Below, piece by piece: positions 1 through 64,000 of a stretch of DNA of 64,000 bases. The DNA comes from a virus. The notes under the pieces were generated by a model. The model was not told where the DNA came from, searched no databases, and saw nothing but the letters and a program-made list of their open reading frames with translations. Where the stretch lies: positions 1 through 64,000 of the IMG/VR virus record IMGVR_UViG_3300047548_000785, one strand, 5' to 3'. Both the position numbers and the translations under genes were made by a program. Positions within the stretch are counted from its first letter, which is position 1; the number at the start of each line of letters is the position of its first letter.

Positions 1-7
1 TTCTTTT

Positions 8-36
8 ATTCTACTACTAACCACTGACATTGTCAA
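8..36 (-). promoter_or_regulatory. Leftward promoter P1 with conserved spacer 12-mer
   Basis: On the minus strand: TTGACA (31-36), a 17-nt spacer beginning ATGTCAGTGGTT, then TAGAAT (8-13). It lies over the last codons of the 57-residue gene 17-190 and would drive a gene beyond the left edge. Same geometry as the other eight leftward promoters. Confidence 0.75.
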
Positions 37-190
37 GGTCAAATTTGATAATTTCTCCACCAAACATAATTATATCTTCAAGCATGTGGAGGTATCCCAA
101 TTGTTCGGGGGTAAGGTTATGAGCTGTGAATAGATCAGTGGGTGTTCCTGTTTCGGTGTCTACTACTCGAATGAATAGATCCAGTGCCAT
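17..190 (-). CDS. Small hypothetical protein, 57 aa
   Basis: Reads MALDLFIRVVDTETG at the start and ends DLDNVSG. Its ATG overlaps the stop of the upstream HNH gene as TAATG, so the two are probably translationally coupled. The 3' end contains promoter P1, so the last residues are encoded by promoter DNA. The protein is acidic and soluble with no motif I recognise; no function is proposed. Confidence 0.65.
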   Translation of the reverse strand: MALDLFIRVVDTETGTPTDLFTAHNLTPEQLGYLHMLEDIIMFGGEIIKFDLDNVSG

Positions 191-552
191 TATGCGACCT
201 TTCTTTTTGTTTTGATATCTACAATCTTAGCAGTACCCACTGACAATACGGGGGTACGCTGAACAGTATGAGTATGAATAGCATGACAATTAGCACACAG
301 TACACGACATAAACCAAACTCTCTGTCTATCGTAGCCTGTGAACGTGAAATAAGATTACTAGGATTAACTAACTTACCAGACTTAGAACGATATTTTGTA
401 TCGGGGTCGATGTGGTCTAGCTGTAATGCCGATGGGTGTTCGCGGTATCCACAAACTGTTCCATCTTCCTTAATCATTTCACAACCACGCTCTAGCTTTT
501 TCATATCGTAGTAGCGTCTCTTAATCTGATAGAGGGATAGCTTTTCTTCCAT
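190..552 (-). CDS. HNH endonuclease-like protein
   Basis: A 120-residue protein of the small HNH type. Visible are a Cys pair at about C24 and C34, the LDHIDP motif at residues 45-50 (metal and catalytic His), and a CANCH segment at 86-90 giving the second Cys pair and final His. Such proteins nick or cut DNA. In phages they may be free-standing homing endonucleases or help packaging; this copy lies far from the portal, so a homing or other nuclease role is as likely. An AAGGAG ribosome-binding site lies about 8 nt upstream of the ATG. The gene is coupled by TAATG overlaps to both neighbours. Confidence 0.8.
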   Translation of the reverse strand: MEEKLSLYQIKRRYYDMKKLERGCEMIKEDGTVCGYREHPSALQLDHIDPDTKYRSKSGKLVNPSNLISRSQATIDREFGLCRVLCANCHAIHTHTVQRTPVLSVGTAKIVDIKTKRKVA

Positions 553-701
553 TATGCGTACTCCTTGATAGCTTGCTGGCGAATTGCTGAACGGGTGCGT
601 AATCTCTTTGGTCGGTTGTCATGAGTAGTTGCTGCATTTGATTTACGCAACTCACGCATAGCTTGAATGTATGCCTTGTTTTCAATACCTTTTCTTTTCA
701 T
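552..701 (-). CDS. Small basic hypothetical protein, 49 aa
   Basis: Begins MKRKGIENKAYIQAMREL and is rich in Arg and Lys, so nucleic-acid binding is possible. The ATG lies only 6 nt downstream of the P2 -10 box, so the message is probably leaderless or nearly so. The stop overlaps the ATG of the HNH gene (TAATG). First gene of a three-gene leftward unit with the HNH gene and gene 17-190. No recognised family. Confidence 0.65.
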   Translation of the reverse strand: MKRKGIENKAYIQAMRELRKSNAATTHDNRPKRLRTRSAIRQQAIKEYA

Positions 702-707
702 ACCCTT

Positions 708-736
708 AGTTTACACCCAACCACTGACAATGTCAA
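708..736 (-). promoter_or_regulatory. Leftward promoter P2
   Basis: TTGACA (731-736), a 17-nt spacer starting TTGTCAGTGGTT, and TAAACT (708-713) on the minus strand. The spacing to the ATG at 701 is 6 nt, so transcription should start at or next to the start codon. Confidence 0.85.
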
Positions 737-775
737 CGTAATTAGATAACAAAATGATAACGGAAGCCGGGCCTC
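737..775 (-). promoter_or_regulatory. Conserved upstream region of P2 (GTTAT repeats and GC box)
   Basis: Reading leftward there is GCCGGGCC-type sequence (766-773), then GTTATC and GTTATC-like repeats about 11 nt apart, then TACGTTGACA. The same order recurs upstream of P3 and P4. Probably an operator or activator region. Confidence 0.5.
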
Positions 776-898
776 CTAGATGAACTCGAATGGATCCCGA
801 TCCTGAAAAATGTCCTCCCAGTCCTGCATTGTATATGCTTGAGGGGTCTGGTAGTAATCATCAAGTGCTTCTAGAATTTCTTGTGCTTGCTCGTCCAT
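776..898 (-). CDS. Small acidic hypothetical protein, 40 aa
   Basis: Begins MDEQAQEILEALDDYYQ and ends DRDPFEFI. Strongly acidic. The ATG overlaps the stop of the 57-residue gene upstream as TAATG, and an AAGGAAG ribosome-binding sequence lies inside that gene. Small acidic early phage proteins often act as inhibitors of host DNA-binding proteins, but nothing here shows that directly. Confidence 0.6.
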   Translation of the reverse strand: MDEQAQEILEALDDYYQTPQAYTMQDWEDIFQDRDPFEFI

Positions 899-1071
899 TA
901 GTCTTCCTTTCGATAGAACTGTGCAACAACTTCTCTAGCTGCTGGCCAGTAGTGTAAGTTATATAGTTTCTCATTGTGTAGCTCAACCAAGTCATTAGCT
1001 AAGGCTATCATCATTGCTTCGTCTACCTTGACTTGCTTAGGCTTCTTGATATATGTCTTACGCCTCTTCAT
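898..1071 (-). CDS. Small basic hypothetical protein, 57 aa
   Basis: Begins MKRRKTYIKKPKQVK, a strongly basic N-terminus, followed by a likely helical segment and FYRKED at the end. It overlaps the 97-residue gene upstream by 14 nt in another frame and the 40-residue gene downstream by 1 nt, making a tight three-gene unit under P3. Function unknown. Confidence 0.6.
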   Translation of the reverse strand: MKRRKTYIKKPKQVKVDEAMMIALANDLVELHNEKLYNLHYWPAAREVVAQFYRKED

Positions 1072-1351
1072 CTTCCATCTCGCTCTCTACTACCCAAGCC
1101 CACAGACGGTGAGCGTCAATCATTTCGTATGCTGAACACACAGTGAGGTTCTTGAAACGAACACCCTCTGGCAACTTGATAGGTGCAAAGTGGTTGCCCT
1201 CATTGTAAGCGTCAAGTGCGGCAATTGCTGGTTCTATCATAATGCCTGGAACTGGAGGGTAGCAGTTGCTTGCAAAGTGCATACCAATCTGTTGCTCAAG
1301 CGTCAAACCAAGTTCTTCGTCTGTCATTGCAAGTGCTGATAAGTATCCCAT
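1058..1351 (-). CDS. Hypothetical protein, 97 aa
   Basis: Starts MGYLSALAMTDEELG and has an acidic C-terminus ending EMEDEEA. The stereotyped GAAAGGAAA ribosome-binding leader lies upstream of the ATG. The first three residues (MGY) and their codons match those of the 37-residue gene at 2330-2443, suggesting that the leader cassette extends into the coding start. First gene of the P3 unit. No recognised domain. Confidence 0.75.
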   Translation of the reverse strand: MGYLSALAMTDEELGLTLEQQIGMHFASNCYPPVPGIMIEPAIAALDAYNEGNHFAPIKLPEGVRFKNLTVCSAYEMIDAHRLWAWVVESEMEDEEA

Positions 1352-1378
1352 TAGTTATTTCCTTTCGTTGATAAATCA

Positions 1379-1407
1379 AATCTACCATAGACCACTGACA
1401 TTTACAA
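1379..1407 (-). promoter_or_regulatory. Leftward promoter P3
   Basis: TTGTAA (1402-1407), a 17-nt spacer starting ATGTCAGTGGTC, and TAGATT (1379-1384) on the minus strand, about 27 nt upstream of the ATG at 1351. Confidence 0.8.
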
Positions 1408-1459
1408 GTCGTAACGTAAACCTTTTTATAACAAAATGGTAACAGATCGCCGGGCCGCC
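1408..1459 (-). promoter_or_regulatory. Conserved upstream region of P3
   Basis: Contains a GCCGGGCC box (1449-1456), GTTACC and GTTATA repeats and a GTTTACGTTACG stretch next to the -35. It parallels the regions upstream of P2 and P4 almost base for base. Confidence 0.5.
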
Positions 1460-1756
1460 CTATTGGAATCTAGGGTCTAGCAATTCTGGTTTGAACCAAG
1501 CCAAGATGTTTGCAATCTCGCTAATGCGAACCATGCGAGGGTCTTCCTGGTCAGCAGGTACGCCCTGGTAGTCAGCCTCAACGAGGTTCATGAGGTAGGT
1601 GCACTCAGCTGCCATAGCAGAGTACTGAGCCTCTGGGTCTGAGAAGTAGTCGTCAGCATCTTCTGAAGTGAAGTAGCCAATGACTTCGTTATCCTCACCA
1701 AGCATAGGCTCAAGGAGGGAGGTGTCAAACTGTTCAATATCCGTAAATTCGTTCAT
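1460..1756 (-). CDS. Acidic hypothetical protein, 98 aa
   Basis: Begins MNEFTDIEQFDTSLLEP and ends PELLDPRFQ. Very rich in Asp and Glu and without basic patches. The ATG lies 6 nt after the P4 -10 box, so the message is likely leaderless. It is the only gene between P4 and the P3 upstream region. An acidic, DNA-mimic-like inhibitor is one possibility, but no family is recognised. Confidence 0.75.
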   Translation of the reverse strand: MNEFTDIEQFDTSLLEPMLGEDNEVIGYFTSEDADDYFSDPEAQYSAMAAECTYLMNLVEADYQGVPADQEDPRMVRISEIANILAWFKPELLDPRFQ

Positions 1757-1762
1757 ACCTAA

Positions 1763-1791
1763 AATCTACCACAAGCCACCGACATTGTCAA
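1763..1791 (-). promoter_or_regulatory. Leftward promoter P4
   Basis: TTGACA (1786-1791), a 17-nt spacer starting ATGTCGGTGGCT, and TAGATT (1763-1768) on the minus strand. Serves the 98-residue gene. Confidence 0.85.
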
Positions 1792-1842
1792 CGTAAAACG
1801 TAAACTATTTAATAACGTTTTGATAACGGTGGACCCGGCACC
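1792..1842 (-). promoter_or_regulatory. Conserved upstream region of P4
   Basis: Contains a GGACCCGGC box (1831-1839), GTTATC and GTTATT repeats flanking an AAAAC run, and GTTTACGTTTTACG beside the -35. Joined at its upstream end to a DnaA-box cluster. Confidence 0.5.
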
Positions 1843-1873
1843 TGTGGATAAGTTATACACAAGGTGTGGATAG
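1843..1873. promoter_or_regulatory. DnaA-box cluster 1, candidate origin element
   Basis: Three 9-mers within 31 nt: TGTGGATAA (1843-1851, the perfect DnaA consensus), TTATACACA (1853-1861, one mismatch, opposite orientation) and TGTGGATAG (1865-1873, one mismatch). It sits in a 163-nt non-coding gap next to AT-rich DNA. DnaA boxes are known origin elements; origin function is inferred. Confidence 0.5.
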
Positions 1874-1919
1874 GTTTATTTGCTGTTGTTACAGGCTCAC
1901 CCTACCCACACCGATCCCC

Positions 1920-2111
1920 CTATGGGGTAGTCTCATAGACTCCACACGCATTTAGAAAACGTGTACGGTCGAAACGCTCATTATCCTTTTTGAACATTTC
2001 AGCAAAAGCATCAACGGCATCAAGAATATCTGGCATACTTTCATCAGTAGCAGTTGCTACCAAAACGTCCAGGATTTCTGCGGTTGCAACATAATCTTTA
2101 CGAGTCATCAT
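1920..2111 (-). CDS. Small conserved-looking phage protein, 63 aa
   Basis: Begins MMTRKDYVATAEILD and ends near DRTRFLNACGVYETTP. The pattern of a TRKDY start and a DNxRFDRxRFLxAC ending is, from memory, common among small phage hypothetical proteins of unknown function. A GGATAGGAAA ribosome-binding stretch precedes the first of two adjacent Met codons, so either Met could be used. Downstream partner of gene 2129-2281 under P5. Confidence 0.8.
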   Translation of the reverse strand: MMTRKDYVATAEILDVLVATATDESMPDILDAVDAFAEMFKKDNERFDRTRFLNACGVYETTP

Positions 2112-2128
2112 TTTATTATTTCCTATCC

Positions 2129-2281
2129 TTAGTTTGAGAAGATTTCCAACAGAGTTTTATATCCAGCAATTCGACCCTCAAGCCAACGCTTCATTAGTTC
2201 GTTAGTCTCTTTTGCGAGAGTCTCTTCCATATCTGAGATGAAAGTGTTGAGCAATTCAACAGGGATTTCGATTGTTTCCAT
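2129..2281 (-). CDS. Small hypothetical protein, 50 aa, paralogue of 2844-3008
   Basis: Begins METIEIPVELLNTFI. The C-terminal half (RWLEGRIAGYKTLLEIF) aligns with the 54-residue protein at 2844-3008 (PWFEGRISAYESLLKVY), so the two are paralogues. Predicted helical and soluble. The stereotyped GAAAGGAAAACTAAA leader precedes the ATG. First gene after P5. Function unknown. Confidence 0.75.
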   Translation of the reverse strand: METIEIPVELLNTFISDMEETLAKETNELMKRWLEGRIAGYKTLLEIFSN

Positions 2282-2307
2282 TTTAGTTTTCCTTTCTTAG
2301 TGATTTT

Positions 2308-2336
2308 ATTCTAGCAGTAGCCACTGACATTATGAC
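2308..2336 (-). promoter_or_regulatory. Leftward promoter P5
   Basis: TAGAAT (2308-2313) with a 17-nt spacer starting ATGTCAGTGGCT; the -35 hexamer position reads GTCATA, a poor match, while the spacer 12-mer is kept. It overlaps the stop codon of the 37-residue gene. Confidence 0.7.
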
Positions 2337-2443
2337 TTGTAGTCTTCTGCCATGAGAGCAACCATCAAACCTAGCATTTCTTCTGCTGACATGTCTTCGA
2401 CATCCTGAACACCGTCTTCTGAAATAATCTTCATGTATCCCAT
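2330..2443 (-). CDS. Small acidic hypothetical protein, 37 aa
   Basis: Begins MGYMKIISEDGVQDVED and ends LMAEDYKS. Preceded by the standard GAAAGGAAAACTA leader and promoter P6, and followed directly by P5. Start codons and MGY residues match the 97-residue protein at 1058-1351. Too short to classify; acidic. Confidence 0.65.
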   Translation of the reverse strand: MGYMKIISEDGVQDVEDMSAEEMLGLMVALMAEDYKS

Positions 2444-2470
2444 TAGTTTTCCTTTCTTGTTTATATAAAC

Positions 2471-2499
2471 AGTCTATACCCAACCACTGACATTTAGCA
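2471..2499 (-). promoter_or_regulatory. Leftward promoter P6
   Basis: TAGACT (2471-2476), a 17-nt spacer starting ATGTCAGTGGTT, and TGCTAA at the -35 position (2494-2499). Drives the 37-residue gene. Confidence 0.75.
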
Positions 2500-2551
2500 A
2501 GCTTTTTTCATACAAATTTTGAAGAATCTTTTTGTAGAACGTAAACAAAAG

Positions 2552-2581
2552 TTGTCCACAGAGTTATCCACAGGACCCGGC
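2552..2581. promoter_or_regulatory. DnaA-box cluster 2 with GC box
   Basis: TTGTCCACA (2552-2560, one mismatch) and TTATCCACA (2564-2572, perfect DnaA consensus) are in the same orientation 12 nt apart, followed by a GGACCCGGC box (2573-2581). Located upstream of P6, as cluster 1 is upstream of P4. Confidence 0.5.
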
Positions 2582-2604
2582 ACAATTTTGGCGGTATGTC
2601 AAGC

Positions 2605-2614
2605 CGACACACCG
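2605..2614 (-). promoter_or_regulatory. CGGYGTGTCG motif, copy 1
   Basis: CGGTGTGTCG on the minus strand directly after the stop of the 60-residue gene, followed two bases later by TTGACATACC. One of four copies of this decamer in 1.4 kb. Confidence 0.4.
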
Positions 2615-2797
2615 TTAATTGCAGGAATATCTCCAAGCATTGTATGGAGTTACCTCACAGTAGATGCAACCATAGCGGTCATCAACTACACCGATAACGT
2701 GAGAGTTTTCGTTAGCAATTTTCTGCTCAAGTGGCATATTCTCTTGAGCCTTTCGCTTAGCGAGATATTCCTCTTGCATTTTCTTGATATCAATCAT
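2615..2797 (-). CDS. Small hypothetical protein, 60 aa
   Basis: Begins MIDIKKMQEEYLAKRKAQ, a charged helical N-terminus, and ends with a region holding CIYC and a final Cys, possibly metal binding. The GAAAGGAAAACTAAA leader and P7 lie upstream. Family unknown. Confidence 0.7.
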   Translation of the reverse strand: MIDIKKMQEEYLAKRKAQENMPLEQKIANENSHVIGVVDDRYGCIYCEVTPYNAWRYSCN

Positions 2798-2821
2798 TTT
2801 AGTTTTCCTTTCTTTTTTATT

Positions 2822-2850
2822 AGCTTATCATGAACCACTGACATTAGCCA
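2822..2850 (-). promoter_or_regulatory. Leftward promoter P7
   Basis: TAAGCT (2822-2827), spacer starting ATGTCAGTGGTT, and TGGCTA at the -35 position (2845-2850). The -35 and -10 are weak but the 12-mer is exact. It overlaps the stop codon of the gene upstream. Confidence 0.6.
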
Positions 2851-3008
2851 TATACTTTTAGCAGTGATTCATAGGCTGAGATCCTACCCTCAAACCATGG
2901 TCGCATTTCTGGGAATGCCCTCATGTAGTCTTCATCAGCAAGTGACTTTTGCATTTCTGCAATAGCTTCAGTAATTGCTACAGTGTAAATCGTTATTTGT
3001 TCTTTCAT
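2844..3008 (-). CDS. Small hypothetical protein, 54 aa, paralogue of 2129-2281
   Basis: Begins MKEQITIYTVAITEAIAEM. The segment PWFEGRISAYESLLKVY matches the C-terminal part of the 50-residue protein at 2129-2281. Its ATG overlaps the stop of the 43-residue Cys-rich gene as TAATG, and an AAGATTTG-containing stretch rather than the usual leader precedes it, so coupling is likely. Its stop is immediately followed by the P7 12-mer. Function unknown. Confidence 0.7.
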   Translation of the reverse strand: MKEQITIYTVAITEAIAEMQKSLADEDYMRAFPEMRPWFEGRISAYESLLKVYG

Positions 3009-3139
3009 TAGAATTCACATCCATATGCATCTAGGCAAATCTTGCAGGATTCTTCCTGGCATTCATTGCAGAATACACTTTCGGTGTAGTTATCGCAAAT
3101 CTCACAGAATGCTAATCCGATTTCAGCTAGTAAGTTCAT
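3008..3139 (-). CDS. Small Cys-rich putative zinc-binding protein, 43 aa
   Basis: Begins MNLLAEIGLAFCEICDNY. Seven Cys residues are arranged as CxxC at 12/15, CxxC at 24/27, CxxC at 32/35 and a single C41, which is enough for one or two zinc sites of the ribbon or B-box kind. A strong AAAGGAG site precedes the ATG. First gene after promoter P8 and coupled to the next gene. The zinc role is inferred from the Cys spacing only. Confidence 0.75.
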   Translation of the reverse strand: MNLLAEIGLAFCEICDNYTESVFCNECQEESCKICLDAYGCEF

Positions 3140-3264
3140 TATGAACTCCTTTCATTTTACGATTCTGACTTATTTGCTTGAGACTTATTTGCTCTTGTTA
3201 GGAGGCTCATTCTCTAAGGCTCATTCAGAATCTCTGTTTATTTATCTTTTCTTTCTATATATAC

Positions 3265-3293
3265 ATAGTACCAAGAACCACTGACAAATTGCA
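3265..3293 (-). promoter_or_regulatory. Leftward promoter P8
   Basis: TACTAT (3265-3270), a 17-nt spacer starting TTGTCAGTGGTT, and TGCAAT at 3288-3293 (TTGCAA with an 18-nt spacer). Leader of about 125 nt before the ATG at 3139. Confidence 0.7.
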
Positions 3294-3303
3294 AGCTTTT
3301 TTC

Positions 3304-3332
3304 CTACAAATTTTTAGGCAATTTTTTGTAGG
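3304..3332. repeat. AT-rich inverted repeat upstream of P8
   Basis: CTACAAATTTTT and its near-complement AATTTTTTGTAG flank a short AGGCA loop. A diverged copy lies at about 2511-2537 upstream of P6. No T-run follows in either direction, so it is not an obvious terminator; probably part of the regulatory cassette. Confidence 0.4.
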
Positions 3333-3360
3333 GTTTCACACTTGACAAATGGATCGATTT

Positions 3361-3401
3361 GGCCCGGCCCCATTTGGGGGGTATGTCAAGACGACACGCC
3401 G
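3361..3401 (-). promoter_or_regulatory. GC box and CGGCGTGTCG motif, copy 2
   Basis: Contains GGCCCGGCCCC (3361-3371) and, on the minus strand, CGGCGTGTCG (3392-3401) followed by TCTTGACATACC. Directly downstream of the stop of the 39-residue membrane gene, as copy 1 is after the 60-residue gene. Confidence 0.4.
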
Positions 3402-3521
3402 TTAGAATGGAGGTTTATTTTTACTCAATCCCTTACGGTATCCAATACCATGAGCTACTACAAACACAATAGCAATGAGAGCAATATCAACAAGAAGATT
3501 GAAGCCATTATAGAAAATCAT
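3402..3521 (-). CDS. Small single-span membrane protein, 39 aa
   Basis: Begins MIFYNGFNLLVDIALIAIV. Residues 8-24 form one hydrophobic membrane span, followed by a basic tail (GYRKGLSKNKPPF) that would stay in the cytoplasm by the positive-inside rule. The ribosome-binding AAGG sits on the stop codon of the 65-residue gene upstream. Could be an early superinfection-exclusion or host-modulating peptide; the true holin-like gene is elsewhere (8937). Confidence 0.65.
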   Translation of the reverse strand: MIFYNGFNLLVDIALIAIVFVVAHGIGYRKGLSKNKPPF

Positions 3522-3529
3522 TATTTACC

Positions 3530-3727
3530 TTATTTCTTTAGAGCGAGAACAGAAGCGGTAGCAATAGCAACAGCCTTAGCGTGTAACTCAAAGTCACCAC
3601 ATGGACCAGAGCCTACCATTTGAAGAGCTTTCCACAGAGGGATAGCGTCTCCCTTGTAGAGAGCTACAGTACCAACCTCAGCAATAGCCTGACGAAGTGG
3701 CTTTTCAATTTCAAAGTAGTTGTTCAT
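3530..3727 (-). CDS. Hypothetical protein, 65 aa
   Basis: I choose the ATG at 3727 (MNNYFEIEKPLRQAIAEVG), because the stereotyped GAAAGGAAAACTAAA leader is immediately upstream; the frame stays open for 12 more codons to 3763, but those lie in the leader. Ends with an Ala/Val/Lys-rich helix. First gene of a two-gene unit with the 39-residue membrane protein. Unrecognised. Confidence 0.7.
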   Translation of the reverse strand: MNNYFEIEKPLRQAIAEVGTVALYKGDAIPLWKALQMVGSGPCGDFELHAKAVAIATASVLALKK

Positions 3728-3763
3728 TTTAGTTTTCCTTTCTTTCTTTATATTATTATTCAA

Positions 3764-3798
3764 TCACACTTGTTTCTAAAAGTCAAGGCGACACGCCG
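3764..3798 (-). promoter_or_regulatory. Putative leftward promoter with CGGCGTGTCG motif, copy 3
   Basis: On the minus strand CGGCGTGTCG (3789-3798) is followed by CC and TTGACT, then at 17 nt a weak TTGAAT -10. It lacks the spacer 12-mer of P1-P9, so it may be a second promoter class. Serves the 65-residue gene. Confidence 0.4.
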
Positions 3799-3802
3799 AT
3801 AA

Positions 3803-3958
3803 CTACGAAACTTTTTCTAACTTTTTTCCTGCTGGGTGTAGTGCCATAGCCTTGTGCAGGGGGCACAGAATATAAGTACCAACTACATTGCTAGTAGTGA
3901 TAGGAACCCAAACACCACAGTCCTTGTGTCCACATTGTGTCGAATAAATCTTAGCCAT
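3803..3958 (-). CDS. Small putative zinc-finger protein, 51 aa
   Basis: Begins MAKIYSTQCGHKDCGVW and includes YILCPLHKAM. C9, H11, C14, C32 and H35 offer a C/H tetrad typical of compact zinc fingers. The tail is basic. Preceded by the GAAAGGAAAACTAA leader and P9. The zinc site is inferred; function unknown. Confidence 0.7.
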   Translation of the reverse strand: MAKIYSTQCGHKDCGVWVPITTSNVVGTYILCPLHKAMALHPAGKKLEKVS

Positions 3959-3982
3959 TAGTTTTCCTTTCGTTATGTATTC

Positions 3983-4011
3983 ATTCTATATCAAGCCACT
4001 GACATTCTGGT
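3983..4011 (-). promoter_or_regulatory. Leftward promoter P9
   Basis: TAGAAT (3983-3988) with a spacer starting ATGTCAGTGGCT; the -35 position reads ACCAGA, no match to TTGACA. The CGGCGTGTCG decamer lies directly upstream. Confidence 0.65.
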
Positions 4012-4014
4012 AAG

Positions 4015-4024
4015 CGACACGCCG
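4015..4024 (-). promoter_or_regulatory. CGGCGTGTCG motif, copy 4
   Basis: Exact decamer on the minus strand, a few bases upstream of the P9 -35 position. Its repeated placement beside promoters suggests a regulator binding site. Confidence 0.4.
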
Positions 4025-4169
4025 ATGATCGAAAAAATAATTAAAAATAATTTGAACGTGGGGGGGTGTAGTGTGCGGACTAATTTTTCTTGCTTTTTCT
4101 TTTCAAAACGTGTATCGTACATCTTTGCAAAATTTTGTAATTTTTGTAAAATCCAATTTTTGCAGGGTA

Positions 4170-4910
4170 TCACTCAACAACAAGCTTCTTGATCTCATTA
4201 AGAATTAAAGCCGGAACACCAGCTTCTTCAGATACTCTATAACGTTCCTTCAAAGGAAGATTCATTCCATAACGCATAGGTGCTGCAGCATGTTCTGTAG
4301 CCATAGCCAACAATTTATCATTAGCCTCATATCGCTTAAACACAATTTTCTTATCAGTCATAAACTCAACAAACATTAAAGGATCATTTTCCTTGACACT
4401 AAAATGTGTCTCCCCTTCTGGTACGTGATATTCCAAAGCCACATGCCTATACCATCTTCCAATATCAAATTCTCCAGTAGCTAAAAGTGCACCACGCATA
4501 GGAGAAAAAGCAGGGTAGTAGGGAGCAGTAAACTTAGCAACAACAGGTTCTGATGCAAACATAATCCAATTCAATGAATACGTCATAGCATAATAGTTTT
4601 TAAGGTTTGAATGTCTTGTCTTCTGACATGCAATAGCAGCAGGAACCTGGTAACGATATGTTTCGGTTTCTTTAGCTTTTTCAATCTCTTCTAAATCAAA
4701 ATCAAATTCTTCTGTAATGGCACTCTTAAACACGAATACATTATTCAACCTATCCTTCATTGCAGGACATCTAGTTTGATTAGCATATGGAGTCTTTTCT
4801 CCATGCACAAAGCTTAACAAGCTTTCTGGTTTGCGATAAACCATATTGTATGGTTCTCGTTCATGATCATAAGATCCAGGTGCCCAATAGACGGTAATCT
4901 CTTTGCTCAT
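4170..4910 (-). CDS. Conserved-looking phage hypothetical protein, 246 aa
   Basis: Begins MSKEITVYWAPGSYDHERE. A soluble protein with many aromatic residues and no membrane span or known catalytic motif visible. The opening pattern (short strand, W-x-P, then an acidic and aromatic run, later CPAMKD) resembles proteins of unknown function I associate with marine and freshwater phages, but I cannot name the family with certainty. A GAGGAGAGAGA ribosome-binding stretch lies just before the ATG. Largest gene of the leftward arm and last of the unit that starts at 5225. Confidence 0.85.
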   Translation of the reverse strand: MSKEITVYWAPGSYDHEREPYNMVYRKPESLLSFVHGEKTPYANQTRCPAMKDRLNNVFVFKSAITEEFDFDLEEIEKAKETETYRYQVPAAIACQKTRHSNLKNYYAMTYSLNWIMFASEPVVAKFTAPYYPAFSPMRGALLATGEFDIGRWYRHVALEYHVPEGETHFSVKENDPLMFVEFMTDKKIVFKRYEANDKLLAMATEHAAAPMRYGMNLPLKERYRVSEEAGVPALILNEIKKLVVE

Positions 4911-4937
4911 TCTCTCTCCTCTTTTTTGCGGTATAAA

Positions 4938-5018
4938 TTATTTACCACATGTACATTGATCTCCACAGTCAGACTTGACCATAAGATCTTCTTCTAAAAA
5001 AACACATTCAGCACACAT
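4938..5018 (-). CDS. Very small Cys-rich peptide, 26 aa
   Basis: Reads MCAECVFLEEDLMVKSDCGD and ends QCTCGK, with Cys at 2, 5, 18, 22 and 24. The start lies 3 nt after the stop of the 67-residue zinc gene, and GGAAAATGG can serve as its ribosome-binding site. Possibly a metal-binding partner of that gene. Real coding is likely but unproven at this length. Confidence 0.5.
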   Translation of the reverse strand: MCAECVFLEEDLMVKSDCGDQCTCGK

Positions 5019-5021
5019 GGT

Positions 5022-5225
5022 TTACCATTTTCCAATAGGACATTTTGCTTGCAGCAGGGTAGTTTTAAGTTGCATAAAACATCCACACTTTCTACACTTA
5101 TTCAAATATTTATTAAACGCAGGACATACTTTACAGATCTCTAATCTTTGCTCAATAAGTTCTTTATCTGATCTTGGTTGGTTTGGATCAAACAAATCAC
5201 TAAATTGTACGTCTCCATTTTTCAT
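5022..5225 (-). CDS. Small zinc-ribbon phage protein, 67 aa
   Basis: Begins MKNGDVQFSDLFDPNQP. The C-terminal half carries CKVC at 31-34, CRKCGC at 44-49, and CPIGKW at the end with C62. This ending and Cys spacing is widespread in small phage proteins; I believe it matches the DUF6171-like zinc-binding group, with moderate certainty. First gene of the leftward unit, preceded by a TATAAT box and a perfect inverted repeat at 5252-5266. Confidence 0.8.
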   Translation of the reverse strand: MKNGDVQFSDLFDPNQPRSDKELIEQRLEICKVCPAFNKYLNKCRKCGCFMQLKTTLLQAKCPIGKW

Positions 5226-5231
5226 ATTTCA

Positions 5232-5266
5232 ATTATATCAGGTTTGAGCTGTTCGGAAATTCCGAA
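5232..5266 (-). promoter_or_regulatory. Leftward promoter with palindromic operator
   Basis: A minus-strand TGATATAAT-type -10 lies about 7 nt before the ATG at 5225. The -35 region holds a perfect 7-bp inverted repeat, TTCGGAA-A-TTCCGAA (5252-5266), well placed for a dimeric repressor. It lacks the 12-mer of P1-P9. Confidence 0.5.
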
Positions 5267-5271
5267 TAGTT

Positions 5272-5393
5272 GGTTTGGCAAAAGTTTCGCGGTATCAAAC
5301 CATCTCTGATGGTGTTTGCGAAGCAAACAAATAACCCCTCATGATCGATCATAGTATTTATATAATCATCCTCGACCTATGTCGTATGAGGGG
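5272..5393. other. Hairpin-dense divergent intergenic element
   Basis: Between the leftward gene at 5225 and the rightward gene at 5456 lie several inverted repeats: ACCATC/GATGGT (5299-5313), GTTTGC/GCAAAC (5314-5328), and CCCCTCAT/ATGAGGGG (5335-5342 with 5386-5393), which encloses the palindrome ATGATCGATCAT and a CGAC/GTCG hairpin (5373-5384). Could be a structured RNA, a protein-binding array or a recombination or packaging site. No gene seen. Confidence 0.55.
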
Positions 5394-5442
5394 CTATATA
5401 ACCATTATACACCTTTTGAACGGTTTGTCAATATACGAGGTT

Positions 5443-5448
5443 TATAAT
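5443..5448 (+). promoter_or_regulatory. -10 box of the M23 peptidase gene
   Basis: TATAAT with no good TTGACA upstream. The ATG at 5456 follows after 7 nt and no ribosome-binding sequence lies between, so a leaderless message is likely. Confidence 0.5.
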
Positions 5449-5455
5449 TATATAT

Positions 5456-6007
5456 ATGATTGCTAGGATAGTTATTGTCATATTAACGGTTTTGGGGGCA
5501 ACTACCGTAATAGTTCCTCGCAGTACCCCCGAACCTTCTCAAACAACACCTGCCAACATGTGTGTGCTTCGGGAAAGAGTCGAGATTATTCCAAATACCA
5601 TGGTTTGGCCAGTATCTCCTACAGAAATAACATCACCATTTGGAGATCGTCCAGAATTACCTTTCGGATTTCACTATGGTTTAGATTTTGGGACAGGATG
5701 GAGTGATCCTATTCCTGCAGTTATTGGAGGTACTGTTATTTTCGCAGGTTGGAGTTATGGCAATGAAATTCGTATTCAGAATGGTCAATACACATATCTT
5801 TACGCACATCTCAGTAAAATTGACGTAGTTGTAGGTCAAGAAGTTGCAATGGGTGAAATAATCGGTTTATCAGGCTCTACAGGGCTTTCGCTAGGTCCTC
5901 ACCTGCATTTAGAAATCTGGGATAATGGAGTACCTATAGATCCGTATCCTATTCTTGTAGCACAAACAGAGGTTAAGAAGAATGTCACAGAAGAAGTAGT
6001 GTGTTAA
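5456..6007 (+). CDS. Secreted or membrane-anchored M23 family peptidase
   Basis: A 183-residue protein with a hydrophobic N-terminal segment (residues 3-21), a short Pro/Ser/Thr linker, and an M23 (lysostaphin/LytM-type) domain from about 50 to 165. The metal and catalytic residues are visible: H73 and D77 in HYGLDFG, YAH118, and H149/H151 in GPHLHLE. M23 enzymes cut peptide cross-bridges of peptidoglycan. The N-terminus suggests export by the host, so it might act from outside or at the membrane rather than through the holin. Separate from the large endolysin at 7180. Confidence 0.85.
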   Translation: MIARIVIVILTVLGATTVIVPRSTPEPSQTTPANMCVLRERVEIIPNTMVWPVSPTEITSPFGDRPELPFGFHYGLDFGTGWSDPIPAVIGGTVIFAGWSYGNEIRIQNGQYTYLYAHLSKIDVVVGQEVAMGEIIGLSGSTGLSLGPHLHLEIWDNGVPIDPYPILVAQTEVKKNVTEEVVC

Positions 6008-6246
6008 GTATCTTTACATATAACAGCCTATATGTAAAAATAATCGCAAAATCTTTACATATAATGTGTGCGTTCATACACATTTTATCTGTTTAGGGGG
6101 GCTAAACTACTGCTTTAGGCCAAAAAGTGTGCGTTCGTGCACATTTAAAATCAGTACGATAGTTCCGAATACCGATAAAAGTTGGTGTAAAACAACAATA
6201 ATTGGTCTAAATCAGCACGATCGTTCTCATTTAGCTTAAATAAGGT
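6008..6246. repeat. Non-coding region with paired direct and inverted repeats
   Basis: A perfect 10-bp inverted repeat, TTTACATATA/TATATGTAAA (6013-6038), follows the M23 gene. Three direct repeats occur in pairs: TCTTTACATATAA (6011 and 6052), GTGTGCGTTC (6066 and 6127, each inside a small hairpin ending CACATTT), and AATCAGYACGAT (6149 and 6210). No gene seen. The arrangement resembles iterons or operator arrays. Confidence 0.6.
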
Positions 6247-6288
6247 TTAGCAGTTGCAGCAAATACCGCAGTCTTCACATTCAATCAT
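6247..6288 (-). CDS. Possible 13-residue Cys-rich peptide
   Basis: The minus strand encodes MIECEDCGICCNC and stop: five Cys among 13 residues. No convincing ribosome-binding site; GGGGA lies about 12 nt upstream. Such a composition is unlikely by chance but a function cannot be assigned. Low confidence. Confidence 0.25.
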   Translation of the reverse strand: MIECEDCGICCNC

Positions 6289-6441
6289 ATTTTATTGTAT
6301 TCCCCGTATTCAAACATATGGAGGTTTGTTTATAGGGGCTATACTTCTCGCCGCGACTTTAGGTCCCCGAACTTTACCGCCGAAGCAATGTGTGTTTATC
6401 TTAGTTATCAACATGTTGTGTATAACTTTTAAAAAGCACAC

Positions 6442-6447
6442 TATAAT
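6442..6447 (+). promoter_or_regulatory. -10 box of gene 6457
   Basis: TATAAT 9 nt before the ATG, with no ribosome-binding site between. The upstream region 6289-6441 holds no gene that I can support. Confidence 0.45.
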
Positions 6448-6456
6448 AGATATATC

Positions 6457-6780
6457 ATGACTTGGCAAGAATGGGTTCCTCTCACCGTAGGTATCATAGC
6501 GATTATTACAGCACTCGGAGGTTTTCTAAGATATGTTATTAAAAACTTTTTACGTCAAGAACTTCATATAATCAAGCATGAACTTCAGCCTAATAGTGGT
6601 AAGTCTATTAAGGATCAAGTTACCAGGCTAGAAGAAACACAAAAAATAATGAAAATGGAACAAGACGATCATATTAAAACTCAACGTGAAGAAGAAAATA
6701 AAATCGAACATCGAATCGATAAAATTGAAAAGAAAATTGATCGTTTATACGAGATTGTTATCCAAAAGCTCGGTAACTAA
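6457..6780 (+). CDS. DUF2746-like membrane and coiled-coil protein
   Basis: A 107-residue protein with one membrane span (about residues 6-27) and a long charged coiled coil from about 60 to the end. The joint ELQPNSGKSIKDQVTRLE strongly recalls the ELKPNGGSSLRD signature of the DUF2746 proteins found near lysis genes of actinobacteriophages. Such proteins are thought to assist lysis or virion-envelope interaction, though the role is not settled. It sits between an M23 peptidase and the endolysin-holin pair, in keeping with a lysis role. Confidence 0.75.
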   Translation: MTWQEWVPLTVGIIAIITALGGFLRYVIKNFLRQELHIIKHELQPNSGKSIKDQVTRLEETQKIMKMEQDDHIKTQREEENKIEHRIDKIEKKIDRLYEIVIQKLGN

Positions 6781-6946
6781 TATATATCTATATACCTTAT
6801 ATCTTAATATCTTAGTTTGCTAGGTATTCTTCTTTCTTATATTATTAATATTATACACATAAGTTCATCTTCTTGATACAAAAAATAGATATTTTTATGT
6901 AACAATTGTGTAACATTTTGATTACAAACATGTAACGTTATAATTA

Positions 6947-6955
6947 TGTTATAAT
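6947..6955 (+). promoter_or_regulatory. Extended -10 promoter upstream of the hairpin RNA
   Basis: TGTTATAAT. The predicted transcription start, about 7 nt downstream, is the first base of the terminator stem at 6963. A second TATAAT at 6939-6944 overlaps upstream. The flanks (6781-6938) are very AT-rich with no gene seen. Confidence 0.55.
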
Positions 6956-6962
6956 TTATTTG

Positions 6963-7017
6963 ACTACTACCTAGGTTTTCTCTCTCTCATACCCACTTCC
7001 TAGGTAGTAGTTTTTTT
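6963..7017 (+). terminator. Perfect 13-bp terminator hairpin, possible short RNA
   Basis: ACTACTACCTAGG (6963-6975) pairs perfectly with CCTAGGTAGTAGT (6999-7011), followed by a run of seven T. The 23-nt loop is pyrimidine-rich (TTTTCTCTCTCTCAT then ACCCACTT). It ends rightward transcription from 6457 and may also be the body of a roughly 55-nt RNA started at 6963. Confidence 0.85.
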
Positions 7018-7034
7018 ATTTATAATTTTTTACC

Positions 7035-7043
7035 TGATATAAT
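7035..7043 (+). promoter_or_regulatory. Extended -10 promoter of the lysis module
   Basis: TGATATAAT, about 48 nt before the ATG at 7091, after the strong terminator. Same TGnTATAAT pattern as later rightward promoters. Confidence 0.55.
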
Positions 7044-7090
7044 AATATAAGAAGAGAAGTCTTCGTTAACTGATAGGAAGTGGAATAAAA

Positions 7091-7183
7091 ATGGCTACTA
7101 AGTCAAATAAAAGAGACAACATGAATACGCCTGATGATGAATGGCTACCTGTTGGATATGATGCAGAAGAGGTCAACAAATGA
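7091..7183 (+). CDS. Small hypothetical protein, 30 aa
   Basis: Begins MATKSNKRDNMNTPDDEWLP and ends with AEEVNK. An AGGAAG ribosome-binding site lies upstream, and its TGA overlaps the endolysin ATG as ATGA, so it probably serves translational coupling to the endolysin. The N-terminus is basic and the C-terminus acidic. No family recognised. Confidence 0.65.
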   Translation: MATKSNKRDNMNTPDDEWLPVGYDAEEVNK

Positions 7184-8925
7184 GTTTGTGGTGGCCTGTA
7201 GATAATGTTAGAATTACTGGTGATTTCGCTGGATGGCCAGAGTTTTATTCGAAATATGGAATGAGAGGCCACAACGGAATTGATATTGGTGTTGGTGTAG
7301 GTACCCCAGTCTATGCCGCCGAAGCTGGCGTTATTCATTTTGAAGGATGGGGAAATAATAACGGATGGATGGGATCATCTGCTGGTATCTGTGTACTAAT
7401 TCGTCATGGCTGGGGTTACACTGGATATGCACACCTTTCTGAAACCCTTGTCAACAATGGTCAAAGTGTAGCAAAGGGTCAGCTTATTGGAAAGTCTGGT
7501 AACACTGGTCTTTCTACTGGTCCACACCTTCACTTTGAGACACTACCCCCAAGTCCAGACTGGAAAAATGGTTTTGCTGGTCGTGTAAACCCACGTAATT
7601 ATGGAATTGAGGCTCGTGGATCAAGTGGCGGTGGTGGTGCAATGACAGCACAACAGCGTCAGGTAGGCAGCGAACCAGTTAATCGTCGCCTAGACCCAAA
7701 TACTTCACGTGCACCTATTCCAGAGCAACTTGCTCCAGGTGACGTAGGAAACTTTAATGGATGGATTCGTGGAGAATCTGTTAATGGAAATAATGTTTGG
7801 TTCCGTGGTATTTCTGGAAACTGGTTCTGGTCTGGAGGATTTACCTCACAGTCTACAGCTGGTCTTACAGATCTTAATCCTGCACCAGCACCAGCACCTA
7901 CAAACCCAGCAGAAAGAGTTGTTGGAAGCGTTTCTGTAAGAAAACGTCCTACGCCTGCAACCTCCGGTGCTATTCTTGGAGAAATTCCTGCAAACACTAA
8001 GGTTGTTTTTGATGGATGGGCTGCAGGAGAAACTGTTGATGGAAACAACTTGTGGTATCACTCAGCAGAAGGATGGTGGTCCTGGTCTGGTGCATACACC
8101 AAAGTTGCAAAGGATGGACTTAAGGATATGACTCCTAAGCCAACTCCAACACCAACGCCCACACCGACTCCAACGCCAACTCCTACCCCAACACCGAGTG
8201 GTCGTAAGCCAGTAAGTCAAACAACTCCAAACTGGGATATGAGTAGTTCAGACGCTCCGTCATCTTATCCAAGACCTACGGCAAAGAAAAGCAGTATTGT
8301 TTTCCCGTCTAACATTGTAGAACGGAAAGATCCTGCCAGTCCAAATGGATACACTGTTGGTCGTCCAGATCCTAAAGGTCCAAACCATATTGTTTTGCAT
8401 CATGCAGCGACAACTTCGTTATCTGGAGCAATCAATACTTTGCGAGGTACTAATGGTGCACCTACTGCAAACTATGTTGTTAAAGATAATGAGCTTGTAT
8501 CTATGGTTTCCGAAGAAGATACAGCGTGGACAAATGGCAGGTGGACATCTAACACATACTCAGTTACATTTGAAATGATTAATGAGTCTGGTTCTGGATC
8601 AACATGGCAGCCACCATCAAAGGCTACATGTGAGACAACGGCATGGGCAATGGCAAGAGCAGCACAGAGATGGAATATTGAGCTACCACTCGAATATGGC
8701 ATCAATGTGTTTGGACATAAAGATGTTTCAAAATCTGCGACAGCTTGTCCAGGAAATCTAGATGTAAAAGCGGTTGTAGCAAGAGCTAATGAAATTATCA
8801 AAACTACTCCAGCACCTACACCAACACCTAGTAATAATACCGACAAAAAGAAAATTGCAGATGCTCTAGATATTATTCAAGATAAAATTGGTGAAATTTC
8901 AAGCATTCTACGAGAAGAGAAGTAA
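7180..8925 (+). CDS. Modular endolysin: M23 peptidase, two SH3-like repeats, amidase
   Basis: 581 residues. Residues 1-145 are an M23 peptidase with H31, D35, YAH85 and H116/H118 (GPHLHFE). Two SH3-like cell-wall-binding repeats follow at about 165-230 and 245-315, sharing FNGW/FDGW, a V-x-GNNxW core and WxWSG. A Thr-Pro linker (about 320-343) leads to an Amidase_2/PGRP-type N-acetylmuramoyl-L-alanine amidase at about 395-545, with zinc ligands in LHHAA (about 407), GHKD (about 512) and ACPG (about 523). It would cut both the cross-bridge and the glycan-peptide bond of Gram-positive peptidoglycan. No signal peptide; release depends on the holin just downstream. Confidence 0.93.
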   Translation: MSLWWPVDNVRITGDFAGWPEFYSKYGMRGHNGIDIGVGVGTPVYAAEAGVIHFEGWGNNNGWMGSSAGICVLIRHGWGYTGYAHLSETLVNNGQSVAKGQLIGKSGNTGLSTGPHLHFETLPPSPDWKNGFAGRVNPRNYGIEARGSSGGGGAMTAQQRQVGSEPVNRRLDPNTSRAPIPEQLAPGDVGNFNGWIRGESVNGNNVWFRGISGNWFWSGGFTSQSTAGLTDLNPAPAPAPTNPAERVVGSVSVRKRPTPATSGAILGEIPANTKVVFDGWAAGETVDGNNLWYHSAEGWWSWSGAYTKVAKDGLKDMTPKPTPTPTPTPTPTPTPTPTPSGRKPVSQTTPNWDMSSSDAPSSYPRPTAKKSSIVFPSNIVERKDPASPNGYTVGRPDPKGPNHIVLHHAATTSLSGAINTLRGTNGAPTANYVVKDNELVSMVSEEDTAWTNGRWTSNTYSVTFEMINESGSGSTWQPPSKATCETTAWAMARAAQRWNIELPLEYGINVFGHKDVSKSATACPGNLDVKAVVARANEIIKTTPAPTPTPSNNTDKKKIADALDIIQDKIGEISSILREEK

Positions 8926-8936
8926 GGAGGAGGATT

Positions 8937-9272
8937 ATGTATTTGTTTACAAAAGATTTTTGGACCTATGCTTTTGAGCGTATGGTAAAAACTATTGCTC
9001 AAGCTGCGATTGCTCTTATCACTGCCGAAGCTTTCGGTCTTTTTGACGGACAAGCATGGCTTAATGTTGCATCTGTAGCAGGTATGGCAGGAATTGTTTC
9101 TGTTCTTATGTCGCTACAATCATACTCAGCAGTCAACAATGATGCTGACATGAAAGCACTAGAAGCTACAGTTGCTAGAATGACGCAAAAGGCACAGATT
9201 GTTGAGTCATCTGCACAAGCAATTAAGTCTGGTGCTGCAGGAGTAGAACTTCCTACAGACGCTAAGGGTTAA
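8937..9272 (+). CDS. Holin, r1t-like
   Basis: 111 residues with two hydrophobic segments (about 17-36 and 45-62) after an amphipathic N-terminus that includes FWTYAFERMVKTIAQAA. This matches the phage r1t-type holin pattern in which an Ala-rich first helix and a GxxSVLxSL second helix form the membrane lesion. A GGAGGAGG ribosome-binding site lies upstream, 12 nt after the endolysin stop. The C-terminal helix is charged. Confidence 0.85.
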   Translation: MYLFTKDFWTYAFERMVKTIAQAAIALITAEAFGLFDGQAWLNVASVAGMAGIVSVLMSLQSYSAVNNDADMKALEATVARMTQKAQIVESSAQAIKSGAAGVELPTDAKG

Positions 9273-9286
9273 TTTGATCTAAAAAT

Positions 9287-9320
9287 GTGGGGGTAGTTTT
9301 TACGACTGCCCCCACTTTTA
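9287..9320 (+). terminator. Terminator after holin
   Basis: GTGGGGGTAGT (9287-9297) pairs with ACTGCCCCCAC (9305-9315), one G-T wobble, 7-nt loop, then CTTTTAT. Closes the lysis operon. Confidence 0.85.
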
Positions 9321-9322
9321 TC

Positions 9323-9331
9323 TGTTATAAT
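9323..9331 (+). promoter_or_regulatory. Extended -10 promoter with leaderless start
   Basis: TGTTATAAT; the ATG at 9338 follows 6 nt after the -10 and no ribosome-binding site exists. Any -35 would lie inside the terminator stem. Confidence 0.65.
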
Positions 9332-9337
9332 TAAAAT

Positions 9338-10027
9338 ATGGCATTTCCAGGTACATACGACATTAATTACTATCGAGGAGATACATTCGAGTTTAGAATT
9401 TATCCACGCGATAACAGTGGTGAAGCATTTAGCCTTCAAGGATATTTGCCACCATATTTTACTATTGCTAATGCCAAAGGAGATGCTGCTACTGTAATTA
9501 AAACAGGATATGCAGAAATTGTTTCCAATGAATATATCAAATGTGCTATTACACCAGATATTGGCAATGAACTAGTTGCTGGAACACAATATGTTTATGA
9601 CGTAGAAATTGCTAAGCCAGGGACCGACTACAACTATATCTACACACTGCTTAATGGTAGAGTAACCGTCTTCGAACAAGTTACTGATAAGCCTATTCTT
9701 ACTGCACCAGTACCAATCTCAGATATATTCTTTAGCGAAATTCCAAATGGATTTGCAGGGGCATGGTCAAACCCATCTACTGGAGATGCTCCAACTACAT
9801 ATACTATTTCACTTTCACCTTTACCTAACTTCTTGCCAAGTGCTACTTTCACATTTACACAGGCAGCAGTTCCTGGCCTACTGGCAAACACTGCAGCAGC
9901 TATATCTTCTCCAGCCTTCCCACTGATTCCTGGCACAACATATTATGTTAAAATTATTGGTTCTAATGCTGCAGGATCATCCGCAGCCTATATTGAGCCA
10001 TATGTATATGGGGCAGTTACATCATAA
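9338..10027 (+). CDS. Virion structural protein with Fn3-like C-terminus
   Basis: 229 residues. The N-terminus (YYRGDTFEFRIYPRD) resembles the opening of baseplate or receptor-binding adaptor proteins that begin with a small beta domain. About 120-228 looks like a fibronectin type III fold (WSNPSTGDAPTTYTISLSP ... GTTYYVKIIGSNAAGSS). First gene of the adsorption cluster, with its own leaderless promoter. Likely a minor tail or fibre-associated protein. Confidence 0.7.
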   Translation: MAFPGTYDINYYRGDTFEFRIYPRDNSGEAFSLQGYLPPYFTIANAKGDAATVIKTGYAEIVSNEYIKCAITPDIGNELVAGTQYVYDVEIAKPGTDYNYIYTLLNGRVTVFEQVTDKPILTAPVPISDIFFSEIPNGFAGAWSNPSTGDAPTTYTISLSPLPNFLPSATFTFTQAAVPGLLANTAAAISSPAFPLIPGTTYYVKIIGSNAAGSSAAYIEPYVYGAVTS

Positions 10028-10040
10028 TTGGTAGGTATCA

Positions 10041-10814
10041 ATGGCAACTTTAAACCGAATTAAAGAAATTGAAGCCAGCATACCACCTGTACAAAAAGGT
10101 CCAGCTTCTGTTTTAGTCCAACCAGATTTTGGTGCTAGTGGTATTCGTGGTAGTTATATTTTGTACGGTTACGGTAATCCAGCGATAGCAGATTTCTCTT
10201 TATTTACTGGAGTCGAGCCATCTTTTAAGGTCCGACAACTAGACTGGTATATCAATCTACTTGCTTCTGATCCAGAATATTTGTGGGTATATCAATATCA
10301 AGGAACAAATGAATTATCTTGGAATCGTATCTTTAAAATTATTCCAAATACATATACCGATAAAATAGACGTTACGTATACTAATGGTGTTGGGACAATA
10401 TCATTAACTATTCCTAAAGTTAGAATACCTATTGAAGAACAGCTAAAAAAGGATATCCCCACATCTTCTACTAAAGTAGATAATGAAGCAGAAATGCTAA
10501 CAACGAATATATCTGTAAACCAATACGTATTTAGAAGAGATGTTCAAAGATTTTATCAACTAACATCATCTGATTATGAAGATATTGCTAACTGGGCAGA
10601 ACGTGTGCAAATGAATATTTTACTAGATATTGAACACACTAATCCAGTATCGCTATCATTTATTATTGATGACATTAAAGAAGTTACAGCTACATCGTCA
10701 TTCCAGCTCGACATGACTATAAATGCCGCTGAAATTTCAGAAACTCTTTCAGTTTTAACGTGGTCTAAGCTAGCTGGTGTTAAGCCAACAAATATAACTG
10801 TTAGCATGTTATAA
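10041..10814 (+). CDS. Virion structural protein, paralogue of next gene
   Basis: 257 residues. The N-terminal half (GASGIRGSYILYGYGNP, then LDWYINLLASDPEYLWVYQY and a FKIIPNTY stretch) is shared with the 200-residue product of 10834-11436. The C-terminal part is beta-rich. Neither membrane span nor catalytic motif is seen. Placed among tail-fibre genes, so probably a fibre or appendage component. Confidence 0.65.
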   Translation: MATLNRIKEIEASIPPVQKGPASVLVQPDFGASGIRGSYILYGYGNPAIADFSLFTGVEPSFKVRQLDWYINLLASDPEYLWVYQYQGTNELSWNRIFKIIPNTYTDKIDVTYTNGVGTISLTIPKVRIPIEEQLKKDIPTSSTKVDNEAEMLTTNISVNQYVFRRDVQRFYQLTSSDYEDIANWAERVQMNILLDIEHTNPVSLSFIIDDIKEVTATSSFQLDMTINAAEISETLSVLTWSKLAGVKPTNITVSML

Positions 10815-10815
10815 T
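10807..10815 (+). promoter_or_regulatory. Extended -10 promoter upstream of 10834
   Basis: TGTTATAAT overlapping the stop codon of the upstream gene, 18 nt before the next ATG. Confidence 0.5.
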
Positions 10816-10833
10816 TAAATAATTGGAATAATC

Positions 10834-11436
10834 ATGGTAGATCAAATCGTTATCTTAGACTCAGAGAACCTGGTCGTGGCTGGTGGACTCAATGACATAC
10901 AAGTCGAAACAGACATTGGATCCCAGGGTAATCGAGGTAGCCTAATTCTTTATGGATCTGGAGACCCAAATCTAATTCCAATCTTTAATTTTCCACAGAC
11001 ACCAAGATTGCTTGACTGGTATATTAACTTAGATACATCCGATCCAAACTATCTGTATATCTATCAGTATATTTCTAAAGATGGAAATATTACATGGGAT
11101 AAGCTATTCAAGATTATTCCTAATATTTACAGTGTTACGGAAAGAGTTAGCTTTGCTACCACCAATACTTCTACAGTATCAATTCTTGTTGCAAACACAA
11201 CACTTCCTCTTTTAGCTAACACAACACCATCTAGAGTAAACGCACACATTAATCTTCAGGCCGATGATGGTAGCATTATTGCATCTTCTTTTGTTATTGG
11301 ACAAAATTCAATTGTAAATAATAACTTTGTTTTACCAATTACAATTACAGCAACTAAGCAAAATCCTTCAACACTGGCTTGGTCCAAGGTAACCAATGAA
11401 ACCCTAACGGCTCATATTACTGTCAGTGTGATATAA
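10834..11436 (+). CDS. Virion structural protein, paralogue of previous gene
   Basis: 200 residues. Shares with its neighbour the GSQGNRGSLILYGSGDPN motif, LDWYINLDTSDPNYLYIYQY and a KLFKIIPNIY segment; the C-terminal region is different and shorter. The pair looks like a tandem duplication with divergence of the outer part, as is usual for host-contact proteins. Confidence 0.65.
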   Translation: MVDQIVILDSENLVVAGGLNDIQVETDIGSQGNRGSLILYGSGDPNLIPIFNFPQTPRLLDWYINLDTSDPNYLYIYQYISKDGNITWDKLFKIIPNIYSVTERVSFATTNTSTVSILVANTTLPLLANTTPSRVNAHINLQADDGSIIASSFVIGQNSIVNNNFVLPITITATKQNPSTLAWSKVTNETLTAHITVSVI

Positions 11437-11437
11437 T
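11429..11437 (+). promoter_or_regulatory. Extended -10 promoter upstream of 11455
   Basis: TGATATAAT over the stop codon of the preceding gene, 17 nt before the next ATG. Confidence 0.5.
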
Positions 11438-11454
11438 AAATTTGGTGATCATTA

Positions 11455-12066
11455 ATGACTGAATCTATCGGTACCCCAATTCCTACAACCATTCCTGAAT
11501 TAGATGAAAATGCAAACATTCAGACTGCTCTAAGGCTATATCATTACGGAATTGATTCTGCTACTCCAGATATAAACTCTAATGAGTTTAAAGCATCTGT
11601 GGCAGGATACATTAAGGCTTTGCAAGAAGAAAAGGTTTCAAAAGATCCTACACTTATTTCTGCAACTGGTCAAAACCTAGACAACTTTAAAACAACTGGG
11701 TATTATCATTTTTCTTCCGCTGCAGCTAATGGTGGATCAAATTTCCCATCTATCTCTGGTACCGAATATGCAGGTGCAATGACGGTAATTAGTGCTGATA
11801 CACAAGCATTTGTTTATCAAACCTACATTATGTCAGACACAACAAGACAAAATATTATGTGGTGGAGAGTATACTCTAGTGGTCAGTGGTCAACCTGGAA
11901 ACGTGAAAATGATCACGTACATCCATCATCCGCCATTACAGACCCTGCAAACTTTACTGCAGGACGAATTTATTCTGGCGGATCTGTAACTGGAACTGCA
12001 ACAAGATTTTTTATTCAAGCTACAACGCCAACATCTCCGTCAACTGGTGATATTTGGATCTGGTGA
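11455..12066 (+). CDS. Tail fibre protein with pyocin-knob-like domain
   Basis: 203 residues. About 70-155 has the pyocin-knob pattern: an opening TGYYHFSSAA, then NFPSISG, a VYQTYIMSDTTRQNIMWWR stretch and a W-x2-W (GQWSTWKRE), as found in R-type pyocin and phage fibres where it binds glycans or trimerises. Ends with a PTSPSTGDIWIW motif often found at the end of fibre proteins. Likely host recognition. Confidence 0.75.
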   Translation: MTESIGTPIPTTIPELDENANIQTALRLYHYGIDSATPDINSNEFKASVAGYIKALQEEKVSKDPTLISATGQNLDNFKTTGYYHFSSAAANGGSNFPSISGTEYAGAMTVISADTQAFVYQTYIMSDTTRQNIMWWRVYSSGQWSTWKRENDHVHPSSAITDPANFTAGRIYSGGSVTGTATRFFIQATTPTSPSTGDIWIW

Positions 12067-12071
12067 TATAA

Positions 12072-14207
12072 ATGGCTTGGAGTCTTACTGGAGGTTCGTC
12101 TCAGGATACATCTGCAACACGACAGGGACAAAACAATTCTATTGTTTATGCAGCAGCTTACCTAAACTGGTCAAGTGGTGAATCTTTTGCAGGATATACA
12201 ACTAGCGGTGGTGTTACAATTGGTGATACCAGATACGGATTTACTGGACCAACACAAGTAAACTATGTGTCATATTCTCCATATTATGGAAGCTTAAGTG
12301 GAAGTACCACTGTTGGATCTGCATCGAGAACTTATCCACACGATACCAATGGTGCTCGTGGTGCTGTTGGGTGTTCAGTAGACTTTAATGGTGGCGGTGG
12401 TTATGCTCCAGGAGCACTAAGTGCTGGTGCTGGAACACAGCCAGCCGTTGACTATAACAGAACACCAGGAACACCAGCTGCAGGATCATCTGTAGCACAA
12501 GTTGTTGCAGGTACAACGATTCGCATTACTTCTGGTGTTGCAGCAGCCAATGCCAACGGTGGACCAATTTCTGATTATGAGTATCAATATAGAACAAGTA
12601 CTGATAAGGGTGTAACTTATAGTGCATGGACACCAACTACCCCAGGTTCAATGGGTACAGATAGAATTTTTGATCTTGCTAGCGTTACTCCAACAACCAG
12701 ATATCAATTTCAAACACGTGCTCGATGTGGTGGAGATATTGGTGCCTGGAGTGCAGCAATTACTAAAAATGGGTGGCCAGGTGCACCAACTTTTGGAACT
12801 GGTCAGGGGGCAGCAACAAATTATTCTGCCAGCGGTCGCATTGACCTAACATGGACGGCACCAAACTCAGATGGCACAATTACTGGCTATAACATTTATC
12901 GTAAACTTAGTACCGATGCATCATTTCCAACTACCCCAACATATACTACAACTGGTACAGGAACATCTTATTCTGCTACCGGATTAACACTTGGTGCAAC
13001 ATATAACTTTAAAATATCTGCTAGAAACGCATCGCTAGATGCCGATATAGCTGCCTTGGGAAGCACTGTAACAGCAGCACAGTCATCTACAGTTACTGCG
13101 GTAGCAGGTGGACCAACACTTGCACCAACAATTGGAACATCAGTAAGAAGTGCTACAACATCTGGAGTTATTCGTGTTAACTGGACAAAACCAGATGAAG
13201 CTCCAGGACAAATTAGTCAATATTTTGTATACAATGCTGCTGATGATGCCCTGCTTGCTAGACTGACTGCCACACCACCAACCGATCCACCCAATTTTGT
13301 AGATATTACTGGTCTTACAGTCGGTCAGTCATACAGTTTTTATGTAAAAGCAATGAATGACTTTGGTCAATCTCCTGCCTCTGCAGACTCAGTTGCCGTT
13401 TTTGCTCCAGGTATTACAGCAGCCCCAACTTCAATTACGGCAACACCAAGTACAACTGTAAGTGAAAGAATACGTGTAGCTTGGACTGCACCATCCGAAA
13501 ACCCAGGAACCATTACATCGTATAAGGTGTATAGGGTTGATACAGGCCAGCTGGTTGCCACAGTTAATGGTAATACCCCTCTTTATGCAGACATTTCTAG
13601 TACTACTGTGGGGGCAGCAAATAATTTAGTTCAAGGCACATCTTATCAATTTTATGTAACAGCTACAAATGCATACGGAACAAGTCCTAACTCTGCAAAC
13701 TCTAATTCTGCTGTAGCACCAGGAACACCAACACAACCAGGAACGGCACTAACATTAACTAGAGTTAGTGGAGCACTTAAAGATATTAAAGTAGACTGTG
13801 ATGCTTCTTCAACTGACTATGGTATGCCTATTACGAATTATTACATTCAATATGCAACATCAACCGATGGTGGAAACACATTTTCTTCGTGGTCAACAGA
13901 AGCTATCATGACTAGCAGAAGCACAACGTATACTGATATTGTTGGTGGTCTAACTTATAAATTTAGATGTTATGCAAAAAACAGTATTATTTATGAAGCA
14001 GATGGAACAACACCAATTACTAGGTTATACACAGAGGCAACAACTTATGTACCTGCAATTTTTAGGCGGTACACAGGAACAGCATTCCAATCTGGTGCAA
14101 CAATGAAACGTTATGATGGAACTAACTGGGTACAACTAACTATTGCTAAAAAGTATGATCCGACCAACCCAAATGCTGATATTGATGGCTGGGTTAATTT
14201 AACTTAA
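12072..14207 (+). CDS. Fibronectin type III repeat tail protein
   Basis: 711 residues. Four to five Fn3-like repeats of about 90-100 residues are visible (for example ITGYNIYRKLSTDA ... GATYNFKISARN, then GQISQYFVYNAADD ... GQSYSFYVKAMND, ITSYKVYRVDTGQ ... GTSYQFYVTATNAYG). The N-terminal 130 residues are Gly/Ser/Thr-rich and the last 60 form a separate cap (RRYTGTAFQSGATMKRYDG). Follows the previous gene within 6 nt after a TGATATAAA element. Minor tail or fibre protein contacting the cell surface. Confidence 0.75.
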   Translation: MAWSLTGGSSQDTSATRQGQNNSIVYAAAYLNWSSGESFAGYTTSGGVTIGDTRYGFTGPTQVNYVSYSPYYGSLSGSTTVGSASRTYPHDTNGARGAVGCSVDFNGGGGYAPGALSAGAGTQPAVDYNRTPGTPAAGSSVAQVVAGTTIRITSGVAAANANGGPISDYEYQYRTSTDKGVTYSAWTPTTPGSMGTDRIFDLASVTPTTRYQFQTRARCGGDIGAWSAAITKNGWPGAPTFGTGQGAATNYSASGRIDLTWTAPNSDGTITGYNIYRKLSTDASFPTTPTYTTTGTGTSYSATGLTLGATYNFKISARNASLDADIAALGSTVTAAQSSTVTAVAGGPTLAPTIGTSVRSATTSGVIRVNWTKPDEAPGQISQYFVYNAADDALLARLTATPPTDPPNFVDITGLTVGQSYSFYVKAMNDFGQSPASADSVAVFAPGITAAPTSITATPSTTVSERIRVAWTAPSENPGTITSYKVYRVDTGQLVATVNGNTPLYADISSTTVGAANNLVQGTSYQFYVTATNAYGTSPNSANSNSAVAPGTPTQPGTALTLTRVSGALKDIKVDCDASSTDYGMPITNYYIQYATSTDGGNTFSSWSTEAIMTSRSTTYTDIVGGLTYKFRCYAKNSIIYEADGTTPITRLYTEATTYVPAIFRRYTGTAFQSGATMKRYDGTNWVQLTIAKKYDPTNPNADIDGWVNLT

Positions 14208-14208
14208 T

Positions 14209-14237
14209 TTGACGTTTTTAAAAAACCATGGTATTCT
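14209..14237 (+). promoter_or_regulatory. Canonical -35/-10 promoter of the NlpC/P60-like gene
   Basis: TTGACG (14209-14214), a 17-nt spacer and TATTCT (14232-14237). The clearest two-hexamer promoter I found on the plus strand; the other rightward ones rely on an extended -10. Confidence 0.65.
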
Positions 14238-14269
14238 AGAAACTCATATATTTTTGTGAGGTGATAGCA

Positions 14270-14821
14270 ATGCTATCTTTTATTATTTCTAATGTTTTAA
14301 TTTGTTCTAACTCAATATTGGGTTTAAGTCCTACAAGTTTAGAGGACTACAGTGTAAACTCTTATCAAACAATAGAGTACCAAGCTTTTGTGGCATCATC
14401 TACCGAGCCTATAACAATAGCTAGAGAAGATTTTACAGTCGAAGTGGTACCCGAACCACAGATTACAACGTTCTCCTCTCAGATCGTCTCTCAGGAGCTA
14501 CCAGCAACAAATTCTGTATTGGTTGGTTCTGCTATAAAGTATTTAGGACAAAATTGGGATTGCACAATGCTTGTTGAGCAAGCTTTAAGAGATTTAGGTT
14601 ACTCTGTTCCAGATTTAGGTCCAATGCAATTTGGAGCTTATGGAATAGTTTTTAACGACCCGTCGCAAGTACAAGCAGGCGATATTATGATGCGTAATGG
14701 TCACGTAGCAATTTATGCTGGTAACGGAATGGCAGTGCATGGTGGTTTTGGCTTTGGTGGTGTTGTTTATACATCATGGGATGCAGATCCACATGGATTT
14801 TATCAATTTGTTCGTATCTAA
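14270..14821 (+). CDS. NlpC/P60-like cell-wall hydrolase with hydrophobic N-terminus
   Basis: 183 residues from the ATG at 14270, chosen because GAGGTG lies 6 nt upstream; the frame also opens at GTG 14261 but that codon is part of the ribosome-binding site. Residues 1-18 are hydrophobic, possibly a signal. The C-terminal 100 residues have the NlpC/P60 or CHAP layout: catalytic C98 in WDCTMLVEQAL, an AGDIMMRNGH segment with H145, and YAGNGMAVHGG. It should cleave peptide bonds of peptidoglycan. Own promoter and SD inside a fibre cluster suggest an independently expressed function. Confidence 0.75.
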   Translation: MLSFIISNVLICSNSILGLSPTSLEDYSVNSYQTIEYQAFVASSTEPITIAREDFTVEVVPEPQITTFSSQIVSQELPATNSVLVGSAIKYLGQNWDCTMLVEQALRDLGYSVPDLGPMQFGAYGIVFNDPSQVQAGDIMMRNGHVAIYAGNGMAVHGGFGFGGVVYTSWDADPHGFYQFVRI

Positions 14822-14833
14822 TAATTCTCTTTA

Positions 14834-14842
14834 TGATATTAT
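14834..14842 (+). promoter_or_regulatory. Extended -10 element upstream of 14858
   Basis: TGATATTAT, followed by an AGGAGATA ribosome-binding site before the ATG at 14858. Confidence 0.4.
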
Positions 14843-14857
14843 TGTATAGGAGATAAT

Positions 14858-16831
14858 ATGTCGCTTATTAAAATGCAGCAACGCCGTGGTACTGTGGCAC
14901 AGTGGACCGCAGCAAACACCATTCTTGATGCCGGAGAAATCGGTGTTATCGTAGACCCAACAGACTCTGCCAATAACGGTAAAATTAAAATGGGTGATGG
15001 TGTTACGCCATGGAACAGCTTGCCATATGTTTTAAACGATACATATAATGCAGCTAAGTATGCAGTAATTAATGGTGCACAAACATTGTCTGGCCTTAAG
15101 ACTTTTTCTAATGGTATTTCAGCTAATACACAAAGAATTCAGGCGGTAGCTGCTCCAGAACAAGCAACAGATGCTGCTAACAAAGAATACGTAGATAATG
15201 CTATTGCTGGTTTGAACTGGAAAGAATCTGCAAATCTGTTAGCAGATACAAACATTGCACTAACTGGTAACACGGAAACATTAGTGATTGATGGACACGC
15301 AGCACTAGATTCTGGAGATGACGGATATCGACTACTTCTTATTGGTCAAACTACAACTAGTGAAAACGGAATTTATGTTTATAGTGATAATGGAACAACA
15401 TACACACTAACACGCTCAGCTGATGCCGATGCCACAGATGGTTCGGAACTTATTAATGCTACAATATTTATTCAAGAAGGTACTAACTATGCCACATCCT
15501 CTTGGGTACAAAGCAATCACTACCTTGTTGACTTTAATGATCAGGAATGGGTTCAATTTTCTGGTGCTGCTCTTATTACTGCTGGATTAGGGCTAACTAA
15601 ATCTGGTAACACCATTAATGTTGGCGGTACTACAGATCGCATTGTTGCTAATAATGATAGTATTGATATTTCTGCTAACTATGTTGGTCAACCATCAATT
15701 ACTACCGTTGGAACTATTGGAACTGGTACTTGGAATGGAACTGCAATTTCTCCAATTTATGGCGGTACTGGGCTAACATCTTATGGTACTGGTGATTTAC
15801 TTTATGCTAGCAATGCAACAACTCTTGCTAAGTTACCTGCAGAAGCTACAGGCAACGCTCTTATTACCAATGGTGTTGGGGCACTACCAAGCTGGGGCAA
15901 AATAAATATTGCATCACATGTATCTGGTTTGGCAACAGGAGTTGCATCTTTCTTAGGAACACCATCTAGTGCTAATCTATATTCTGCACTAACCACAAAA
16001 ACAGGAACTGGCGGTAACGTGGTGTTTGCTACTGCACCTACAATTACTGGTGCAACTTTAGACGGTACTAAAACTATTTCGGGTACAACAAATATTACTG
16101 GAACAACAACAATTGGTGCTGGTTCTACCATTACAACTCCAACAATTTCTACTGGTATGACCATCTCTTCTGGAACACTAGATCTGGCCGCAGGAACTGC
16201 AACAGCTGCCCCACTTGACTTTGATCCAGGTACAAACCTAACAACTCCAGCAGCAGGGGTTGTAGAGTATGATGGATCTGTATTTTACACAACCCCATCC
16301 ACATCTTATGGTAGATCAGTAGTTGCCACACAAATTTTTACATCTGGTATCGGTACTGCAGGTATTGCTGCAACAACAAACTATGCCCTTTTCCCAGCAG
16401 CTAACGATACAATTACGCTACCAATTGGAACATATAGGGTAGAGCTTAACTTTGCATTAGCTGTTGCTACATCTACAACTAGTACAGCTCTAAACCTAAA
16501 CCTTCGTGGTGCAGGAACAGCTGCTGGCTCATTTACCTGGATTGGTAACGGAGCGATTACCGCAGCAGCAGCTCCAACACAATATGCACACCAAGCAATT
16601 GCCTTGGGTACAGTCATCACAGTGGCACCAGCATCAGCTGTAGCAGGACGTGTCTACACGGTTACTGGATCTGGAATTTTGAGGGTAACGACAGCAGGAA
16701 CAGTCATTCCTGCATACCAATTCCCAACATCACCTGCCTCTGGTGTTGTAACACTATATGCACAAAACCATGTGGTTATTAGCCAGCTATCATCATCTGG
16801 CTCTGCAGCTTCTCAAGGTGCTTGGGCATAA
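14858..16831 (+). CDS. Tail fibre protein with Mtd-like N-terminal domain
   Basis: 657 residues. The first 60 (MQQRRGTVAQWTAANTILDA ... GEIGVIVDPTD ... GKIKMGDGVTPWNSLPY) match the major-tropism-determinant N-terminal domain common at the base of phage fibres. The middle is a long Gly/Thr/Ser beta-repeat region (YGGTGLTSYGTGDLLYAS and many ITGTT units) typical of trimeric fibre shafts. A C-terminal jelly-roll-like domain (about 490-650) probably makes the tip. Role: host attachment. Confidence 0.85.
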   Translation: MSLIKMQQRRGTVAQWTAANTILDAGEIGVIVDPTDSANNGKIKMGDGVTPWNSLPYVLNDTYNAAKYAVINGAQTLSGLKTFSNGISANTQRIQAVAAPEQATDAANKEYVDNAIAGLNWKESANLLADTNIALTGNTETLVIDGHAALDSGDDGYRLLLIGQTTTSENGIYVYSDNGTTYTLTRSADADATDGSELINATIFIQEGTNYATSSWVQSNHYLVDFNDQEWVQFSGAALITAGLGLTKSGNTINVGGTTDRIVANNDSIDISANYVGQPSITTVGTIGTGTWNGTAISPIYGGTGLTSYGTGDLLYASNATTLAKLPAEATGNALITNGVGALPSWGKINIASHVSGLATGVASFLGTPSSANLYSALTTKTGTGGNVVFATAPTITGATLDGTKTISGTTNITGTTTIGAGSTITTPTISTGMTISSGTLDLAAGTATAAPLDFDPGTNLTTPAAGVVEYDGSVFYTTPSTSYGRSVVATQIFTSGIGTAGIAATTNYALFPAANDTITLPIGTYRVELNFALAVATSTTSTALNLNLRGAGTAAGSFTWIGNGAITAAAAPTQYAHQAIALGTVITVAPASAVAGRVYTVTGSGILRVTTAGTVIPAYQFPTSPASGVVTLYAQNHVVISQLSSSGSAASQGAWA

Positions 16832-16854
16832 TGCCTAATTTCCCTAGTCATATA

Positions 16855-16863
16855 TGTTAAAAT
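16855..16863 (+). promoter_or_regulatory. Extended -10 element upstream of the giant tail gene
   Basis: TGTTAAAAT, followed by an AGGAGACTTT ribosome-binding site before the ATG at 16879. Confidence 0.4.
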
Positions 16864-16878
16864 TGATTAGGAGACTTT

Positions 16879-19800
16879 ATGGCAATAATAACTTATCTTA
16901 GCAACAATTCAACGCCTGATTCTGGTAGTTCTTGGGCCTCTAGCAACGTTTATTCACTATGGTATCCAAACGTTGCTGTTGCCGCTGCACACGATGGTAC
17001 ATTTCCAATTTATGTAAATTATGCTGCTCTTAAAATACGTTCAAATGTTTCTTCACCAGCACTTATTACATCTCTTTTGTTAAAAAATAATACTAGTACC
17101 TGGTTATCAGATAATAGCCCAACAGCACCATACAGCACAACTACAACATCTGAAATTGGTTTTGGTTTTAGCGATGTTGTTTTTCTTAATACTGATGGCT
17201 CTTTAAAGGTTGAAGTTAATTCAAGTGCTCCGCCCTCACTATACTTTAATACCGCATCGGTTACTGGTGCTGCTATCAAAAATGCAACTACAGATGCTAC
17301 TATTTTTTCAGATAAAACTATTTTCGGATATTTAAACTATATTGCTGTACCCTCTTCACCAGGAATTACAAATATATCTAATATAACAAATGATGGATTT
17401 TCTTTTAAAGTTTCTGTTCCCTCTTTTACAGGGGGTGAATCTATTAATGGATATCGTATTCAAATAGCAACTGACACAGCATTTACACAAAATCTTCAGA
17501 CTCAAGATATAAGTTATGATGGAACAAATACAACAGTTAATGTAACTGGTAAAAATCCAAATACTAGATACTACATTAGAGCTTTTGCAAAAAATCCATT
17601 GTGGAGTTTTGCAGGTAAAGGATCTCAGTGGTCTAATACTGCAACTGTTCAGACAGCAATCTATCTCCCAACATTTTCAGATAGTTCAATTGTTTCAAGT
17701 GCCTATACTGGATTGTCGTACTCAGATCAGGTTACTGCCACTTCCAGTGCTTTAGCTGGATCAATTACTTATGCAGCAACTGGACTACCAAGTGGTCTAT
17801 CTATTAGCTCTTCTACTGGAGCAATTACTGGTACCCCAACAACAGTTGGTAATTCAGCAATTACATTTACTGCAACAAATACAGATGGACAAACAGTAAG
17901 TCCTACAAGATATCTTTTTATTACAGATTCAGCAACACTTTGGTTTGGTCCCAACCTTTTAGATACGGCAAAAACTGGATTAAACTATACTGCAAATGTC
18001 TATGCTTTTAATGCTACCTCATACTCCGTATCTACTGGTCAATTGCCAAGCGGTATATCATTAAATACAACAACTGGAGAAATATCTGGAAAGACTTATG
18101 ACATTGGCAGTTTTACTTTTGACATTACCGCCAACATTTCGACAGACGGTGGTTCTGGATCTATTACAAAAACATTCACCATGACTTCTGAAAAGTCTAA
18201 CGTTTCCGCTGGTCTCGTATCAACACCATCAAATCTTTATGCAGAACGTGTTTATGCAGAGCAGCCATTAGCACTTTGGTCTATGGATGAAAACGTAGAT
18301 TATATTTCTAAAATCTCTGAAAATCAACGAGACATGGCACAGAACTGGGATGTTCTTAATGGAGATGCGGCAGAGTTCAGTGATGTAACATTTACACCAC
18401 CAATGGCAAGTATGATAAATATGGTTACGGTTCCAGACTACGAGGAAAGTCCAGACGCAGTTCTTGAAGCTACCAACTTAGTAACTAATCCATCGATGGA
18501 AACAGGTGGAGCCAGCGGTATTGTAATCAGGGAAAATCTTATTCAAAACCCAACAATGGACGGTATCGTTCCAAGTTCTTCTCAGTCAATAGCAACTAAT
18601 TTAGCTACAAACCCCAACATGGTAACTACATCTGGAACCACCACTATTCGTGAAAACCTCCTAGCAAATCCATCTTTTGAAAAGGTTGCTAATGGAACAG
18701 ATATTGTTAGGTCAAACCTTATTAGCAATCCTAGTTTTGAATTAAATACAAGTGGTTGGACAAACTTAGCAAATACTTTGTTATCAAGAGTTCCTGATAA
18801 TTCTATTGTTGGATCTTATGTAGCAAAACTAGAGGCTACTGCAGGTGGTACAGGATCTAATTTTTTTGCCGCCAACACAGGATCTGCTCTCAATTTAGTA
18901 GATCCTGATAAAACCTACACATTTTCTGTATATGTAAAATCAACAACAGCAAAAACAATTGGAATTCGTCATGCTTGGGTAGATGCCTCTCAAAATGTAA
19001 TTGGAAGTATTAACACTTTTTCTGCAACTAGCTTGTCTGCAAATACGTGGACTCGTATTTCTACAACTCAAACTGCCCCAGAAAATGCATACAGAGTTTC
19101 TGTTGGAGTTATTGGTAGTGCATCAGAGTCTTGGGCACCAGGAGATATTATTTATATAGACGGAGCAATGCTTGAAGACAGCCTTGTTGCTACAACTTAT
19201 TTTGACGGCAGTCTACAAGATTCTTTATCTGAGTATTATTCATGGACTGAAACAGAGCACAACTCTCCATCAATTCAAACAGCTCAATTAGTTACAACAC
19301 TAACAAATATTGCACCTAACCCAAATATGGCAGAAACTGATGGGGTAGTTGATGTTAAGCGTAATCATGCAAATAATCCAGTTGCAAAGTATGTTGGTGG
19401 GTCAGTGGACCCAGCTAAGCAAGTTTCAAGAACAAACCTCGTAGCCAACTCAAGTTTTGAAACAGTAACAATAGGCTGGCAAGCAATTGGAACCGCAACA
19501 TTGGCTCCTGATGGCGGTCAGTTCTTTGATGGACTGTCATCAGCCAAGCTAACATGTTTAGCAGTAGGTGACGGTATCGAACAAGTTCTTGGTGAAAGAC
19601 CTACTGTATCTCCAAACACACCATATACATTGTCTGTATATGTAAAGGGTGAAGCTGGAAAAAAGGCTATCTTGTTGCTGGATTGGTTTGATGCAAGCGA
19701 TACTTATATCAGTCAAGTCAGCAGCTCTTCCTACACTATGACTGGTGATTGGCAAAGAATGTACTTTTTTGGTGCAATATCACCAAATAACGCAGTTACA

Positions 19801-22800
19801 GCAAGTATCAATGTTAGAAATTTAACTTCTGGTGCACACACATTTTATCTAGATGCAGTCTTATTTGAAAGTAGTCGCATATTAGAGCCATATTTTAATG
19901 GAAATACCACCGATCAGCTAGGTTTTGAGTATGTTTGGGCCGACATAGAAAATAACAGTGTTTCTAGACAGCTATCAGAGCAAATAGTAATTAAAGAAAA
20001 TAAAATTTACAATCCATCATTTGAAAATGGTTTCTTTGGTTGGTCTGATGTTGGTATAAACTTCTACGGGTTTGAACTAAGTTCTGATGTAGCACCTGGG
20101 CTTTCTACAAAATCACTTCAAGTAATTGCAGGTGCAAACTCAGGTCTTAAGAATCTTGGAATTCAGGCACTACCATCAACTCAATACACTTTTTCTGCCT
20201 GGATTAAAGGTCCTGCTGGAAAAACATCTATATTGGGTGTACGCTACTATGATAGTTCAATGACCGAACTAAGCTCTCCCTTCCCTAACTTTTCTTCCTC
20301 TATTCCATTTACAGGAGATTGGCAAAGAGCATACTTTACCTTTACTTCTCCAGCAAATACTGCATACGTAGAACCAGAAATTCAGGTACAGGATATATCA
20401 CTAACAACATTCTACGTTGATGATGTGATGCTTGAAGAAGGAAGTACTCTTAATAATTACTATGATGGAAACAGTGTTCCTAGCGAAGGGTTGAGATACA
20501 AGTGGAGTGATGAAATTAATGATAGTACTTCTATTATGTACGCACTTCCAGCCAAAGGATTTGACTGCTCAGGAACTCAAAGCATAATGTATGCATCTAA
20601 TGATGCTACAACAGAAAGTTTTGCACGGTATTATGCCACAAGTACCCACAACAATATTATTGAAGTTGGAGCAGTATCGGGTCTAGCTATTGGAACACAA
20701 TACTTGTTTAAGGCACAAGTTAGATCATCCACATCACGCACATTTGACTATTTAATTGGTGCAAATGGACAAGTTAGCGTTGCACTAGTTCCATATACAT
20801 GGAAAGAAGTTAATATGCTATATACTGTATCAGCAACAAATACAAATGTTCAGCTAACACTTCCAAGCATGGTTGCCGGAGAAACGTTTGATATTAAAGA
20901 AGTTCTTGTTGAAAAAACATCTGGATTCTCACGGCCATACTTTGACGGTGATTTTGTATCCACAGACTCAGACCTTACATATGGTTGGAGAGGCGAACCA
21001 CATGACTCTAATTCAGTACTTTTGGGAGCTAAAGTATATGGTGTTGCAGATGACAATGGACTTGATATTCGTGCATTTAGATCAGAAGCATGGTCTGCAA
21101 ATGGAACAAGGTCTTTGCGAATTATTAACTATGGCGGATTTAATAATGATGGTATAACAATAGCTAGTGTCGATCAAACTACATATGGATCGTTAAATAT
21201 TCCACAGCTACTTCCAGGTAAAACATATACGGTAAAGGCGGTAGCTAGACTAAATGGTACAGTATCTGGATCTACATATTCTCGAAGCATCTGTTTTGCA
21301 ACTGGATCAACTATTGTTTCTTATGTACAGGCACCAAATACTATTGGAACACACGAGCTTAGTCTTACATTTACAGTACCTGCCGATTCTACCAACCACA
21401 GAATATTTTTAACTAGCTCTGGATATAATAATCCATACAACTATGATATGTGGTGGGATAAGCTGTTGATTGTTCGTGGAGAATATGATGGACTATACTT
21501 TGATGGAGACACAGCAAATGAAGAAGATCGATACTATTCTTGGGCAGGGGAGCCAAGCAAGAGTGTTAGTTATAGGCAGGGACTTGGACTTTATGGTTGG
21601 ACTGGCGTAAATGCTGCACCAGTTTATGAGCTAGGACATTCACGATCAGGAACAGCATCAGCATTTATGCGTGTATCAGACAACGTTGAATACCCACGAA
21701 TGACTAGTGACAATGTCCCTGTGCTTAGTGGTTTTTCATATTCTGCCTCAGCATACATGCAATTGGCATCAGATACCAATTCGCGTATCAGCATTGACTG
21801 GAAAGATTCTGCAGGTGTTTTAATTTCACGTTCAGAAACATCAATTGCCACTTCTCCTACAGGAAGAATTTCGGTATCTGGAGTTGCTCCAGATGGTGCT
21901 ACTCAGGCATCAGTTTCCCTAGGGTTTGATGATGGAACTATTGCGTCAACTCAGCTCAGTTTTGACGACGTTTTATTTGAACAATCCCCAACTATTAATA
22001 GTTATTTTGATGGAGATTCGCTATCTGTTGATGGTCTAAGTGAAGGCACAATTGACTGGTCTGGTGATGACCATGCTTCATCATCTACAGTTATTGAGGC
22101 TGGAATAAATGATTTTAGCTCTATTTTAGGAAAAACATCTACATACTCCATTTCATCAGTTGATTTTAGTGGTGGTAAAGCTGCAAGGGTATTTCTTAGA
22201 TCATCATCTCAAACAGACATAGCAGTAAATACAGTTAATACTACTGAAGGCAATACTTATACTTTATTGATAAAAGCAAGAGCTAATTCAAGATCTCAAA
22301 TAGTATATCCACAGATTAGTGGAGACGTTGGTGATCCTGTATTGTTGCAACAAGGTGTATGGACTGAGATTAGAATGATTGGAACAGCGGTTACTGGTGC
22401 TACAGAAACAGTTGGATTACGTCTATTAAATTCTATGGGTCATCAATTTGGAGACACAATTGACATTGATTATGCAATGGTTGTTGATGGAGAATATTAT
22501 AATGGATACTTTGATGGCTCTATATCTAATTCTGAACTAGACGGAACTGTATCTTGGTTTGGAACACCAAACAATAGCATAAGCACACTAAGTGGACCAG
22601 AAATTTATTTTTGGAATGGCTATAATGGTGGAATTGTATCAAGCTCAAGCACAGTAAGCAATGATAGCGGATATTCTGCTCTAGTCTTAACAAGTGCATC
22701 AGATGAGGGTATTACATCTTCTCCAATGCCTACAGTTATAGGTGAGCCATATACATTCTCTGCATATATCTATGTGAAAAAACAAGAAAACGTTACAATT

Positions 22801-25800
22801 CAAATTGATGAAGCTTCAAGGCAGGTAGTGGTACAACCAAATACCTGGACCAGGGTTTCACATTCACGCATAGCCTCAAGCACTACGCATACAGTACGAC
22901 TCTTACTTGCTAACGGTGGCGGTATTATGTTTGTTGATAATGCACTATTTGAAAAGGGTTCCTCTGTACTCAGCTACTTTGATGGTGAGACAACCAATCC
23001 AGATGCCGACTTAGAGTATGACTGGTCTGGTACTGCACATCAATCATCAAGTACGCTTTCTGGTACCGCAGTGGCTGGCTATACAAATAACGGAAGTGTT
23101 GCACTAATCCAATCTTCGGTTTGGGATTCAACAGGAAGCAAATCTATGAGAATGGTATCGCTTTCAAAATCTAATGAATCTGGTACTAGTGGTGCTCTTT
23201 ATAACATAAGTACTTTGACTAATGGTAAGAAGTATACGGCAATGGTTAAGTATAGACTAACATCCCCACTCGTTGGTGATAAAAATCCAGAATATCTAAC
23301 ATTGCGTGCTGCTAATTCGAGTGGAACGACAGTTGTTCGCACATCAAATGGATCAAATACAACTGGAGTACACGAGCTGAAACTTGTATTTACAAAAACA
23401 TCAGAGATTACGGCAATACATTTATCTAGCGGTGTAGGGTCTGGTGCTGGAACAGTATGGTGGGACGACTTCTTAATTGTTGAGGGCGAATACAATGGAA
23501 CATATTTTGACGGGGACAGCGTAGACTCTGAAGTTATTGGTGAAAATGTTTTTGAATGGACTGGTACACCACATGCTTCTGCTTCTACAAAATCAATACT
23601 ACAAACAAGTTTACTAACAACAATGGTTAGCCCTTCGCTCGGATCTGTTGAAGACTTCAATGCTGAGATGGAATCAATTGCTTTTTCAGCATGGATATAC
23701 CCATTTGCAAGAATTATCGATGCCTATATTGGATACAGATATACAGACGTGAACGGTATCGATATCGAACATATTCAAAAATTTGATATTAATCAGCAAG
23801 ATACCTGGAGCTTAATTTCCTATTCGTTTAAACTACCAACACAGTTTACAAATCTAAGAATGGTAATTAAAACTCTGGTTGCCCTTCCCACCAAAACACC
23901 AACCACAGATAGCTACAAGTTCTTGGTACATGGAATGACAGCTGGACAATGGTCTGAATCATTCTTTACACGTTCTTTAGGAGCTACCGTTCAAGAACTT
24001 ACAGATGAAATTGCTGTTTCTGGTACTGGAGTTTTTGCTAATGCATATGGTTTGCAACGGAATAATGGATATTATATGGCATACGATAACCGATTGGCTG
24101 CTCGTAATACTGGTATTCCAATGGTATATGGTGCTACAAATAGTACTAAGATTACACCAGCACCAACTGCTGGGGACCCATCATTTGTTTTTCCAGGGCT
24201 AGGTTTTATGAATGCTTCTGGACAGTATGCAAATCTTACATTAGAGTTGTGGCTTAAAATTCAGTCTTCAGCAACTCAACCAAGAAGAATATTGGGACCA
24301 GTAGCAGAAGGATCAACAGACGGACTATACGTTAATGATGGTCTTTTAGTTCTTAAAGTTGGAGAAAGTTTTGACTCCTACTTTATTAAAGAATGGGATC
24401 GACCAATGTTAGTTGCAATTAAGCTAAAAGGTGATTCAGCACTACTATCAATTAATGGTGAAGAAGTTATTAGCTTAACGCTAGATCCATCGCAAGTGGA
24501 ATTTCCAACAGAATTTATTACAATAGATAACGTAATCAAAAAACAAGACTTTATTGGTATTTATGCATATGAAGATGTGCCATCAATTGAGATTGACTGT
24601 ATTGGAATTTATCCATATATTGTTCCAGATATTGTTGAAAAGCGACGTTTTGTCTACGGCCAAGGTGTAGATGTTCCAGAAGCAATTGTTGGATCTGGAT
24701 CAGACTCAACTGTTACTATTGATTATCCAGTTGCAAACTATGCAAAAAATTATCTATATCCAGATATTGGTAGATGGAACCAGGGTATTAACGAAAACCT
24801 AGAAATTAACAATACATCTATTAGCTCACCAACCTATGAACTACCAACACTATTCTTTTCTAATGAGTCAGAGTCTTCGTGGTACTCGGATATTGAGTCA
24901 ATCCAAGTTTCTGGTCTAGAGCCATTTATTAATCTTAAACCTAATGTACTTTATGATGAAGCAGTAAGTGTTTGGGATAATACCGAAGCATATATATTAT
25001 TTGATTCAATTAGTACTTTGTCACAAGATCTTGAAGCTTTTTATGGTATATTTATGCCAAACTATTCTGCTGGTGTCAAGCAAACGCTTTTCTTTATAGA
25101 AGATGAAGAGTCGAGCAATTACTTTGAGATATTTATTAATGAAGACAATGAAATTGTATATGAGTTAGCAGTTGCTAATTCTGATACTGCCGGTGGGTAT
25201 GACAAAGAAGTTATTTATACATATCAATCAGAAGAGAGTACTATGATTCCAGTCGGAATTAATATTGATAGTTTTGCAAATACTTATGGCGGAAACGTTC
25301 TTGACTTCTTTGGCAAAGTGTCAACACTTAAGTTTTATGTTGCAGGAAGTCGGTTCCTTGAAAACACATTTGATGGAAACATTGTTTCTGTTGGATTCTG
25401 TACAGCTCGAAACCTACAAAAAATTCTAAGTCTATTCAATACAAATGGAACTATTATGACTTTGGAAGACTACGAGTCTGATGTACGCTTGTATGATGGT
25501 GGTAATGTTGTTACAACAATTTGGGAGGCAACAGTTGATGCAGGTAACACATTCTTTGGATCATCGTCTTCTGGATTTATTTCAATAGTAGACGGTGGAA
25601 GCCCATTTGGTATTCTAACAACTGCTGCTCAACGTCATACCGCTAGCTATACCTTATTGCCTAAGAACTACCTTGGCAAGTTTATGCTGGATATTGCTAC
25701 TAATGGGTACTGGCAAGACCATGTACCATTGGGATATTTTGGTAAATATGTAAATGCTGGTGATGGAACCGAATATTATGAATTAGATTTCTTGCAGTTT

Positions 25801-27093
25801 AATATTTCATACCCAAATATTCACAAATATTTAGAGGGCATTTATGATACAGAAAATTCAGTTGTTAAAACATTTGTGTCTTTCGACTATATGCAAGATG
25901 ACGCATCAATTGACATTGTTGGATATACAGATGGCAATAATGAGCCAAGACTAACTAGGCTCGAACCTGCACCTAGCTCTAATGTTATTACACCAGGATC
26001 AAACTGGGCAGAAACATTGTATGAAATTACTAATGATACAGTTATTTATCCACCATCAGATACCGACTTTAACGACCTAGCTTTGGTATTGCATGTTGAA
26101 GTTATTTCAAATGGCATTATGGAGAGTCCAGTAGAAATTGAGTCTTTGCAAATAGCATCAACTGCACTTAATTCGTTTGTGCCAAATCCGGTGGGTACTA
26201 AAAATGGAAAAGAAATCTTCCCCTACCTACGCTCTTCTGGTTACTTTGACTATAAGGGTAAAAACCCATACTCAATCTATAAAGGAACGTCTCCATACCT
26301 TTACCTCACAGGTAATAGCGGAATTAAACTACTTGACTTTAAAGAAAATGCCATTGATAGAGGAATCAGTATTCCAATTAATACTGAAAAAACACCATAC
26401 TATAAGTTATCCGCCATTCAGCTTTCAGCTAGATATGATGCTGAAACTTTTCCAAATAGAGTTGTTGAAGTCATGGAAGTTGAAAGCAAAGAAGGAACCT
26501 TTAAAATTTATATGGCTCCAGAAGATGGTAGAGGAACGCGAGCAAGATTGTACCCAGTTGATGCACAAACTGGACTACCATATAATAATCTAGTTTTCTT
26601 TGTTAATGGCATACCAGTAACAGAGGCAATTGTTGAGATCAATTCCTGGTTTATGATAGCAATTGTGTTTAATTCTGCATTAGACTTTAGCTCAGCTAGT
26701 GGTGCTATTCGAATGACTGGACCACTCCTATTCAATAATCTTAGTTACTACAAAACTAGAGAAAGTGACGAGGTTAATAGGTCTACATACCGTAAATGGT
26801 TTGGTGTCTCTGTTATCGATGGTGAAGGAGTGCCTTGGGATTACTGGAAGAGTGGGGTACCAGAAATTGGTGTGCCGCAATCAGAATGGGCAATTCAACC
26901 ATTTACGTGGAGAACAGTGCTTTATGCAACACTTCTTCCATCCGCCGCTGTTGACGGAGAAACGCTTTATCGTAAGTTTACGGGTACCAATAGGTTTACA
27001 GTAGACACAGACAGCCTACTTCGTATTCGTAACTATAAGTATTCTGCTTATAACGCTACTGGGTGGCAAACAAAAGTTACTTCACCTGTATAA
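16879..27093 (+). CDS. Giant multidomain tail protein, 3404 aa
   Basis: One uninterrupted frame of 10.2 kb. An N-terminal structural region is followed by an Fn3-like domain (about 155-255), two putative Ig-like He_PIG domains (about 260-440, with the GLPSGLSISSSTGAITGTP signature), then nine carbohydrate-binding-like modules between about 520 and 2250. Each module ends with Y(F/Y)(D/N)G, an acidic stretch, W-x-G and an S-rich tail; these ends lie near 19198, 19891, 20458, 20938, 21499, 22003, 22507, 22975 and 23503. A concanavalin/laminin-G-like domain follows (about 2450-2575), and a second beta-rich part runs to a short cap. Probably a large side fibre or tail-tip protein with multivalent glycan binding. 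Similar YFDG modules occur in actinobacteriophage minor tail proteins. Confidence 0.85.
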   Translation: MAIITYLSNNSTPDSGSSWASSNVYSLWYPNVAVAAAHDGTFPIYVNYAALKIRSNVSSPALITSLLLKNNTSTWLSDNSPTAPYSTTTTSEIGFGFSDVVFLNTDGSLKVEVNSSAPPSLYFNTASVTGAAIKNATTDATIFSDKTIFGYLNYIAVPSSPGITNISNITNDGFSFKVSVPSFTGGESINGYRIQIATDTAFTQNLQTQDISYDGTNTTVNVTGKNPNTRYYIRAFAKNPLWSFAGKGSQWSNTATVQTAIYLPTFSDSSIVSSAYTGLSYSDQVTATSSALAGSITYAATGLPSGLSISSSTGAITGTPTTVGNSAITFTATNTDGQTVSPTRYLFITDSATLWFGPNLLDTAKTGLNYTANVYAFNATSYSVSTGQLPSGISLNTTTGEISGKTYDIGSFTFDITANISTDGGSGSITKTFTMTSEKSNVSAGLVSTPSNLYAERVYAEQPLALWSMDENVDYISKISENQRDMAQNWDVLNGDAAEFSDVTFTPPMASMINMVTVPDYEESPDAVLEATNLVTNPSMETGGASGIVIRENLIQNPTMDGIVPSSSQSIATNLATNPNMVTTSGTTTIRENLLANPSFEKVANGTDIVRSNLISNPSFELNTSGWTNLANTLLSRVPDNSIVGSYVAKLEATAGGTGSNFFAANTGSALNLVDPDKTYTFSVYVKSTTAKTIGIRHAWVDASQNVIGSINTFSATSLSANTWTRISTTQTAPENAYRVSVGVIGSASESWAPGDIIYIDGAMLEDSLVATTYFDGSLQDSLSEYYSWTETEHNSPSIQTAQLVTTLTNIAPNPNMAETDGVVDVKRNHANNPVAKYVGGSVDPAKQVSRTNLVANSSFETVTIGWQAIGTATLAPDGGQFFDGLSSAKLTCLAVGDGIEQVLGERPTVSPNTPYTLSVYVKGEAGKKAILLLDWFDASDTYISQVSSSSYTMTGDWQRMYFFGAISPNNAVTASINVRNLTSGAHTFYLDAVLFESSRILEPYFNGNTTDQLGFEYVWADIENNSVSRQLSEQIVIKENKIYNPSFENGFFGWSDVGINFYGFELSSDVAPGLSTKSLQVIAGANSGLKNLGIQALPSTQYTFSAWIKGPAGKTSILGVRYYDSSMTELSSPFPNFSSSIPFTGDWQRAYFTFTSPANTAYVEPEIQVQDISLTTFYVDDVMLEEGSTLNNYYDGNSVPSEGLRYKWSDEINDSTSIMYALPAKGFDCSGTQSIMYASNDATTESFARYYATSTHNNIIEVGAVSGLAIGTQYLFKAQVRSSTSRTFDYLIGANGQVSVALVPYTWKEVNMLYTVSATNTNVQLTLPSMVAGETFDIKEVLVEKTSGFSRPYFDGDFVSTDSDLTYGWRGEPHDSNSVLLGAKVYGVADDNGLDIRAFRSEAWSANGTRSLRIINYGGFNNDGITIASVDQTTYGSLNIPQLLPGKTYTVKAVARLNGTVSGSTYSRSICFATGSTIVSYVQAPNTIGTHELSLTFTVPADSTNHRIFLTSSGYNNPYNYDMWWDKLLIVRGEYDGLYFDGDTANEEDRYYSWAGEPSKSVSYRQGLGLYGWTGVNAAPVYELGHSRSGTASAFMRVSDNVEYPRMTSDNVPVLSGFSYSASAYMQLASDTNSRISIDWKDSAGVLISRSETSIATSPTGRISVSGVAPDGATQASVSLGFDDGTIASTQLSFDDVLFEQSPTINSYFDGDSLSVDGLSEGTIDWSGDDHASSSTVIEAGINDFSSILGKTSTYSISSVDFSGGKAARVFLRSSSQTDIAVNTVNTTEGNTYTLLIKARANSRSQIVYPQISGDVGDPVLLQQGVWTEIRMIGTAVTGATETVGLRLLNSMGHQFGDTIDIDYAMVVDGEYYNGYFDGSISNSELDGTVSWFGTPNNSISTLSGPEIYFWNGYNGGIVSSSSTVSNDSGYSALVLTSASDEGITSSPMPTVIGEPYTFSAYIYVKKQENVTIQIDEASRQVVVQPNTWTRVSHSRIASSTTHTVRLLLANGGGIMFVDNALFEKGSSVLSYFDGETTNPDADLEYDWSGTAHQSSSTLSGTAVAGYTNNGSVALIQSSVWDSTGSKSMRMVSLSKSNESGTSGALYNISTLTNGKKYTAMVKYRLTSPLVGDKNPEYLTLRAANSSGTTVVRTSNGSNTTGVHELKLVFTKTSEITAIHLSSGVGSGAGTVWWDDFLIVEGEYNGTYFDGDSVDSEVIGENVFEWTGTPHASASTKSILQTSLLTTMVSPSLGSVEDFNAEMESIAFSAWIYPFARIIDAYIGYRYTDVNGIDIEHIQKFDINQQDTWSLISYSFKLPTQFTNLRMVIKTLVALPTKTPTTDSYKFLVHGMTAGQWSESFFTRSLGATVQELTDEIAVSGTGVFANAYGLQRNNGYYMAYDNRLAARNTGIPMVYGATNSTKITPAPTAGDPSFVFPGLGFMNASGQYANLTLELWLKIQSSATQPRRILGPVAEGSTDGLYVNDGLLVLKVGESFDSYFIKEWDRPMLVAIKLKGDSALLSINGEEVISLTLDPSQVEFPTEFITIDNVIKKQDFIGIYAYEDVPSIEIDCIGIYPYIVPDIVEKRRFVYGQGVDVPEAIVGSGSDSTVTIDYPVANYAKNYLYPDIGRWNQGINENLEINNTSISSPTYELPTLFFSNESESSWYSDIESIQVSGLEPFINLKPNVLYDEAVSVWDNTEAYILFDSISTLSQDLEAFYGIFMPNYSAGVKQTLFFIEDEESSNYFEIFINEDNEIVYELAVANSDTAGGYDKEVIYTYQSEESTMIPVGINIDSFANTYGGNVLDFFGKVSTLKFYVAGSRFLENTFDGNIVSVGFCTARNLQKILSLFNTNGTIMTLEDYESDVRLYDGGNVVTTIWEATVDAGNTFFGSSSSGFISIVDGGSPFGILTTAAQRHTASYTLLPKNYLGKFMLDIATNGYWQDHVPLGYFGKYVNAGDGTEYYELDFLQFNISYPNIHKYLEGIYDTENSVVKTFVSFDYMQDDASIDIVGYTDGNNEPRLTRLEPAPSSNVITPGSNWAETLYEITNDTVIYPPSDTDFNDLALVLHVEVISNGIMESPVEIESLQIASTALNSFVPNPVGTKNGKEIFPYLRSSGYFDYKGKNPYSIYKGTSPYLYLTGNSGIKLLDFKENAIDRGISIPINTEKTPYYKLSAIQLSARYDAETFPNRVVEVMEVESKEGTFKIYMAPEDGRGTRARLYPVDAQTGLPYNNLVFFVNGIPVTEAIVEINSWFMIAIVFNSALDFSSASGAIRMTGPLLFNNLSYYKTRESDEVNRSTYRKWFGVSVIDGEGVPWDYWKSGVPEIGVPQSEWAIQPFTWRTVLYATLLPSAAVDGETLYRKFTGTNRFTVDTDSLLRIRNYKYSAYNATGWQTKVTSPV

Positions 27094-27095
27094 TA

Positions 27096-27104
27096 TGGTA
27101 TACT
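27096..27104 (+). promoter_or_regulatory. Extended -10 element upstream of 27106
   Basis: TGGTATACT, with the ATG codons at 27106 and 27112 only 1 and 7 nt downstream. If used, the message would start at the second ATG without a leader. Confidence 0.4.
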
Positions 27105-27105
27105 T

Positions 27106-27492
27106 ATGGTTATGGACAAAATAATGAAGGGCCAAATTGGTAAAACTAAGATTCAGGTTATTGAAGAACCTTTCTCTAATGCAGGCTTATATATATGGGT
27201 AAAGCCAGATGGTAAGGCTTTTACTGGTGGAAATAATGACCCACTTTGTATTGAGTCAATGCGAGGAGATCAGTCTAAGATTGACGAACTAACAAAAGCT
27301 GCTGCCTATTATGGACAACCAGAAGGTCAGGCAGTGTTTTTCCCAAATCAAAGAATGGTTAGTGACGAAACACATAGCGAACAGGTTGATCGTATGGTTA
27401 ACGGATTAATACCATCTGAAAATGACCTTGGTGCACTAATTGCAGCTAAAAAGACTATTGAGACATATGGAGCTGATGCATATAATGCATAA
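27106..27492 (+). CDS. Hypothetical protein upstream of portal, 128 aa
   Basis: Begins MVMDKIMKGQIGKTKIQVIE. Mixed alpha/beta, soluble, no motif recognised. The second Met (27112) fits a leaderless start better than the first. Its end overlaps the portal start by 8 nt, so the two are coupled and it may act in capsid assembly. It is not a terminase: no Walker motif and far too short for a large subunit. A small-subunit role cannot be excluded but nothing supports it. Confidence 0.7.
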   Translation: MVMDKIMKGQIGKTKIQVIEEPFSNAGLYIWVKPDGKAFTGGNNDPLCIESMRGDQSKIDELTKAAAYYGQPEGQAVFFPNQRMVSDETHSEQVDRMVNGLIPSENDLGALIAAKKTIETYGADAYNA

Positions 27493-29089
27493 TGACGGAT
27501 TAACTAGACTTGAAATTCCACTTAAATTGGATGACGTTATTGATGATGATACCAATAAGATTCTCGATCCATTTAATAAAACATGGGATGAAATTAAAGA
27601 TTACCATGGCCTAGACGTTAACTTTAAACGACGCAATACCAGAATCGCAAAAGCAGAGGCATCAGAAGCCTATCTAGATTCAGCTAGTGCAATTGACAGC
27701 GGTATTGATGGAGCCAAGTCTAAAAAGCTTAACCCAGGAGCTGTATATCGTAATGCTTATGGTATTTTTGATATCATTACACCACCCTATGATGTTTATC
27801 AGCTTGCTGGATACTATGACACTTCCTTTGCTAATCACGCAGCTATTGACGCTAAGGTAGAAAACACTGTCGGACTAGGATATGATTTTACCGTTTCCGA
27901 TAAGACGATGCTAAAGCTTGAAATGAGTGAAAATAAAACTGCAGTTGAAAAGGCTAGAAAACGTATTGAACGTTTAAAAGTAGAACTCAGGGACTGGCTT
28001 GAAAGCCTTAATCAAGACGAGAGTTTTACAAGCATTATGGAAAAGGTTTACACAGATGTTCATTCTGTAGGAAATGGCTATATTGAAGTTGGTCGTAAAA
28101 TTAATGGAGAGATTGGATATATTGGTCATATCCCAGCAACAACTGTTCGTGTACGTCGCCTACATGATGGTTTTGTTCAAATGATTTCTAATAAAGTAGT
28201 TTACTTTAGAAATTTTGGGGCATCTAATCCAAACCCAATCACACAAGATCCACGTCCTAATGAGATAATCCACATTAAGGAATACTCTCCTCTTAATACT
28301 TTTTACGGTGTACCAGATGTTATTGCTGCCATGCCTTCACTTCTGGGTGACGCACTTGCATCACAATATAACATTGATTATTTTGGTAACAAGGCAGTTC
28401 CTAGATATGTTGTTACACTAAAGGGTGCATCACTTTCTACAGAAGCAGAAGATAAACTATTTAAGTTTTTGCAAACCAACCTTAAGGGTCAATCCCACAG
28501 AACATTGTACATTCCTTTGCCAGGAGACTCTGACACCAATAAGGTTGAGTTTAAGATGGAACCGATTGAAAACGGTGTACAAGAAGGATCATTCCACAAC
28601 TATCGCCAACAGGTCCGTGATGATATTCTGATTGCCCATCAAGTACCATTATCTAAACTTGGTGGATCTGATTCTTCAGCAATTGCAGCTTCTTTAGCTC
28701 AAGATCGTACATTTAAGGAACAGGTTGCAAGGCCTGCACAGCGTAATTTGGAAAAAATTCTTAATAAGATTATTCGTGAAAAGACAGACATTCTAGATTT
28801 CAAGTTTAATGAGCTTACATTGACAGACGAAAATGTACAATCACAAATTCTAGAACGCTATGTACGTAATAAGATTATGGTTCCCAACGAAGCTCGTGAA
28901 GCAATTAACTTGCCACAACGTCCAGATGGTGACGAGCCAATGGAGATGTCTTCAAGACAAGCAGCAGATGCAACTGCAAACCAAATGCAAACACGTGAAC
29001 GTGATGCTGAAAGGTCTGCCAACCAATCTGATGGGGATGCCACTGTAGAAGGTCGCAATGCCCAGGGCGAGGGTCCTGCATCATCTTAA
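27485..29089 (+). CDS. Portal protein
   Basis: 534 residues from ATG 27485 (MHNDGLTRLEIPLKLDD); the frame opens upstream at 27440, but that part lies wholly within the previous gene. Portal features: AGYYDTSFANHAAIDAKV near the N-terminus, a clip/stem segment with GNGYIEVGRKINGEIGYI, the NEIIHIKEYSPLNTFYGVP motif shared by many siphovirus portals, then YNIDYFGNKAVPRYVV. The polar C-terminal 60 residues are Gln/Glu-rich. Forms the dodecameric ring at the capsid vertex through which DNA passes. Confidence 0.9.
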   Translation: MHNDGLTRLEIPLKLDDVIDDDTNKILDPFNKTWDEIKDYHGLDVNFKRRNTRIAKAEASEAYLDSASAIDSGIDGAKSKKLNPGAVYRNAYGIFDIITPPYDVYQLAGYYDTSFANHAAIDAKVENTVGLGYDFTVSDKTMLKLEMSENKTAVEKARKRIERLKVELRDWLESLNQDESFTSIMEKVYTDVHSVGNGYIEVGRKINGEIGYIGHIPATTVRVRRLHDGFVQMISNKVVYFRNFGASNPNPITQDPRPNEIIHIKEYSPLNTFYGVPDVIAAMPSLLGDALASQYNIDYFGNKAVPRYVVTLKGASLSTEAEDKLFKFLQTNLKGQSHRTLYIPLPGDSDTNKVEFKMEPIENGVQEGSFHNYRQQVRDDILIAHQVPLSKLGGSDSSAIAASLAQDRTFKEQVARPAQRNLEKILNKIIREKTDILDFKFNELTLTDENVQSQILERYVRNKIMVPNEAREAINLPQRPDGDEPMEMSSRQAADATANQMQTRERDAERSANQSDGDATVEGRNAQGEGPASS

Positions 29090-29142
29090 ATAAAAATAGT
29101 GTATAATAGTAACAAAACTATAACAATGCATAAAAAAGGGTA

Positions 29143-29148
29143 TATAAT
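29143..29148 (+). promoter_or_regulatory. -10 box before the protease/scaffold gene
   Basis: TATAAT 8 nt upstream of the ATG at 29157, no ribosome-binding site between. Another TATAAT, preceded directly by TG, lies at 29102-29107. Confidence 0.4.
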
Positions 29149-29156
29149 AAAGTAGT

Positions 29157-30434
29157 ATGACTATTTCTAAAGCACACTTTGAATCAGAAGGCGACAACGT
29201 TCGTCTATCAATGCCATTCAGCAAGGTAGATCAGGAACGTCGCATCGTCTCTGGTTTTGCTACCCTCGATAACATTGACAAGCAGCAAGACATTGTCACA
29301 ACTGAGGCATCCCTAAAAGCATTTGCTAAATTCCGTGGGAATATTAGAGAGATGCACCAACCATCTGCAATCGGTAAAATGGTATCTTTCAAAGAAGATA
29401 AATACTTTGACCCAGAAACTAAAAAGTTTTATTCTGGGGTTTACGTATCTGCATATGTTTCTAAGGGTGCACAGGATGCATGGGAAAAAGTGCTAGATGG
29501 TACATACACAGGTTTTTCTATTGGTGGCCGTATGAATAAGTGGGATGACGCTTATGACGAAAAAATGGATGCATCAATTCGCATTATTAAAGACTACGAT
29601 CTAGTTGAGCTATCTTTGGTTGATAACCCTGCGAATCAGTTTGCCAGCATTCTATCTGTTGAAAAGGTAGATGGCGTAAACGTAGTTACTGGAGATAACG
29701 TCAATCTTGAAATTGAAAATGTATTTTGGGATAAAGAGTCTGGACTAGTAATGCTTTCTGAAAAAGAGGTTGCAGTTAGTCCAACCTCTGGTGCACCAAT
29801 GCAAAATATAGGCTTCGTTGAGAAAAACGATGGAGATAAAACCAATATGATAAAGTTCTTAGTTGATAGTGCTAAAGGCATTAATACAATTGAGATTAAT
29901 AAGGAGGATAACATGACAGAAGAAATCGTAAATGATGCAGTTGCAGAAGAAGTAACTGTTGATGAAACTGTTGAGATCGCTCCAGAGGCAGATGCCGAAG
30001 TTGAAGCCACAGCTGTAGAGACTGAAAAGGCAGACATGCCTTCAGGCAGCTCAGCTGCAGGTGAAGACGAGGAAGAGGACGAAGAGGAAGAGTCCGAAGA
30101 CGAAGAGGTATCAAAGTCAAAAGAAGAAGAAGCTGTTAAAGCAGCTACTGAACTTAAGGATGCCGTTACATCAGCCTTTAGCGAAATCACAGCAGTAATT
30201 AAATCACTTAGTGAAGAAATTGCTGCACTTAAGAAGTCCCAAGAACTCACAGATGCAAAACTTGCAGATGCTGAAAAGGGATTTGAAGATCTTGGAAAGT
30301 CCATTGATGCTCTAGAAGCAGATACAGCTTTCCGTAAGTCTGGCGATCTGGGCGAGATCGTACAGGAACCAGCAATGGTTGAAAAATCAGTATGGGGCGG
30401 ACGTTTCCTCACAAATGCCGATCTACTGAAATAA
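29157..30434 (+). CDS. XkdF-like capsid maturation protease fused to scaffold
   Basis: 425 residues. Residues 1-165 resemble the XkdF/HK97-type prohead serine protease: H67 in REMHQP, S121 in YTGFSIGGRM, and acidic residues in VELSLVDNPAN as the likely third member. A linker leads to an acidic coiled-coil scaffold (about 253-400) with a Glu/Asp run and repeated Leu heptads. Such fusions supply both the internal scaffold and the enzyme that removes it during head maturation. An in-frame internal start at 29913 is described separately. Sits directly before the major capsid gene, as expected. Confidence 0.85.
   Translation: MTISKAHFESEGDNVRLSMPFSKVDQERRIVSGFATLDNIDKQQDIVTTEASLKAFAKFRGNIREMHQPSAIGKMVSFKEDKYFDPETKKFYSGVYVSAYVSKGAQDAWEKVLDGTYTGFSIGGRMNKWDDAYDEKMDASIRIIKDYDLVELSLVDNPANQFASILSVEKVDGVNVVTGDNVNLEIENVFWDKESGLVMLSEKEVAVSPTSGAPMQNIGFVEKNDGDKTNMIKFLVDSAKGINTIEINKEDNMTEEIVNDAVAEEVTVDETVEIAPEADAEVEATAVETEKADMPSGSSAAGEDEEEDEEEESEDEEVSKSKEEEAVKAATELKDAVTSAFSEITAVIKSLSEEIAALKKSQELTDAKLADAEKGFEDLGKSIDALEADTAFRKSGDLGEIVQEPAMVEKSVWGGRFLTNADLLK
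29913..30434 (+). CDS. Nested scaffold protein from internal in-frame start
   Basis: ATG 29913 is in frame with the protease gene (codon 253) and is preceded by AAGGAGG with ideal spacing, the best ribosome-binding site of the neighbourhood. It would produce a 173-residue protein equal to the acidic coiled-coil scaffold alone. This mirrors the lambda arrangement of C protease and nested Nu3 scaffold. The separate product is inferred from sequence only. Confidence 0.65.
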   Translation: MTEEIVNDAVAEEVTVDETVEIAPEADAEVEATAVETEKADMPSGSSAAGEDEEEDEEEESEDEEVSKSKEEEAVKAATELKDAVTSAFSEITAVIKSLSEEIAALKKSQELTDAKLADAEKGFEDLGKSIDALEADTAFRKSGDLGEIVQEPAMVEKSVWGGRFLTNADLLK

Positions 30435-30463
30435 AAAATTAAAATCACTGGGAGGTGAAATAT

Positions 30464-31576
30464 ATGTCGGAAGAAATCATTAAAAATATTCCTGGTACAG
30501 GCGGAGCTTATCCAAACAGCGATGGGCAGGTTGCATCAGGTGGTATTGGTGGTGTTTCAGATCCAGCTTTCCCATTCGTAGGTAACAACACTCCTGCGGA
30601 GGCTGAGTATGGTCTAACAAGCGGTCCAAACGCCGTTAACCCATCATTTACCGAGAACCCACGATACGAAGGTGCTGGTATCCTACGTCCTGAACAGGCT
30701 CGTCGTTTTATCGACTACGTCTGGGACGCTACCACACTCGCTAACGATGGTCGTCGCGTGACTATGCGTGCAAACACTATGGAACTTGAAAAGGTTAACG
30801 TAGGTGAGCGTGTTGTTCGTGCTGCTAACCAGGGTGATGCATCATTCACAAATGCTGGTGCAACATTCAGCAAGATTGAGCTTACAACTAAGAAGCTACG
30901 TCTTGACTGGGAAGTATCATCTGAAGCTCTCGAAGACAATATTGAAGGAGGTGCTCTTGAGGACCACTTGGTTCGTCTCATGACCACCGCTTTCGGTAAT
31001 GACATCGAGGACCTTGCTATTAACGGTGACACAGCACAGAGCGGAGATCCATTCCTTGGAATCATGGACGGATTCATTGCTCGCAACCAGAACGATGGCT
31101 ACTCTCACGAGGCAGTTGTCGATCAGGCTGATGCTAACTGGACAGTTCACGACATGCAGAAGCTAGTTCTAGCTATGCCACGTCGTTACCGTGCACTCCA
31201 GACAGGACTTAAGTTCTATGCTGGAACTGACACATTCGCTAACATTGTCAAGAACAATGGTACAGTCTTCGACTCAATCGGTTCAACCGAAGCAGCTCGT
31301 GGATCATACCTTGGTGGTGTAGACCAGACAATTGGTGGAGCACGTCAAACTCGTGTACTTGGTATTCCAGTTCTCGAAGTTCCTTACTACCCTGCGGACT
31401 ATGTAGACCTTACATTCCCACAGAACCGTATTTGGGGCTTCCAGCGTGATATCACAGTTAACCGTTTCTACGTTCCTAAAAAGGACACAATCGAATACAC
31501 CGTATTCGTTCGATTCGGAATTAACTGGGAAGAGCAGGATGCAATCGCTTGGGCAACTAAGCCAGTAGCTTCCTAA
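30464..31576 (+). CDS. Major capsid protein
   Basis: 370 residues from ATG 30464; GGGAGGTG at 30450-30457 is the ribosome-binding site, so the GTG at 30455 is not the start. HK97-fold capsid features: a flexible N-arm, an E-loop region, the helical LRPEQARRFIDYVWD segment, VSSEALEDNIEGG, EDLAINGDT and the C-terminal VRFGINWEEQDAIAWA. Codons here look more C-rich and optimised than in neighbours, in keeping with very high expression. Assembles the icosahedral shell. Confidence 0.92.
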   Translation: MSEEIIKNIPGTGGAYPNSDGQVASGGIGGVSDPAFPFVGNNTPAEAEYGLTSGPNAVNPSFTENPRYEGAGILRPEQARRFIDYVWDATTLANDGRRVTMRANTMELEKVNVGERVVRAANQGDASFTNAGATFSKIELTTKKLRLDWEVSSEALEDNIEGGALEDHLVRLMTTAFGNDIEDLAINGDTAQSGDPFLGIMDGFIARNQNDGYSHEAVVDQADANWTVHDMQKLVLAMPRRYRALQTGLKFYAGTDTFANIVKNNGTVFDSIGSTEAARGSYLGGVDQTIGGARQTRVLGIPVLEVPYYPADYVDLTFPQNRIWGFQRDITVNRFYVPKKDTIEYTVFVRFGINWEEQDAIAWATKPVAS

Positions 31577-31597
31577 TCCTGGATAACACCTTTAGGG

Positions 31598-31631
31598 GGG
31601 CAGGGACTTCGGTTCCTGCCCTCTTATTTTT
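31598..31631 (+). terminator. Terminator after major capsid gene
   Basis: GGGCAGGGAC (31598-31607) pairs with GTTCCTGCCC (31612-31621) around a stable TTCG tetraloop, followed by TCTTATTTTT. Likely limits read-through into the connector genes. Confidence 0.92.
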
Positions 31632-31641
31632 ATAATTATGA

Positions 31642-31649
31642 TGTATAAT
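31642..31649 (+). promoter_or_regulatory. -10 element after capsid terminator
   Basis: TGTATAAT, 24 nt before the ATG at 31674; would restart transcription of the connector genes at a lower level. Confidence 0.4.
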
Positions 31650-31673
31650 AAGAAGAGTAGTTGAGGAGATAGC

Positions 31674-31856
31674 ATGTCAGACGAAGAATACGATAAGGTT
31701 GCCGTATATTCTTCTAGAAATGTTTTTTGGGAGGGTGTGGGAAGAATTTCCCGAGGCTACAATATAATGACCAAGGACAAAGCTGAAAAGTGGTTAACAA
31801 AAGATACCACTAGGATTGCTACGCCAGAAGAGGTCGCCAAGGAGTACGGAATTTAA
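31674..31856 (+). CDS. Small hypothetical head protein, 60 aa
   Basis: Begins MSDEEYDKVAVYSSRNVFWE. Charged and compact, possibly a small beta domain followed by a helix (ATPEEVAKEYGI). A GAGGAGATAGC ribosome-binding site precedes it and its stop overlaps the next ATG. Genes of this size right after the capsid gene may decorate the head or occupy the neck; assignment is by position only. Confidence 0.7.
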   Translation: MSDEEYDKVAVYSSRNVFWEGVGRISRGYNIMTKDKAEKWLTKDTTRIATPEEVAKEYGI

Positions 31857-32767
31857 TGGAAATTTTAAGAGTGCCACCATACCCAATCACAGCAACATGG
31901 GATGTACCAGAAGCGAATGCAGACTATGTAATTTACATCGAGGACTTGGTTGATCACTCATTTGAAAACATAGATATCACATCTGATGAAGATTCCCAAA
32001 TTCACTACATAATGCCACGAACTAAACTACAGTTCGATAGAGACTTTTTGTTTAGAGTTTATGATACATCTGGAGAAATCGTTATTGACTCAAACTTAAC
32101 CGTATATAGACCATATATTGATCCTAATATGCTTGGCACAACGCCAGCAGAGGTTGAGCAGTATAAAGAGCTAGAAATTGTGGCTAGGGGTATTGTGGAT
32201 TCTTATTTAGGATCGGCTGGAGGATTCTACAATCACAAACTTGTTATTCAGCAGGTAGGCCAGGGTACAGATTACTTCCCAATTTGGCATGATTCTAACC
32301 GAGTACTTAAAGTTTATGAAAACAATGTGTTAGTATATGACTCAGAAACTCCAGATGACTGGGAGTTTACTTATGCCATTACCCTCGACAATAGTGCAAT
32401 TATAAGAAATTATACTGGTATTTGGAATAGAAGTGAGTCTAAGCCTATTTTGCCACCGAGAGCAATTGGAGACATTGGATTTTATGGTTATGGTGGAGTT
32501 ACCTTCCCCAAAGGCTATGACTATACTTTTGTAATTGATGCTGGATATAAGGCTGTTCCACCCGATGTGGAGATTGCCATGAAGTATTTGATTAATGACA
32601 TTGAATGTGGAAATAACGACTACTATAACCGTTTTATTACTCAATATAGTACAGATCAGTTTAGTATTAAGTTTGCATCACAATTCCTGGAGGGAACTGG
32701 TAATCTGGTTGTTGATAAAATTTTGAGTAATTATAAAGGTAATCAGTTTAAACCAGGAGTCTTATAA
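31856..32767 (+). CDS. Head-tail connector (adaptor-like) protein
   Basis: 303 residues. The N-terminal half is a beta domain (ITATWDVPEANADYVIYIED), the centre carries helices (EVEQYKELEIVARGIVDSYLG), and the C-terminal region has the helical VEIAMKYLINDIECGNNDYYNRFI segment typical of adaptor proteins that bind under the portal. The length is greater than usual because of the N-terminal domain. Overlaps both neighbours by one or a few bases. Confidence 0.65.
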   Translation: MEILRVPPYPITATWDVPEANADYVIYIEDLVDHSFENIDITSDEDSQIHYIMPRTKLQFDRDFLFRVYDTSGEIVIDSNLTVYRPYIDPNMLGTTPAEVEQYKELEIVARGIVDSYLGSAGGFYNHKLVIQQVGQGTDYFPIWHDSNRVLKVYENNVLVYDSETPDDWEFTYAITLDNSAIIRNYTGIWNRSESKPILPPRAIGDIGFYGYGGVTFPKGYDYTFVIDAGYKAVPPDVEIAMKYLINDIECGNNDYYNRFITQYSTDQFSIKFASQFLEGTGNLVVDKILSNYKGNQFKPGVL

Positions 32768-33213
32768 TGATTTGCGAATCCACTAATGTAATATACCCAC
32801 TTTTAGCAGATATTATGTATGCAGATGTTCAGCAAAGTGCTTATGGGCAAATTGCTAAAACATGGGAGCTAGATGCTACAATTGCATGTGGATTTGAACC
32901 TGCAAATGCTAAGAATAAACCTGGTGTACAAACAAGTGTTGCAGTGACTTTGGACCACTCTCTAGTTGGACGTACTCGTAAAGATATTAGAATTACAAGT
33001 GAACAAGCTGCTAAATCTTTGACAAACATTATTATTACCAATATCCGCGATAGATTTAATAATCAGGTATATGTTGAAAGCTCTGGCCCACGTTCAGGTC
33101 AGCCTACACTATTTGAGGTAGCAACATGTGAGCCAATTATTGGTGCATTTGGTAAGGTGGAGTATTACAAAATTGTACTGAAACGTTCTGATAATCAGGG
33201 GGTAGATGTATGA
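32767..33213 (+). CDS. Putative head closure or stopper-like protein
   Basis: 148 residues, beginning MICESTNVIYPLLADIMYAD. Beta-rich with a central basic segment (GRTRKDIRITSEQAA). Position two genes after the capsid terminator and before the tail completion genes fits a neck protein. No decisive motif, so the role is by gene order. Confidence 0.6.
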   Translation: MICESTNVIYPLLADIMYADVQQSAYGQIAKTWELDATIACGFEPANAKNKPGVQTSVAVTLDHSLVGRTRKDIRITSEQAAKSLTNIIITNIRDRFNNQVYVESSGPRSGQPTLFEVATCEPIIGAFGKVEYYKIVLKRSDNQGVDV

Positions 33214-33875
33214 AAATAAAATTTGATGATCGTAAACTAATGAAAGATCTTAACAATATAGTTGCTTACTCTAATGGATTTTGTGAAGGTGTTGTATTGG
33301 GAAAGCCAAAGATGCTTAATAATCTAGGAGAGCTTATTAAAGATTTAGCTGGTGAATATATAGATGCCAATGCACGTATGAATCCAAAATCATTACACCA
33401 TGTTTATGAGTGGTATCAGGTTGGTAGCCCAGCAGCTAGACTTTTTGATATAAACTATTTGGTTTCTGGTAGAGGTTTGTCGTTCAACTCTACATTTAGA
33501 CAATCAACTACAGTTAAAGATGGGTCTAATAAACCATTTTATAATAAAGCAAACATTATGGAAAACGGAATTGGAGTAACTATTAGACCTATAGAGTCCA
33601 AGGTCCTTGCCTTCACTGTTGATGGTAAAGATGTATTTACACCAAATTCTGTTTTTGTTGATGAACCAGGAGGAAATGTTCAGGGAGAATTTTATGAAGC
33701 ATTTAAAAGTTTTTTTCTTACATATCTTTCGCAAGCTTTCTTAGATGTTAGTGGTTTATCCCAAAACATTAAAAACCCTGTAACTTTTAAAACTAATATG
33801 CGAGCAGGTGCTAACGGTGGTAGAAGTGTTGGTATTAGGGTTGGAACAGAATGGATTTCGAAGGTAGGTAAATAA
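33210..33875 (+). CDS. Putative neck or tail completion protein
   Basis: 221 residues. Contains LHHVYEWYQVGSPAARLFDI, a pattern seen in HK97 gp10-type neck proteins where an H-x-YEW motif follows a helix. Overlaps its upstream neighbour as ATGA. Assigned from order and this motif; moderate certainty. Confidence 0.6.
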   Translation: MKIKFDDRKLMKDLNNIVAYSNGFCEGVVLGKPKMLNNLGELIKDLAGEYIDANARMNPKSLHHVYEWYQVGSPAARLFDINYLVSGRGLSFNSTFRQSTTVKDGSNKPFYNKANIMENGIGVTIRPIESKVLAFTVDGKDVFTPNSVFVDEPGGNVQGEFYEAFKSFFLTYLSQAFLDVSGLSQNIKNPVTFKTNMRAGANGGRSVGIRVGTEWISKVGK

Positions 33876-33877
33876 TT

Positions 33878-34444
33878 ATGGCAATAACATATCCCCCAGT
33901 TTTTATTAACGAATACTTGGCAGAAAAGGTAACAGAACTAATTCCAGATCGTTTTTATGGTCCTTTTAGGTTTTTCCCAACATTACCCACAGATCTAACA
34001 GCAATGACTGAGAGCTTTCCAGAAGCATCTAACGATGTTTTCGCGGTATTTGACAGAATGTTTAGAATGAGAAGAACAGCTTTCCCACATATAAAAGAAG
34101 AGCAGGTAATATATACATTTTATAAAATGAATAGCGACATAGAAGCTCTCATGGAAACAGTTCAGATTGTTAGTGAGCTGCTAGACCGCACCGATGAATC
34201 TGCACAAGAAATTAATGCTTGGCTCGAATCTAAAATAGTCAATGGTGTTGTCACTTTTGGATCTGGTTCTTTAGCAAGAGAGTTTAATCCAGTTTTCTTT
34301 CATGAACTTAAAATATATCAACTCGAAGAAACAAGTGACCTAATGCCTTTTGAAACAGTGCGAACACACAGTGCTAGCAAAATTGTTATTAGCTATAAAT
34401 ACCATGCCGAACAACGCTCTTTTCACGAAGAGATAAATTCATAA
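33878..34444 (+). CDS. Putative tail terminator protein
   Basis: 188 residues: MAITYPPVFINEYLAEKVTE, a central region with FRMRRTAFPHIKEEQVIYTFYK, and a terminal strand ending EINS. A tail-terminator role is suggested by position immediately before the major tail protein and by a small alpha/beta composition. No signature residues are certain. Confidence 0.55.
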   Translation: MAITYPPVFINEYLAEKVTELIPDRFYGPFRFFPTLPTDLTAMTESFPEASNDVFAVFDRMFRMRRTAFPHIKEEQVIYTFYKMNSDIEALMETVQIVSELLDRTDESAQEINAWLESKIVNGVVTFGSGSLAREFNPVFFHELKIYQLEETSDLMPFETVRTHSASKIVISYKYHAEQRSFHEEINS

Positions 34445-34458
34445 TTGTAATAAACGGC

Positions 34459-34467
34459 TGATATAAT
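34459..34467 (+). promoter_or_regulatory. Extended -10 promoter of the major tail protein
   Basis: TGATATAAT, about 50 nt upstream of the start codon, leaving a leader with GAGGTG. Together with the downstream terminator it makes the major tail protein a one-gene unit. Confidence 0.6.
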
Positions 34468-34517
34468 TAAAGCGAGGAAACACGCCCATTAATCCATAGA
34501 AAAATGAGGTGAAAAAT

Positions 34518-35168
34518 ATGGCATATTCAAGAGGTTCAAGCACTAACATTATCGTCGGTGCAGCTGCTCTATTTACTTATGAGGGCGGAGAGCTATCAGA
34601 TGCAGATCTTCCAGATCTCGCAACTACTGATGCCAGTCGTTCAGCGAGAGAAGCACTCACTGACGACGCAGCATTCCGTAACGTAGGTTACACATCAAAC
34701 GGTCTCGAACTACAATTCCAGCCTGACTTCGGTGAGGTTAGCGTTGACCAGATTCTCGACGTTGCAAAACTCTTCAAGCAAGGTATGCAGGTTAACCTAA
34801 ATACCGCGTTTGCAGAAGCAACACTTGAGAACTTGCTTTTCGCAATCGCTGGTTCAGACAGCCAACTTTACACAGGTACAGGTAACCAATGGGGTGGCGA
34901 GCAGGTCCTAGACCTAACCGCTGGTAATATTGGTGAATGTCCAGTAGAGCGTGGTCTTGTTGCAGTTGGTCCAGGTACAGGTGACTGTGCACTAGGATCC
35001 AGCATCGAGCGTATCTATGTAGCATACCGTGCACTTTCAATTGAAAGCGTTACTGTATCTGCAAAGCGTGACGAAGCAACAATGTTTGAGGTATCCTTCC
35101 GTCTACTACCAAATGACGCAGGATCCTACGGTAAGATTGTTGACCGCACTATCACTCCTGCATCCTAG
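34518..35168 (+). CDS. Major tail (tube) protein
   Basis: 216 residues from ATG 34518 (MAYSRGSSTNIIVGAAALFTY); GAGGTG is 8 nt upstream, so the GTG at 34509 is part of the ribosome-binding site. Beta-rich, with the sequence and codon bias of an abundant virion protein: C-ending, optimised codons similar to the capsid gene. Located between neck genes and tail chaperones. It should polymerise into the tail tube whose length is set by the tape measure. Confidence 0.85.
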   Translation: MAYSRGSSTNIIVGAAALFTYEGGELSDADLPDLATTDASRSAREALTDDAAFRNVGYTSNGLELQFQPDFGEVSVDQILDVAKLFKQGMQVNLNTAFAEATLENLLFAIAGSDSQLYTGTGNQWGGEQVLDLTAGNIGECPVERGLVAVGPGTGDCALGSSIERIYVAYRALSIESVTVSAKRDEATMFEVSFRLLPNDAGSYGKIVDRTITPAS

Positions 35169-35198
35169 TATGTAGAGGTAATAACTTAATAATAGATT

Positions 35199-35229
35199 GG
35201 CCTAGGCATAAACTCCTAGGCCTTTCTGT
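35199..35229 (+). terminator. Terminator after major tail gene
   Basis: GGCCTAGG (35199-35206) pairs with CCTAGGCC (35215-35222), 8-nt loop, followed by a short TTTCTGTT tail. Confidence 0.75.
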
Positions 35230-35238
35230 TGCTATAAT
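35230..35238 (+). promoter_or_regulatory. Extended -10 promoter with leaderless start
   Basis: TGCTATAAT; the second of two adjacent ATGs (35245) lies 6 nt after the -10, the same spacing as at 9338. Confidence 0.6.
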
Positions 35239-35244
35239 AGAATG

Positions 35245-35934
35245 ATGGCAACTAAAGTTTATGAAACAAAATATATTACATTATTAGATAATGCTTCTAT
35301 TTGTTTGACACCATTAAAAATAAAATATTTAAGAGAATTCATGGTAGAGTTTGAAAAACTTAGAGATGCCACATCTAATGAAGAGACTATCGAACAACTA
35401 GCTTATTGTGCTTTAATATGTATGAAACAGTTTAGGCCAGACATTGTTTCCTTAGAACAACTTGAAGACATTACCGATATAGAATTGCTTTATGACATTA
35501 TTGAGTTTTCTGCTGGTGTTAAACTTAGACAGCAACCAGAGATAAAGGAAGAGTCAGAATCAAAAGAACAAGAAGGTGATGTTTGGGAATCGCTAGATCT
35601 TGCCAAATTAGAGGCAGAAGTTTTTATTTTGGGTATATGGAAAGATTACGACGAGCTAGAAACATCACTGTCAATGCCCGAATTAGTAACAACGTTGAGT
35701 GCAAGACGAGAACTAGATTATGAAGAAAAGAAATTCTTAGCCGCCATGCAGGGGGTAGATCTTGACAAGAGTTCTGGTAAAGAAGAAAAGAATGCCTGGG
35801 AGGAAATGAAGGCAAGAGTGTTTAGTAACGGACAGGCAGCCAGCTCAGACGACGTTCTTGCTTTACAGGGTGTTAATGCTCAAAAAGCTGGTTTTGGTAT
35901 TGGAATGGGCCTTGACTACCAAAAAATTAGCTAA
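35245..35934 (+). CDS. Tail assembly chaperone, long form
   Basis: 229 residues from ATG 35245 (an ATG at 35242 is 3 nt upstream). The N-terminal 95 residues parallel the next gene (KIKYLREFMVEFEKL; LICMKQFRPDI; LYDIIEFSAGVKL). The C-terminal 130 residues (LAKLEAEVFILGIWKDYDEL ... RRELDYEEKKFLAAMQGVDLD) resemble the T-type extension usually added by ribosomal frameshifting. Such chaperones coat the tape measure before the tube assembles. Leaderless promoter. Confidence 0.75.
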   Translation: MATKVYETKYITLLDNASICLTPLKIKYLREFMVEFEKLRDATSNEETIEQLAYCALICMKQFRPDIVSLEQLEDITDIELLYDIIEFSAGVKLRQQPEIKEESESKEQEGDVWESLDLAKLEAEVFILGIWKDYDELETSLSMPELVTTLSARRELDYEEKKFLAAMQGVDLDKSSGKEEKNAWEEMKARVFSNGQAASSDDVLALQGVNAQKAGFGIGMGLDYQKIS

Positions 35935-35949
35935 TTTAATAATGTCTTG

Positions 35950-35958
35950 TGTTATAAT
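35950..35958 (+). promoter_or_regulatory. Extended -10 promoter of the short chaperone
   Basis: TGTTATAAT, followed by a strong AAAGGAGGAAG ribosome-binding site before the ATG at 35987. Confidence 0.6.
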
Positions 35959-35986
35959 TGAATGAAACCTTTAAAGGAGGAAGTAA

Positions 35987-36304
35987 ATGGCAACAAATGT
36001 CAACGAACCAGTTACCGTCGAATTGATTGATGGAACAACTGTACAAATCAGACCGCTAAAAATTTCACTACTTAAATCATTTATGAATAAGTTTGGTGAC
36101 ATTGCCGCTGTCGCAGAAAATAATGATAAGTCAATGGAAATTCTTATGGAGTGTGTTCAAATCGCTATGAGACAATATAAGCCAGAAATCGCTGAAGATC
36201 TTAAAGCTCTTGAAGACAATCTTGATCTTCCAACAGTTTACAAAATCATTGAAGGTGCCGCTGGCGTGAAGCTCTCTGATGTTTCTAGCTCAATCATGGC
36301 ATAA
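35987..36304 (+). CDS. Tail assembly chaperone, short form
   Basis: 105 residues, equivalent to the N-terminal domain of the previous gene: KISLLKSFMNKFGDIAAV, then QIAMRQYKPEI and VYKIIEGAAGVKL. It has its own extended -10 and a much stronger ribosome-binding site than the long form, so the short protein should be in excess, the usual ratio for G versus G-T chaperones. Directly precedes the tape measure. Confidence 0.75.
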   Translation: MATNVNEPVTVELIDGTTVQIRPLKISLLKSFMNKFGDIAAVAENNDKSMEILMECVQIAMRQYKPEIAEDLKALEDNLDLPTVYKIIEGAAGVKLSDVSSSIMA

Positions 36305-36330
36305 TTTATAAACAAAAGAGGTACTAATGA

Positions 36331-39300
36331 ATGAGTGATATTGAATCCAATATTAATATTAATATTGACACCAGCAATGCTTTAGCAAATCTAAAAGCAT
36401 TACAGAGACAAATATCGCTCTTTCATACCTCCATGGCTAAAGGTGGTGCAGCCACCAATGCCGAGCTTGCTAGATTGCAGCAAAATCTTATCAATGGTAT
36501 TAACGCCACTGGTAACTTTGCTGCATCTATGCAAACTGTTCGTACCACCACCGAAACATTTACCAATGCATTAGAAAAGAACAAACTCTCGATGGGAGAG
36601 TATTTTAGATATGCTGGTAGTCAGGTAGGTGGCTTTAGACGACTATTCTCTAGCGAATTTGACACAATTGAAAAGGTAGCTAGAGAAAGAGTTAAAACAC
36701 TACAAACTCAATATATTAAGATGGGGCGTGATGCCAATGGTGCTATGCAGGCCATTGCTGTCAGGCCCCTATCTCTTGATATGCAAAATCTGGGAACACA
36801 AACAGCAATCGCTGCCCAAAAACAACAAATCTTCAACCAGTTAATCAAACAAGGTTCTACAAACCTTCTTAACTTTGGTAAGAACACTCAGTGGGCTGGT
36901 CGCCAGCTTATGGTTGGTTTTACTATTCCATTATCAATTTTTGGTGCCACGGCTGCTCGTGAGTTTATGAAGATTGAGGAACAAACCCTTAAGTTCCAAA
37001 GAGTTTATGGCGACATGTCTACGCCAATCGAAGAAACTAATAAGATGGCCGATGCTATCAAGAACCTTTCTGGCGAATTTACACAGTATGGTATTGCTGT
37101 CGAAAAGACAATGGGGCTGGCTGCAGATATTGCTGCTATGGGTGAGCAAGGTGAAGATCTTCTTGCGTCTGTTCAAGAAACAACCAGACTATCAGTTCTT
37201 GGTGGGGTAGAGCAACAACAAGCACTAGAAGCTGTTACATCACTAACCAATGCATTTGGTGTATCTACTGAACAACTATCTGGAAAAATTAACTTTTTAA
37301 ACTCTGTTGAAAACCAAACAATTACATCTATTGAAGATTTAACAGAGGCTATTCCCAAGGCTGGTCCAGTTGTACAACAGCTTGGTGGAGACCTTGAAGA
37401 TCTAACATTCTTCCTCACTGCTATGCGTGAGGGTGGAATTAATGCGTCAGAATCTGCCAACGCTCTCAAATCTGGTTTAGCATCTATGATTAACCCAACC
37501 CAAGAGGCAAAAGATATGCTTATGGGACTTGGCATTAATCTAGAAGCAATTGTTAATGCAAATAGAGGAAACCCGTCTGCCTTTGTTGTTCAGTTTGCAC
37601 AAGCACTTGATACCCTAGATCCAACAGATAGAGCAAGAGCAATTGAACAGCTATTTGGTAAATTCCAGTTTGCTCGTATGTCTACACTATTCCAAAACGT
37701 AATTGCCGAGGGTAGCCAGGCACAAAGAGTTCTTGGACTTACTCAAGCCACTGCAGAAGAATTAGCAGTACTTGCAGATAGAGAAATGAAGCGTATTTCA
37801 GAATCTCCAATGTATAAGTTTAAAAAAGCTTGGGAGGATATGAAAGCTGCTCTGGCACCAGTTGGTGAGCAATTCCTTAAGGCTATTACTCCAATTATTG
37901 AATTTGGAACACAAATTTTAAATAAGTTTAACGAAATGAATGATGGTGCAAAAAGCTTTGTCATCATCTTAACTACAGCAGTAGCTGGAATTGGGCCAGT
38001 GCTACTGATGACATTTGGTTTGATAGCCAACGGTGTTGCAAACATTATTAAAGCTTTTGCTGCAATGAGCAATTTCTTTAATAGAGCTGGAAATTCTTCA
38101 CAAGTACTTGGTGAACAAACTAACTACATGACTCAGCAACAACTAGAGGCTGCGGCAGTAGCAGCATCTCTAAATCAAACGCACACTCAGCTAACTCAAA
38201 CATTTACATCAGAAGCCAGTGCTGTTAAGAGATTGTCTGCAGAGTATGAAAGGGCCGTTGCGGCCCAAGCTTTAATGCGTGGCCCAATCGTTTCTGGAGG
38301 CACCACTAAACGACCTAAGAAATACGCTAAGGGTGTTACGATGGTTCCAGGCAATGGCAATCGTGATACTGAGCCAGCAATGCTTACACCTGGAGAAGCA
38401 GTTATTCCAGCACCCATGGTTGAAAAATATGGTCCACTAATTGAGGGTATGATTGCAGGTTCGATTCCTGGCTATAACGGTGGCACTATGTCTGTAGGGC
38501 AAGCCAAGGATATCTCTGGACTTTATAGAGCACCAAGTGCCATTAAAGCACAAACACAAAAGATTGTCTGGGACACTCTAGAAGCAGAAATTAAGGCTAT
38601 TGAAGCTGCAGTTAAGGGTGCACCAGGAGTAACACAGTCAAAGATTAATAACCTCACACAAAAACAAGCTTCTCACATTGCACCAGATATTCAGCAAATG
38701 CAAGCAGGTGGTCAAAACATTAATGTTAAAAATTGGAAGGCTGGAAACCTACAGGCTGATCTTGGTGGAATAAATAACTACCTTAATTCACTTGGTGAAA
38801 ATTCTAAAGTCCTTGAAAACTTTAAGTCCTCACATATTGATGTTGCTGCCAAAGAACTGGGTATGTCTATGGCTGAAGTTGAAAAAGAATTAGATCTGTT
38901 AAAAAAGGGTATCCACCCAACTACCCGATCTGCTGGTAAGGTTTTGCAAAGGGTTGCAGCAACAGATCCTGGATACCAAGGCAAAGCTGTTAGTGCGGCA
39001 ATGGGCGAAAGACTCAAGGGAAACTACTATGAAACATTAGCACAAAGATCATATGATCCTAAAAAAGATGAAGTTGTAGCTAAACAGGTTAAAACAAGAA
39101 TTGTTAAAATGCAAACCCTTTTGAATAATGCTGTAAGCGAGGGTGTCAATGAAGCTGCACAAAGTAAATCTCCGTCTCAACGTGCCAAAAAAGCTGGTAA
39201 AAATATTTCTGACGGAACAATTATTGGCATTAACGAGGGCATAGATGATGCTAAACGAGCAGGTCAGCGTATTGGTATGGCAGCAACAAGTGGTATGGTG

Positions 39301-42300
39301 TCAGCCACTGGGGTTGCTGCTGGTGCTCAAACGGTAGACGAAAATGGTAACGTTATCATGGCTGGTGGAAGCCAGGCAGATCAAGATGACGACAAAAAGA
39401 AAAAGCCTAGATCTAAGTTTAGCAAAATGGCAGGTAAAGCAAGTGCTGCAGGTTTTATTGCAACGGGGGCAGTTTCAGCAGCATCTATGGCAGGAGGACC
39501 TGTTGGAGATATAGCAGGACAGTTATCTGGACCTCTTATGGCAATTTCATCCGTAGGATCTTTGTTCACCATGATGCCTCCACAAATTGCTGCAGTTGTT
39601 GCCGCTATAGCATTACTAGTTATTGCAGCAACAGCATTGGTTGATGCATTTAATAAGTCTAGGGATGCAGCGATTGAACAGGTTAAAGCTACACAAGCTA
39701 GCAAAAAGTCGCTACAAGATTTTGCTGAGTTTAGCGGTAAGGCTACAGCAGGTGAGATTAGGGACAAGCAGCGAGAAGCACAAATGGCTACTCCTGGATT
39801 GGGAACAGGACAAAATACATTTGGTGCCAGCTTCCTTGAAAGTGATCCAGGAAAGGCTATGGCTCAAAGTGTTCAGGATGCACTTAAAAAGGGCGGTAGA
39901 GAGGCTGCTCAATCAGACTTAACAAATCAATTAGCTAATGCTGTATCCAGTGGAGTACTAACAGCTTTAGAGGCAAAGTCTATAGCAGCCAACATTGCTG
40001 GTGAACTAAAAGATCTTGATTTTGGTATTTCCGTAAACGGTAAGCTAGATGAACTACTTGGTCCAAATGGTGAAAACCTAAAGAATGATCCAATTAACGT
40101 TAGATTAAAAATTCAAGAACAAAGTAGGCGAGAGATGCAAAAAGCTCTTAACGACCTCACTCTTGATGGCCTTATCGAAGATGTGGATAAAGTTGCACTA
40201 GGACTTTCATTAACACCATTTGCTCCAACCCAAATTACAGGTTCAATCATGCTTTTAGTTGGCCAAATTGAAAGATTGGGTAGAGTTGGCGGTGCAGCCG
40301 CAGCACAAATGCAAACCATGTTTGAGGTTACCCAGGAACAGGTTGACGCACTTGAGCTTGATTATCAAAAGAGAATTGAAATTGCTAGAGCTGCAGGAAA
40401 TATAACTAACGCACAAGAACTTGAGTTAGAGCTTATGCAAGCTAAGAATAAGCTCATACAAGAACAGTCAGAAGCAACAGCAGAACTTCAGATGGCATAT
40501 CAAAGTGCTGGGTTTATGCAACAAGGAGCCATGACAAGCGGTGCAATTAAGTCTGTAGAAATGGCATATAAGGGTACTCCAGAAGAAGAGCTTGCAAAAC
40601 AAGCTAAGGATGCCATTATTAATCAGCAGGGTATTGGAAACTCTATGGAGTTTATCCTTCTTGGAAAACTTGCTACCAAGGATATTTCACCAGTACAATT
40701 CATCACCTTGATGGAAGACTTTAAAGACCCTCAAAATCTTAACAAGGTTCTTAATACTTTGGTTAACCTCGATGCTGCATCTGCAGATCAGGTTATGTAT
40801 CTGATGGAACAGTTTGGTGATAATGAAGAAGTTAAGATGAAGTTTAATACCATGATCACAACTGATGCTAATGGTAAACCATTAACTGCTGCAGAGACTC
40901 AAGAATATATTGAGCAATTTGCGAATATTAGTCAACTGCAAAACGTTGTAGACGTAAAAGCAGTTATGACATTCTATGTAGAAAATCCAGAAAAATTTGA
41001 TCAGGTTCAGTCAAAAATTGATGCACTGAATGAAATGCCAGATGCAAACTTTACAGCATATGCTAATGCGGTTGGCCTAGAAGAACTTGCTGGAATGAAC
41101 GATCTTGCTGCTCAATTTAGTAGCTTACCAGCATCTGAATCTAAAGATTTTGTTAGTAATGTTTTAACTATATATGAAACTAGAGGAACCCCAGCATTCC
41201 AGAAAAACTTAGCAGCACAAAATGCAGCAGGATTTAAAGGTGGTAAGGGTACGGCCATGGACTTTGCTATTGCATCCGCCACAAAGTCTACAAATGAAGC
41301 TATACGTGCTAGAAACGCAGCTAAAACAGCTAAGTTTAACGAAGAAATGGCTGCCTACAATGAATCTGGTGGCGGCGGCGGTGGCGGCGGCGGTGGCGGA
41401 GAGCCTATCAAGGTCAAGACTTTGGACAATATTCTTAAGAAAATGCGAGACCTCCGATCTATAACTACTGCTGTAACAGATGGATGGAATGCTTCTCGTA
41501 ATGCTTTGGACGGCATGTTCGGTAGTGGTGTTGCAGGATTTAATGGTTTGCAAAATCAAATGCGTAAACTCGGTGCAGGAGAAGACCTGATTAGCCTAAT
41601 TGCAGGTATGGATCCAGAAGAGTATGAACGTCGCAAGAATGAACTATTTAACTTTGATGCGTCTGGAAACATTACTAGCTTTAAGCAGGGCTTGGCATCA
41701 ATCGCTGCTGGTTTAAGAGCAATTGCACTTGGAGAATTTAACAATAAGCAAGAAGCTACAATTAAATCGTTTAATGATCAAAACGTTGCAATTAAAAAAT
41801 TGGTTGCTAACGGAATGAGTTATGCAGATGCTTTAAAGGTTGTAGAAGATACAGAACTTGCGGCAGCAATTGCTCGTGAGGGTAACAATGAAACAATTAA
41901 AGAACTTATCAAGAATACAGAAAAGGCTACAGAGGCAACCAAGGCTCTTGCAGCTGCTCAAGCTGTTGCTGGTCAAAACAAGGACTACGTAAACCAACAA
42001 AAACTTTTAGCTTCACTACAAGAAAATCCACTAGGACTTAACAGTGATGCAATTAGTGCAATCCTAGAAGACTCAAACCTTCAAACCCTATATCAAGACC
42101 TTTTAAGTAACCCAAGTGTAGATCCACAAATTCTAGAAGACGCACTAAATAATGCAATGAATAAGGCCGATACTCAGCTAGCTATTGATAAGTTAACTTT
42201 GCCAGGAATGGAAAAGATTTTTAACGATGGATTTAATAAGGCAATGGAAGCCTTCTCAGCACAAGAAGAAGCAATTACCCTTGAATTTAATATCAAGAAA

Positions 42301-44991
42301 AAACCTTTCGAAGATGCTATTCGTTTGGCACAGCAGTCTATTGAAGACTTACAGAGTGCACCTGGTGGTCTTGATGATTTGAGTGCTGAACTAGAACGTA
42401 TTGGTAACGAAGAAGCCGATATTAACAAGATTTACGAAGAAAGACAAAAAGCTCTTGATGAAATTGCTGCTGCCAATGAAGACATTATTGAACTACAACG
42501 AGGCCAGCTAAGTGTTGCCGATGCACTTTCTCAGGGTGACATTGCTGCAGCAGCACGAGCTGCACAGGAATTGCGTGCTAAGCAAGCATCACAGTCAATT
42601 TCTAAGCAGGGTGACCAACTTGAAAAGAGTCGTAGAGCTGAGATTGACAAGCTTACTGGTAAAAATGGTTTAAATAGAGAACAAATTGAAGAGCGTATTC
42701 GTAAAATTAAAGAACAGATTTTGGCAATTGAAGAAGATCAACTTGAACCAGCACAATATCAACTCACATTGCTTGAACGTCAAGAACAAAGCCAGATTGA
42801 TTCACTAACTGTTTTGGGTAAAACTAAAGAAGAGTGGATGAAAATTAAGAACAATATTGATCTTGCCAGAACTAGTAGCGATAAGTACAAGAAGGCTATG
42901 AACGAGGCATTGGGTGTTGTACAAGATATTGTTACAGAATGGGGAGCTATTGATTCTAAGGAAGTTAAACTAGACTTTAAGTGGAACCCTCTTAATACCC
43001 CAGAGTCCACTATTGGTTCACAGGGTCCAGGGGCAGAACAAACTACCCCAGGAAGTTCGGGTAGTGCTGGAGATGGACCTCCAGTAGAACCAAACCTAGA
43101 AGAAGAATTAACTGGAGACGAACTATTCAGTATAGATAATTGGTTTGAGGATATTACCGAAAGTGGTTGGTGGAAGAGCCTTGTTGCTATTAAAGAAACC
43201 ATTGATGAACTTATTCTTAAACCACTTGGAGAAGGTTTTAAGGTTCTTTGGGAAAATATTTCAACCTGGTGGAACGAAACCGTAGTTCCAATCTGGAATG
43301 ACTTGGCTGAAGCCTTCTTTGCCTCACCAATCGGCCAATTTGTAACATGGTTTGATACAAATATTGTTCAGCCAATTATTGCACTAATAAAGCCATTGGT
43401 AGACTGGTTCTTTGCAGATGACAGTATTGAAAATAAAAAAGCTGACATTATGAGATTCCTCTATGACATACAGCTAAAATTCCTAGACTTTGGAATTAAG
43501 CTTGTAGACTCTATTATGCCAATTGCTCAAGGCTTTGACTTGCTATTTGGAACTAATCATGCCGAAAAGCTTGCAGGCTGGAAAGAGCAAGCAGTTTCTG
43601 ATATGGATGAAGTTAAGAAGAAAATGGAAGAGCTTCCTATTGCAGGAGCAGGAGCTTTTGACAAACTTAAAGAAAACTTTGCAACCTTTGAGGCTTCAGC
43701 TGCAGGTGGTTTAGAATCTATCAAAGCTAACATTTCAAGCTTGCCTGCAGACACTCAGGCGGCCATTCTGGAGGAACTACCTAAAAACTTTGCTTCTGCT
43801 GCAGAGTGGGCAAATGTGGATATTGGATTAATTGAAGAAAAAATTAAAGGTTTGCCAATTGAAACACAAAATGCTATTAAAACTGAGCTACTAAATAACT
43901 TTACAGAGTTTAGTAAGTTGGCAAACGAAGAACTTAAAATTACAGAGCAAGCTCTTAATAATTTGCCACAAGCAACAGAAGATGCAATTCGCAGTAAGTT
44001 ACCAGCAAACTTTACTACATTTAGAGAACTAGCCAATACAGATATTCAGGCTGTTGTAAGTGCAATGAACTTAATGCCAGAAAGTACTAGAAATGCTATT
44101 GCTCAGACACTACCTGCTAATTTTGCGGAAATGGCAAGCAAAGCAGGAGTAGATATTAGTGGTATTGAAACAGCAATTAGTGGAATTCCAGATAAGACTA
44201 AAACTGCTATAACCGTTGGTCTTCCACAAAACTTTAACACATTTAGAAATTCTGCTAACGGTGATGTGCTTTCGGTAAGTGAAGGCCTTAAGGGAATACC
44301 AGCACAAACTAAGGCTCCATTAGAAGTAGATCTAGCAAAACAGTTTGCAGCTACATCAGCAAAAGCTCAAGCAGATATGTTGGGTGTGCAAAATAAGGTA
44401 AAAGAAATTCCAGGCAGCCTCAGCTCAAGCATGGCCAGTGTAGGTTCTAGTGGTGGAGCTGGTTTTAAAGGTGCCGTTAATAAAATTTTTGATGACATGA
44501 GAAACTTTTCTGTCATGGGCTTTAAACCATTTGCTGGATTACCAAGACTATATGCTAAGGGTGGTATTGTTCCGGGACGGGGAAACAAAGATACAGAGTC
44601 TGCACTTCTAACTCCTGGAGAGTTTGTTATTCGCAAAGACATTGTTTCTCGATATGGTAAAGAATTCTTTGATAACATTAACCGTGGTCAGCTGGCAATG
44701 AGTCAGGTAACTGGAAACATGCCCACTAAAGCTCAAATTGATCAAGCTTTTAACAGGCAGATCGGTCTTGGTCAAATGCGAGGCCCAAAATTTGATACTA
44801 AAGATATTAAACCAGGAACAATTAAGGATGTTCAACCACAGAGAGCAATGAGCATGGATTCAGTGTATAATAATACATATAGCATTAATGTTAATGCTGG
44901 TGGAAATGCTAATCCTAATGATATTGCAAATGCAGTAATGAGAGAAATCAAGAGGGTAGACGACCAAAGAATTAGGGGAAATAGATTCTAA
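36331..44991 (+). CDS. Tape measure protein, 2886 aa
   Basis: Long helical protein that sets tail length; at about 0.15 nm per residue it would give a tail near 430 nm. Hydrophobic segments lie at about 540-580 and 1084-1107. A run of about ten Gly residues occurs near 1685. Extensive coiled coil is seen at about 2060-2220. A motif (VPGNGNRDTEPAMLTPGE) near 671 recurs near 2746 (VPGRGNKDTESALLTPGE), and seven 37-residue tandem repeats lie at about 2446-2695. No lytic domain was recognised. GAGGT ribosome-binding site upstream. Confidence 0.93.
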   Translation: MSDIESNININIDTSNALANLKALQRQISLFHTSMAKGGAATNAELARLQQNLINGINATGNFAASMQTVRTTTETFTNALEKNKLSMGEYFRYAGSQVGGFRRLFSSEFDTIEKVARERVKTLQTQYIKMGRDANGAMQAIAVRPLSLDMQNLGTQTAIAAQKQQIFNQLIKQGSTNLLNFGKNTQWAGRQLMVGFTIPLSIFGATAAREFMKIEEQTLKFQRVYGDMSTPIEETNKMADAIKNLSGEFTQYGIAVEKTMGLAADIAAMGEQGEDLLASVQETTRLSVLGGVEQQQALEAVTSLTNAFGVSTEQLSGKINFLNSVENQTITSIEDLTEAIPKAGPVVQQLGGDLEDLTFFLTAMREGGINASESANALKSGLASMINPTQEAKDMLMGLGINLEAIVNANRGNPSAFVVQFAQALDTLDPTDRARAIEQLFGKFQFARMSTLFQNVIAEGSQAQRVLGLTQATAEELAVLADREMKRISESPMYKFKKAWEDMKAALAPVGEQFLKAITPIIEFGTQILNKFNEMNDGAKSFVIILTTAVAGIGPVLLMTFGLIANGVANIIKAFAAMSNFFNRAGNSSQVLGEQTNYMTQQQLEAAAVAASLNQTHTQLTQTFTSEASAVKRLSAEYERAVAAQALMRGPIVSGGTTKRPKKYAKGVTMVPGNGNRDTEPAMLTPGEAVIPAPMVEKYGPLIEGMIAGSIPGYNGGTMSVGQAKDISGLYRAPSAIKAQTQKIVWDTLEAEIKAIEAAVKGAPGVTQSKINNLTQKQASHIAPDIQQMQAGGQNINVKNWKAGNLQADLGGINNYLNSLGENSKVLENFKSSHIDVAAKELGMSMAEVEKELDLLKKGIHPTTRSAGKVLQRVAATDPGYQGKAVSAAMGERLKGNYYETLAQRSYDPKKDEVVAKQVKTRIVKMQTLLNNAVSEGVNEAAQSKSPSQRAKKAGKNISDGTIIGINEGIDDAKRAGQRIGMAATSGMVSATGVAAGAQTVDENGNVIMAGGSQADQDDDKKKKPRSKFSKMAGKASAAGFIATGAVSAASMAGGPVGDIAGQLSGPLMAISSVGSLFTMMPPQIAAVVAAIALLVIAATALVDAFNKSRDAAIEQVKATQASKKSLQDFAEFSGKATAGEIRDKQREAQMATPGLGTGQNTFGASFLESDPGKAMAQSVQDALKKGGREAAQSDLTNQLANAVSSGVLTALEAKSIAANIAGELKDLDFGISVNGKLDELLGPNGENLKNDPINVRLKIQEQSRREMQKALNDLTLDGLIEDVDKVALGLSLTPFAPTQITGSIMLLVGQIERLGRVGGAAAAQMQTMFEVTQEQVDALELDYQKRIEIARAAGNITNAQELELELMQAKNKLIQEQSEATAELQMAYQSAGFMQQGAMTSGAIKSVEMAYKGTPEEELAKQAKDAIINQQGIGNSMEFILLGKLATKDISPVQFITLMEDFKDPQNLNKVLNTLVNLDAASADQVMYLMEQFGDNEEVKMKFNTMITTDANGKPLTAAETQEYIEQFANISQLQNVVDVKAVMTFYVENPEKFDQVQSKIDALNEMPDANFTAYANAVGLEELAGMNDLAAQFSSLPASESKDFVSNVLTIYETRGTPAFQKNLAAQNAAGFKGGKGTAMDFAIASATKSTNEAIRARNAAKTAKFNEEMAAYNESGGGGGGGGGGGEPIKVKTLDNILKKMRDLRSITTAVTDGWNASRNALDGMFGSGVAGFNGLQNQMRKLGAGEDLISLIAGMDPEEYERRKNELFNFDASGNITSFKQGLASIAAGLRAIALGEFNNKQEATIKSFNDQNVAIKKLVANGMSYADALKVVEDTELAAAIAREGNNETIKELIKNTEKATEATKALAAAQAVAGQNKDYVNQQKLLASLQENPLGLNSDAISAILEDSNLQTLYQDLLSNPSVDPQILEDALNNAMNKADTQLAIDKLTLPGMEKIFNDGFNKAMEAFSAQEEAITLEFNIKKKPFEDAIRLAQQSIEDLQSAPGGLDDLSAELERIGNEEADINKIYEERQKALDEIAAANEDIIELQRGQLSVADALSQGDIAAAARAAQELRAKQASQSISKQGDQLEKSRRAEIDKLTGKNGLNREQIEERIRKIKEQILAIEEDQLEPAQYQLTLLERQEQSQIDSLTVLGKTKEEWMKIKNNIDLARTSSDKYKKAMNEALGVVQDIVTEWGAIDSKEVKLDFKWNPLNTPESTIGSQGPGAEQTTPGSSGSAGDGPPVEPNLEEELTGDELFSIDNWFEDITESGWWKSLVAIKETIDELILKPLGEGFKVLWENISTWWNETVVPIWNDLAEAFFASPIGQFVTWFDTNIVQPIIALIKPLVDWFFADDSIENKKADIMRFLYDIQLKFLDFGIKLVDSIMPIAQGFDLLFGTNHAEKLAGWKEQAVSDMDEVKKKMEELPIAGAGAFDKLKENFATFEASAAGGLESIKANISSLPADTQAAILEELPKNFASAAEWANVDIGLIEEKIKGLPIETQNAIKTELLNNFTEFSKLANEELKITEQALNNLPQATEDAIRSKLPANFTTFRELANTDIQAVVSAMNLMPESTRNAIAQTLPANFAEMASKAGVDISGIETAISGIPDKTKTAITVGLPQNFNTFRNSANGDVLSVSEGLKGIPAQTKAPLEVDLAKQFAATSAKAQADMLGVQNKVKEIPGSLSSSMASVGSSGGAGFKGAVNKIFDDMRNFSVMGFKPFAGLPRLYAKGGIVPGRGNKDTESALLTPGEFVIRKDIVSRYGKEFFDNINRGQLAMSQVTGNMPTKAQIDQAFNRQIGLGQMRGPKFDTKDIKPGTIKDVQPQRAMSMDSVYNNTYSINVNAGGNANPNDIANAVMREIKRVDDQRIRGNRF
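43666..44415 (+). repeat. Seven 37-residue tandem repeats in tape measure
   Basis: Units of exactly 111 nt begin near 43666, 43777, 43888, 43999, 44110, 44221 and 44332. The consensus is LPxNFxxFxxxANxDIxx, then IexaIxxLPxxTxxAI. The DNA of the units has diverged, so the repeat is ancient and kept at protein level. Confidence 0.8.
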
Positions 44992-46397
44992 TGACAACAG
45001 TACCATACATGCAGGGTAGAAAAAAATACCAAAGACCGCAAGGTCTTTTGTTTGCAAACAATAGCGGTACTATTGTTACTAGTGGTGGTCAAAGTTTTTA
45101 TTTACCACTAGGTAATGAAGTTGGCCAAGATGAATATACTGGCGAGGGTAATGAGTTTATGCTTCTTACCGATGATAACCGTGGCTCAATTGATTTTAGC
45201 TCAACACGTATTGAAAAACGTGAAAGAACAATTAATGGCAGAATGCGTTCTTATCACGTCGCAGACAAACTTAAGATAAGCGTATCCTGGGATCTTATTC
45301 CATCACGGGCATTCTCTCAAAACCCCAACTTTGATAGTGATACTGGTAAAACATCTCTACGATCTAAGCCATTAAGAACAGGATATTTAGATCCACAGCG
45401 TACCGTAACTCTGACATACTCAAGCGATGAAAAGTATGTTAATGTCGGTGGATTGGAATATACATACCCAGACAAAGTTGTGACAATGCCAGACAAACTT
45501 GTATATTTACCAGGAGATATTGTCTGGGCAGACGAAGAAAGAACAATCGCTATCCGTATTCCTGGTCAAATCTATTGGGATGATCAGCTTGTTGTTAAAG
45601 CTAGAGAACAAGAGGGATCAATATTTTGGGAAGAGCAAGCAAAAGAAGAGCTAACAGTCCTTCCTGGTAATATTTATTTTGATGAACAAGTTAATACTAA
45701 GCTGGTTGCTGTTGAAAAACAAGTTTATTGGGCAGACGAAACAAAAACAACTAAGGTTGTTATTCCTGCTAGCGTAGAGCTTGCACAGGTTACAGAAACA
45801 GTTCGTGTTAAAGAACCAGACCAGGTTGTTCTAGCAGAACAGGAAAGTCTTGAAAGAGTTAAAGAACCATCTACCGTTATTATATCTGGAGAAATTGAAC
45901 AGGTAAGAGTAGTTGAACCAGATGAAATTATTGTGCAAGAAGTTACGGTTCAAGTTAGACAAAGAGAAAACGAAAATCCTTATGTTTTACAGCCAGGAGA
46001 TACTGTTGTTGTAGAAGGAAAGACAATCACACTACCACAAACTAAGCAGTATGTGGCTCGAACAGCTACGCTTACAGACACCTTTACGGGTACTAGAGCA
46101 ACAACACAAAAATCGCAACAGTATACTACAGATGGTGGAGCAGGTGGTGTTGAAATTTTGGATTGGTATGAGAGATACACTGGATCATTTTGGGTTTACC
46201 TTTCCTACGACAAGTATAATAACTTTGATGTTTTATACTCTAACGGAGAATTAGATTTTGATTCGCGGTATAATAATATTGGTAAATATAATCAAGTTAT
46301 TGAAATGTTTTTTGCAGACTTTTCATACTCCGTGCAAAAACGTGGTGGTACCGACCATGATCTTTGGAACATTTCTTTAACACTGGAAGAGGCATAA
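44991..46397 (+). CDS. Distal tail-like protein with repetitive insertion
   Basis: 468 residues. Residues 1-155 and 370-468 look like the two parts of a tail-tip adaptor (start MTTVPYMQGRKKYQRPQG; DWYERYTGSFWVYLSYDKYN near the C-terminus). Between them, about 157-345, is a run of short beta repeats of roughly 18-22 residues with a recurring P-x2-(I/V)-x-W/L-x-(D/E)-(E/D) pattern. Follows the tape measure by a one-base overlap, the usual place for a Dit-type protein. The insertion is unusual. Confidence 0.7.
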   Translation: MTTVPYMQGRKKYQRPQGLLFANNSGTIVTSGGQSFYLPLGNEVGQDEYTGEGNEFMLLTDDNRGSIDFSSTRIEKRERTINGRMRSYHVADKLKISVSWDLIPSRAFSQNPNFDSDTGKTSLRSKPLRTGYLDPQRTVTLTYSSDEKYVNVGGLEYTYPDKVVTMPDKLVYLPGDIVWADEERTIAIRIPGQIYWDDQLVVKAREQEGSIFWEEQAKEELTVLPGNIYFDEQVNTKLVAVEKQVYWADETKTTKVVIPASVELAQVTETVRVKEPDQVVLAEQESLERVKEPSTVIISGEIEQVRVVEPDEIIVQEVTVQVRQRENENPYVLQPGDTVVVEGKTITLPQTKQYVARTATLTDTFTGTRATTQKSQQYTTDGGAGGVEILDWYERYTGSFWVYLSYDKYNNFDVLYSNGELDFDSRYNNIGKYNQVIEMFFADFSYSVQKRGGTDHDLWNISLTLEEA

Positions 46398-49300
46398 TGT
46401 TTAAAGATGAAACACTACAAGAACATCTAGAAACTTCTTCCACAATTAGAACACAGACTGCAGCTATTGCAGAGTGGAATTTAAACATTGCAGAAAATAT
46501 TTTGCAGGCTGGTAACTATAGATATCGACCAACCGATAGCACATCGCTATATCAAAATATTGCAGCCTCATTTGATGTTACCGATGAAAATAAGTTTTAC
46601 ACTGGTGCTACAGACTCTGACATCACAATCGATGGCGGTCTTGATGATGATAACGAAACTCCAATTGCATTTGCCTCAAAACAACAAAAAGAGCAGATGT
46701 TGTATTCTCTTGAGTCCTGCTTTGATAGATTTCGACCTCGTTCAGGTATCAATAAAATAAGATTTTTCAAAAACAAATATACTCATTTTGAAAACATAGA
46801 CATGGCCCGTAGACCACGATATTATATATCTGATAAAACAGATAAGTTTAAATATTGGACTTCTTGGCGATACGAGGGTAGTGTTGAACGTGGTATTGCC
46901 AATAAAAAGGTCGGAGACGAATACTATATTGAAGATGCAGCTCCATATGTTGTTTACAAAGATATTATTCCGACAAATCGCATTGTTGTTAAAATGCAAA
47001 CTCACATTGGCGATGTACAATTGGGAAATAGTGGGGTATTTAGCAATAAAAAGGGCATCTTTAGTGATCCATTTTTTGGTGAAGAAAACAAAGCCACACC
47101 AGTACGTTGGAGAATTCAGTATTTAGATGCAAATGATAACTGGACTACAGCAATTTCGTTTAATAGAAACTCTGTAAGACGAACTGGTTTGCCAATCATT
47201 GGACCAGATGGCTATGTAGAAATCGGCTACGGTTTGATTATCCCAGAAGAATACCGCGAAATTTTTGCATATGCTGGCGAATATGCATCAGCAGATTTCT
47301 TGCCACCAGCGGAAAGTGTTTCAACTGGTACAGCATATTTAGTTTTACCAACCGTTAATGAATCTGGTGCAGGAACTTTTTATATTCAGCGTGGCGATGG
47401 TGTGTATGATACATTTTCTGCACAATATAGTTGGCAGGTTGAAGAAGAAACAATTAACAGTCAGACAAACTATGTTAACGATCTAACTTCACCAAACAGT
47501 TTTATTAATAGTGCAGACGGTGCAGTTCAGTATCGAGAGTTTCAGTATATTTGTGGACTACGTATTGTAGTAGAAACAATGAATGTGTTTGATTCATCTC
47601 TAGATTTAATTGAGCTATCTCCACGACTTGCCGTAGATCTTTCAGATAAGGTCACCAGCTTCTCACTGACAAAACATGCATCAGATCTAGGACAAAGTGG
47701 TATGCCTGTTGGACAACTATTAGCATCCACTGGAAGTTTAGAGTTATTTGACTATGACCAAGCATTTTTGCCAGAAAATACAAATAGTATTATTTCTTCC
47801 ATTGTTACACAAAATCTACAAATTAAATTCTTTGAAATTATTGCTGGAGTAGAAGAAGTTACAGATACATATACCCGTATCTATGATTATTATGTACCAC
47901 TTAAAACAATGTACATTGACGGATTCCCCGAAAATTCTCTAACAGATCGTAGCGTACAGCTAAATCTTCGAGACCTATTCTTTTATTTCGAGTCAACAAC
48001 GGCACCTAAAATTGTAATTGAAAACGCATCACTTAGCTATGCTGTTTCATTGCTTCTAGATAGTGCAGGTTTTTCAAATTATGTGTTTAAGAGAGTGGCA
48101 AATGAAACAGATATGATTATTCCTCACTTCTATGTTGAACCAGATACCAGCATTGCCGAGGTATTATCAGACATAGCCGTATCAACACAATCAGCAATGT
48201 TCTTTGATGAATATAATAATCTAGTTGTTATGAGTAAGAACTATATGATGCCTACACCAGAACAAAGAGAAGAAGATCTTACGCTATACGGAACTAATGA
48301 TACTATTAATGAGGGTGTGCAAAAAAATAAGAGAAAGCAGCCCAAGCTAGCTAATATTATTGATGTTGCATCTCAAACAAATGAAGTTTATAATGATGGT
48401 GTATTAAACTACTCTACAAAATATATTCAAAAATCTTATAGTAGTATTCGTCAAGCAAATTTAATTGATCGAGATAAGACATGGATATATAAACCATCAT
48501 TGCTTTGGGAAGTATCACCATCTACAAATACTAAATCTGTTAATGAAGAACTTTCTAATCAATCAGCTTACTCTTTGAGTGCTATTCCACTTAACTCAAA
48601 CTTAACGAATGAACTACCTGTCGTTGTCAACCGTAAATTAAAAAATAATATTATTGACTTTGGCGAGGGTGTTTATTGGCTAAGTAGATACAATGGTTAT
48701 TTTTACGCCAACGGTGAAGTAATTAAGTATGACGCTGTTCAGTATAGTGTTTCTGGCCTAACAGCAGAAGAGATTGCTGAAAATGGCGGCAACAGGGTTT
48801 GGATTAACAGTGTTCAAGAGTACCAAAAGTATTTTGCCAAACTTCCATTCAATGGCAAGATTTATCCAACTGGTCTAGTTCGTATTTATGCCGAACCAAA
48901 TTATGAAACCATAAATGGAGTCACTTATCTAAAAAATGGTGCTGTAGCTAAGCATGGAAGAATGCAGTTTGGAACTGGGTTGAAGCTTGCATCTGGAAAA
49001 ATTGTTCCAGTTTTCCATAATGCAGGACTATCACCATATTGGTCATCAGAAGCTGCACTCGGTGGTGTAAAGATGGATACTAAATATTTGTTTGGTCAAA
49101 ATGTAGACACATCATTTTCTGGTATTTTTTCCGATACTATTTTAAGAGGAACGGTAGACATTAAGGGTAACCAAGAAGTTTTAGTTAATGCTACTATTAC
49201 TGGAAGTACGGGTAACCCAACAATTATTGAAAGTCAAAATCATGATCTTAATGTTAATGATCTAATTTACTTTACAACATCTGCCGATAATCTTCCAGAT

Positions 49301-51874
49301 AACATGCCAATTGGTAAGCCATATCTAGTCCATAGCATTGTAGATGTTAATAAATTTAAAATTAAAACGACAGACGGAACGCTTGTTCAACTAACAACTA
49401 CAGATTTAACAAATCAGTCTGGAACACACAGCTGGAGAACAGCAATTCCACAATCCAATTTAACTAGCGTCTCTGTTGCTGCTTCAAGTCCAGGAACCGA
49501 TGCCGCTAAGTTAACAAAAAATGCACACGGCCTGTTTTCTGGTCAGCCTGTTTATTTATCTGGCACAATGCCAACTGGTTTTACTTCTAACATTGTTTAT
49601 ATAGTTGCAAGCACACCAACTGCTAATACCTTTACTTTAAAAAAGCTCGATGGAGATCCATTAACAGCATCCTCTACTGGCACCATTACTGTTACTCCGC
49701 TTAGATATCCTGCTGTCTTTAACCTAACCAAACACAGATTTATTAAAGATGAAAAGATTTATTTTACTAATGCCAATAAAGCAACGAGCATTAATGGTTT
49801 ATATGGTGTTAATAACTATTATGTTTCAGGCACAGGACTTTCTGCCAATCGTTTTATGGTTTCTTCCAATATCAATGGAACCAGACTTATTCTTCCTAAC
49901 GACAATAATAGTGAAGCTAAGGTAAATGCCAATTTGCTTCAGTTTGAGGTAGACAGGCAATTAGTCCTACCCGACGTCACCAACTTGGCCAAGGGATTTT
50001 CTGTAGAAAAAATTTCTGGAACTGGAACTTTAGCTACTGGTACGGTTATTACCAGGGTAGATACAGACCGCAAAGTTATTGAAATTTCTCCGACAATTGT
50101 AAAGCGATTTAGTCCAGATAAAACAGATCCTGCAACTGGAGATCTTGTTATTAATGAAATTAGAGTTGTAGACCAGGTGCCTACGGTTGTTGGTTTTGCT
50201 GGGGTAGACTCAAACAAACAAAGAGCAAAAACAACTACACGTAATGGTATCATTAAAAACTTTATGAGCAGTGCATACATTGAAGATGGCAAGGCAAACA
50301 GACTCCTTACAACTCAGTCTGGAACCATTCAGTCATCAGCACTTGTTCTAAATGGATCTAACACAGCTTCCTCTGAAACAGCACCAAAGTTTGTCACATA
50401 TGTTTATAAAAAATTAGAAGATAGATTTAGACATTTTGGTACCAGAATGCGAATTATTGGTAAAATAAATAATAATGAAACTCGTGGACAATCTCCAGAA
50501 GGATCAAAAACTTACTATCAGGCAGCTGGTGACTCAGCAGAAAAGTCAACTGCAATTGGTGGAGCCTCTGGTGGTTTGGCAGTGCTTCTAAATCCACTAA
50601 CAAACAACGGATATTACTTTGAACTGATTGCTTTAACAGAAAACGATACTAGCTCCTATGAGGGAAGTAGTGGAATTCATAATATTGTTTTTTATAAAGT
50701 TAAGAGAAACGCTACAGCAACTTCAAATACAGCCGATGCCATACCAATTAAATTGTGGGGTGGTCTTGCCAGTATCATTACCGATGGTGGGCAGTTTACT
50801 GGTCAACAAAGAATTGCAGCAGAAGAAAAAACAACCGTTTATGACTTGGCTGTTGAGTATGTCAAGGTTGGATCTTCTCTCAAGTTTTACCTATACGTAA
50901 ACGATGTTTTGGTTGCGACTGTTATAGATGATAAGCCACTACCAATTGTTAACAATATGGCATTGTTTATTCGTGAATCTTCACGGGTTATGTTTGAAAA
51001 TGTGTATGCCCTAACAGAAAATTATAGTCAAAATACTGCATTCAAGGTCGGCTCTATTTCTGACTCAGTATTTGGCGACCTAGAAATTAATGCCACTAAT
51101 GCTTTCCGCAAATATTCAATGAGTGGTATGGTTCAGCAAGCATATCTATCTGGAATTAGTGGAAGTGAGCCACCCAAGTTTAATATTTATTTTGAAGAAT
51201 TTGGCACTATTATGAGGGAAGCTGCCTACTTTAATGTTCGTTACGATAAAGCTTATCCTGCACTATATGCCAAGCTAGCACCAACATTTAATCAGCTTAA
51301 GGGGTATGTTGTTTCTGGATTTGTCGCCAATGCTTACGGTGCTGAGTTCCTGATTTTTAACTCAACAGATAGTGCACTCAACCTAGACTCAACGAGTGGT
51401 AATTACTTGCGTATTCTTGGGGTAACGTTTACACAGCAATCAAATAATGAATTAACAGTAGATGAATATTTTGATAAACTATCTGATCTATCTAATCCTA
51501 CCTATACATCACCTACTACGGTTATTTCTCCACAAAAGGTTAGGGAACAATATTATGACATTAACTTTAGTAGAACAACGTATGGTCGCAAACAATTTAG
51601 CCTAACAACTAAATATCTACAAACACATGATGATGCAGAAGAAATGATGGGCTGGCTTGCGTCTAAGATTATGCAACCAAGGAAGTCTGTTGGTTTACGT
51701 GTATTTGCTATGCCAACACTACAACTTGGAGATATCATTAAAATTGATTATAAAAGTAATGAGGGCGTCGATCAAATTGCATCGCCAGATACTAGGTTTG
51801 TAGTTTATAGTATTGAGTATACTAAGAGTGTAGAAGGTCCATCTATGACTGTATATGTAAGTGAGGTGAAATAA
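46397..51874 (+). CDS. Large tail-tip (minor tail) protein, 1825 aa
   Basis: Start taken at ATG 46397 (MFKDETLQEHLETSSTIRTQ), overlapping the previous stop as TAATG; the frame opens at 46364 inside that gene. The N-terminal 600 residues resemble the tail-hub region of actinobacteriophage minor tail proteins (VSDKVTSFSLTKHASDLGQS and later TDRSVQLNLRDLFFYFES). Three short homologous beta domains lie at about 947-1155, a concanavalin-like lectin domain at about 1390-1540, and a conserved C-terminal hub closing part near 1715-1825. Likely forms the central tip and contacts the host wall. Confidence 0.75.
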   Translation: MFKDETLQEHLETSSTIRTQTAAIAEWNLNIAENILQAGNYRYRPTDSTSLYQNIAASFDVTDENKFYTGATDSDITIDGGLDDDNETPIAFASKQQKEQMLYSLESCFDRFRPRSGINKIRFFKNKYTHFENIDMARRPRYYISDKTDKFKYWTSWRYEGSVERGIANKKVGDEYYIEDAAPYVVYKDIIPTNRIVVKMQTHIGDVQLGNSGVFSNKKGIFSDPFFGEENKATPVRWRIQYLDANDNWTTAISFNRNSVRRTGLPIIGPDGYVEIGYGLIIPEEYREIFAYAGEYASADFLPPAESVSTGTAYLVLPTVNESGAGTFYIQRGDGVYDTFSAQYSWQVEEETINSQTNYVNDLTSPNSFINSADGAVQYREFQYICGLRIVVETMNVFDSSLDLIELSPRLAVDLSDKVTSFSLTKHASDLGQSGMPVGQLLASTGSLELFDYDQAFLPENTNSIISSIVTQNLQIKFFEIIAGVEEVTDTYTRIYDYYVPLKTMYIDGFPENSLTDRSVQLNLRDLFFYFESTTAPKIVIENASLSYAVSLLLDSAGFSNYVFKRVANETDMIIPHFYVEPDTSIAEVLSDIAVSTQSAMFFDEYNNLVVMSKNYMMPTPEQREEDLTLYGTNDTINEGVQKNKRKQPKLANIIDVASQTNEVYNDGVLNYSTKYIQKSYSSIRQANLIDRDKTWIYKPSLLWEVSPSTNTKSVNEELSNQSAYSLSAIPLNSNLTNELPVVVNRKLKNNIIDFGEGVYWLSRYNGYFYANGEVIKYDAVQYSVSGLTAEEIAENGGNRVWINSVQEYQKYFAKLPFNGKIYPTGLVRIYAEPNYETINGVTYLKNGAVAKHGRMQFGTGLKLASGKIVPVFHNAGLSPYWSSEAALGGVKMDTKYLFGQNVDTSFSGIFSDTILRGTVDIKGNQEVLVNATITGSTGNPTIIESQNHDLNVNDLIYFTTSADNLPDNMPIGKPYLVHSIVDVNKFKIKTTDGTLVQLTTTDLTNQSGTHSWRTAIPQSNLTSVSVAASSPGTDAAKLTKNAHGLFSGQPVYLSGTMPTGFTSNIVYIVASTPTANTFTLKKLDGDPLTASSTGTITVTPLRYPAVFNLTKHRFIKDEKIYFTNANKATSINGLYGVNNYYVSGTGLSANRFMVSSNINGTRLILPNDNNSEAKVNANLLQFEVDRQLVLPDVTNLAKGFSVEKISGTGTLATGTVITRVDTDRKVIEISPTIVKRFSPDKTDPATGDLVINEIRVVDQVPTVVGFAGVDSNKQRAKTTTRNGIIKNFMSSAYIEDGKANRLLTTQSGTIQSSALVLNGSNTASSETAPKFVTYVYKKLEDRFRHFGTRMRIIGKINNNETRGQSPEGSKTYYQAAGDSAEKSTAIGGASGGLAVLLNPLTNNGYYFELIALTENDTSSYEGSSGIHNIVFYKVKRNATATSNTADAIPIKLWGGLASIITDGGQFTGQQRIAAEEKTTVYDLAVEYVKVGSSLKFYLYVNDVLVATVIDDKPLPIVNNMALFIRESSRVMFENVYALTENYSQNTAFKVGSISDSVFGDLEINATNAFRKYSMSGMVQQAYLSGISGSEPPKFNIYFEEFGTIMREAAYFNVRYDKAYPALYAKLAPTFNQLKGYVVSGFVANAYGAEFLIFNSTDSALNLDSTSGNYLRILGVTFTQQSNNELTVDEYFDKLSDLSNPTYTSPTTVISPQKVREQYYDINFSRTTYGRKQFSLTTKYLQTHDDAEEMMGWLASKIMQPRKSVGLRVFAMPTLQLGDIIKIDYKSNEGVDQIASPDTRFVVYSIEYTKSVEGPSMTVYVSEVK

Positions 51875-52524
51875 TGGCTTTATCAAGACAACAACAAAAT
51901 CTTATTAATAGCTTACAAAAAGAACGGCAAACTAAAATTGATGCTATTAAAGCTAGGGCTGGGAAAAGGGCATTGACCAAGGCTCAGCAAACCGAAATTA
52001 GCAATATTGAAAAAAGCTATTCAAGTCAGATAACCAAGGTTAGGTCTACACCAATGACCCCAACACCAATTGCACAGGGAGAGCTGACTAGATCTCGCGG
52101 CATCAAGGTTGCAACTCCAGACATCATTGAGTGGGATAGCTCGTCAATACCGATTGAATTCATGACCGACCTTTTATTTGAAGAAATTGGTGGTCAGGAA
52201 ATTTTAACTATTTCTCGCAACAATACTATTAACGGTCAAAATGTTTTATATAGTCCAATTAAAAATTTAGCAGACTTAGATTTAGCATATAACTCTTTAA
52301 ATATTTTTGCTATACCAGATCCCATTAACGCCTACTTTAATAACTTTTCAATTAAACTTGAAAACCTTACACCAACTACTGGCACGGGAAATGATGGAGA
52401 AATTGTTTATGTTGAAAAAACAACTGGTCATTTAACTGTCAATGTTATTGGCATGGCACCAAGTGATCAGGTTGAAATACAGATATTGTCTAGCGGAAAT
52501 ATAAGTGACGATATAGTATACTAG
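51874..52524 (+). CDS. Virion structural protein, coiled-coil N-terminus
   Basis: 216 residues. The first 60 are a charged coiled coil (MALSRQQQNLINSLQKERQT), then a Pro/Thr hinge and a beta domain. The start overlaps the previous stop and uses GAGGTG. It may trimerise and dock onto the tail tip. No named family. Confidence 0.65.
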   Translation: MALSRQQQNLINSLQKERQTKIDAIKARAGKRALTKAQQTEISNIEKSYSSQITKVRSTPMTPTPIAQGELTRSRGIKVATPDIIEWDSSSIPIEFMTDLLFEEIGGQEILTISRNNTINGQNVLYSPIKNLADLDLAYNSLNIFAIPDPINAYFNNFSIKLENLTPTTGTGNDGEIVYVEKTTGHLTVNVIGMAPSDQVEIQILSSGNISDDIVY

Positions 52525-52537
52525 TATAGAGGATATT

Positions 52538-53779
52538 ATGATTACAAATAAAGGTAGAGACATTATTGCTAAGTACCTCATCGGTCAAGCTCCAGCATAT
52601 GCCTCTCACATTGCACTTGGTTGTGGTGCTAAACCACTCAACCTATCAGAAGCTTATGAGCCATATCTTAGCGAATATGCAGCAAAAACAGAAATGGATT
52701 TTGAAATGATCAGAACTCCAATCACTTCTCGTGGGTATGTTACTGATCTTGTTTTTAATGATTTAAGTGGACAATATGAAGAGGTATCTAAAGTAGTTTT
52801 TACTGCAGAATTGCCAACAGAACAAAGATATGCAATTACTGAAATTGGTGTTTTTTCTGCTAAATCAAATCCTTCTGCTACAGGTAGAGATAGCAGAATT
52901 CTGTACACGTTTACAGATCTTGAGAACTGGGAATTTCACGATAAAACAACCTCGGTTGGCTTGGGGGCAACAATTGCGTCACCACTATATGGAGATAGCA
53001 ATGATGGTAACTTAAACGTTGCACCATATACCTTGATCGATCCTAATGCTGCAGATACAGAGCCAAATAGAAGGTACACTGCATTTAGGACCACTACCGA
53101 CAATGTAATGTTTGATAGCCCAACTAGATTACCGAGATATGAAAGATGTCGCTATCTAGACACCATGATTATGGTCCCTGGAGACATGTCATTTATTGAT
53201 AAAAACAGTAATAACGAATTGTTTATTAAAACAGAGGATGCTGATGGCTACTATGGAACACATATTCACCTTGCAGGCACTAGCGTTCCATTAGCAGAAA
53301 ATGCACCATCAGATAAGCTTAAGCTAGCATTCTCTATTGTTAATAAGTCTATTGACACAATTGCTCAACCAACAGCTGTTAGACTTGTTGTACAATTTTC
53401 TGCAGACGATCTTGATATTTCTACTAATTATGCATCTATGAATATTGAACTAGTAGACGGGGAAAACGGTGTTGACTTTGCAACAAACAGATATCATGTT
53501 GTTACACAACAACTTGAAGATCTTTTAAAGAGTGCAACATTCTCTTGGTCAGCAGTTAGACTAGTCAAAGTATACGCTACTGTTTTAAGTGGATCATCTC
53601 CTACTCACGACTATTATGTTGCTTTGGATGGACTGCGTTTTGAAAATACAACATCTGAAAATCCACTATATGGAATATCTGGATATTCTGCGGTACGTAC
53701 TAAAGATGCTGTCACTATTGTTAAAGATGCCAACTCTTCCAGTTTAGTAGAATTTAGATTTGGTTTGGATGTGGCATAA
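52538..53779 (+). CDS. Minor tail or baseplate-like protein, 413 aa
   Basis: Begins MITNKGRDIIAKYLIGQAPA; the N-terminal region up to about 130 (IALGCGAKP ... FTAELPTEQRYAITEIGVFSA) resembles tail-associated proteins that start with a small assembly domain. The C-terminal 250 residues form a beta-sandwich (LRLVVQFSADD-like region, ending LVEFRFGLDVA), perhaps carbohydrate binding. A GAGGATATT ribosome-binding site precedes it. Confidence 0.65.
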   Translation: MITNKGRDIIAKYLIGQAPAYASHIALGCGAKPLNLSEAYEPYLSEYAAKTEMDFEMIRTPITSRGYVTDLVFNDLSGQYEEVSKVVFTAELPTEQRYAITEIGVFSAKSNPSATGRDSRILYTFTDLENWEFHDKTTSVGLGATIASPLYGDSNDGNLNVAPYTLIDPNAADTEPNRRYTAFRTTTDNVMFDSPTRLPRYERCRYLDTMIMVPGDMSFIDKNSNNELFIKTEDADGYYGTHIHLAGTSVPLAENAPSDKLKLAFSIVNKSIDTIAQPTAVRLVVQFSADDLDISTNYASMNIELVDGENGVDFATNRYHVVTQQLEDLLKSATFSWSAVRLVKVYATVLSGSSPTHDYYVALDGLRFENTTSENPLYGISGYSAVRTKDAVTIVKDANSSSLVEFRFGLDVA

Positions 53780-55066
53780 GTGGCGGTACGCGGAGGGTTG
53801 CAAAAGTCTAAAGTACTGGCAACAGAACTGCCAGAGCCATACCTTATTATTCCAGATGAAAAAACTATTGTTACCATTCAGGTTGCTTCTAATATAGCTA
53901 CCATTACAACCAAAGAAGTTCACGGCTTTGAGGTTGGACAGATTATTTTTGTCGGTGATGTAAACTCTATATTAAATGGTGAATATCGAATAACTGCTGT
54001 AACAAATAAAACAATTTCTTTTGCCAAAATAACTGCAGATACTGGCCCAACAAATACAACAAGTGGCGTTGTATCTCAGAGATCTATTAACCCTATTCAG
54101 ATAACGCATTATGAAAGATTAGATAATTTTGTTAAACTAACTACAATTGCAGATCATAACTTTGCAAATGGAAACACTGTTTTTGTACAAGGTGTGGACA
54201 GCGGATTAGATGGAACTTTTGAAATTACAAGGGTTACTGAAAATACATTTTCATATAAAAAATCTGGTTCAAACATAGCTAAGACTTCAGTTACTGGAGC
54301 ATGGTCTTCTCAAAAAAGTATTCAAAAACGTAAAGATGAAATTAGAATTACAAATGTTGCCCTTAGTGCCAATATTGCAACAATTACAACAGATGTTCCA
54401 CATTATTATACTGTAGGGGTTTCTGTTTGGGTACAGGATGTAAACTCTACTTTTAATGGTGAATATGTTGTTAAGACTACTCCAACAGCAACCACATTTA
54501 CATTTGACAAAACAAACGGAAATGTCACGTCAACTCCAGTCACAACTGGTAGTGTGGTTCGTAAATCATATCTAACTTTTTATACACGATATCGAGTGGT
54601 ATCAGAAGACAAAAACCAAACCTCTCACTGGTCACCCATTTATTCCGTATTAGCACCATATTGGTTTAGAAAGCCATCTAATGGTGGTGTTCGTATATCT
54701 CAATTTAATACAACTGGGACTGGTAAAACAATTAACATTTCTTGGGACCCAGTAGACTTAATGATTGAGAATAACTTTACTCGTCGTGCTGTGTATTATG
54801 ATGTATGGCTAAAGTGGCACAATAATAATGATGCTATTTTAGGTAATAATGGTGACTGGATTTATGAGCAGCGTGTTAGTGGAACAAGTCATCAAATTAA
54901 CGTTCCAACCTCATATCAGTATACGGATAGGATTACAGGTGTTGTAACTACAAGACCTATTGCCCCAAACAGACTTTCGATTGAAATTCGCATGAGAGGC
55001 AATCCAATAACCAGAACAAATACTAGATTCTTATTAGCTTACGAGTTACTTGATGCTACAGTATAG
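53780..55066 (+). CDS. Minor tail protein with three repeated beta domains
   Basis: 428 residues with a GTG start immediately after the previous stop (TAAGTG). Three consecutive units of about 80 residues (DNA about 53860-54090, 54100-54340, 54345-54580) share a pattern of H-x-F/Y-x-(V/N)-G, V-x-V, LNGEY/LDGTF and FSF/FTF. The rest is Fn3-like (WSPIYSVLAPYWFRKPSNGG). The repeat resembles the small domains inside the 1825-residue tail-tip protein. Probably surface-exposed. Confidence 0.65.
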   Translation: MAVRGGLQKSKVLATELPEPYLIIPDEKTIVTIQVASNIATITTKEVHGFEVGQIIFVGDVNSILNGEYRITAVTNKTISFAKITADTGPTNTTSGVVSQRSINPIQITHYERLDNFVKLTTIADHNFANGNTVFVQGVDSGLDGTFEITRVTENTFSYKKSGSNIAKTSVTGAWSSQKSIQKRKDEIRITNVALSANIATITTDVPHYYTVGVSVWVQDVNSTFNGEYVVKTTPTATTFTFDKTNGNVTSTPVTTGSVVRKSYLTFYTRYRVVSEDKNQTSHWSPIYSVLAPYWFRKPSNGGVRISQFNTTGTGKTINISWDPVDLMIENNFTRRAVYYDVWLKWHNNNDAILGNNGDWIYEQRVSGTSHQINVPTSYQYTDRITGVVTTRPIAPNRLSIEIRMRGNPITRTNTRFLLAYELLDATV

Positions 55067-55070
55067 TCTG

Positions 55071-55079
55071 TGCTAAACT
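55071..55079 (+). promoter_or_regulatory. Extended -10 element upstream of 55095
   Basis: TGCTAAACT, followed by a strong AGGAGGAAAA ribosome-binding site. Confidence 0.4.
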
Positions 55080-55094
55080 AGTATAGGAGGAAAA

Positions 55095-55547
55095 ATGGCA
55101 AAACTAACATTACCGCAACGTGGGCAGCCACTAGATGTTGCATACATCTATCAAATTGTGGAAGCCGTGAATAATCTTTCTAATCAGCTTAATCCAACAA
55201 CAGCAAAATACACAACAATTGATACTGCGGCAAATGGTCAGCAATCTGTTCGTACAGCAGATGCACGCATCGTCGGAGGGTACAAGGCAGTAACAAGAGG
55301 ATCAGCAACAAACGCTAACTCCGAAGTGCCATTTAACTATACATTCTCTGATTTTAAATACGTTCCAATTGTAACTGCAACTCCAATCATTATTAGCACG
55401 ACAAGCACTGATGCGAGCAAGGATGTAAGCGTAGTTCTTACCCAAGTAACAACCAACAGGGTTGATGGCATTGTTAAATTTAACACAAGCGGTGTATCTT
55501 CTGTGGGTGTAAATCTTGTCATTGTCGGTATCCCAATTCCAAAGTAA
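55095..55547 (+). CDS. Virion-associated protein, 150 aa
   Basis: Begins MAKLTLPQRGQPLDVAYIYQ. A helical N-terminus (about 10-35) is followed by a beta-sandwich of about 100 residues (FKYVPIVTATPIIIS ... VGVNLVIVGIPIPK) reminiscent of H-type lectin folds at fibre ends. Strong ribosome-binding site and a separate -10 element suggest substantial expression. Last probable structural gene. Confidence 0.65.
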   Translation: MAKLTLPQRGQPLDVAYIYQIVEAVNNLSNQLNPTTAKYTTIDTAANGQQSVRTADARIVGGYKAVTRGSATNANSEVPFNYTFSDFKYVPIVTATPIIISTTSTDASKDVSVVLTQVTTNRVDGIVKFNTSGVSSVGVNLVIVGIPIPK

Positions 55548-55549
55548 TC

Positions 55550-56074
55550 ATGATCCCATTATCAGAGTACAACAATGCTCCAGTGATTCCAGGCAGTAAG
55601 ACAGTCTGGTTTCTCAATGGCGATCTTGTAAGAGTTTATCATCTCAACAGATCTAATGGAATTATGTCTGTATATAACATTAATAAGGATAGGATTGAAA
55701 GTTGTTTAATTAGTGACTTTAAGAAAAATAGACTACGAGCTTATACAGTTAAAGAAACAGCAGAGTTAATTAATAGACACAAAAAATATTTACCAACATT
55801 AATGGAGAATGGATCAATTCCATATCCAACAGGATCATCTAAAGACGGGGTACGGGGATGGCAAATTAGATCTTATTATTCAGAATTGCAAGTGCATGAA
55901 ATTCGTGATATACTTGCTACCTACAGTATGGGTCGCCCACGCAAAGATGGTATGATAAATAATGACGTTACACCAACTCGACAAGAGTTGACTAGACGCA
56001 TGGGAGATGGTATACTTACTTATACAAAGAATTCTGATGGGGAATTTATTCCTGTATGGTCGGAATCAATCTAA
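55550..56074 (+). CDS. HTH DNA-binding protein
   Basis: 174 residues. About 62-115 has a MerR/excisionase-like helix-turn-helix: YTVKETAELINRHKKYLPTL, then MENGSIPYP and RGWQIRSYYSE. The N-terminal 55 residues form a small beta domain and the C-terminal 60 are basic (SMGRPRKDGMINN, TRRMGD). It sits 3 nt after the last structural gene and just before the replication genes. Probably a transcription regulator; its site is unknown but the repeated promoter motifs at 1-4011 are candidates. Confidence 0.75.
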   Translation: MIPLSEYNNAPVIPGSKTVWFLNGDLVRVYHLNRSNGIMSVYNINKDRIESCLISDFKKNRLRAYTVKETAELINRHKKYLPTLMENGSIPYPTGSSKDGVRGWQIRSYYSELQVHEIRDILATYSMGRPRKDGMINNDVTPTRQELTRRMGDGILTYTKNSDGEFIPVWSESI

Positions 56075-56088
56075 CAGAGAGAGAAACA

Positions 56089-56295
56089 ATGGAAAACGAA
56101 AACACTAAAATTACAGTTACACTTGGTTATACATTGAACCTAGGTAACTTTGAGTCACTCCGTGTTGACCTGGGAGTATCAGATTCCCGACGCGATGGTG
56201 AGACTGTCGATCAGGCCTTTGAACGTGTCTACGATTTTGTAGAGCAAAAGCTTATCGAAAAGACTAAAGAAGCCAAAGAAGAAATCGCTGAATAA
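56089..56295 (+). CDS. Small conserved-looking phage protein, 68 aa
   Basis: Start at ATG 56089 (MENENTKITVTLGYTLNLGN), preceded by GAGAGAGAAA; the frame also opens at 56056 inside the HTH gene without a ribosome-binding site. Pattern of a beta hairpin followed by a long charged helix (DQAFERVYDFVEQKLIEKTK). Comparable proteins occur near replication genes of actinobacteriophages as I recall, with no defined role. Overlaps the next ATG by one base. Confidence 0.75.
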   Translation: MENENTKITVTLGYTLNLGNFESLRVDLGVSDSRRDGETVDQAFERVYDFVEQKLIEKTKEAKEEIAE

Positions 56296-56603
56296 TGGCG
56301 GAACGCAAAGACCGAATGGCTTTGCTTAGTAGGTATGATAAACATTACCTATTTCACTATGAGGTAAAGCCAACGTATAATAAGTGGGCTGAGCAATGGG
56401 CTGCCGATGCACTCATTGACTCGTATGGTTTGCAATATTGCTATGACTTGCTAGATTATTACTTTCAAAATGCAGGCAAACCAGAGTGGAAGTATTTTGC
56501 AAATTTTGCAAATGAGATTATTCAATCTAAAACAAATAGAGAACAAGATGAAAAAGAACGCAAAGAGCGTAGAGAGATGGCAAAGAGGTGGCTAAGTGAG
56601 TAA
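56295..56603 (+). CDS. Putative helicase-associated or loader protein
   Basis: 102 residues, helical: MAERKDRMALLSRYDKHYLF, a central ADALIDSYGLQYCYDLLDYYF and a highly charged C-terminus. It overlaps the DnaB-like helicase gene by 8 nt. Position and size suggest a helicase loader or partner, but no motif proves it. Confidence 0.6.
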   Translation: MAERKDRMALLSRYDKHYLFHYEVKPTYNKWAEQWAADALIDSYGLQYCYDLLDYYFQNAGKPEWKYFANFANEIIQSKTNREQDEKERKERREMAKRWLSE

Positions 56604-57816
56604 TACTGAGGCAAAATTAATTTCTGCCGTACTAGAAGATAAACAGATCCATGTATTGCTACAGGCCAATGTAGATACTCTACTAAGAACGCATGGCGAT
56701 ATCTGGACTTTTATTAGAAACTACTTTGAACAGAATGGCTCTGCACCACCAGCATCACTGGTTGTAGATAAGTTTCGTGACTTTGAACCAATCAAAGAAG
56801 TTGGGGCAACAAAGCACCACCTAGAAGAGTTGCAAGGTGAATATCTTGAAGATAGCCTTAAAGATATTTTGCGTAATGCTGCTAGTGAGGTCCAGGGTGG
56901 GCAAGGTACAGAGGCCCTAGAACATCTAATTGCAAAGACATCGGAGCTAAAGAAGAATACTGCTATTATTAGAGATATCGATGTAACAGATATCGAATCT
57001 GCTGTAGCATATTACGAGCAGGTCAAAAAGCAACAGGAGGCTGGATCAATTGGAATTAAAACTGGACTTCCTGGGTTTGATAATTATCTACCTGCTGGTA
57101 TCACCCCCGGCCAGCTTGGTGTGTTTCTTGCTTATCCTGGTATTGGTAAGTCGTGGCTATCACTTTACTTCGCTGTTCAAGCGTGGAAACAAGGACGATC
57201 ACCACTAGTCATTAGCCTCGAAATGAGTGAGACTGAAGTTCGTAACCGTGTATTTACAATTATGGGTGAAGGACTGTGGTCGCACAGGCAGCTGTCTGCA
57301 GGTAATGTTGAGTTAGACGATCTTCGTAAGTGGCACAAACGACACCTAGAAGGTAAACCAGAGTTTCATATTATCTCAAATGATAGTGGTGGAGAAGTAA
57401 CCCCATCGGTTATTCGCGGTAAGATAGACCAGTATAAACCAGATCTAGTTATTGTTGACTACCTGCAGCTGATGTCTCCAAATTCAAAATCTGATAGCGA
57501 AGTTGTTCGTATGAAGAATTTGTCTCGTGAGCTAAAGCTACTTGCTATCTCAGATGAAATTCCAATTATTGCTATTTCATCAGCTACCCCAGATGATGTA
57601 ACTAAACTAGATACAGTTCCTACACTAGGTCAGACATCATGGTCTCGTCAAATTGCATACGATGCAGACTGGGTAATGGCACTAGGTCGTGGACCAAACT
57701 CAGATATTATTGAGTGTGTTTTCCGTAAAAACCGTAATGGTTTTATGGGTGAGTTCCTTGTACAGGTTGACTTTGATAAAGGTTGGTATCACTACAAAGA
57801 CTTTGAAGATAACTAG
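56596..57816 (+). CDS. DnaB-like replicative helicase
   Basis: 406 residues. N-terminal helical domain (1-130), linker, then a RecA-like motor domain with Walker A AYPGIGKS at about 178-185, SLEMSETEVRNRVF (helicase motif H1a), and Walker B VIVDYLQLMSP near 285. Belongs to the DnaB/Gp4D-like 5'-3' ring helicases that unwind DNA at the fork. It is not fused to a primase; the primase is encoded separately 258 nt downstream. Confidence 0.9.
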   Translation: MSNTEAKLISAVLEDKQIHVLLQANVDTLLRTHGDIWTFIRNYFEQNGSAPPASLVVDKFRDFEPIKEVGATKHHLEELQGEYLEDSLKDILRNAASEVQGGQGTEALEHLIAKTSELKKNTAIIRDIDVTDIESAVAYYEQVKKQQEAGSIGIKTGLPGFDNYLPAGITPGQLGVFLAYPGIGKSWLSLYFAVQAWKQGRSPLVISLEMSETEVRNRVFTIMGEGLWSHRQLSAGNVELDDLRKWHKRHLEGKPEFHIISNDSGGEVTPSVIRGKIDQYKPDLVIVDYLQLMSPNSKSDSEVVRMKNLSRELKLLAISDEIPIIAISSATPDDVTKLDTVPTLGQTSWSRQIAYDADWVMALGRGPNSDIIECVFRKNRNGFMGEFLVQVDFDKGWYHYKDFEDN

Positions 57817-57822
57817 TATAAT
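57817..57822 (+). promoter_or_regulatory. -10 box with leaderless start of 57829
   Basis: TATAAT exactly 6 nt before the ATG, no ribosome-binding sequence between. Overlaps the helicase stop region. Confidence 0.5.
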
Positions 57823-57828
57823 GGATAC

Positions 57829-58173
57829 ATGGAAAGTTTTCATCATAAGCCACTTAAAAAATTTGGAATAGATGGGATTATTCATGACGACTCTGCAATA
57901 TGGAGACTGAAAATTGAATATGTAAATCTTATAACATCTGAAATGAGAATTTTGGGTTATGTACCGAGACTTGACATCAATACAGACTTTACAGTACAAT
58001 ATAATCACACAAAAAAATATTTTGAATTTAAGTTATCAGTTTATGGAGTATACGTAGGAAAAAGGAAAAGTGAATGGATTACAGGAATAGACGAAACACG
58101 AGTGATATATACACAGAAGAGCAAATCAGACGAATCATCGAAGGCAGTGGAATCACAGTCGAATCCGAAGTAG
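57829..58173 (+). CDS. Hypothetical protein overlapping primase, 114 aa
   Basis: Begins MESFHHKPLKKFGIDGIIHD. Beta-rich, basic. Probably leaderless, 6 nt from a TATAAT. Its last 33 codons overlap the start of the primase gene in another frame. The overlapped C-terminus (RVIYTQKSKSDESSKAVESQ) is low in complexity, as expected if it is encoded secondarily. Function unknown. Confidence 0.65.
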   Translation: MESFHHKPLKKFGIDGIIHDDSAIWRLKIEYVNLITSEMRILGYVPRLDINTDFTVQYNHTKKYFEFKLSVYGVYVGKRKSEWITGIDETRVIYTQKSKSDESSKAVESQSNPK

Positions 58174-59018
58174 ACTCTGACTATCTTATTTTTTGTCCAT
58201 TTCACAACAATCACCGCACTCCTGCAGGAGAAATTGATAAGGTAACTGGCATATTCTTTTGTTTCTCATGCCATAAGGCCTGTGATCTTATTGAGTTTGT
58301 TATGCACACATCTGGTCGAACATACTTTGAAGCTGCACGATTTATCAAAAGCAAAGAAACAGACAGCGACATATCTGATCTGGTAACAAAACAATTAAAT
58401 AAAGAACCAGAGTTTGTGGAGTTTGACGAGTTTACAATTAAGCGACTGCATACAGCAGCTATTGATTCACCACGTGCCATGCGTTATTTTAGCGGTCGTC
58501 TGATTACAGAAGCCTCTGTGCGTAAGTTTCAGCTCGGTTACTCTGATAAGCGTGACATGGTTACAATTCCAGTGCACTCTCCAGATGGCATGTGTGTTGG
58601 TTTTGTAGGTCGTTCTGTCGAGGGCAAAGAGTTTAAGAATAGTCCTAAATTACCCAAGAGTAAAACATTGTTTAATATCCACAGGGTAAAAACCTCACGA
58701 GAAGTTTACGTTGTTGAATCATCGTTTGATGCTATACGTCTCGATCAGTGTGGTATGCCAGCAGTAGCGACTTTGGGTGCTAGCGTTAATGGAACGCAAA
58801 TTGAACTTCTTCAAAAATATTTCAATGAAATAATTGTCATTGCAGATAATGATGAAGCAGGCGGTAACATGAAAAATAAGTTAGTAGAAAAACTTGGGTC
58901 TCGTGTAACTGTCGTACAACTAAATAAAGAATATAAAGATATTGGCGACATGGATAATGAATCAATTAAAGACCTGCGTGTCGGATTTGACAAATCTATC
59001 CTAGCCATGCTAAACTAA
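58074..59018 (+). CDS. dnaG: DnaG-like primase
   Basis: 314 residues. A zinc-binding domain has C41 and H44 (FCPFH) and C63/C66 (FCFSCH). The TOPRIM domain shows VVESSFDAIRL with the catalytic Glu near 213, ATLGASVNGTQ, and IVIADNDEAGGN with the metal-binding Asp pair. It makes RNA primers for the replication fork. The C-terminal helicase-binding domain of cellular DnaG is absent, as in many phage primases. AGGAAAAAGG precedes the ATG. Overlaps the upstream gene by 100 nt. Confidence 0.88.
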   Translation: MDYRNRRNTSDIYTEEQIRRIIEGSGITVESEVDSDYLIFCPFHNNHRTPAGEIDKVTGIFFCFSCHKACDLIEFVMHTSGRTYFEAARFIKSKETDSDISDLVTKQLNKEPEFVEFDEFTIKRLHTAAIDSPRAMRYFSGRLITEASVRKFQLGYSDKRDMVTIPVHSPDGMCVGFVGRSVEGKEFKNSPKLPKSKTLFNIHRVKTSREVYVVESSFDAIRLDQCGMPAVATLGASVNGTQIELLQKYFNEIIVIADNDEAGGNMKNKLVEKLGSRVTVVQLNKEYKDIGDMDNESIKDLRVGFDKSILAMLN

Positions 59019-59049
59019 TAATCCCACTGAGGAACACTAAGGAGAAAAA

Positions 59050-59706
59050 ATGAGTGTAATTAAAGGGCTAAAAAATATCAACGCACTACTTGATAAGCCA
59101 AAGTATGATGAAGATAAGCCTCGCGTCCGCTGGCTCAAGCTAGCTGATGGTCAGGCAGTTAAGATCCGTTTTATTGAGGAATTGGATGAAGATTCAGCCA
59201 ACTACTCAGAAGATCGTGGTCTTGCTCTTGTTGTTAAGGAGCACACTAATCCAAAGGACTACCGTCGCAAGGCCGTAGACACCATGGATACCGAAGGCCG
59301 TGACTGGGCAGAAGAGATGCACCGCAAGGACCCAAAGGCAGGTTGGCGTGCACGCCTTCGCTTCTACTGCAACGTACTTGTTGACGATGGTATCGAAGAC
59401 CCATACGTAGCCATTTGGTCTATGGGTGTTAGCAAGCAGTCATCCTTTAACACCATTCGAGAGTACGCACTTGAGACTGGAAGCATTTCCAACCTCACTT
59501 GGAAGCTCAAGCGTAATGGTCAGGGTACTGAAACAAGCTATACCCTTATCCCATCTGCACCAGATGCAGAACCATTTGCATGGGGAGAAGTTAAGCCATT
59601 CCCACTAGAGAATGCTCTTAACAAGATTCCTTATGCTGAGCAGGAGGCATACTACCTAGGTTTTGATGGTGGTTCTTCTGCAACATCATCGAATACCGAC
59701 TGGTAA
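59050..59706 (+). CDS. Single-stranded DNA-binding-like protein
   Basis: 218 residues: MSVIKGLKNINALLDKPKYD at the start, a central OB-fold candidate with many aromatic and basic residues (KPRVRWLKLADGQAVKIRFI; GWRARLRFYCNVL), and a Ser-rich C-terminal tail ending SSNTDW. It parallels gp32-like or phage SSB proteins by position between primase and polymerase and by its strong ribosome-binding site. The acidic tip of typical SSBs is only weak here. Codons are optimised, in keeping with abundance. Confidence 0.7.
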   Translation: MSVIKGLKNINALLDKPKYDEDKPRVRWLKLADGQAVKIRFIEELDEDSANYSEDRGLALVVKEHTNPKDYRRKAVDTMDTEGRDWAEEMHRKDPKAGWRARLRFYCNVLVDDGIEDPYVAIWSMGVSKQSSFNTIREYALETGSISNLTWKLKRNGQGTETSYTLIPSAPDAEPFAWGEVKPFPLENALNKIPYAEQEAYYLGFDGGSSATSSNTDW

Positions 59707-59715
59707 TTCACCTGG

Positions 59716-59739
59716 GGGTCGCCAGAACACTGGCGGCCC
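59716..59739 (+). terminator. Hairpin between SSB-like gene and polymerase
   Basis: GGGTCGCCAG (59716-59725) pairs with CTGGCGGCCC (59730-59739), one wobble, AACA loop. No T-run follows, so attenuation or RNA stabilisation is as likely as termination. Confidence 0.55.
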
Positions 59740-59769
59740 TCAACACCTACTATAAGAGAGAGATTATAC

Positions 59770-62700
59770 ATGAGCTACGTTGGACTACACGTTCACACTC
59801 ACTATTCGTTGTTTGACGGCATCGCAACACCACAAGAATATGTGGACCGAGCACAAGAGCTTGGTATGCCAGCTATTGCTATTACAGATCATGGTTCGCT
59901 ATCTGGACACCGTGAAATGTACCGTACTGCTAAGGAAGCAGGAATTAAGCCTATCCTCGGTGTAGAGGGGTATATGGCACAAGACCGTTTCGATCATCGT
60001 GATGCATCGGAGCGTGAGCACGTTCTTGATATGGTTTATAACCACATTGTTATTCTCGCTAAGAACGAGAAGGGTTTAGAAAACTTAAATAAGCTTAACG
60101 AGATTGCTTGGACAGAAGGTTTCTTTAAGAAGCCACGTATTGACTTTGAGGTACTTGAACAGTACAGCGAAGGTCTTATTGTTACCTCGGCTTGCCCCAG
60201 TGGAATTGTAGCAAAGTCCATTGAGACTGGCGAGCTTGCTGTAGCTAAAGAAAAGATTGAGTGGTTCCACCGTGTATTTGGTGACGACTATTACATTGAG
60301 GTAATGCCTCACAATGCACCAGAGATTAACAAGACTCTGTTGGAGCTGGCAGACGAGTACGGTATTAAGGCCGTTGTAACTCCAGACTGCCACCACTCAC
60401 ACACTGGTCAGAAAGAGATTCAGGAGCTTAAACTTATTCTGAACACCTACTCAAACAAGATTGAAAAGGGTGCCACCTTTGAGAAGTCTCGTGAGTATGA
60501 CAATCTCATGGATCGACTTGACTATTTGTATGGTGCAGACCGCCAGATGTCGTTTAATAAGTTTGAGATTCATTTGCTTTCCTATGAAGAGATGAAGGCT
60601 GCCATGGAAAAGCAGGGTATTGATCGTGAAGATATCTACCAGCACTCATTAGAGATTGCTAACAAGGTAGAAGACTATAACATTCAGGACCACCTAGACC
60701 TGCTTCCTGCACAGTACCTCAAGCCAGACGAGGAGCTACGTTCCATGGCTATTGAAGGTTTGGTAGCACGTGGTTTGGATGGTAAAGAAGAATATATTGC
60801 ACGCCTAGAAGAAGAGCTTCAGGTAATTAAAGATAAGAAATTTGCCCCATACTTCATGGTTGTTCGCAACATGATTAACTGGGCTAAGAAAGAAGGTATT
60901 CGTGTCGGTCCTGGGCGTGGTTCAGCTGCTGGTTCTCTCTTGTGTTATGCTCTTGGTATTACTGATATCGATCCAATTGTTCATGGCCTTTTGTTCTTCC
61001 GTTTTATTAATCCAGAACGAAATGACTTCCCAGATATTGATACTGATATTCAAGACTCTCGTCGTGATGAAGTAAAAGAATATCTAGTTAAACAATATCG
61101 TCACGTTGCATCTATTGCTACATTTCTACAATTTAAGGATAAGGGTGTAGTTCGAGATATTGCACGTGTACTCCACATTCCACTCACTGATGTCAACAAG
61201 GTGCTCAAGACCATTGATACGTGGGACGAATACTGTACCTCTAAAACTACCCTATGGTTTCGTGAAAAGTACCCAGAGGTAGAACAGTATGGAGAGCAGC
61301 TACGTGGTCGCATTCGTGGTACTGGTATCCACGCTGCTGGTGTGGTTACTGCAAAGGAGCCTATCTTTAAGTACGCTCCAATGGAGACTCGTACATCACC
61401 AGGTACAAAGGAACGCATCCCTGTTGTTGCTGTAGACATGGGTGAGGCTGAGCGTATTGGATTGATTAAGATCGATGCCCTGGGCCTCAAGACCTTGTCT
61501 GTGCTTGATGACACTATTAATATTATTAAAGAACGTCACGGTGTAGAAATCAAACCACTTGAAATTGATATGGAAGACCGTCAGGTTTACGAAATGCTTT
61601 CCGCAGGTCACACCAAGGGTGTGTTCCAGTGCGAAGCTACACCATATACAAACCTACTGGTAAAGATGGGGGTAAAGAATCTTGATGAACTTGCAGCATC
61701 CAATGCTCTCGTTCGTCCAGGTGCTATGAATACCATTGGTAAAGACTATATTGCACGTAAGCACGGTAAGCAGAATGTTGACTATCGTCACATGAAGATG
61801 AAAGAGTTTACTGGCGATACATATGGCTGTATTCTCTACCAGGAGCAAGTTATGCAGGCCTGCGTGGAGCTTGGTGGCATGACAATGACTACAGCTGACA
61901 AGGTTCGTAAAATCATTGGTAAGAAAAAGGATGCTAAAGAGTTTAAGCAGTTTGAAGACATGTTCGTCAAAGGTGCATCTCAATATCTTGGAGAAGAAGG
62001 TGCTAAGGATCTCTGGCATGACTTTGAGGCTCACGCAGGGTATTCCTTTAACAAGTCACACGCTGTAGCATACTCTACTCTTTCTTATTGGACTGCATGG
62101 CTCAAGTATCACTACCCACTTGAGTTCATGTTTGCTCTTCTTAAAAATGAGAAGGACAAGGACACACGTACAGAGTACTTGATTGAGGCAAAGCGTATGG
62201 GTATTCCAATTAAGCTGCCACACGTAAATGACTCAGACATCGACTTTAAGATTGAGGGCAAGGGTATTCGCTTTGGTCTTGCTGGTATCAAGTATGTATC
62301 AGATATTATTGCATCTCGATACATTGCAGCACGCCCATTTAATTCTTACAAAGAGCTTGAAGAGTTCACCTTTGGTAAAGGTAACGGTGTAAATAGTCGT
62401 GCACTCAATTCTATGAGACTTATCGGTGCTGCTACCTTCCCAGATAACCCTAGGAACGACGCTGAGGTGCGAGAACATCTTTATGAGTACCTTAACCTAC
62501 CCGAGTTTAACATTTCAGTTCCTCCACACTTCCATGCTTTTATTAATGAGGCAGAGGAGTACGAGGAAAAGGGTGCCTTCATTCTGATGGGCATGGTAAA
62601 GAATATCAAGCGAGGCAAGGGTTGGTCACGTGTAGAGATCCTAGACAAGACTGGTGTTGTTGGTATTTTTGATGACGAGCAGACCACGATTGAGGCAGGT

Positions 62701-63042
62701 AGGACTTACATCATTCTTGCTAGCGATAACAGGATTACTTCTGCTATCCCAGTGGATGAAGCTAAAGGTTCTGATAATGGTGTAATTAAGTTCTTAAACT
62801 ATCGTCAGCTTCCCTATACAGACGAAGAACTGTATGTCATCGCCTTTAAGCCAAGGGTAACCAAGGCAGGTAAGAAGATGGCCTACATGGTACTGGCAGA
62901 CACAGCACGTGAGCTACACTCTGTAACAGTATTTCCAACGCAATTCCCAAAGGCTTACATGAAAGTCAAAGAGGGTAATGCATACAAATTTGATTTTGGT
63001 AAAACAAAAGACGGAACAATAATAATGAATGAGGTATATTAA
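59770..63042 (+). CDS. dnaE: DNA polymerase III alpha subunit
   Basis: 1090 residues. N-terminal PHP domain with the HVHTHYSLFDG and AITDHGSLSG metal-site motifs and CHHSHTGQKE, then the C-family polymerase core: GPGRGSAAGSLLCYALGITDIDP and the catalytic PDIDTDI (near 421-427). A helix-hairpin-helix-like region and an OB domain near 930-985 (FILMGMVKNIKRGKGWSR) complete it. Chain synthesis at the phage fork. No separate 3'-5' exonuclease gene in this window; the PHP residues look intact. An AGAGAGAGA ribosome-binding site precedes it. A cellular-type replicase in a phage is less common than A- or B-family enzymes. Confidence 0.93.
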   Translation: MSYVGLHVHTHYSLFDGIATPQEYVDRAQELGMPAIAITDHGSLSGHREMYRTAKEAGIKPILGVEGYMAQDRFDHRDASEREHVLDMVYNHIVILAKNEKGLENLNKLNEIAWTEGFFKKPRIDFEVLEQYSEGLIVTSACPSGIVAKSIETGELAVAKEKIEWFHRVFGDDYYIEVMPHNAPEINKTLLELADEYGIKAVVTPDCHHSHTGQKEIQELKLILNTYSNKIEKGATFEKSREYDNLMDRLDYLYGADRQMSFNKFEIHLLSYEEMKAAMEKQGIDREDIYQHSLEIANKVEDYNIQDHLDLLPAQYLKPDEELRSMAIEGLVARGLDGKEEYIARLEEELQVIKDKKFAPYFMVVRNMINWAKKEGIRVGPGRGSAAGSLLCYALGITDIDPIVHGLLFFRFINPERNDFPDIDTDIQDSRRDEVKEYLVKQYRHVASIATFLQFKDKGVVRDIARVLHIPLTDVNKVLKTIDTWDEYCTSKTTLWFREKYPEVEQYGEQLRGRIRGTGIHAAGVVTAKEPIFKYAPMETRTSPGTKERIPVVAVDMGEAERIGLIKIDALGLKTLSVLDDTINIIKERHGVEIKPLEIDMEDRQVYEMLSAGHTKGVFQCEATPYTNLLVKMGVKNLDELAASNALVRPGAMNTIGKDYIARKHGKQNVDYRHMKMKEFTGDTYGCILYQEQVMQACVELGGMTMTTADKVRKIIGKKKDAKEFKQFEDMFVKGASQYLGEEGAKDLWHDFEAHAGYSFNKSHAVAYSTLSYWTAWLKYHYPLEFMFALLKNEKDKDTRTEYLIEAKRMGIPIKLPHVNDSDIDFKIEGKGIRFGLAGIKYVSDIIASRYIAARPFNSYKELEEFTFGKGNGVNSRALNSMRLIGAATFPDNPRNDAEVREHLYEYLNLPEFNISVPPHFHAFINEAEEYEEKGAFILMGMVKNIKRGKGWSRVEILDKTGVVGIFDDEQTTIEAGRTYIILASDNRITSAIPVDEAKGSDNGVIKFLNYRQLPYTDEELYVIAFKPRVTKAGKKMAYMVLADTARELHSVTVFPTQFPKAYMKVKEGNAYKFDFGKTKDGTIIMNEVY

Positions 63043-63359
63043 TGTTTGATGATTTATGTGAAGAACTACATAAAACAGCAGTAGAAAAAGGCTTTTGGCC
63101 TGAAGATGTTGATGACATCTTTGTAACTAAACAACTTATGATGATTGTGTCGGAAGCTGTTGAGGTTATGGAGGCTATTCGCAAGGATAAGGGTGAAGAA
63201 GAGATTGCAGACGAAATGGCTGATATCTTGATCCGTACCTTTGATTTGTACGCTGGTTTAGTAGAACACGGGTATACTAGAGTATCCCTTGATTATGCTT
63301 TTGAAAAGAAAACTAATGTAAATAAGACAAGACCAGAAAGACACGGGGTACGATTCTAA
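63042..63359 (+). CDS. MazG-like nucleotide pyrophosphohydrolase
   Basis: 105 residues. The MazG metal motif E-x2-E ... E-x2-D is visible at E38/E41 and E58/D61 (SEAVEVMEAI; ADEMADILIRTFD). MazG enzymes hydrolyse nucleoside triphosphates; phage versions are thought to adjust dNTP pools or (p)ppGpp. It overlaps the polymerase stop and the recombinase ATG, so all three are coupled. Confidence 0.88.
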   Translation: MFDDLCEELHKTAVEKGFWPEDVDDIFVTKQLMMIVSEAVEVMEAIRKDKGEEEIADEMADILIRTFDLYAGLVEHGYTRVSLDYAFEKKTNVNKTRPERHGVRF

Positions 63360-64000
63360 TGACAACCATTGATGAAGCACTTGCTTTACTAGATCCTAAA
63401 CTACGCAAAAAGGTTTCTGCTGGAGTAGGAATTAAAACTGAGTTTCAAAAGACACCAAGTCCTGGACTCAATAGGGCTTTGGGAGGGGGACTACCTTATG
63501 GACGACAGGTTCTGTTATGGGGTAGCAAGTCATCTGCCAAGTCTTCCCTATGTCTACAAACCATTGGTATTGCACAAAAAGAAGGCAAGCTGTGTGCATG
63601 GATTGATGCTGAGATGTCCTACGATGAAGAATGGGCAAAGCGACTTGGAGTGGACACAGAGCAGCTAATCTATTCAGAGGCTCGTAGCATTAACGACATG
63701 GTCGATGTTGCTGTCGGTCTTCTACATGCAGGAGTAGATATTATTGTCATTGATAGTATTAGCTCCTTGTTACCAGCGGTATACTTTGAGAAGGACTCTG
63801 ATGAACTTAAGCAGCTAGAGAATACTAAGCAGATTGGTGCAGAGTCTAAAGATCTCAAGCACGCATGGCTTATGATTAACTATGCTAACAATCGTGAGAA
63901 GCCAGCACTTATTATTGCAATTTCTCAATCACGTAATAATATTTCTGCTATGTACACACAGAGTGTGCCTACAGGTGGTCAGACTACACAGTTTATGTCG
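63359..64000 (+). CDS. RecA/UvsX-like recombinase, truncated by window end
   Basis: The first 214 codons are visible from an ATG that overlaps the previous stop as TAATG. Residues 35-70 contain the ATP-binding loop GSKSSAKS with Ala at the usual Gly position (A60, K61, S62). Walker B is DIIVIDSISSLLP (D133). ALIIAISQSRNN and PTGGQTTQFM are the following conserved segments. It would form filaments on ssDNA and promote strand exchange in recombination-dependent replication. The gene runs beyond the window. Confidence 0.85.
   Translation, partial: MTTIDEALALLDPKLRKKVSAGVGIKTEFQKTPSPGLNRALGGGLPYGRQVLLWGSKSSAKSSLCLQTIGIAQKEGKLCAWIDAEMSYDEEWAKRLGVDTEQLIYSEARSINDMVDVAVGLLHAGVDIIVIDSISSLLPAVYFEKDSDELKQLENTKQIGAESKDLKHAWLMINYANNREKPALIIAISQSRNNISAMYTQSVPTGGQTTQFMS

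Follow-up and report, generated by a model that had tools for sequence, protein, structure and literature searches.

Targets have been supported for only a few phage small RNAs. Those covered by a review of the field come mostly from well-studied bacteria, and actinobacteria are not mentioned there (PMC12197685). Lambda OOP and P22 sar are short RNAs encoded by phages that pair with phage mRNAs, and sar interferes with translation initiation. Lambda PreS and VP882 VpdS are trans-acting phage small RNAs tied to replication control; both are Hfq-dependent, and the target of PreS is the host gene dnaN (PMC12197685). On the host side, the mycobacterial small RNA 6C, or B11, is summarised in PMC10470900 (citing Mai et al. 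2019) as an RNA whose C-rich loops target mRNAs at G-rich 5' regions, independently of an RNA chaperone.

We analysed a 64,000-nt stretch of DNA (the window) that forms part of an uncultured virus record of 67.7 kb. The capsid and portal proteins encoded here share 44–47% identity with their counterparts in Streptomyces phages of the Stanwilliamsviridae, and the host appears to be a low-G+C actinobacterium, probably one of the freshwater actinobacteria. At 6963–7017 (+) the window carries a single terminator hairpin that we consider likely to be a trans-acting, one-hairpin phage small RNA with its own promoter, whose loop would pair with the start of gene 56089 and lower expression of the replication block. 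As a C-rich-loop actinobacterial small RNA it may act in a mode similar to that of 6C/B11 as PMC10470900 summarises it, and it would presumably not need an RNA chaperone. 6C/B11 is a host RNA that has two C-rich loops and acts on many targets, whereas the window RNA is phage-encoded and consists of one hairpin that is also the terminator; its loop sequence differs, and one phage target is clearly conserved. No homology to 6C/B11 was found, and the family has no Rfam match in the window. OOP and sar are encoded antisense to their targets, whereas the window RNA is not encoded opposite its proposed target, which lies ~49 kb away and would be contacted over 7–11 nt via the loop. PreS and VpdS differ in that the target identified here belongs to the replication block of the phage itself and a single hairpin makes up the entire RNA. 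The anatomy is minimal: a promoter, one hairpin, a terminator within the same hairpin and a seed in the loop.

The sequence-only reading had placed here a −10 box at 6947–6955, a start at about 6963, a 13-bp perfect stem, a T run, an RNA of about 55 nt and a 23-nt loop, and every one of these was located where it had been claimed. The extended −10 box P1 (TGTTATAAT, 6947–6955, +), which recurs at the same spacing in relatives, predicts a start at 6962/6963. The two stem arms (6963–6975 and 6999–7011) form 13 perfect pairs, six of them G-C, around the loop at 6976–6998, and the terminator T run occupies 7011–7017. The loop is made up of a pyrimidine tract and CAUACCCAC, and its core TCTCTCATACCCAC (6983–6996) is near-invariant among relatives. 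The predicted folding energy of −19.3 kcal/mol (z = −7.3) was equalled by none of 200 shuffles, and the hairpin tops all large-loop hairpin-plus-T-run candidates in the window. By themselves, neither the P1 motif nor the CU-repeat motif is more frequent in this A+T-rich window than chance allows; both rise above chance because they are conserved in relatives.

A second extended −10 box, P2 (TGATATAAT, 7035–7043, +), marks the start of the lysis/structural operon. Because the hairpin has a −10 box at a fixed distance, a T-rich end and a second −10 box after it, it looks like an independent short transcription unit placed before the structural operon. It thus carries, as sequence signals, the promoter and terminator of its own that a base-pairing trans-acting small RNA should have, and we infer that it is transcribed. 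The distance from P2 to the ATG is 6 or 9 nt in 79 of the 90 relatives' elements among the matches listed, a spacing that suggests leaderless translation of the operon's first gene in relatives.

Contigs of relatives were located via the major capsid protein, and the region near the homolog of 6457–6780, the gene directly upstream of the hairpin, was inspected. A hairpin with a different stem and a nearly identical loop was present beside this homolog in G001, G011 and G018, and at the corresponding position in G034; the selection of these four was independent of the loop sequence. A 17-nt loop scan of viral contigs returned 36 loci, 32 with the hairpin, and a looser loop pattern returned at least 119 stretches, with about 90 distinct sequence contexts among the matches listed. 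When 51 distinct elements were aligned, 98.8% of the pair cells were kept with 177 double changes, and none of 500 shuffles was as good; slid controls were 27–48% paired. Compensation was seen at 17 of 18 pairs, including all 12 inner pairs. The loop invariance in this alignment owes partly to the search pattern used; in elements from other routes (G001, G047, G113, G109, G103 and G042) the CU tract varies, as do the first bases of CAUACCC, and ACCCAC rarely does. Across relatives, where loop length is 14–26 nt, the stem is almost wholly replaced through compensating changes and the loop is nearly constant, the opposite of the conserved stem with an unrelated loop that had been named as the outcome speaking against a small RNA. 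All 31 true elements in a set retrieved by loop sequence alone, and not by the −10 box, have a TGN-TA...T box 24–29 nt before the loop core. The proposal of a discrete small RNA gene thus gains the support of a conserved and covarying structure.

The covariance model built from these elements (R1) matches 6962–7012 with 58.5 bits and an E value of 8.5e-16, the window being among its 51 training sequences, and a model now exists for locating the RNA elsewhere. One element per contig, in the same place as in the window, was found in 41 of 45 whole-searched phage contigs, most of them picked for carrying the element. Weak second matches of 16.9 bits (G054:90150–90188 and G052:34234–34272) contain TCTCTCATACC without the family stem and are read as chance. 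The model search gave no element in the four actinophage isolates Yaboi, Faust, Coruscant and Cece, and the six pattern matches from a bacterial genome scan all lacked the hairpin. No variant element was found in model-negative contigs (G035, G046, G049 and others), fragments that probably stop short of the expected position. Relatives sought by endolysin or holin were distant high-G+C phages or none at all, and a stem-sequence match, L089, was rejected as an unrelated palindrome. No Rfam family reaches its gathering score anywhere in the window, and the single hit at E ≤ 5 within 6850–7150 is a chance match to another family. The window RNA therefore appears to lie outside the Rfam families, distinct as a single terminator hairpin with a loop seed.

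The main target gene (56089–56292, +) encodes a 68-aa protein of phrog_5189 (unknown function) and heads the replication block, directly upstream of a 102-aa gene and a DnaB-like helicase gene, which are followed by those for primase, SSB and a DnaE-like polymerase. The predicted fold of the phrog_5189 protein is a two-strand hairpin plus a long helix, without a PDB match in a fold search. Loop segment 6977–6987 is complementary to the 11-nt site AGAGAGAGAAA in the ribosome-binding region of this gene (56076–56086, +). This complementarity and the two of 9 nt that had been reported with it, at 59755–59763 and at the leftward start at 4910, proved exact. No other candidate start in the window has 9 nt or more of loop complement; with scrambled loops the number of such starts averages 0.8 and reaches at most 3 in 30 trials.

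A target screen compared every gene start in 14 phage genomes with the loop. Scored by energy, the phrog_5189 group, to which the gene singled out by the sequence-only reading belongs, ranked top among ortholog groups but was not separable from scrambled loops, at least 9 of 40 scrambles being better, and contiguous-complement tests were adopted in place of this screen. By longest contiguous complement to the own loop, the phrog_5189 group was first of 77 ortholog groups, with a mean of 7.42 that includes three misplaced starts; 25 scrambled scans gave 7.0 or less. With corrected starts, the own-loop match at the phrog_5189 start in 12 genomes has a mean of 8.5 nt (0 of 2000 scrambles), against genome means of 4.3–5.1 for other genes. 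RNAcofold, a method that cannot represent loop-target pairing with the stem intact, kept the hairpin closed with little gain (ddG −1.4). Whole-genome counts of 8–10-mers complementary to the core showed no clear excess after the element's own copy was discounted. Teutsch gp74, a Streptomyces-phage homolog of gene 56089, carries GGAGAGGAGGAAG at its start and lacks GGGTATG there; three phages of Teutsch's family were searched, and none yielded an element. Unlike the adjacent 56089 gene, the SSB-like gene (59050 in the window) has an ordinary AGGAGAA start in all relatives (L097, L108 and others).

Covariation between loop and ribosome-binding site was among the checks that the sequence-only reading had put forward. 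All 25 pairs show 7–11 nt of complementarity between the phrog_5189 start and the loop of the same phage. Among these 25 phages, which are related so that the pairs are not independent, own loops gave 8.44 nt and reassigned loops 7.50 (0 of 5000), and scrambled loops likewise 0 of 5000. Loops with UUUCUCUCUC pair with GAGAGAGAAA before the start codon (the window, G052, G054, G068, G071 and G042), and GAGAGAGAAA is still matched in G042, G068 and G071, whose loops have lost CAUACCC. For loops with CAUACCC the counterpart is GGGUAUG, which overlaps the start codon or lies just ahead of it and is kept in G043, G044 and G069 despite its shifted position relative to the start. Most relatives pair in this second way and not through the CU repeat, and the idea that the loop is a generic anti-Shine-Dalgarno copy had to be given up. 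In G047 the loop sequence UUGUUCCU matches the target AGGAACAA.

A prediction was recorded before R1 was run on contigs picked by the target protein alone, and this search gave four new pairs. Three of them fit, with changes in the direction that pairing requires: base-level compensation is seen in G109 (UUCAUACCC matching GGGUAUGAA) and in G103 (UUUCAUACC matching GGUAUGAAA), and in G113 a change of CAU to UAU in the loop is answered by GGGUAUA. G101 does not fit, having five Watson-Crick pairs, or seven counting a G-U, and it is the exception to a target complementarity that is otherwise conserved and covarying, as for a base-pairing trans-acting small RNA. These comparisons demonstrate, at the level of sequence, a conserved RNA structure with promoter and terminator signals and a covarying loop-target complementarity. 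The pairing with the ribosome-binding region of gene 56089 that had been proposed for the window is borne out by conservation and covariation in relatives and may be regarded as well supported. For a large group of uncultured phages, sequence alone thus reveals an RNA and a target that are both conserved and that covary.

In the mechanism that we propose, P1 would give rise to an RNA of ~55 nt that is one terminator hairpin, the stem serving as scaffold and terminator and the loop as the active part. The loop's pairing partner would be the translation start of gene 56089 (~68 aa), the first in the DnaB helicase-primase-SSB-polymerase block. Since the paired stretch includes the Shine-Dalgarno region or the start codon, ribosome binding should be blocked, and expression of the replication block would go down, presumably late in infection. 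This offers a testable idea of how these phages may lower replication gene expression. An RNA that pairs as proposed and instead activates or stabilises the target mRNA is improbable, since the predicted pairing falls on the Shine-Dalgarno region or start codon itself. Pairing at these positions normally blocks initiation, and the effect on the target is accordingly expected to be repression.

A simpler explanation would be a terminator acting only in cis, which insulates the lysis/structural operon, has a loop without a partner and follows a −10 box that arose by chance. The hairpin does have the form of an intrinsic terminator, a G+C-containing stem followed by a T run (relatives' tails are T-rich too), and it is placed between two transcription units. 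However, the loop of an intrinsic terminator is about 3–8 nt and unconserved, and a terminator does not require the 23-nt, near-constant loop seen here while the stem is replaced; the promoter is maintained at fixed spacing, and the loop-target covariation would be left unexplained. We regard this explanation as quite unlikely. Less likely still is a cis leader or attenuator in which 6993–7002 (CCACTTCCTA, loop plus 3' arm) pairs with the ribosome-binding site at 7074–7083 (TAGGAAGTGG): the 10-nt complement is perfect in the window, but the site could not fit in most relatives, whose downstream gene begins 6 or 9 nt past its own −10 box.

Binding of the loop to a protein or a host RNA, with the match at the phrog_5189 start secondary or coincidental, draws on the conservation of ACCCAC and the CU tract past the needs of one known site. 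It is an unlikely account, because loop variants track target variants down to single bases (G047, G103, G109, G113 and G042); rRNA was tried as a loop partner, and E. coli rrnB has no convincing complement. Under the preferred reading of a small RNA that pairs with gene 56089, near-invariant ACCCAC is left unaccounted for, as the 56089 site mostly uses CAUACCC only, and because ACCCAC is constant beyond the known pairing a further partner is suggested. We tentatively entertain a wider picture: a widespread family of one-hairpin phage RNAs that switches the replication module, with two interchangeable loop seeds (the CU tract and CAUACCC) that let target sites move between them in evolution; ACCCAC would be kept constant by additional targets, perhaps host ones.

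Two further sites in the window match the loop over 9 nt. A probable second target site, AGAGAGAGA (59755–59763, +), precedes a DNA polymerase III alpha-like gene (59770–63042). The polymerase start has GAGAGAGA in the window, G052 and G042 and lacks it in G068 and in the CAUACCC class, so that the site recurs in three of the four checked lineages of the window's loop class and in none of the other class; the proposed pairing here probably holds in the window's class and does not extend to the other. The site GAGAGAGAA (4910–4918, −) at the start of the leftward gene 4170–4910 is a possible third, and comparison lends little support to it as a target of the small RNA. In the GAGCCAGT group, the leftward gene adjoining the element carries GAGAGAG, with 7.75 nt of complement (0 of 5000 scrambles); as a second conserved target it was rejected, its covariation not being significant (466 of 5000). 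The window's 27106 gene and its orthologs, upstream of the portal gene, have a TGGTATACT box and a GTGGTTATG-type start conserved in most relatives, and this start shows a partial loop match with one mismatch.

Two neighbouring features may be recorded. Between the M23 peptidase gene and the next gene, at 6009–6063, there are three TATATGTAAAgATA-like repeats of ~13 nt in alternating orientation, a possible operator. At 5331–5397 (−) a leftward-facing hairpin, in which a 12-bp stem encloses a 43-nt loop and is followed by a T-rich tail, adjoins a perfect (12/12) sigma-70-like promoter at 5431–5404 (−).
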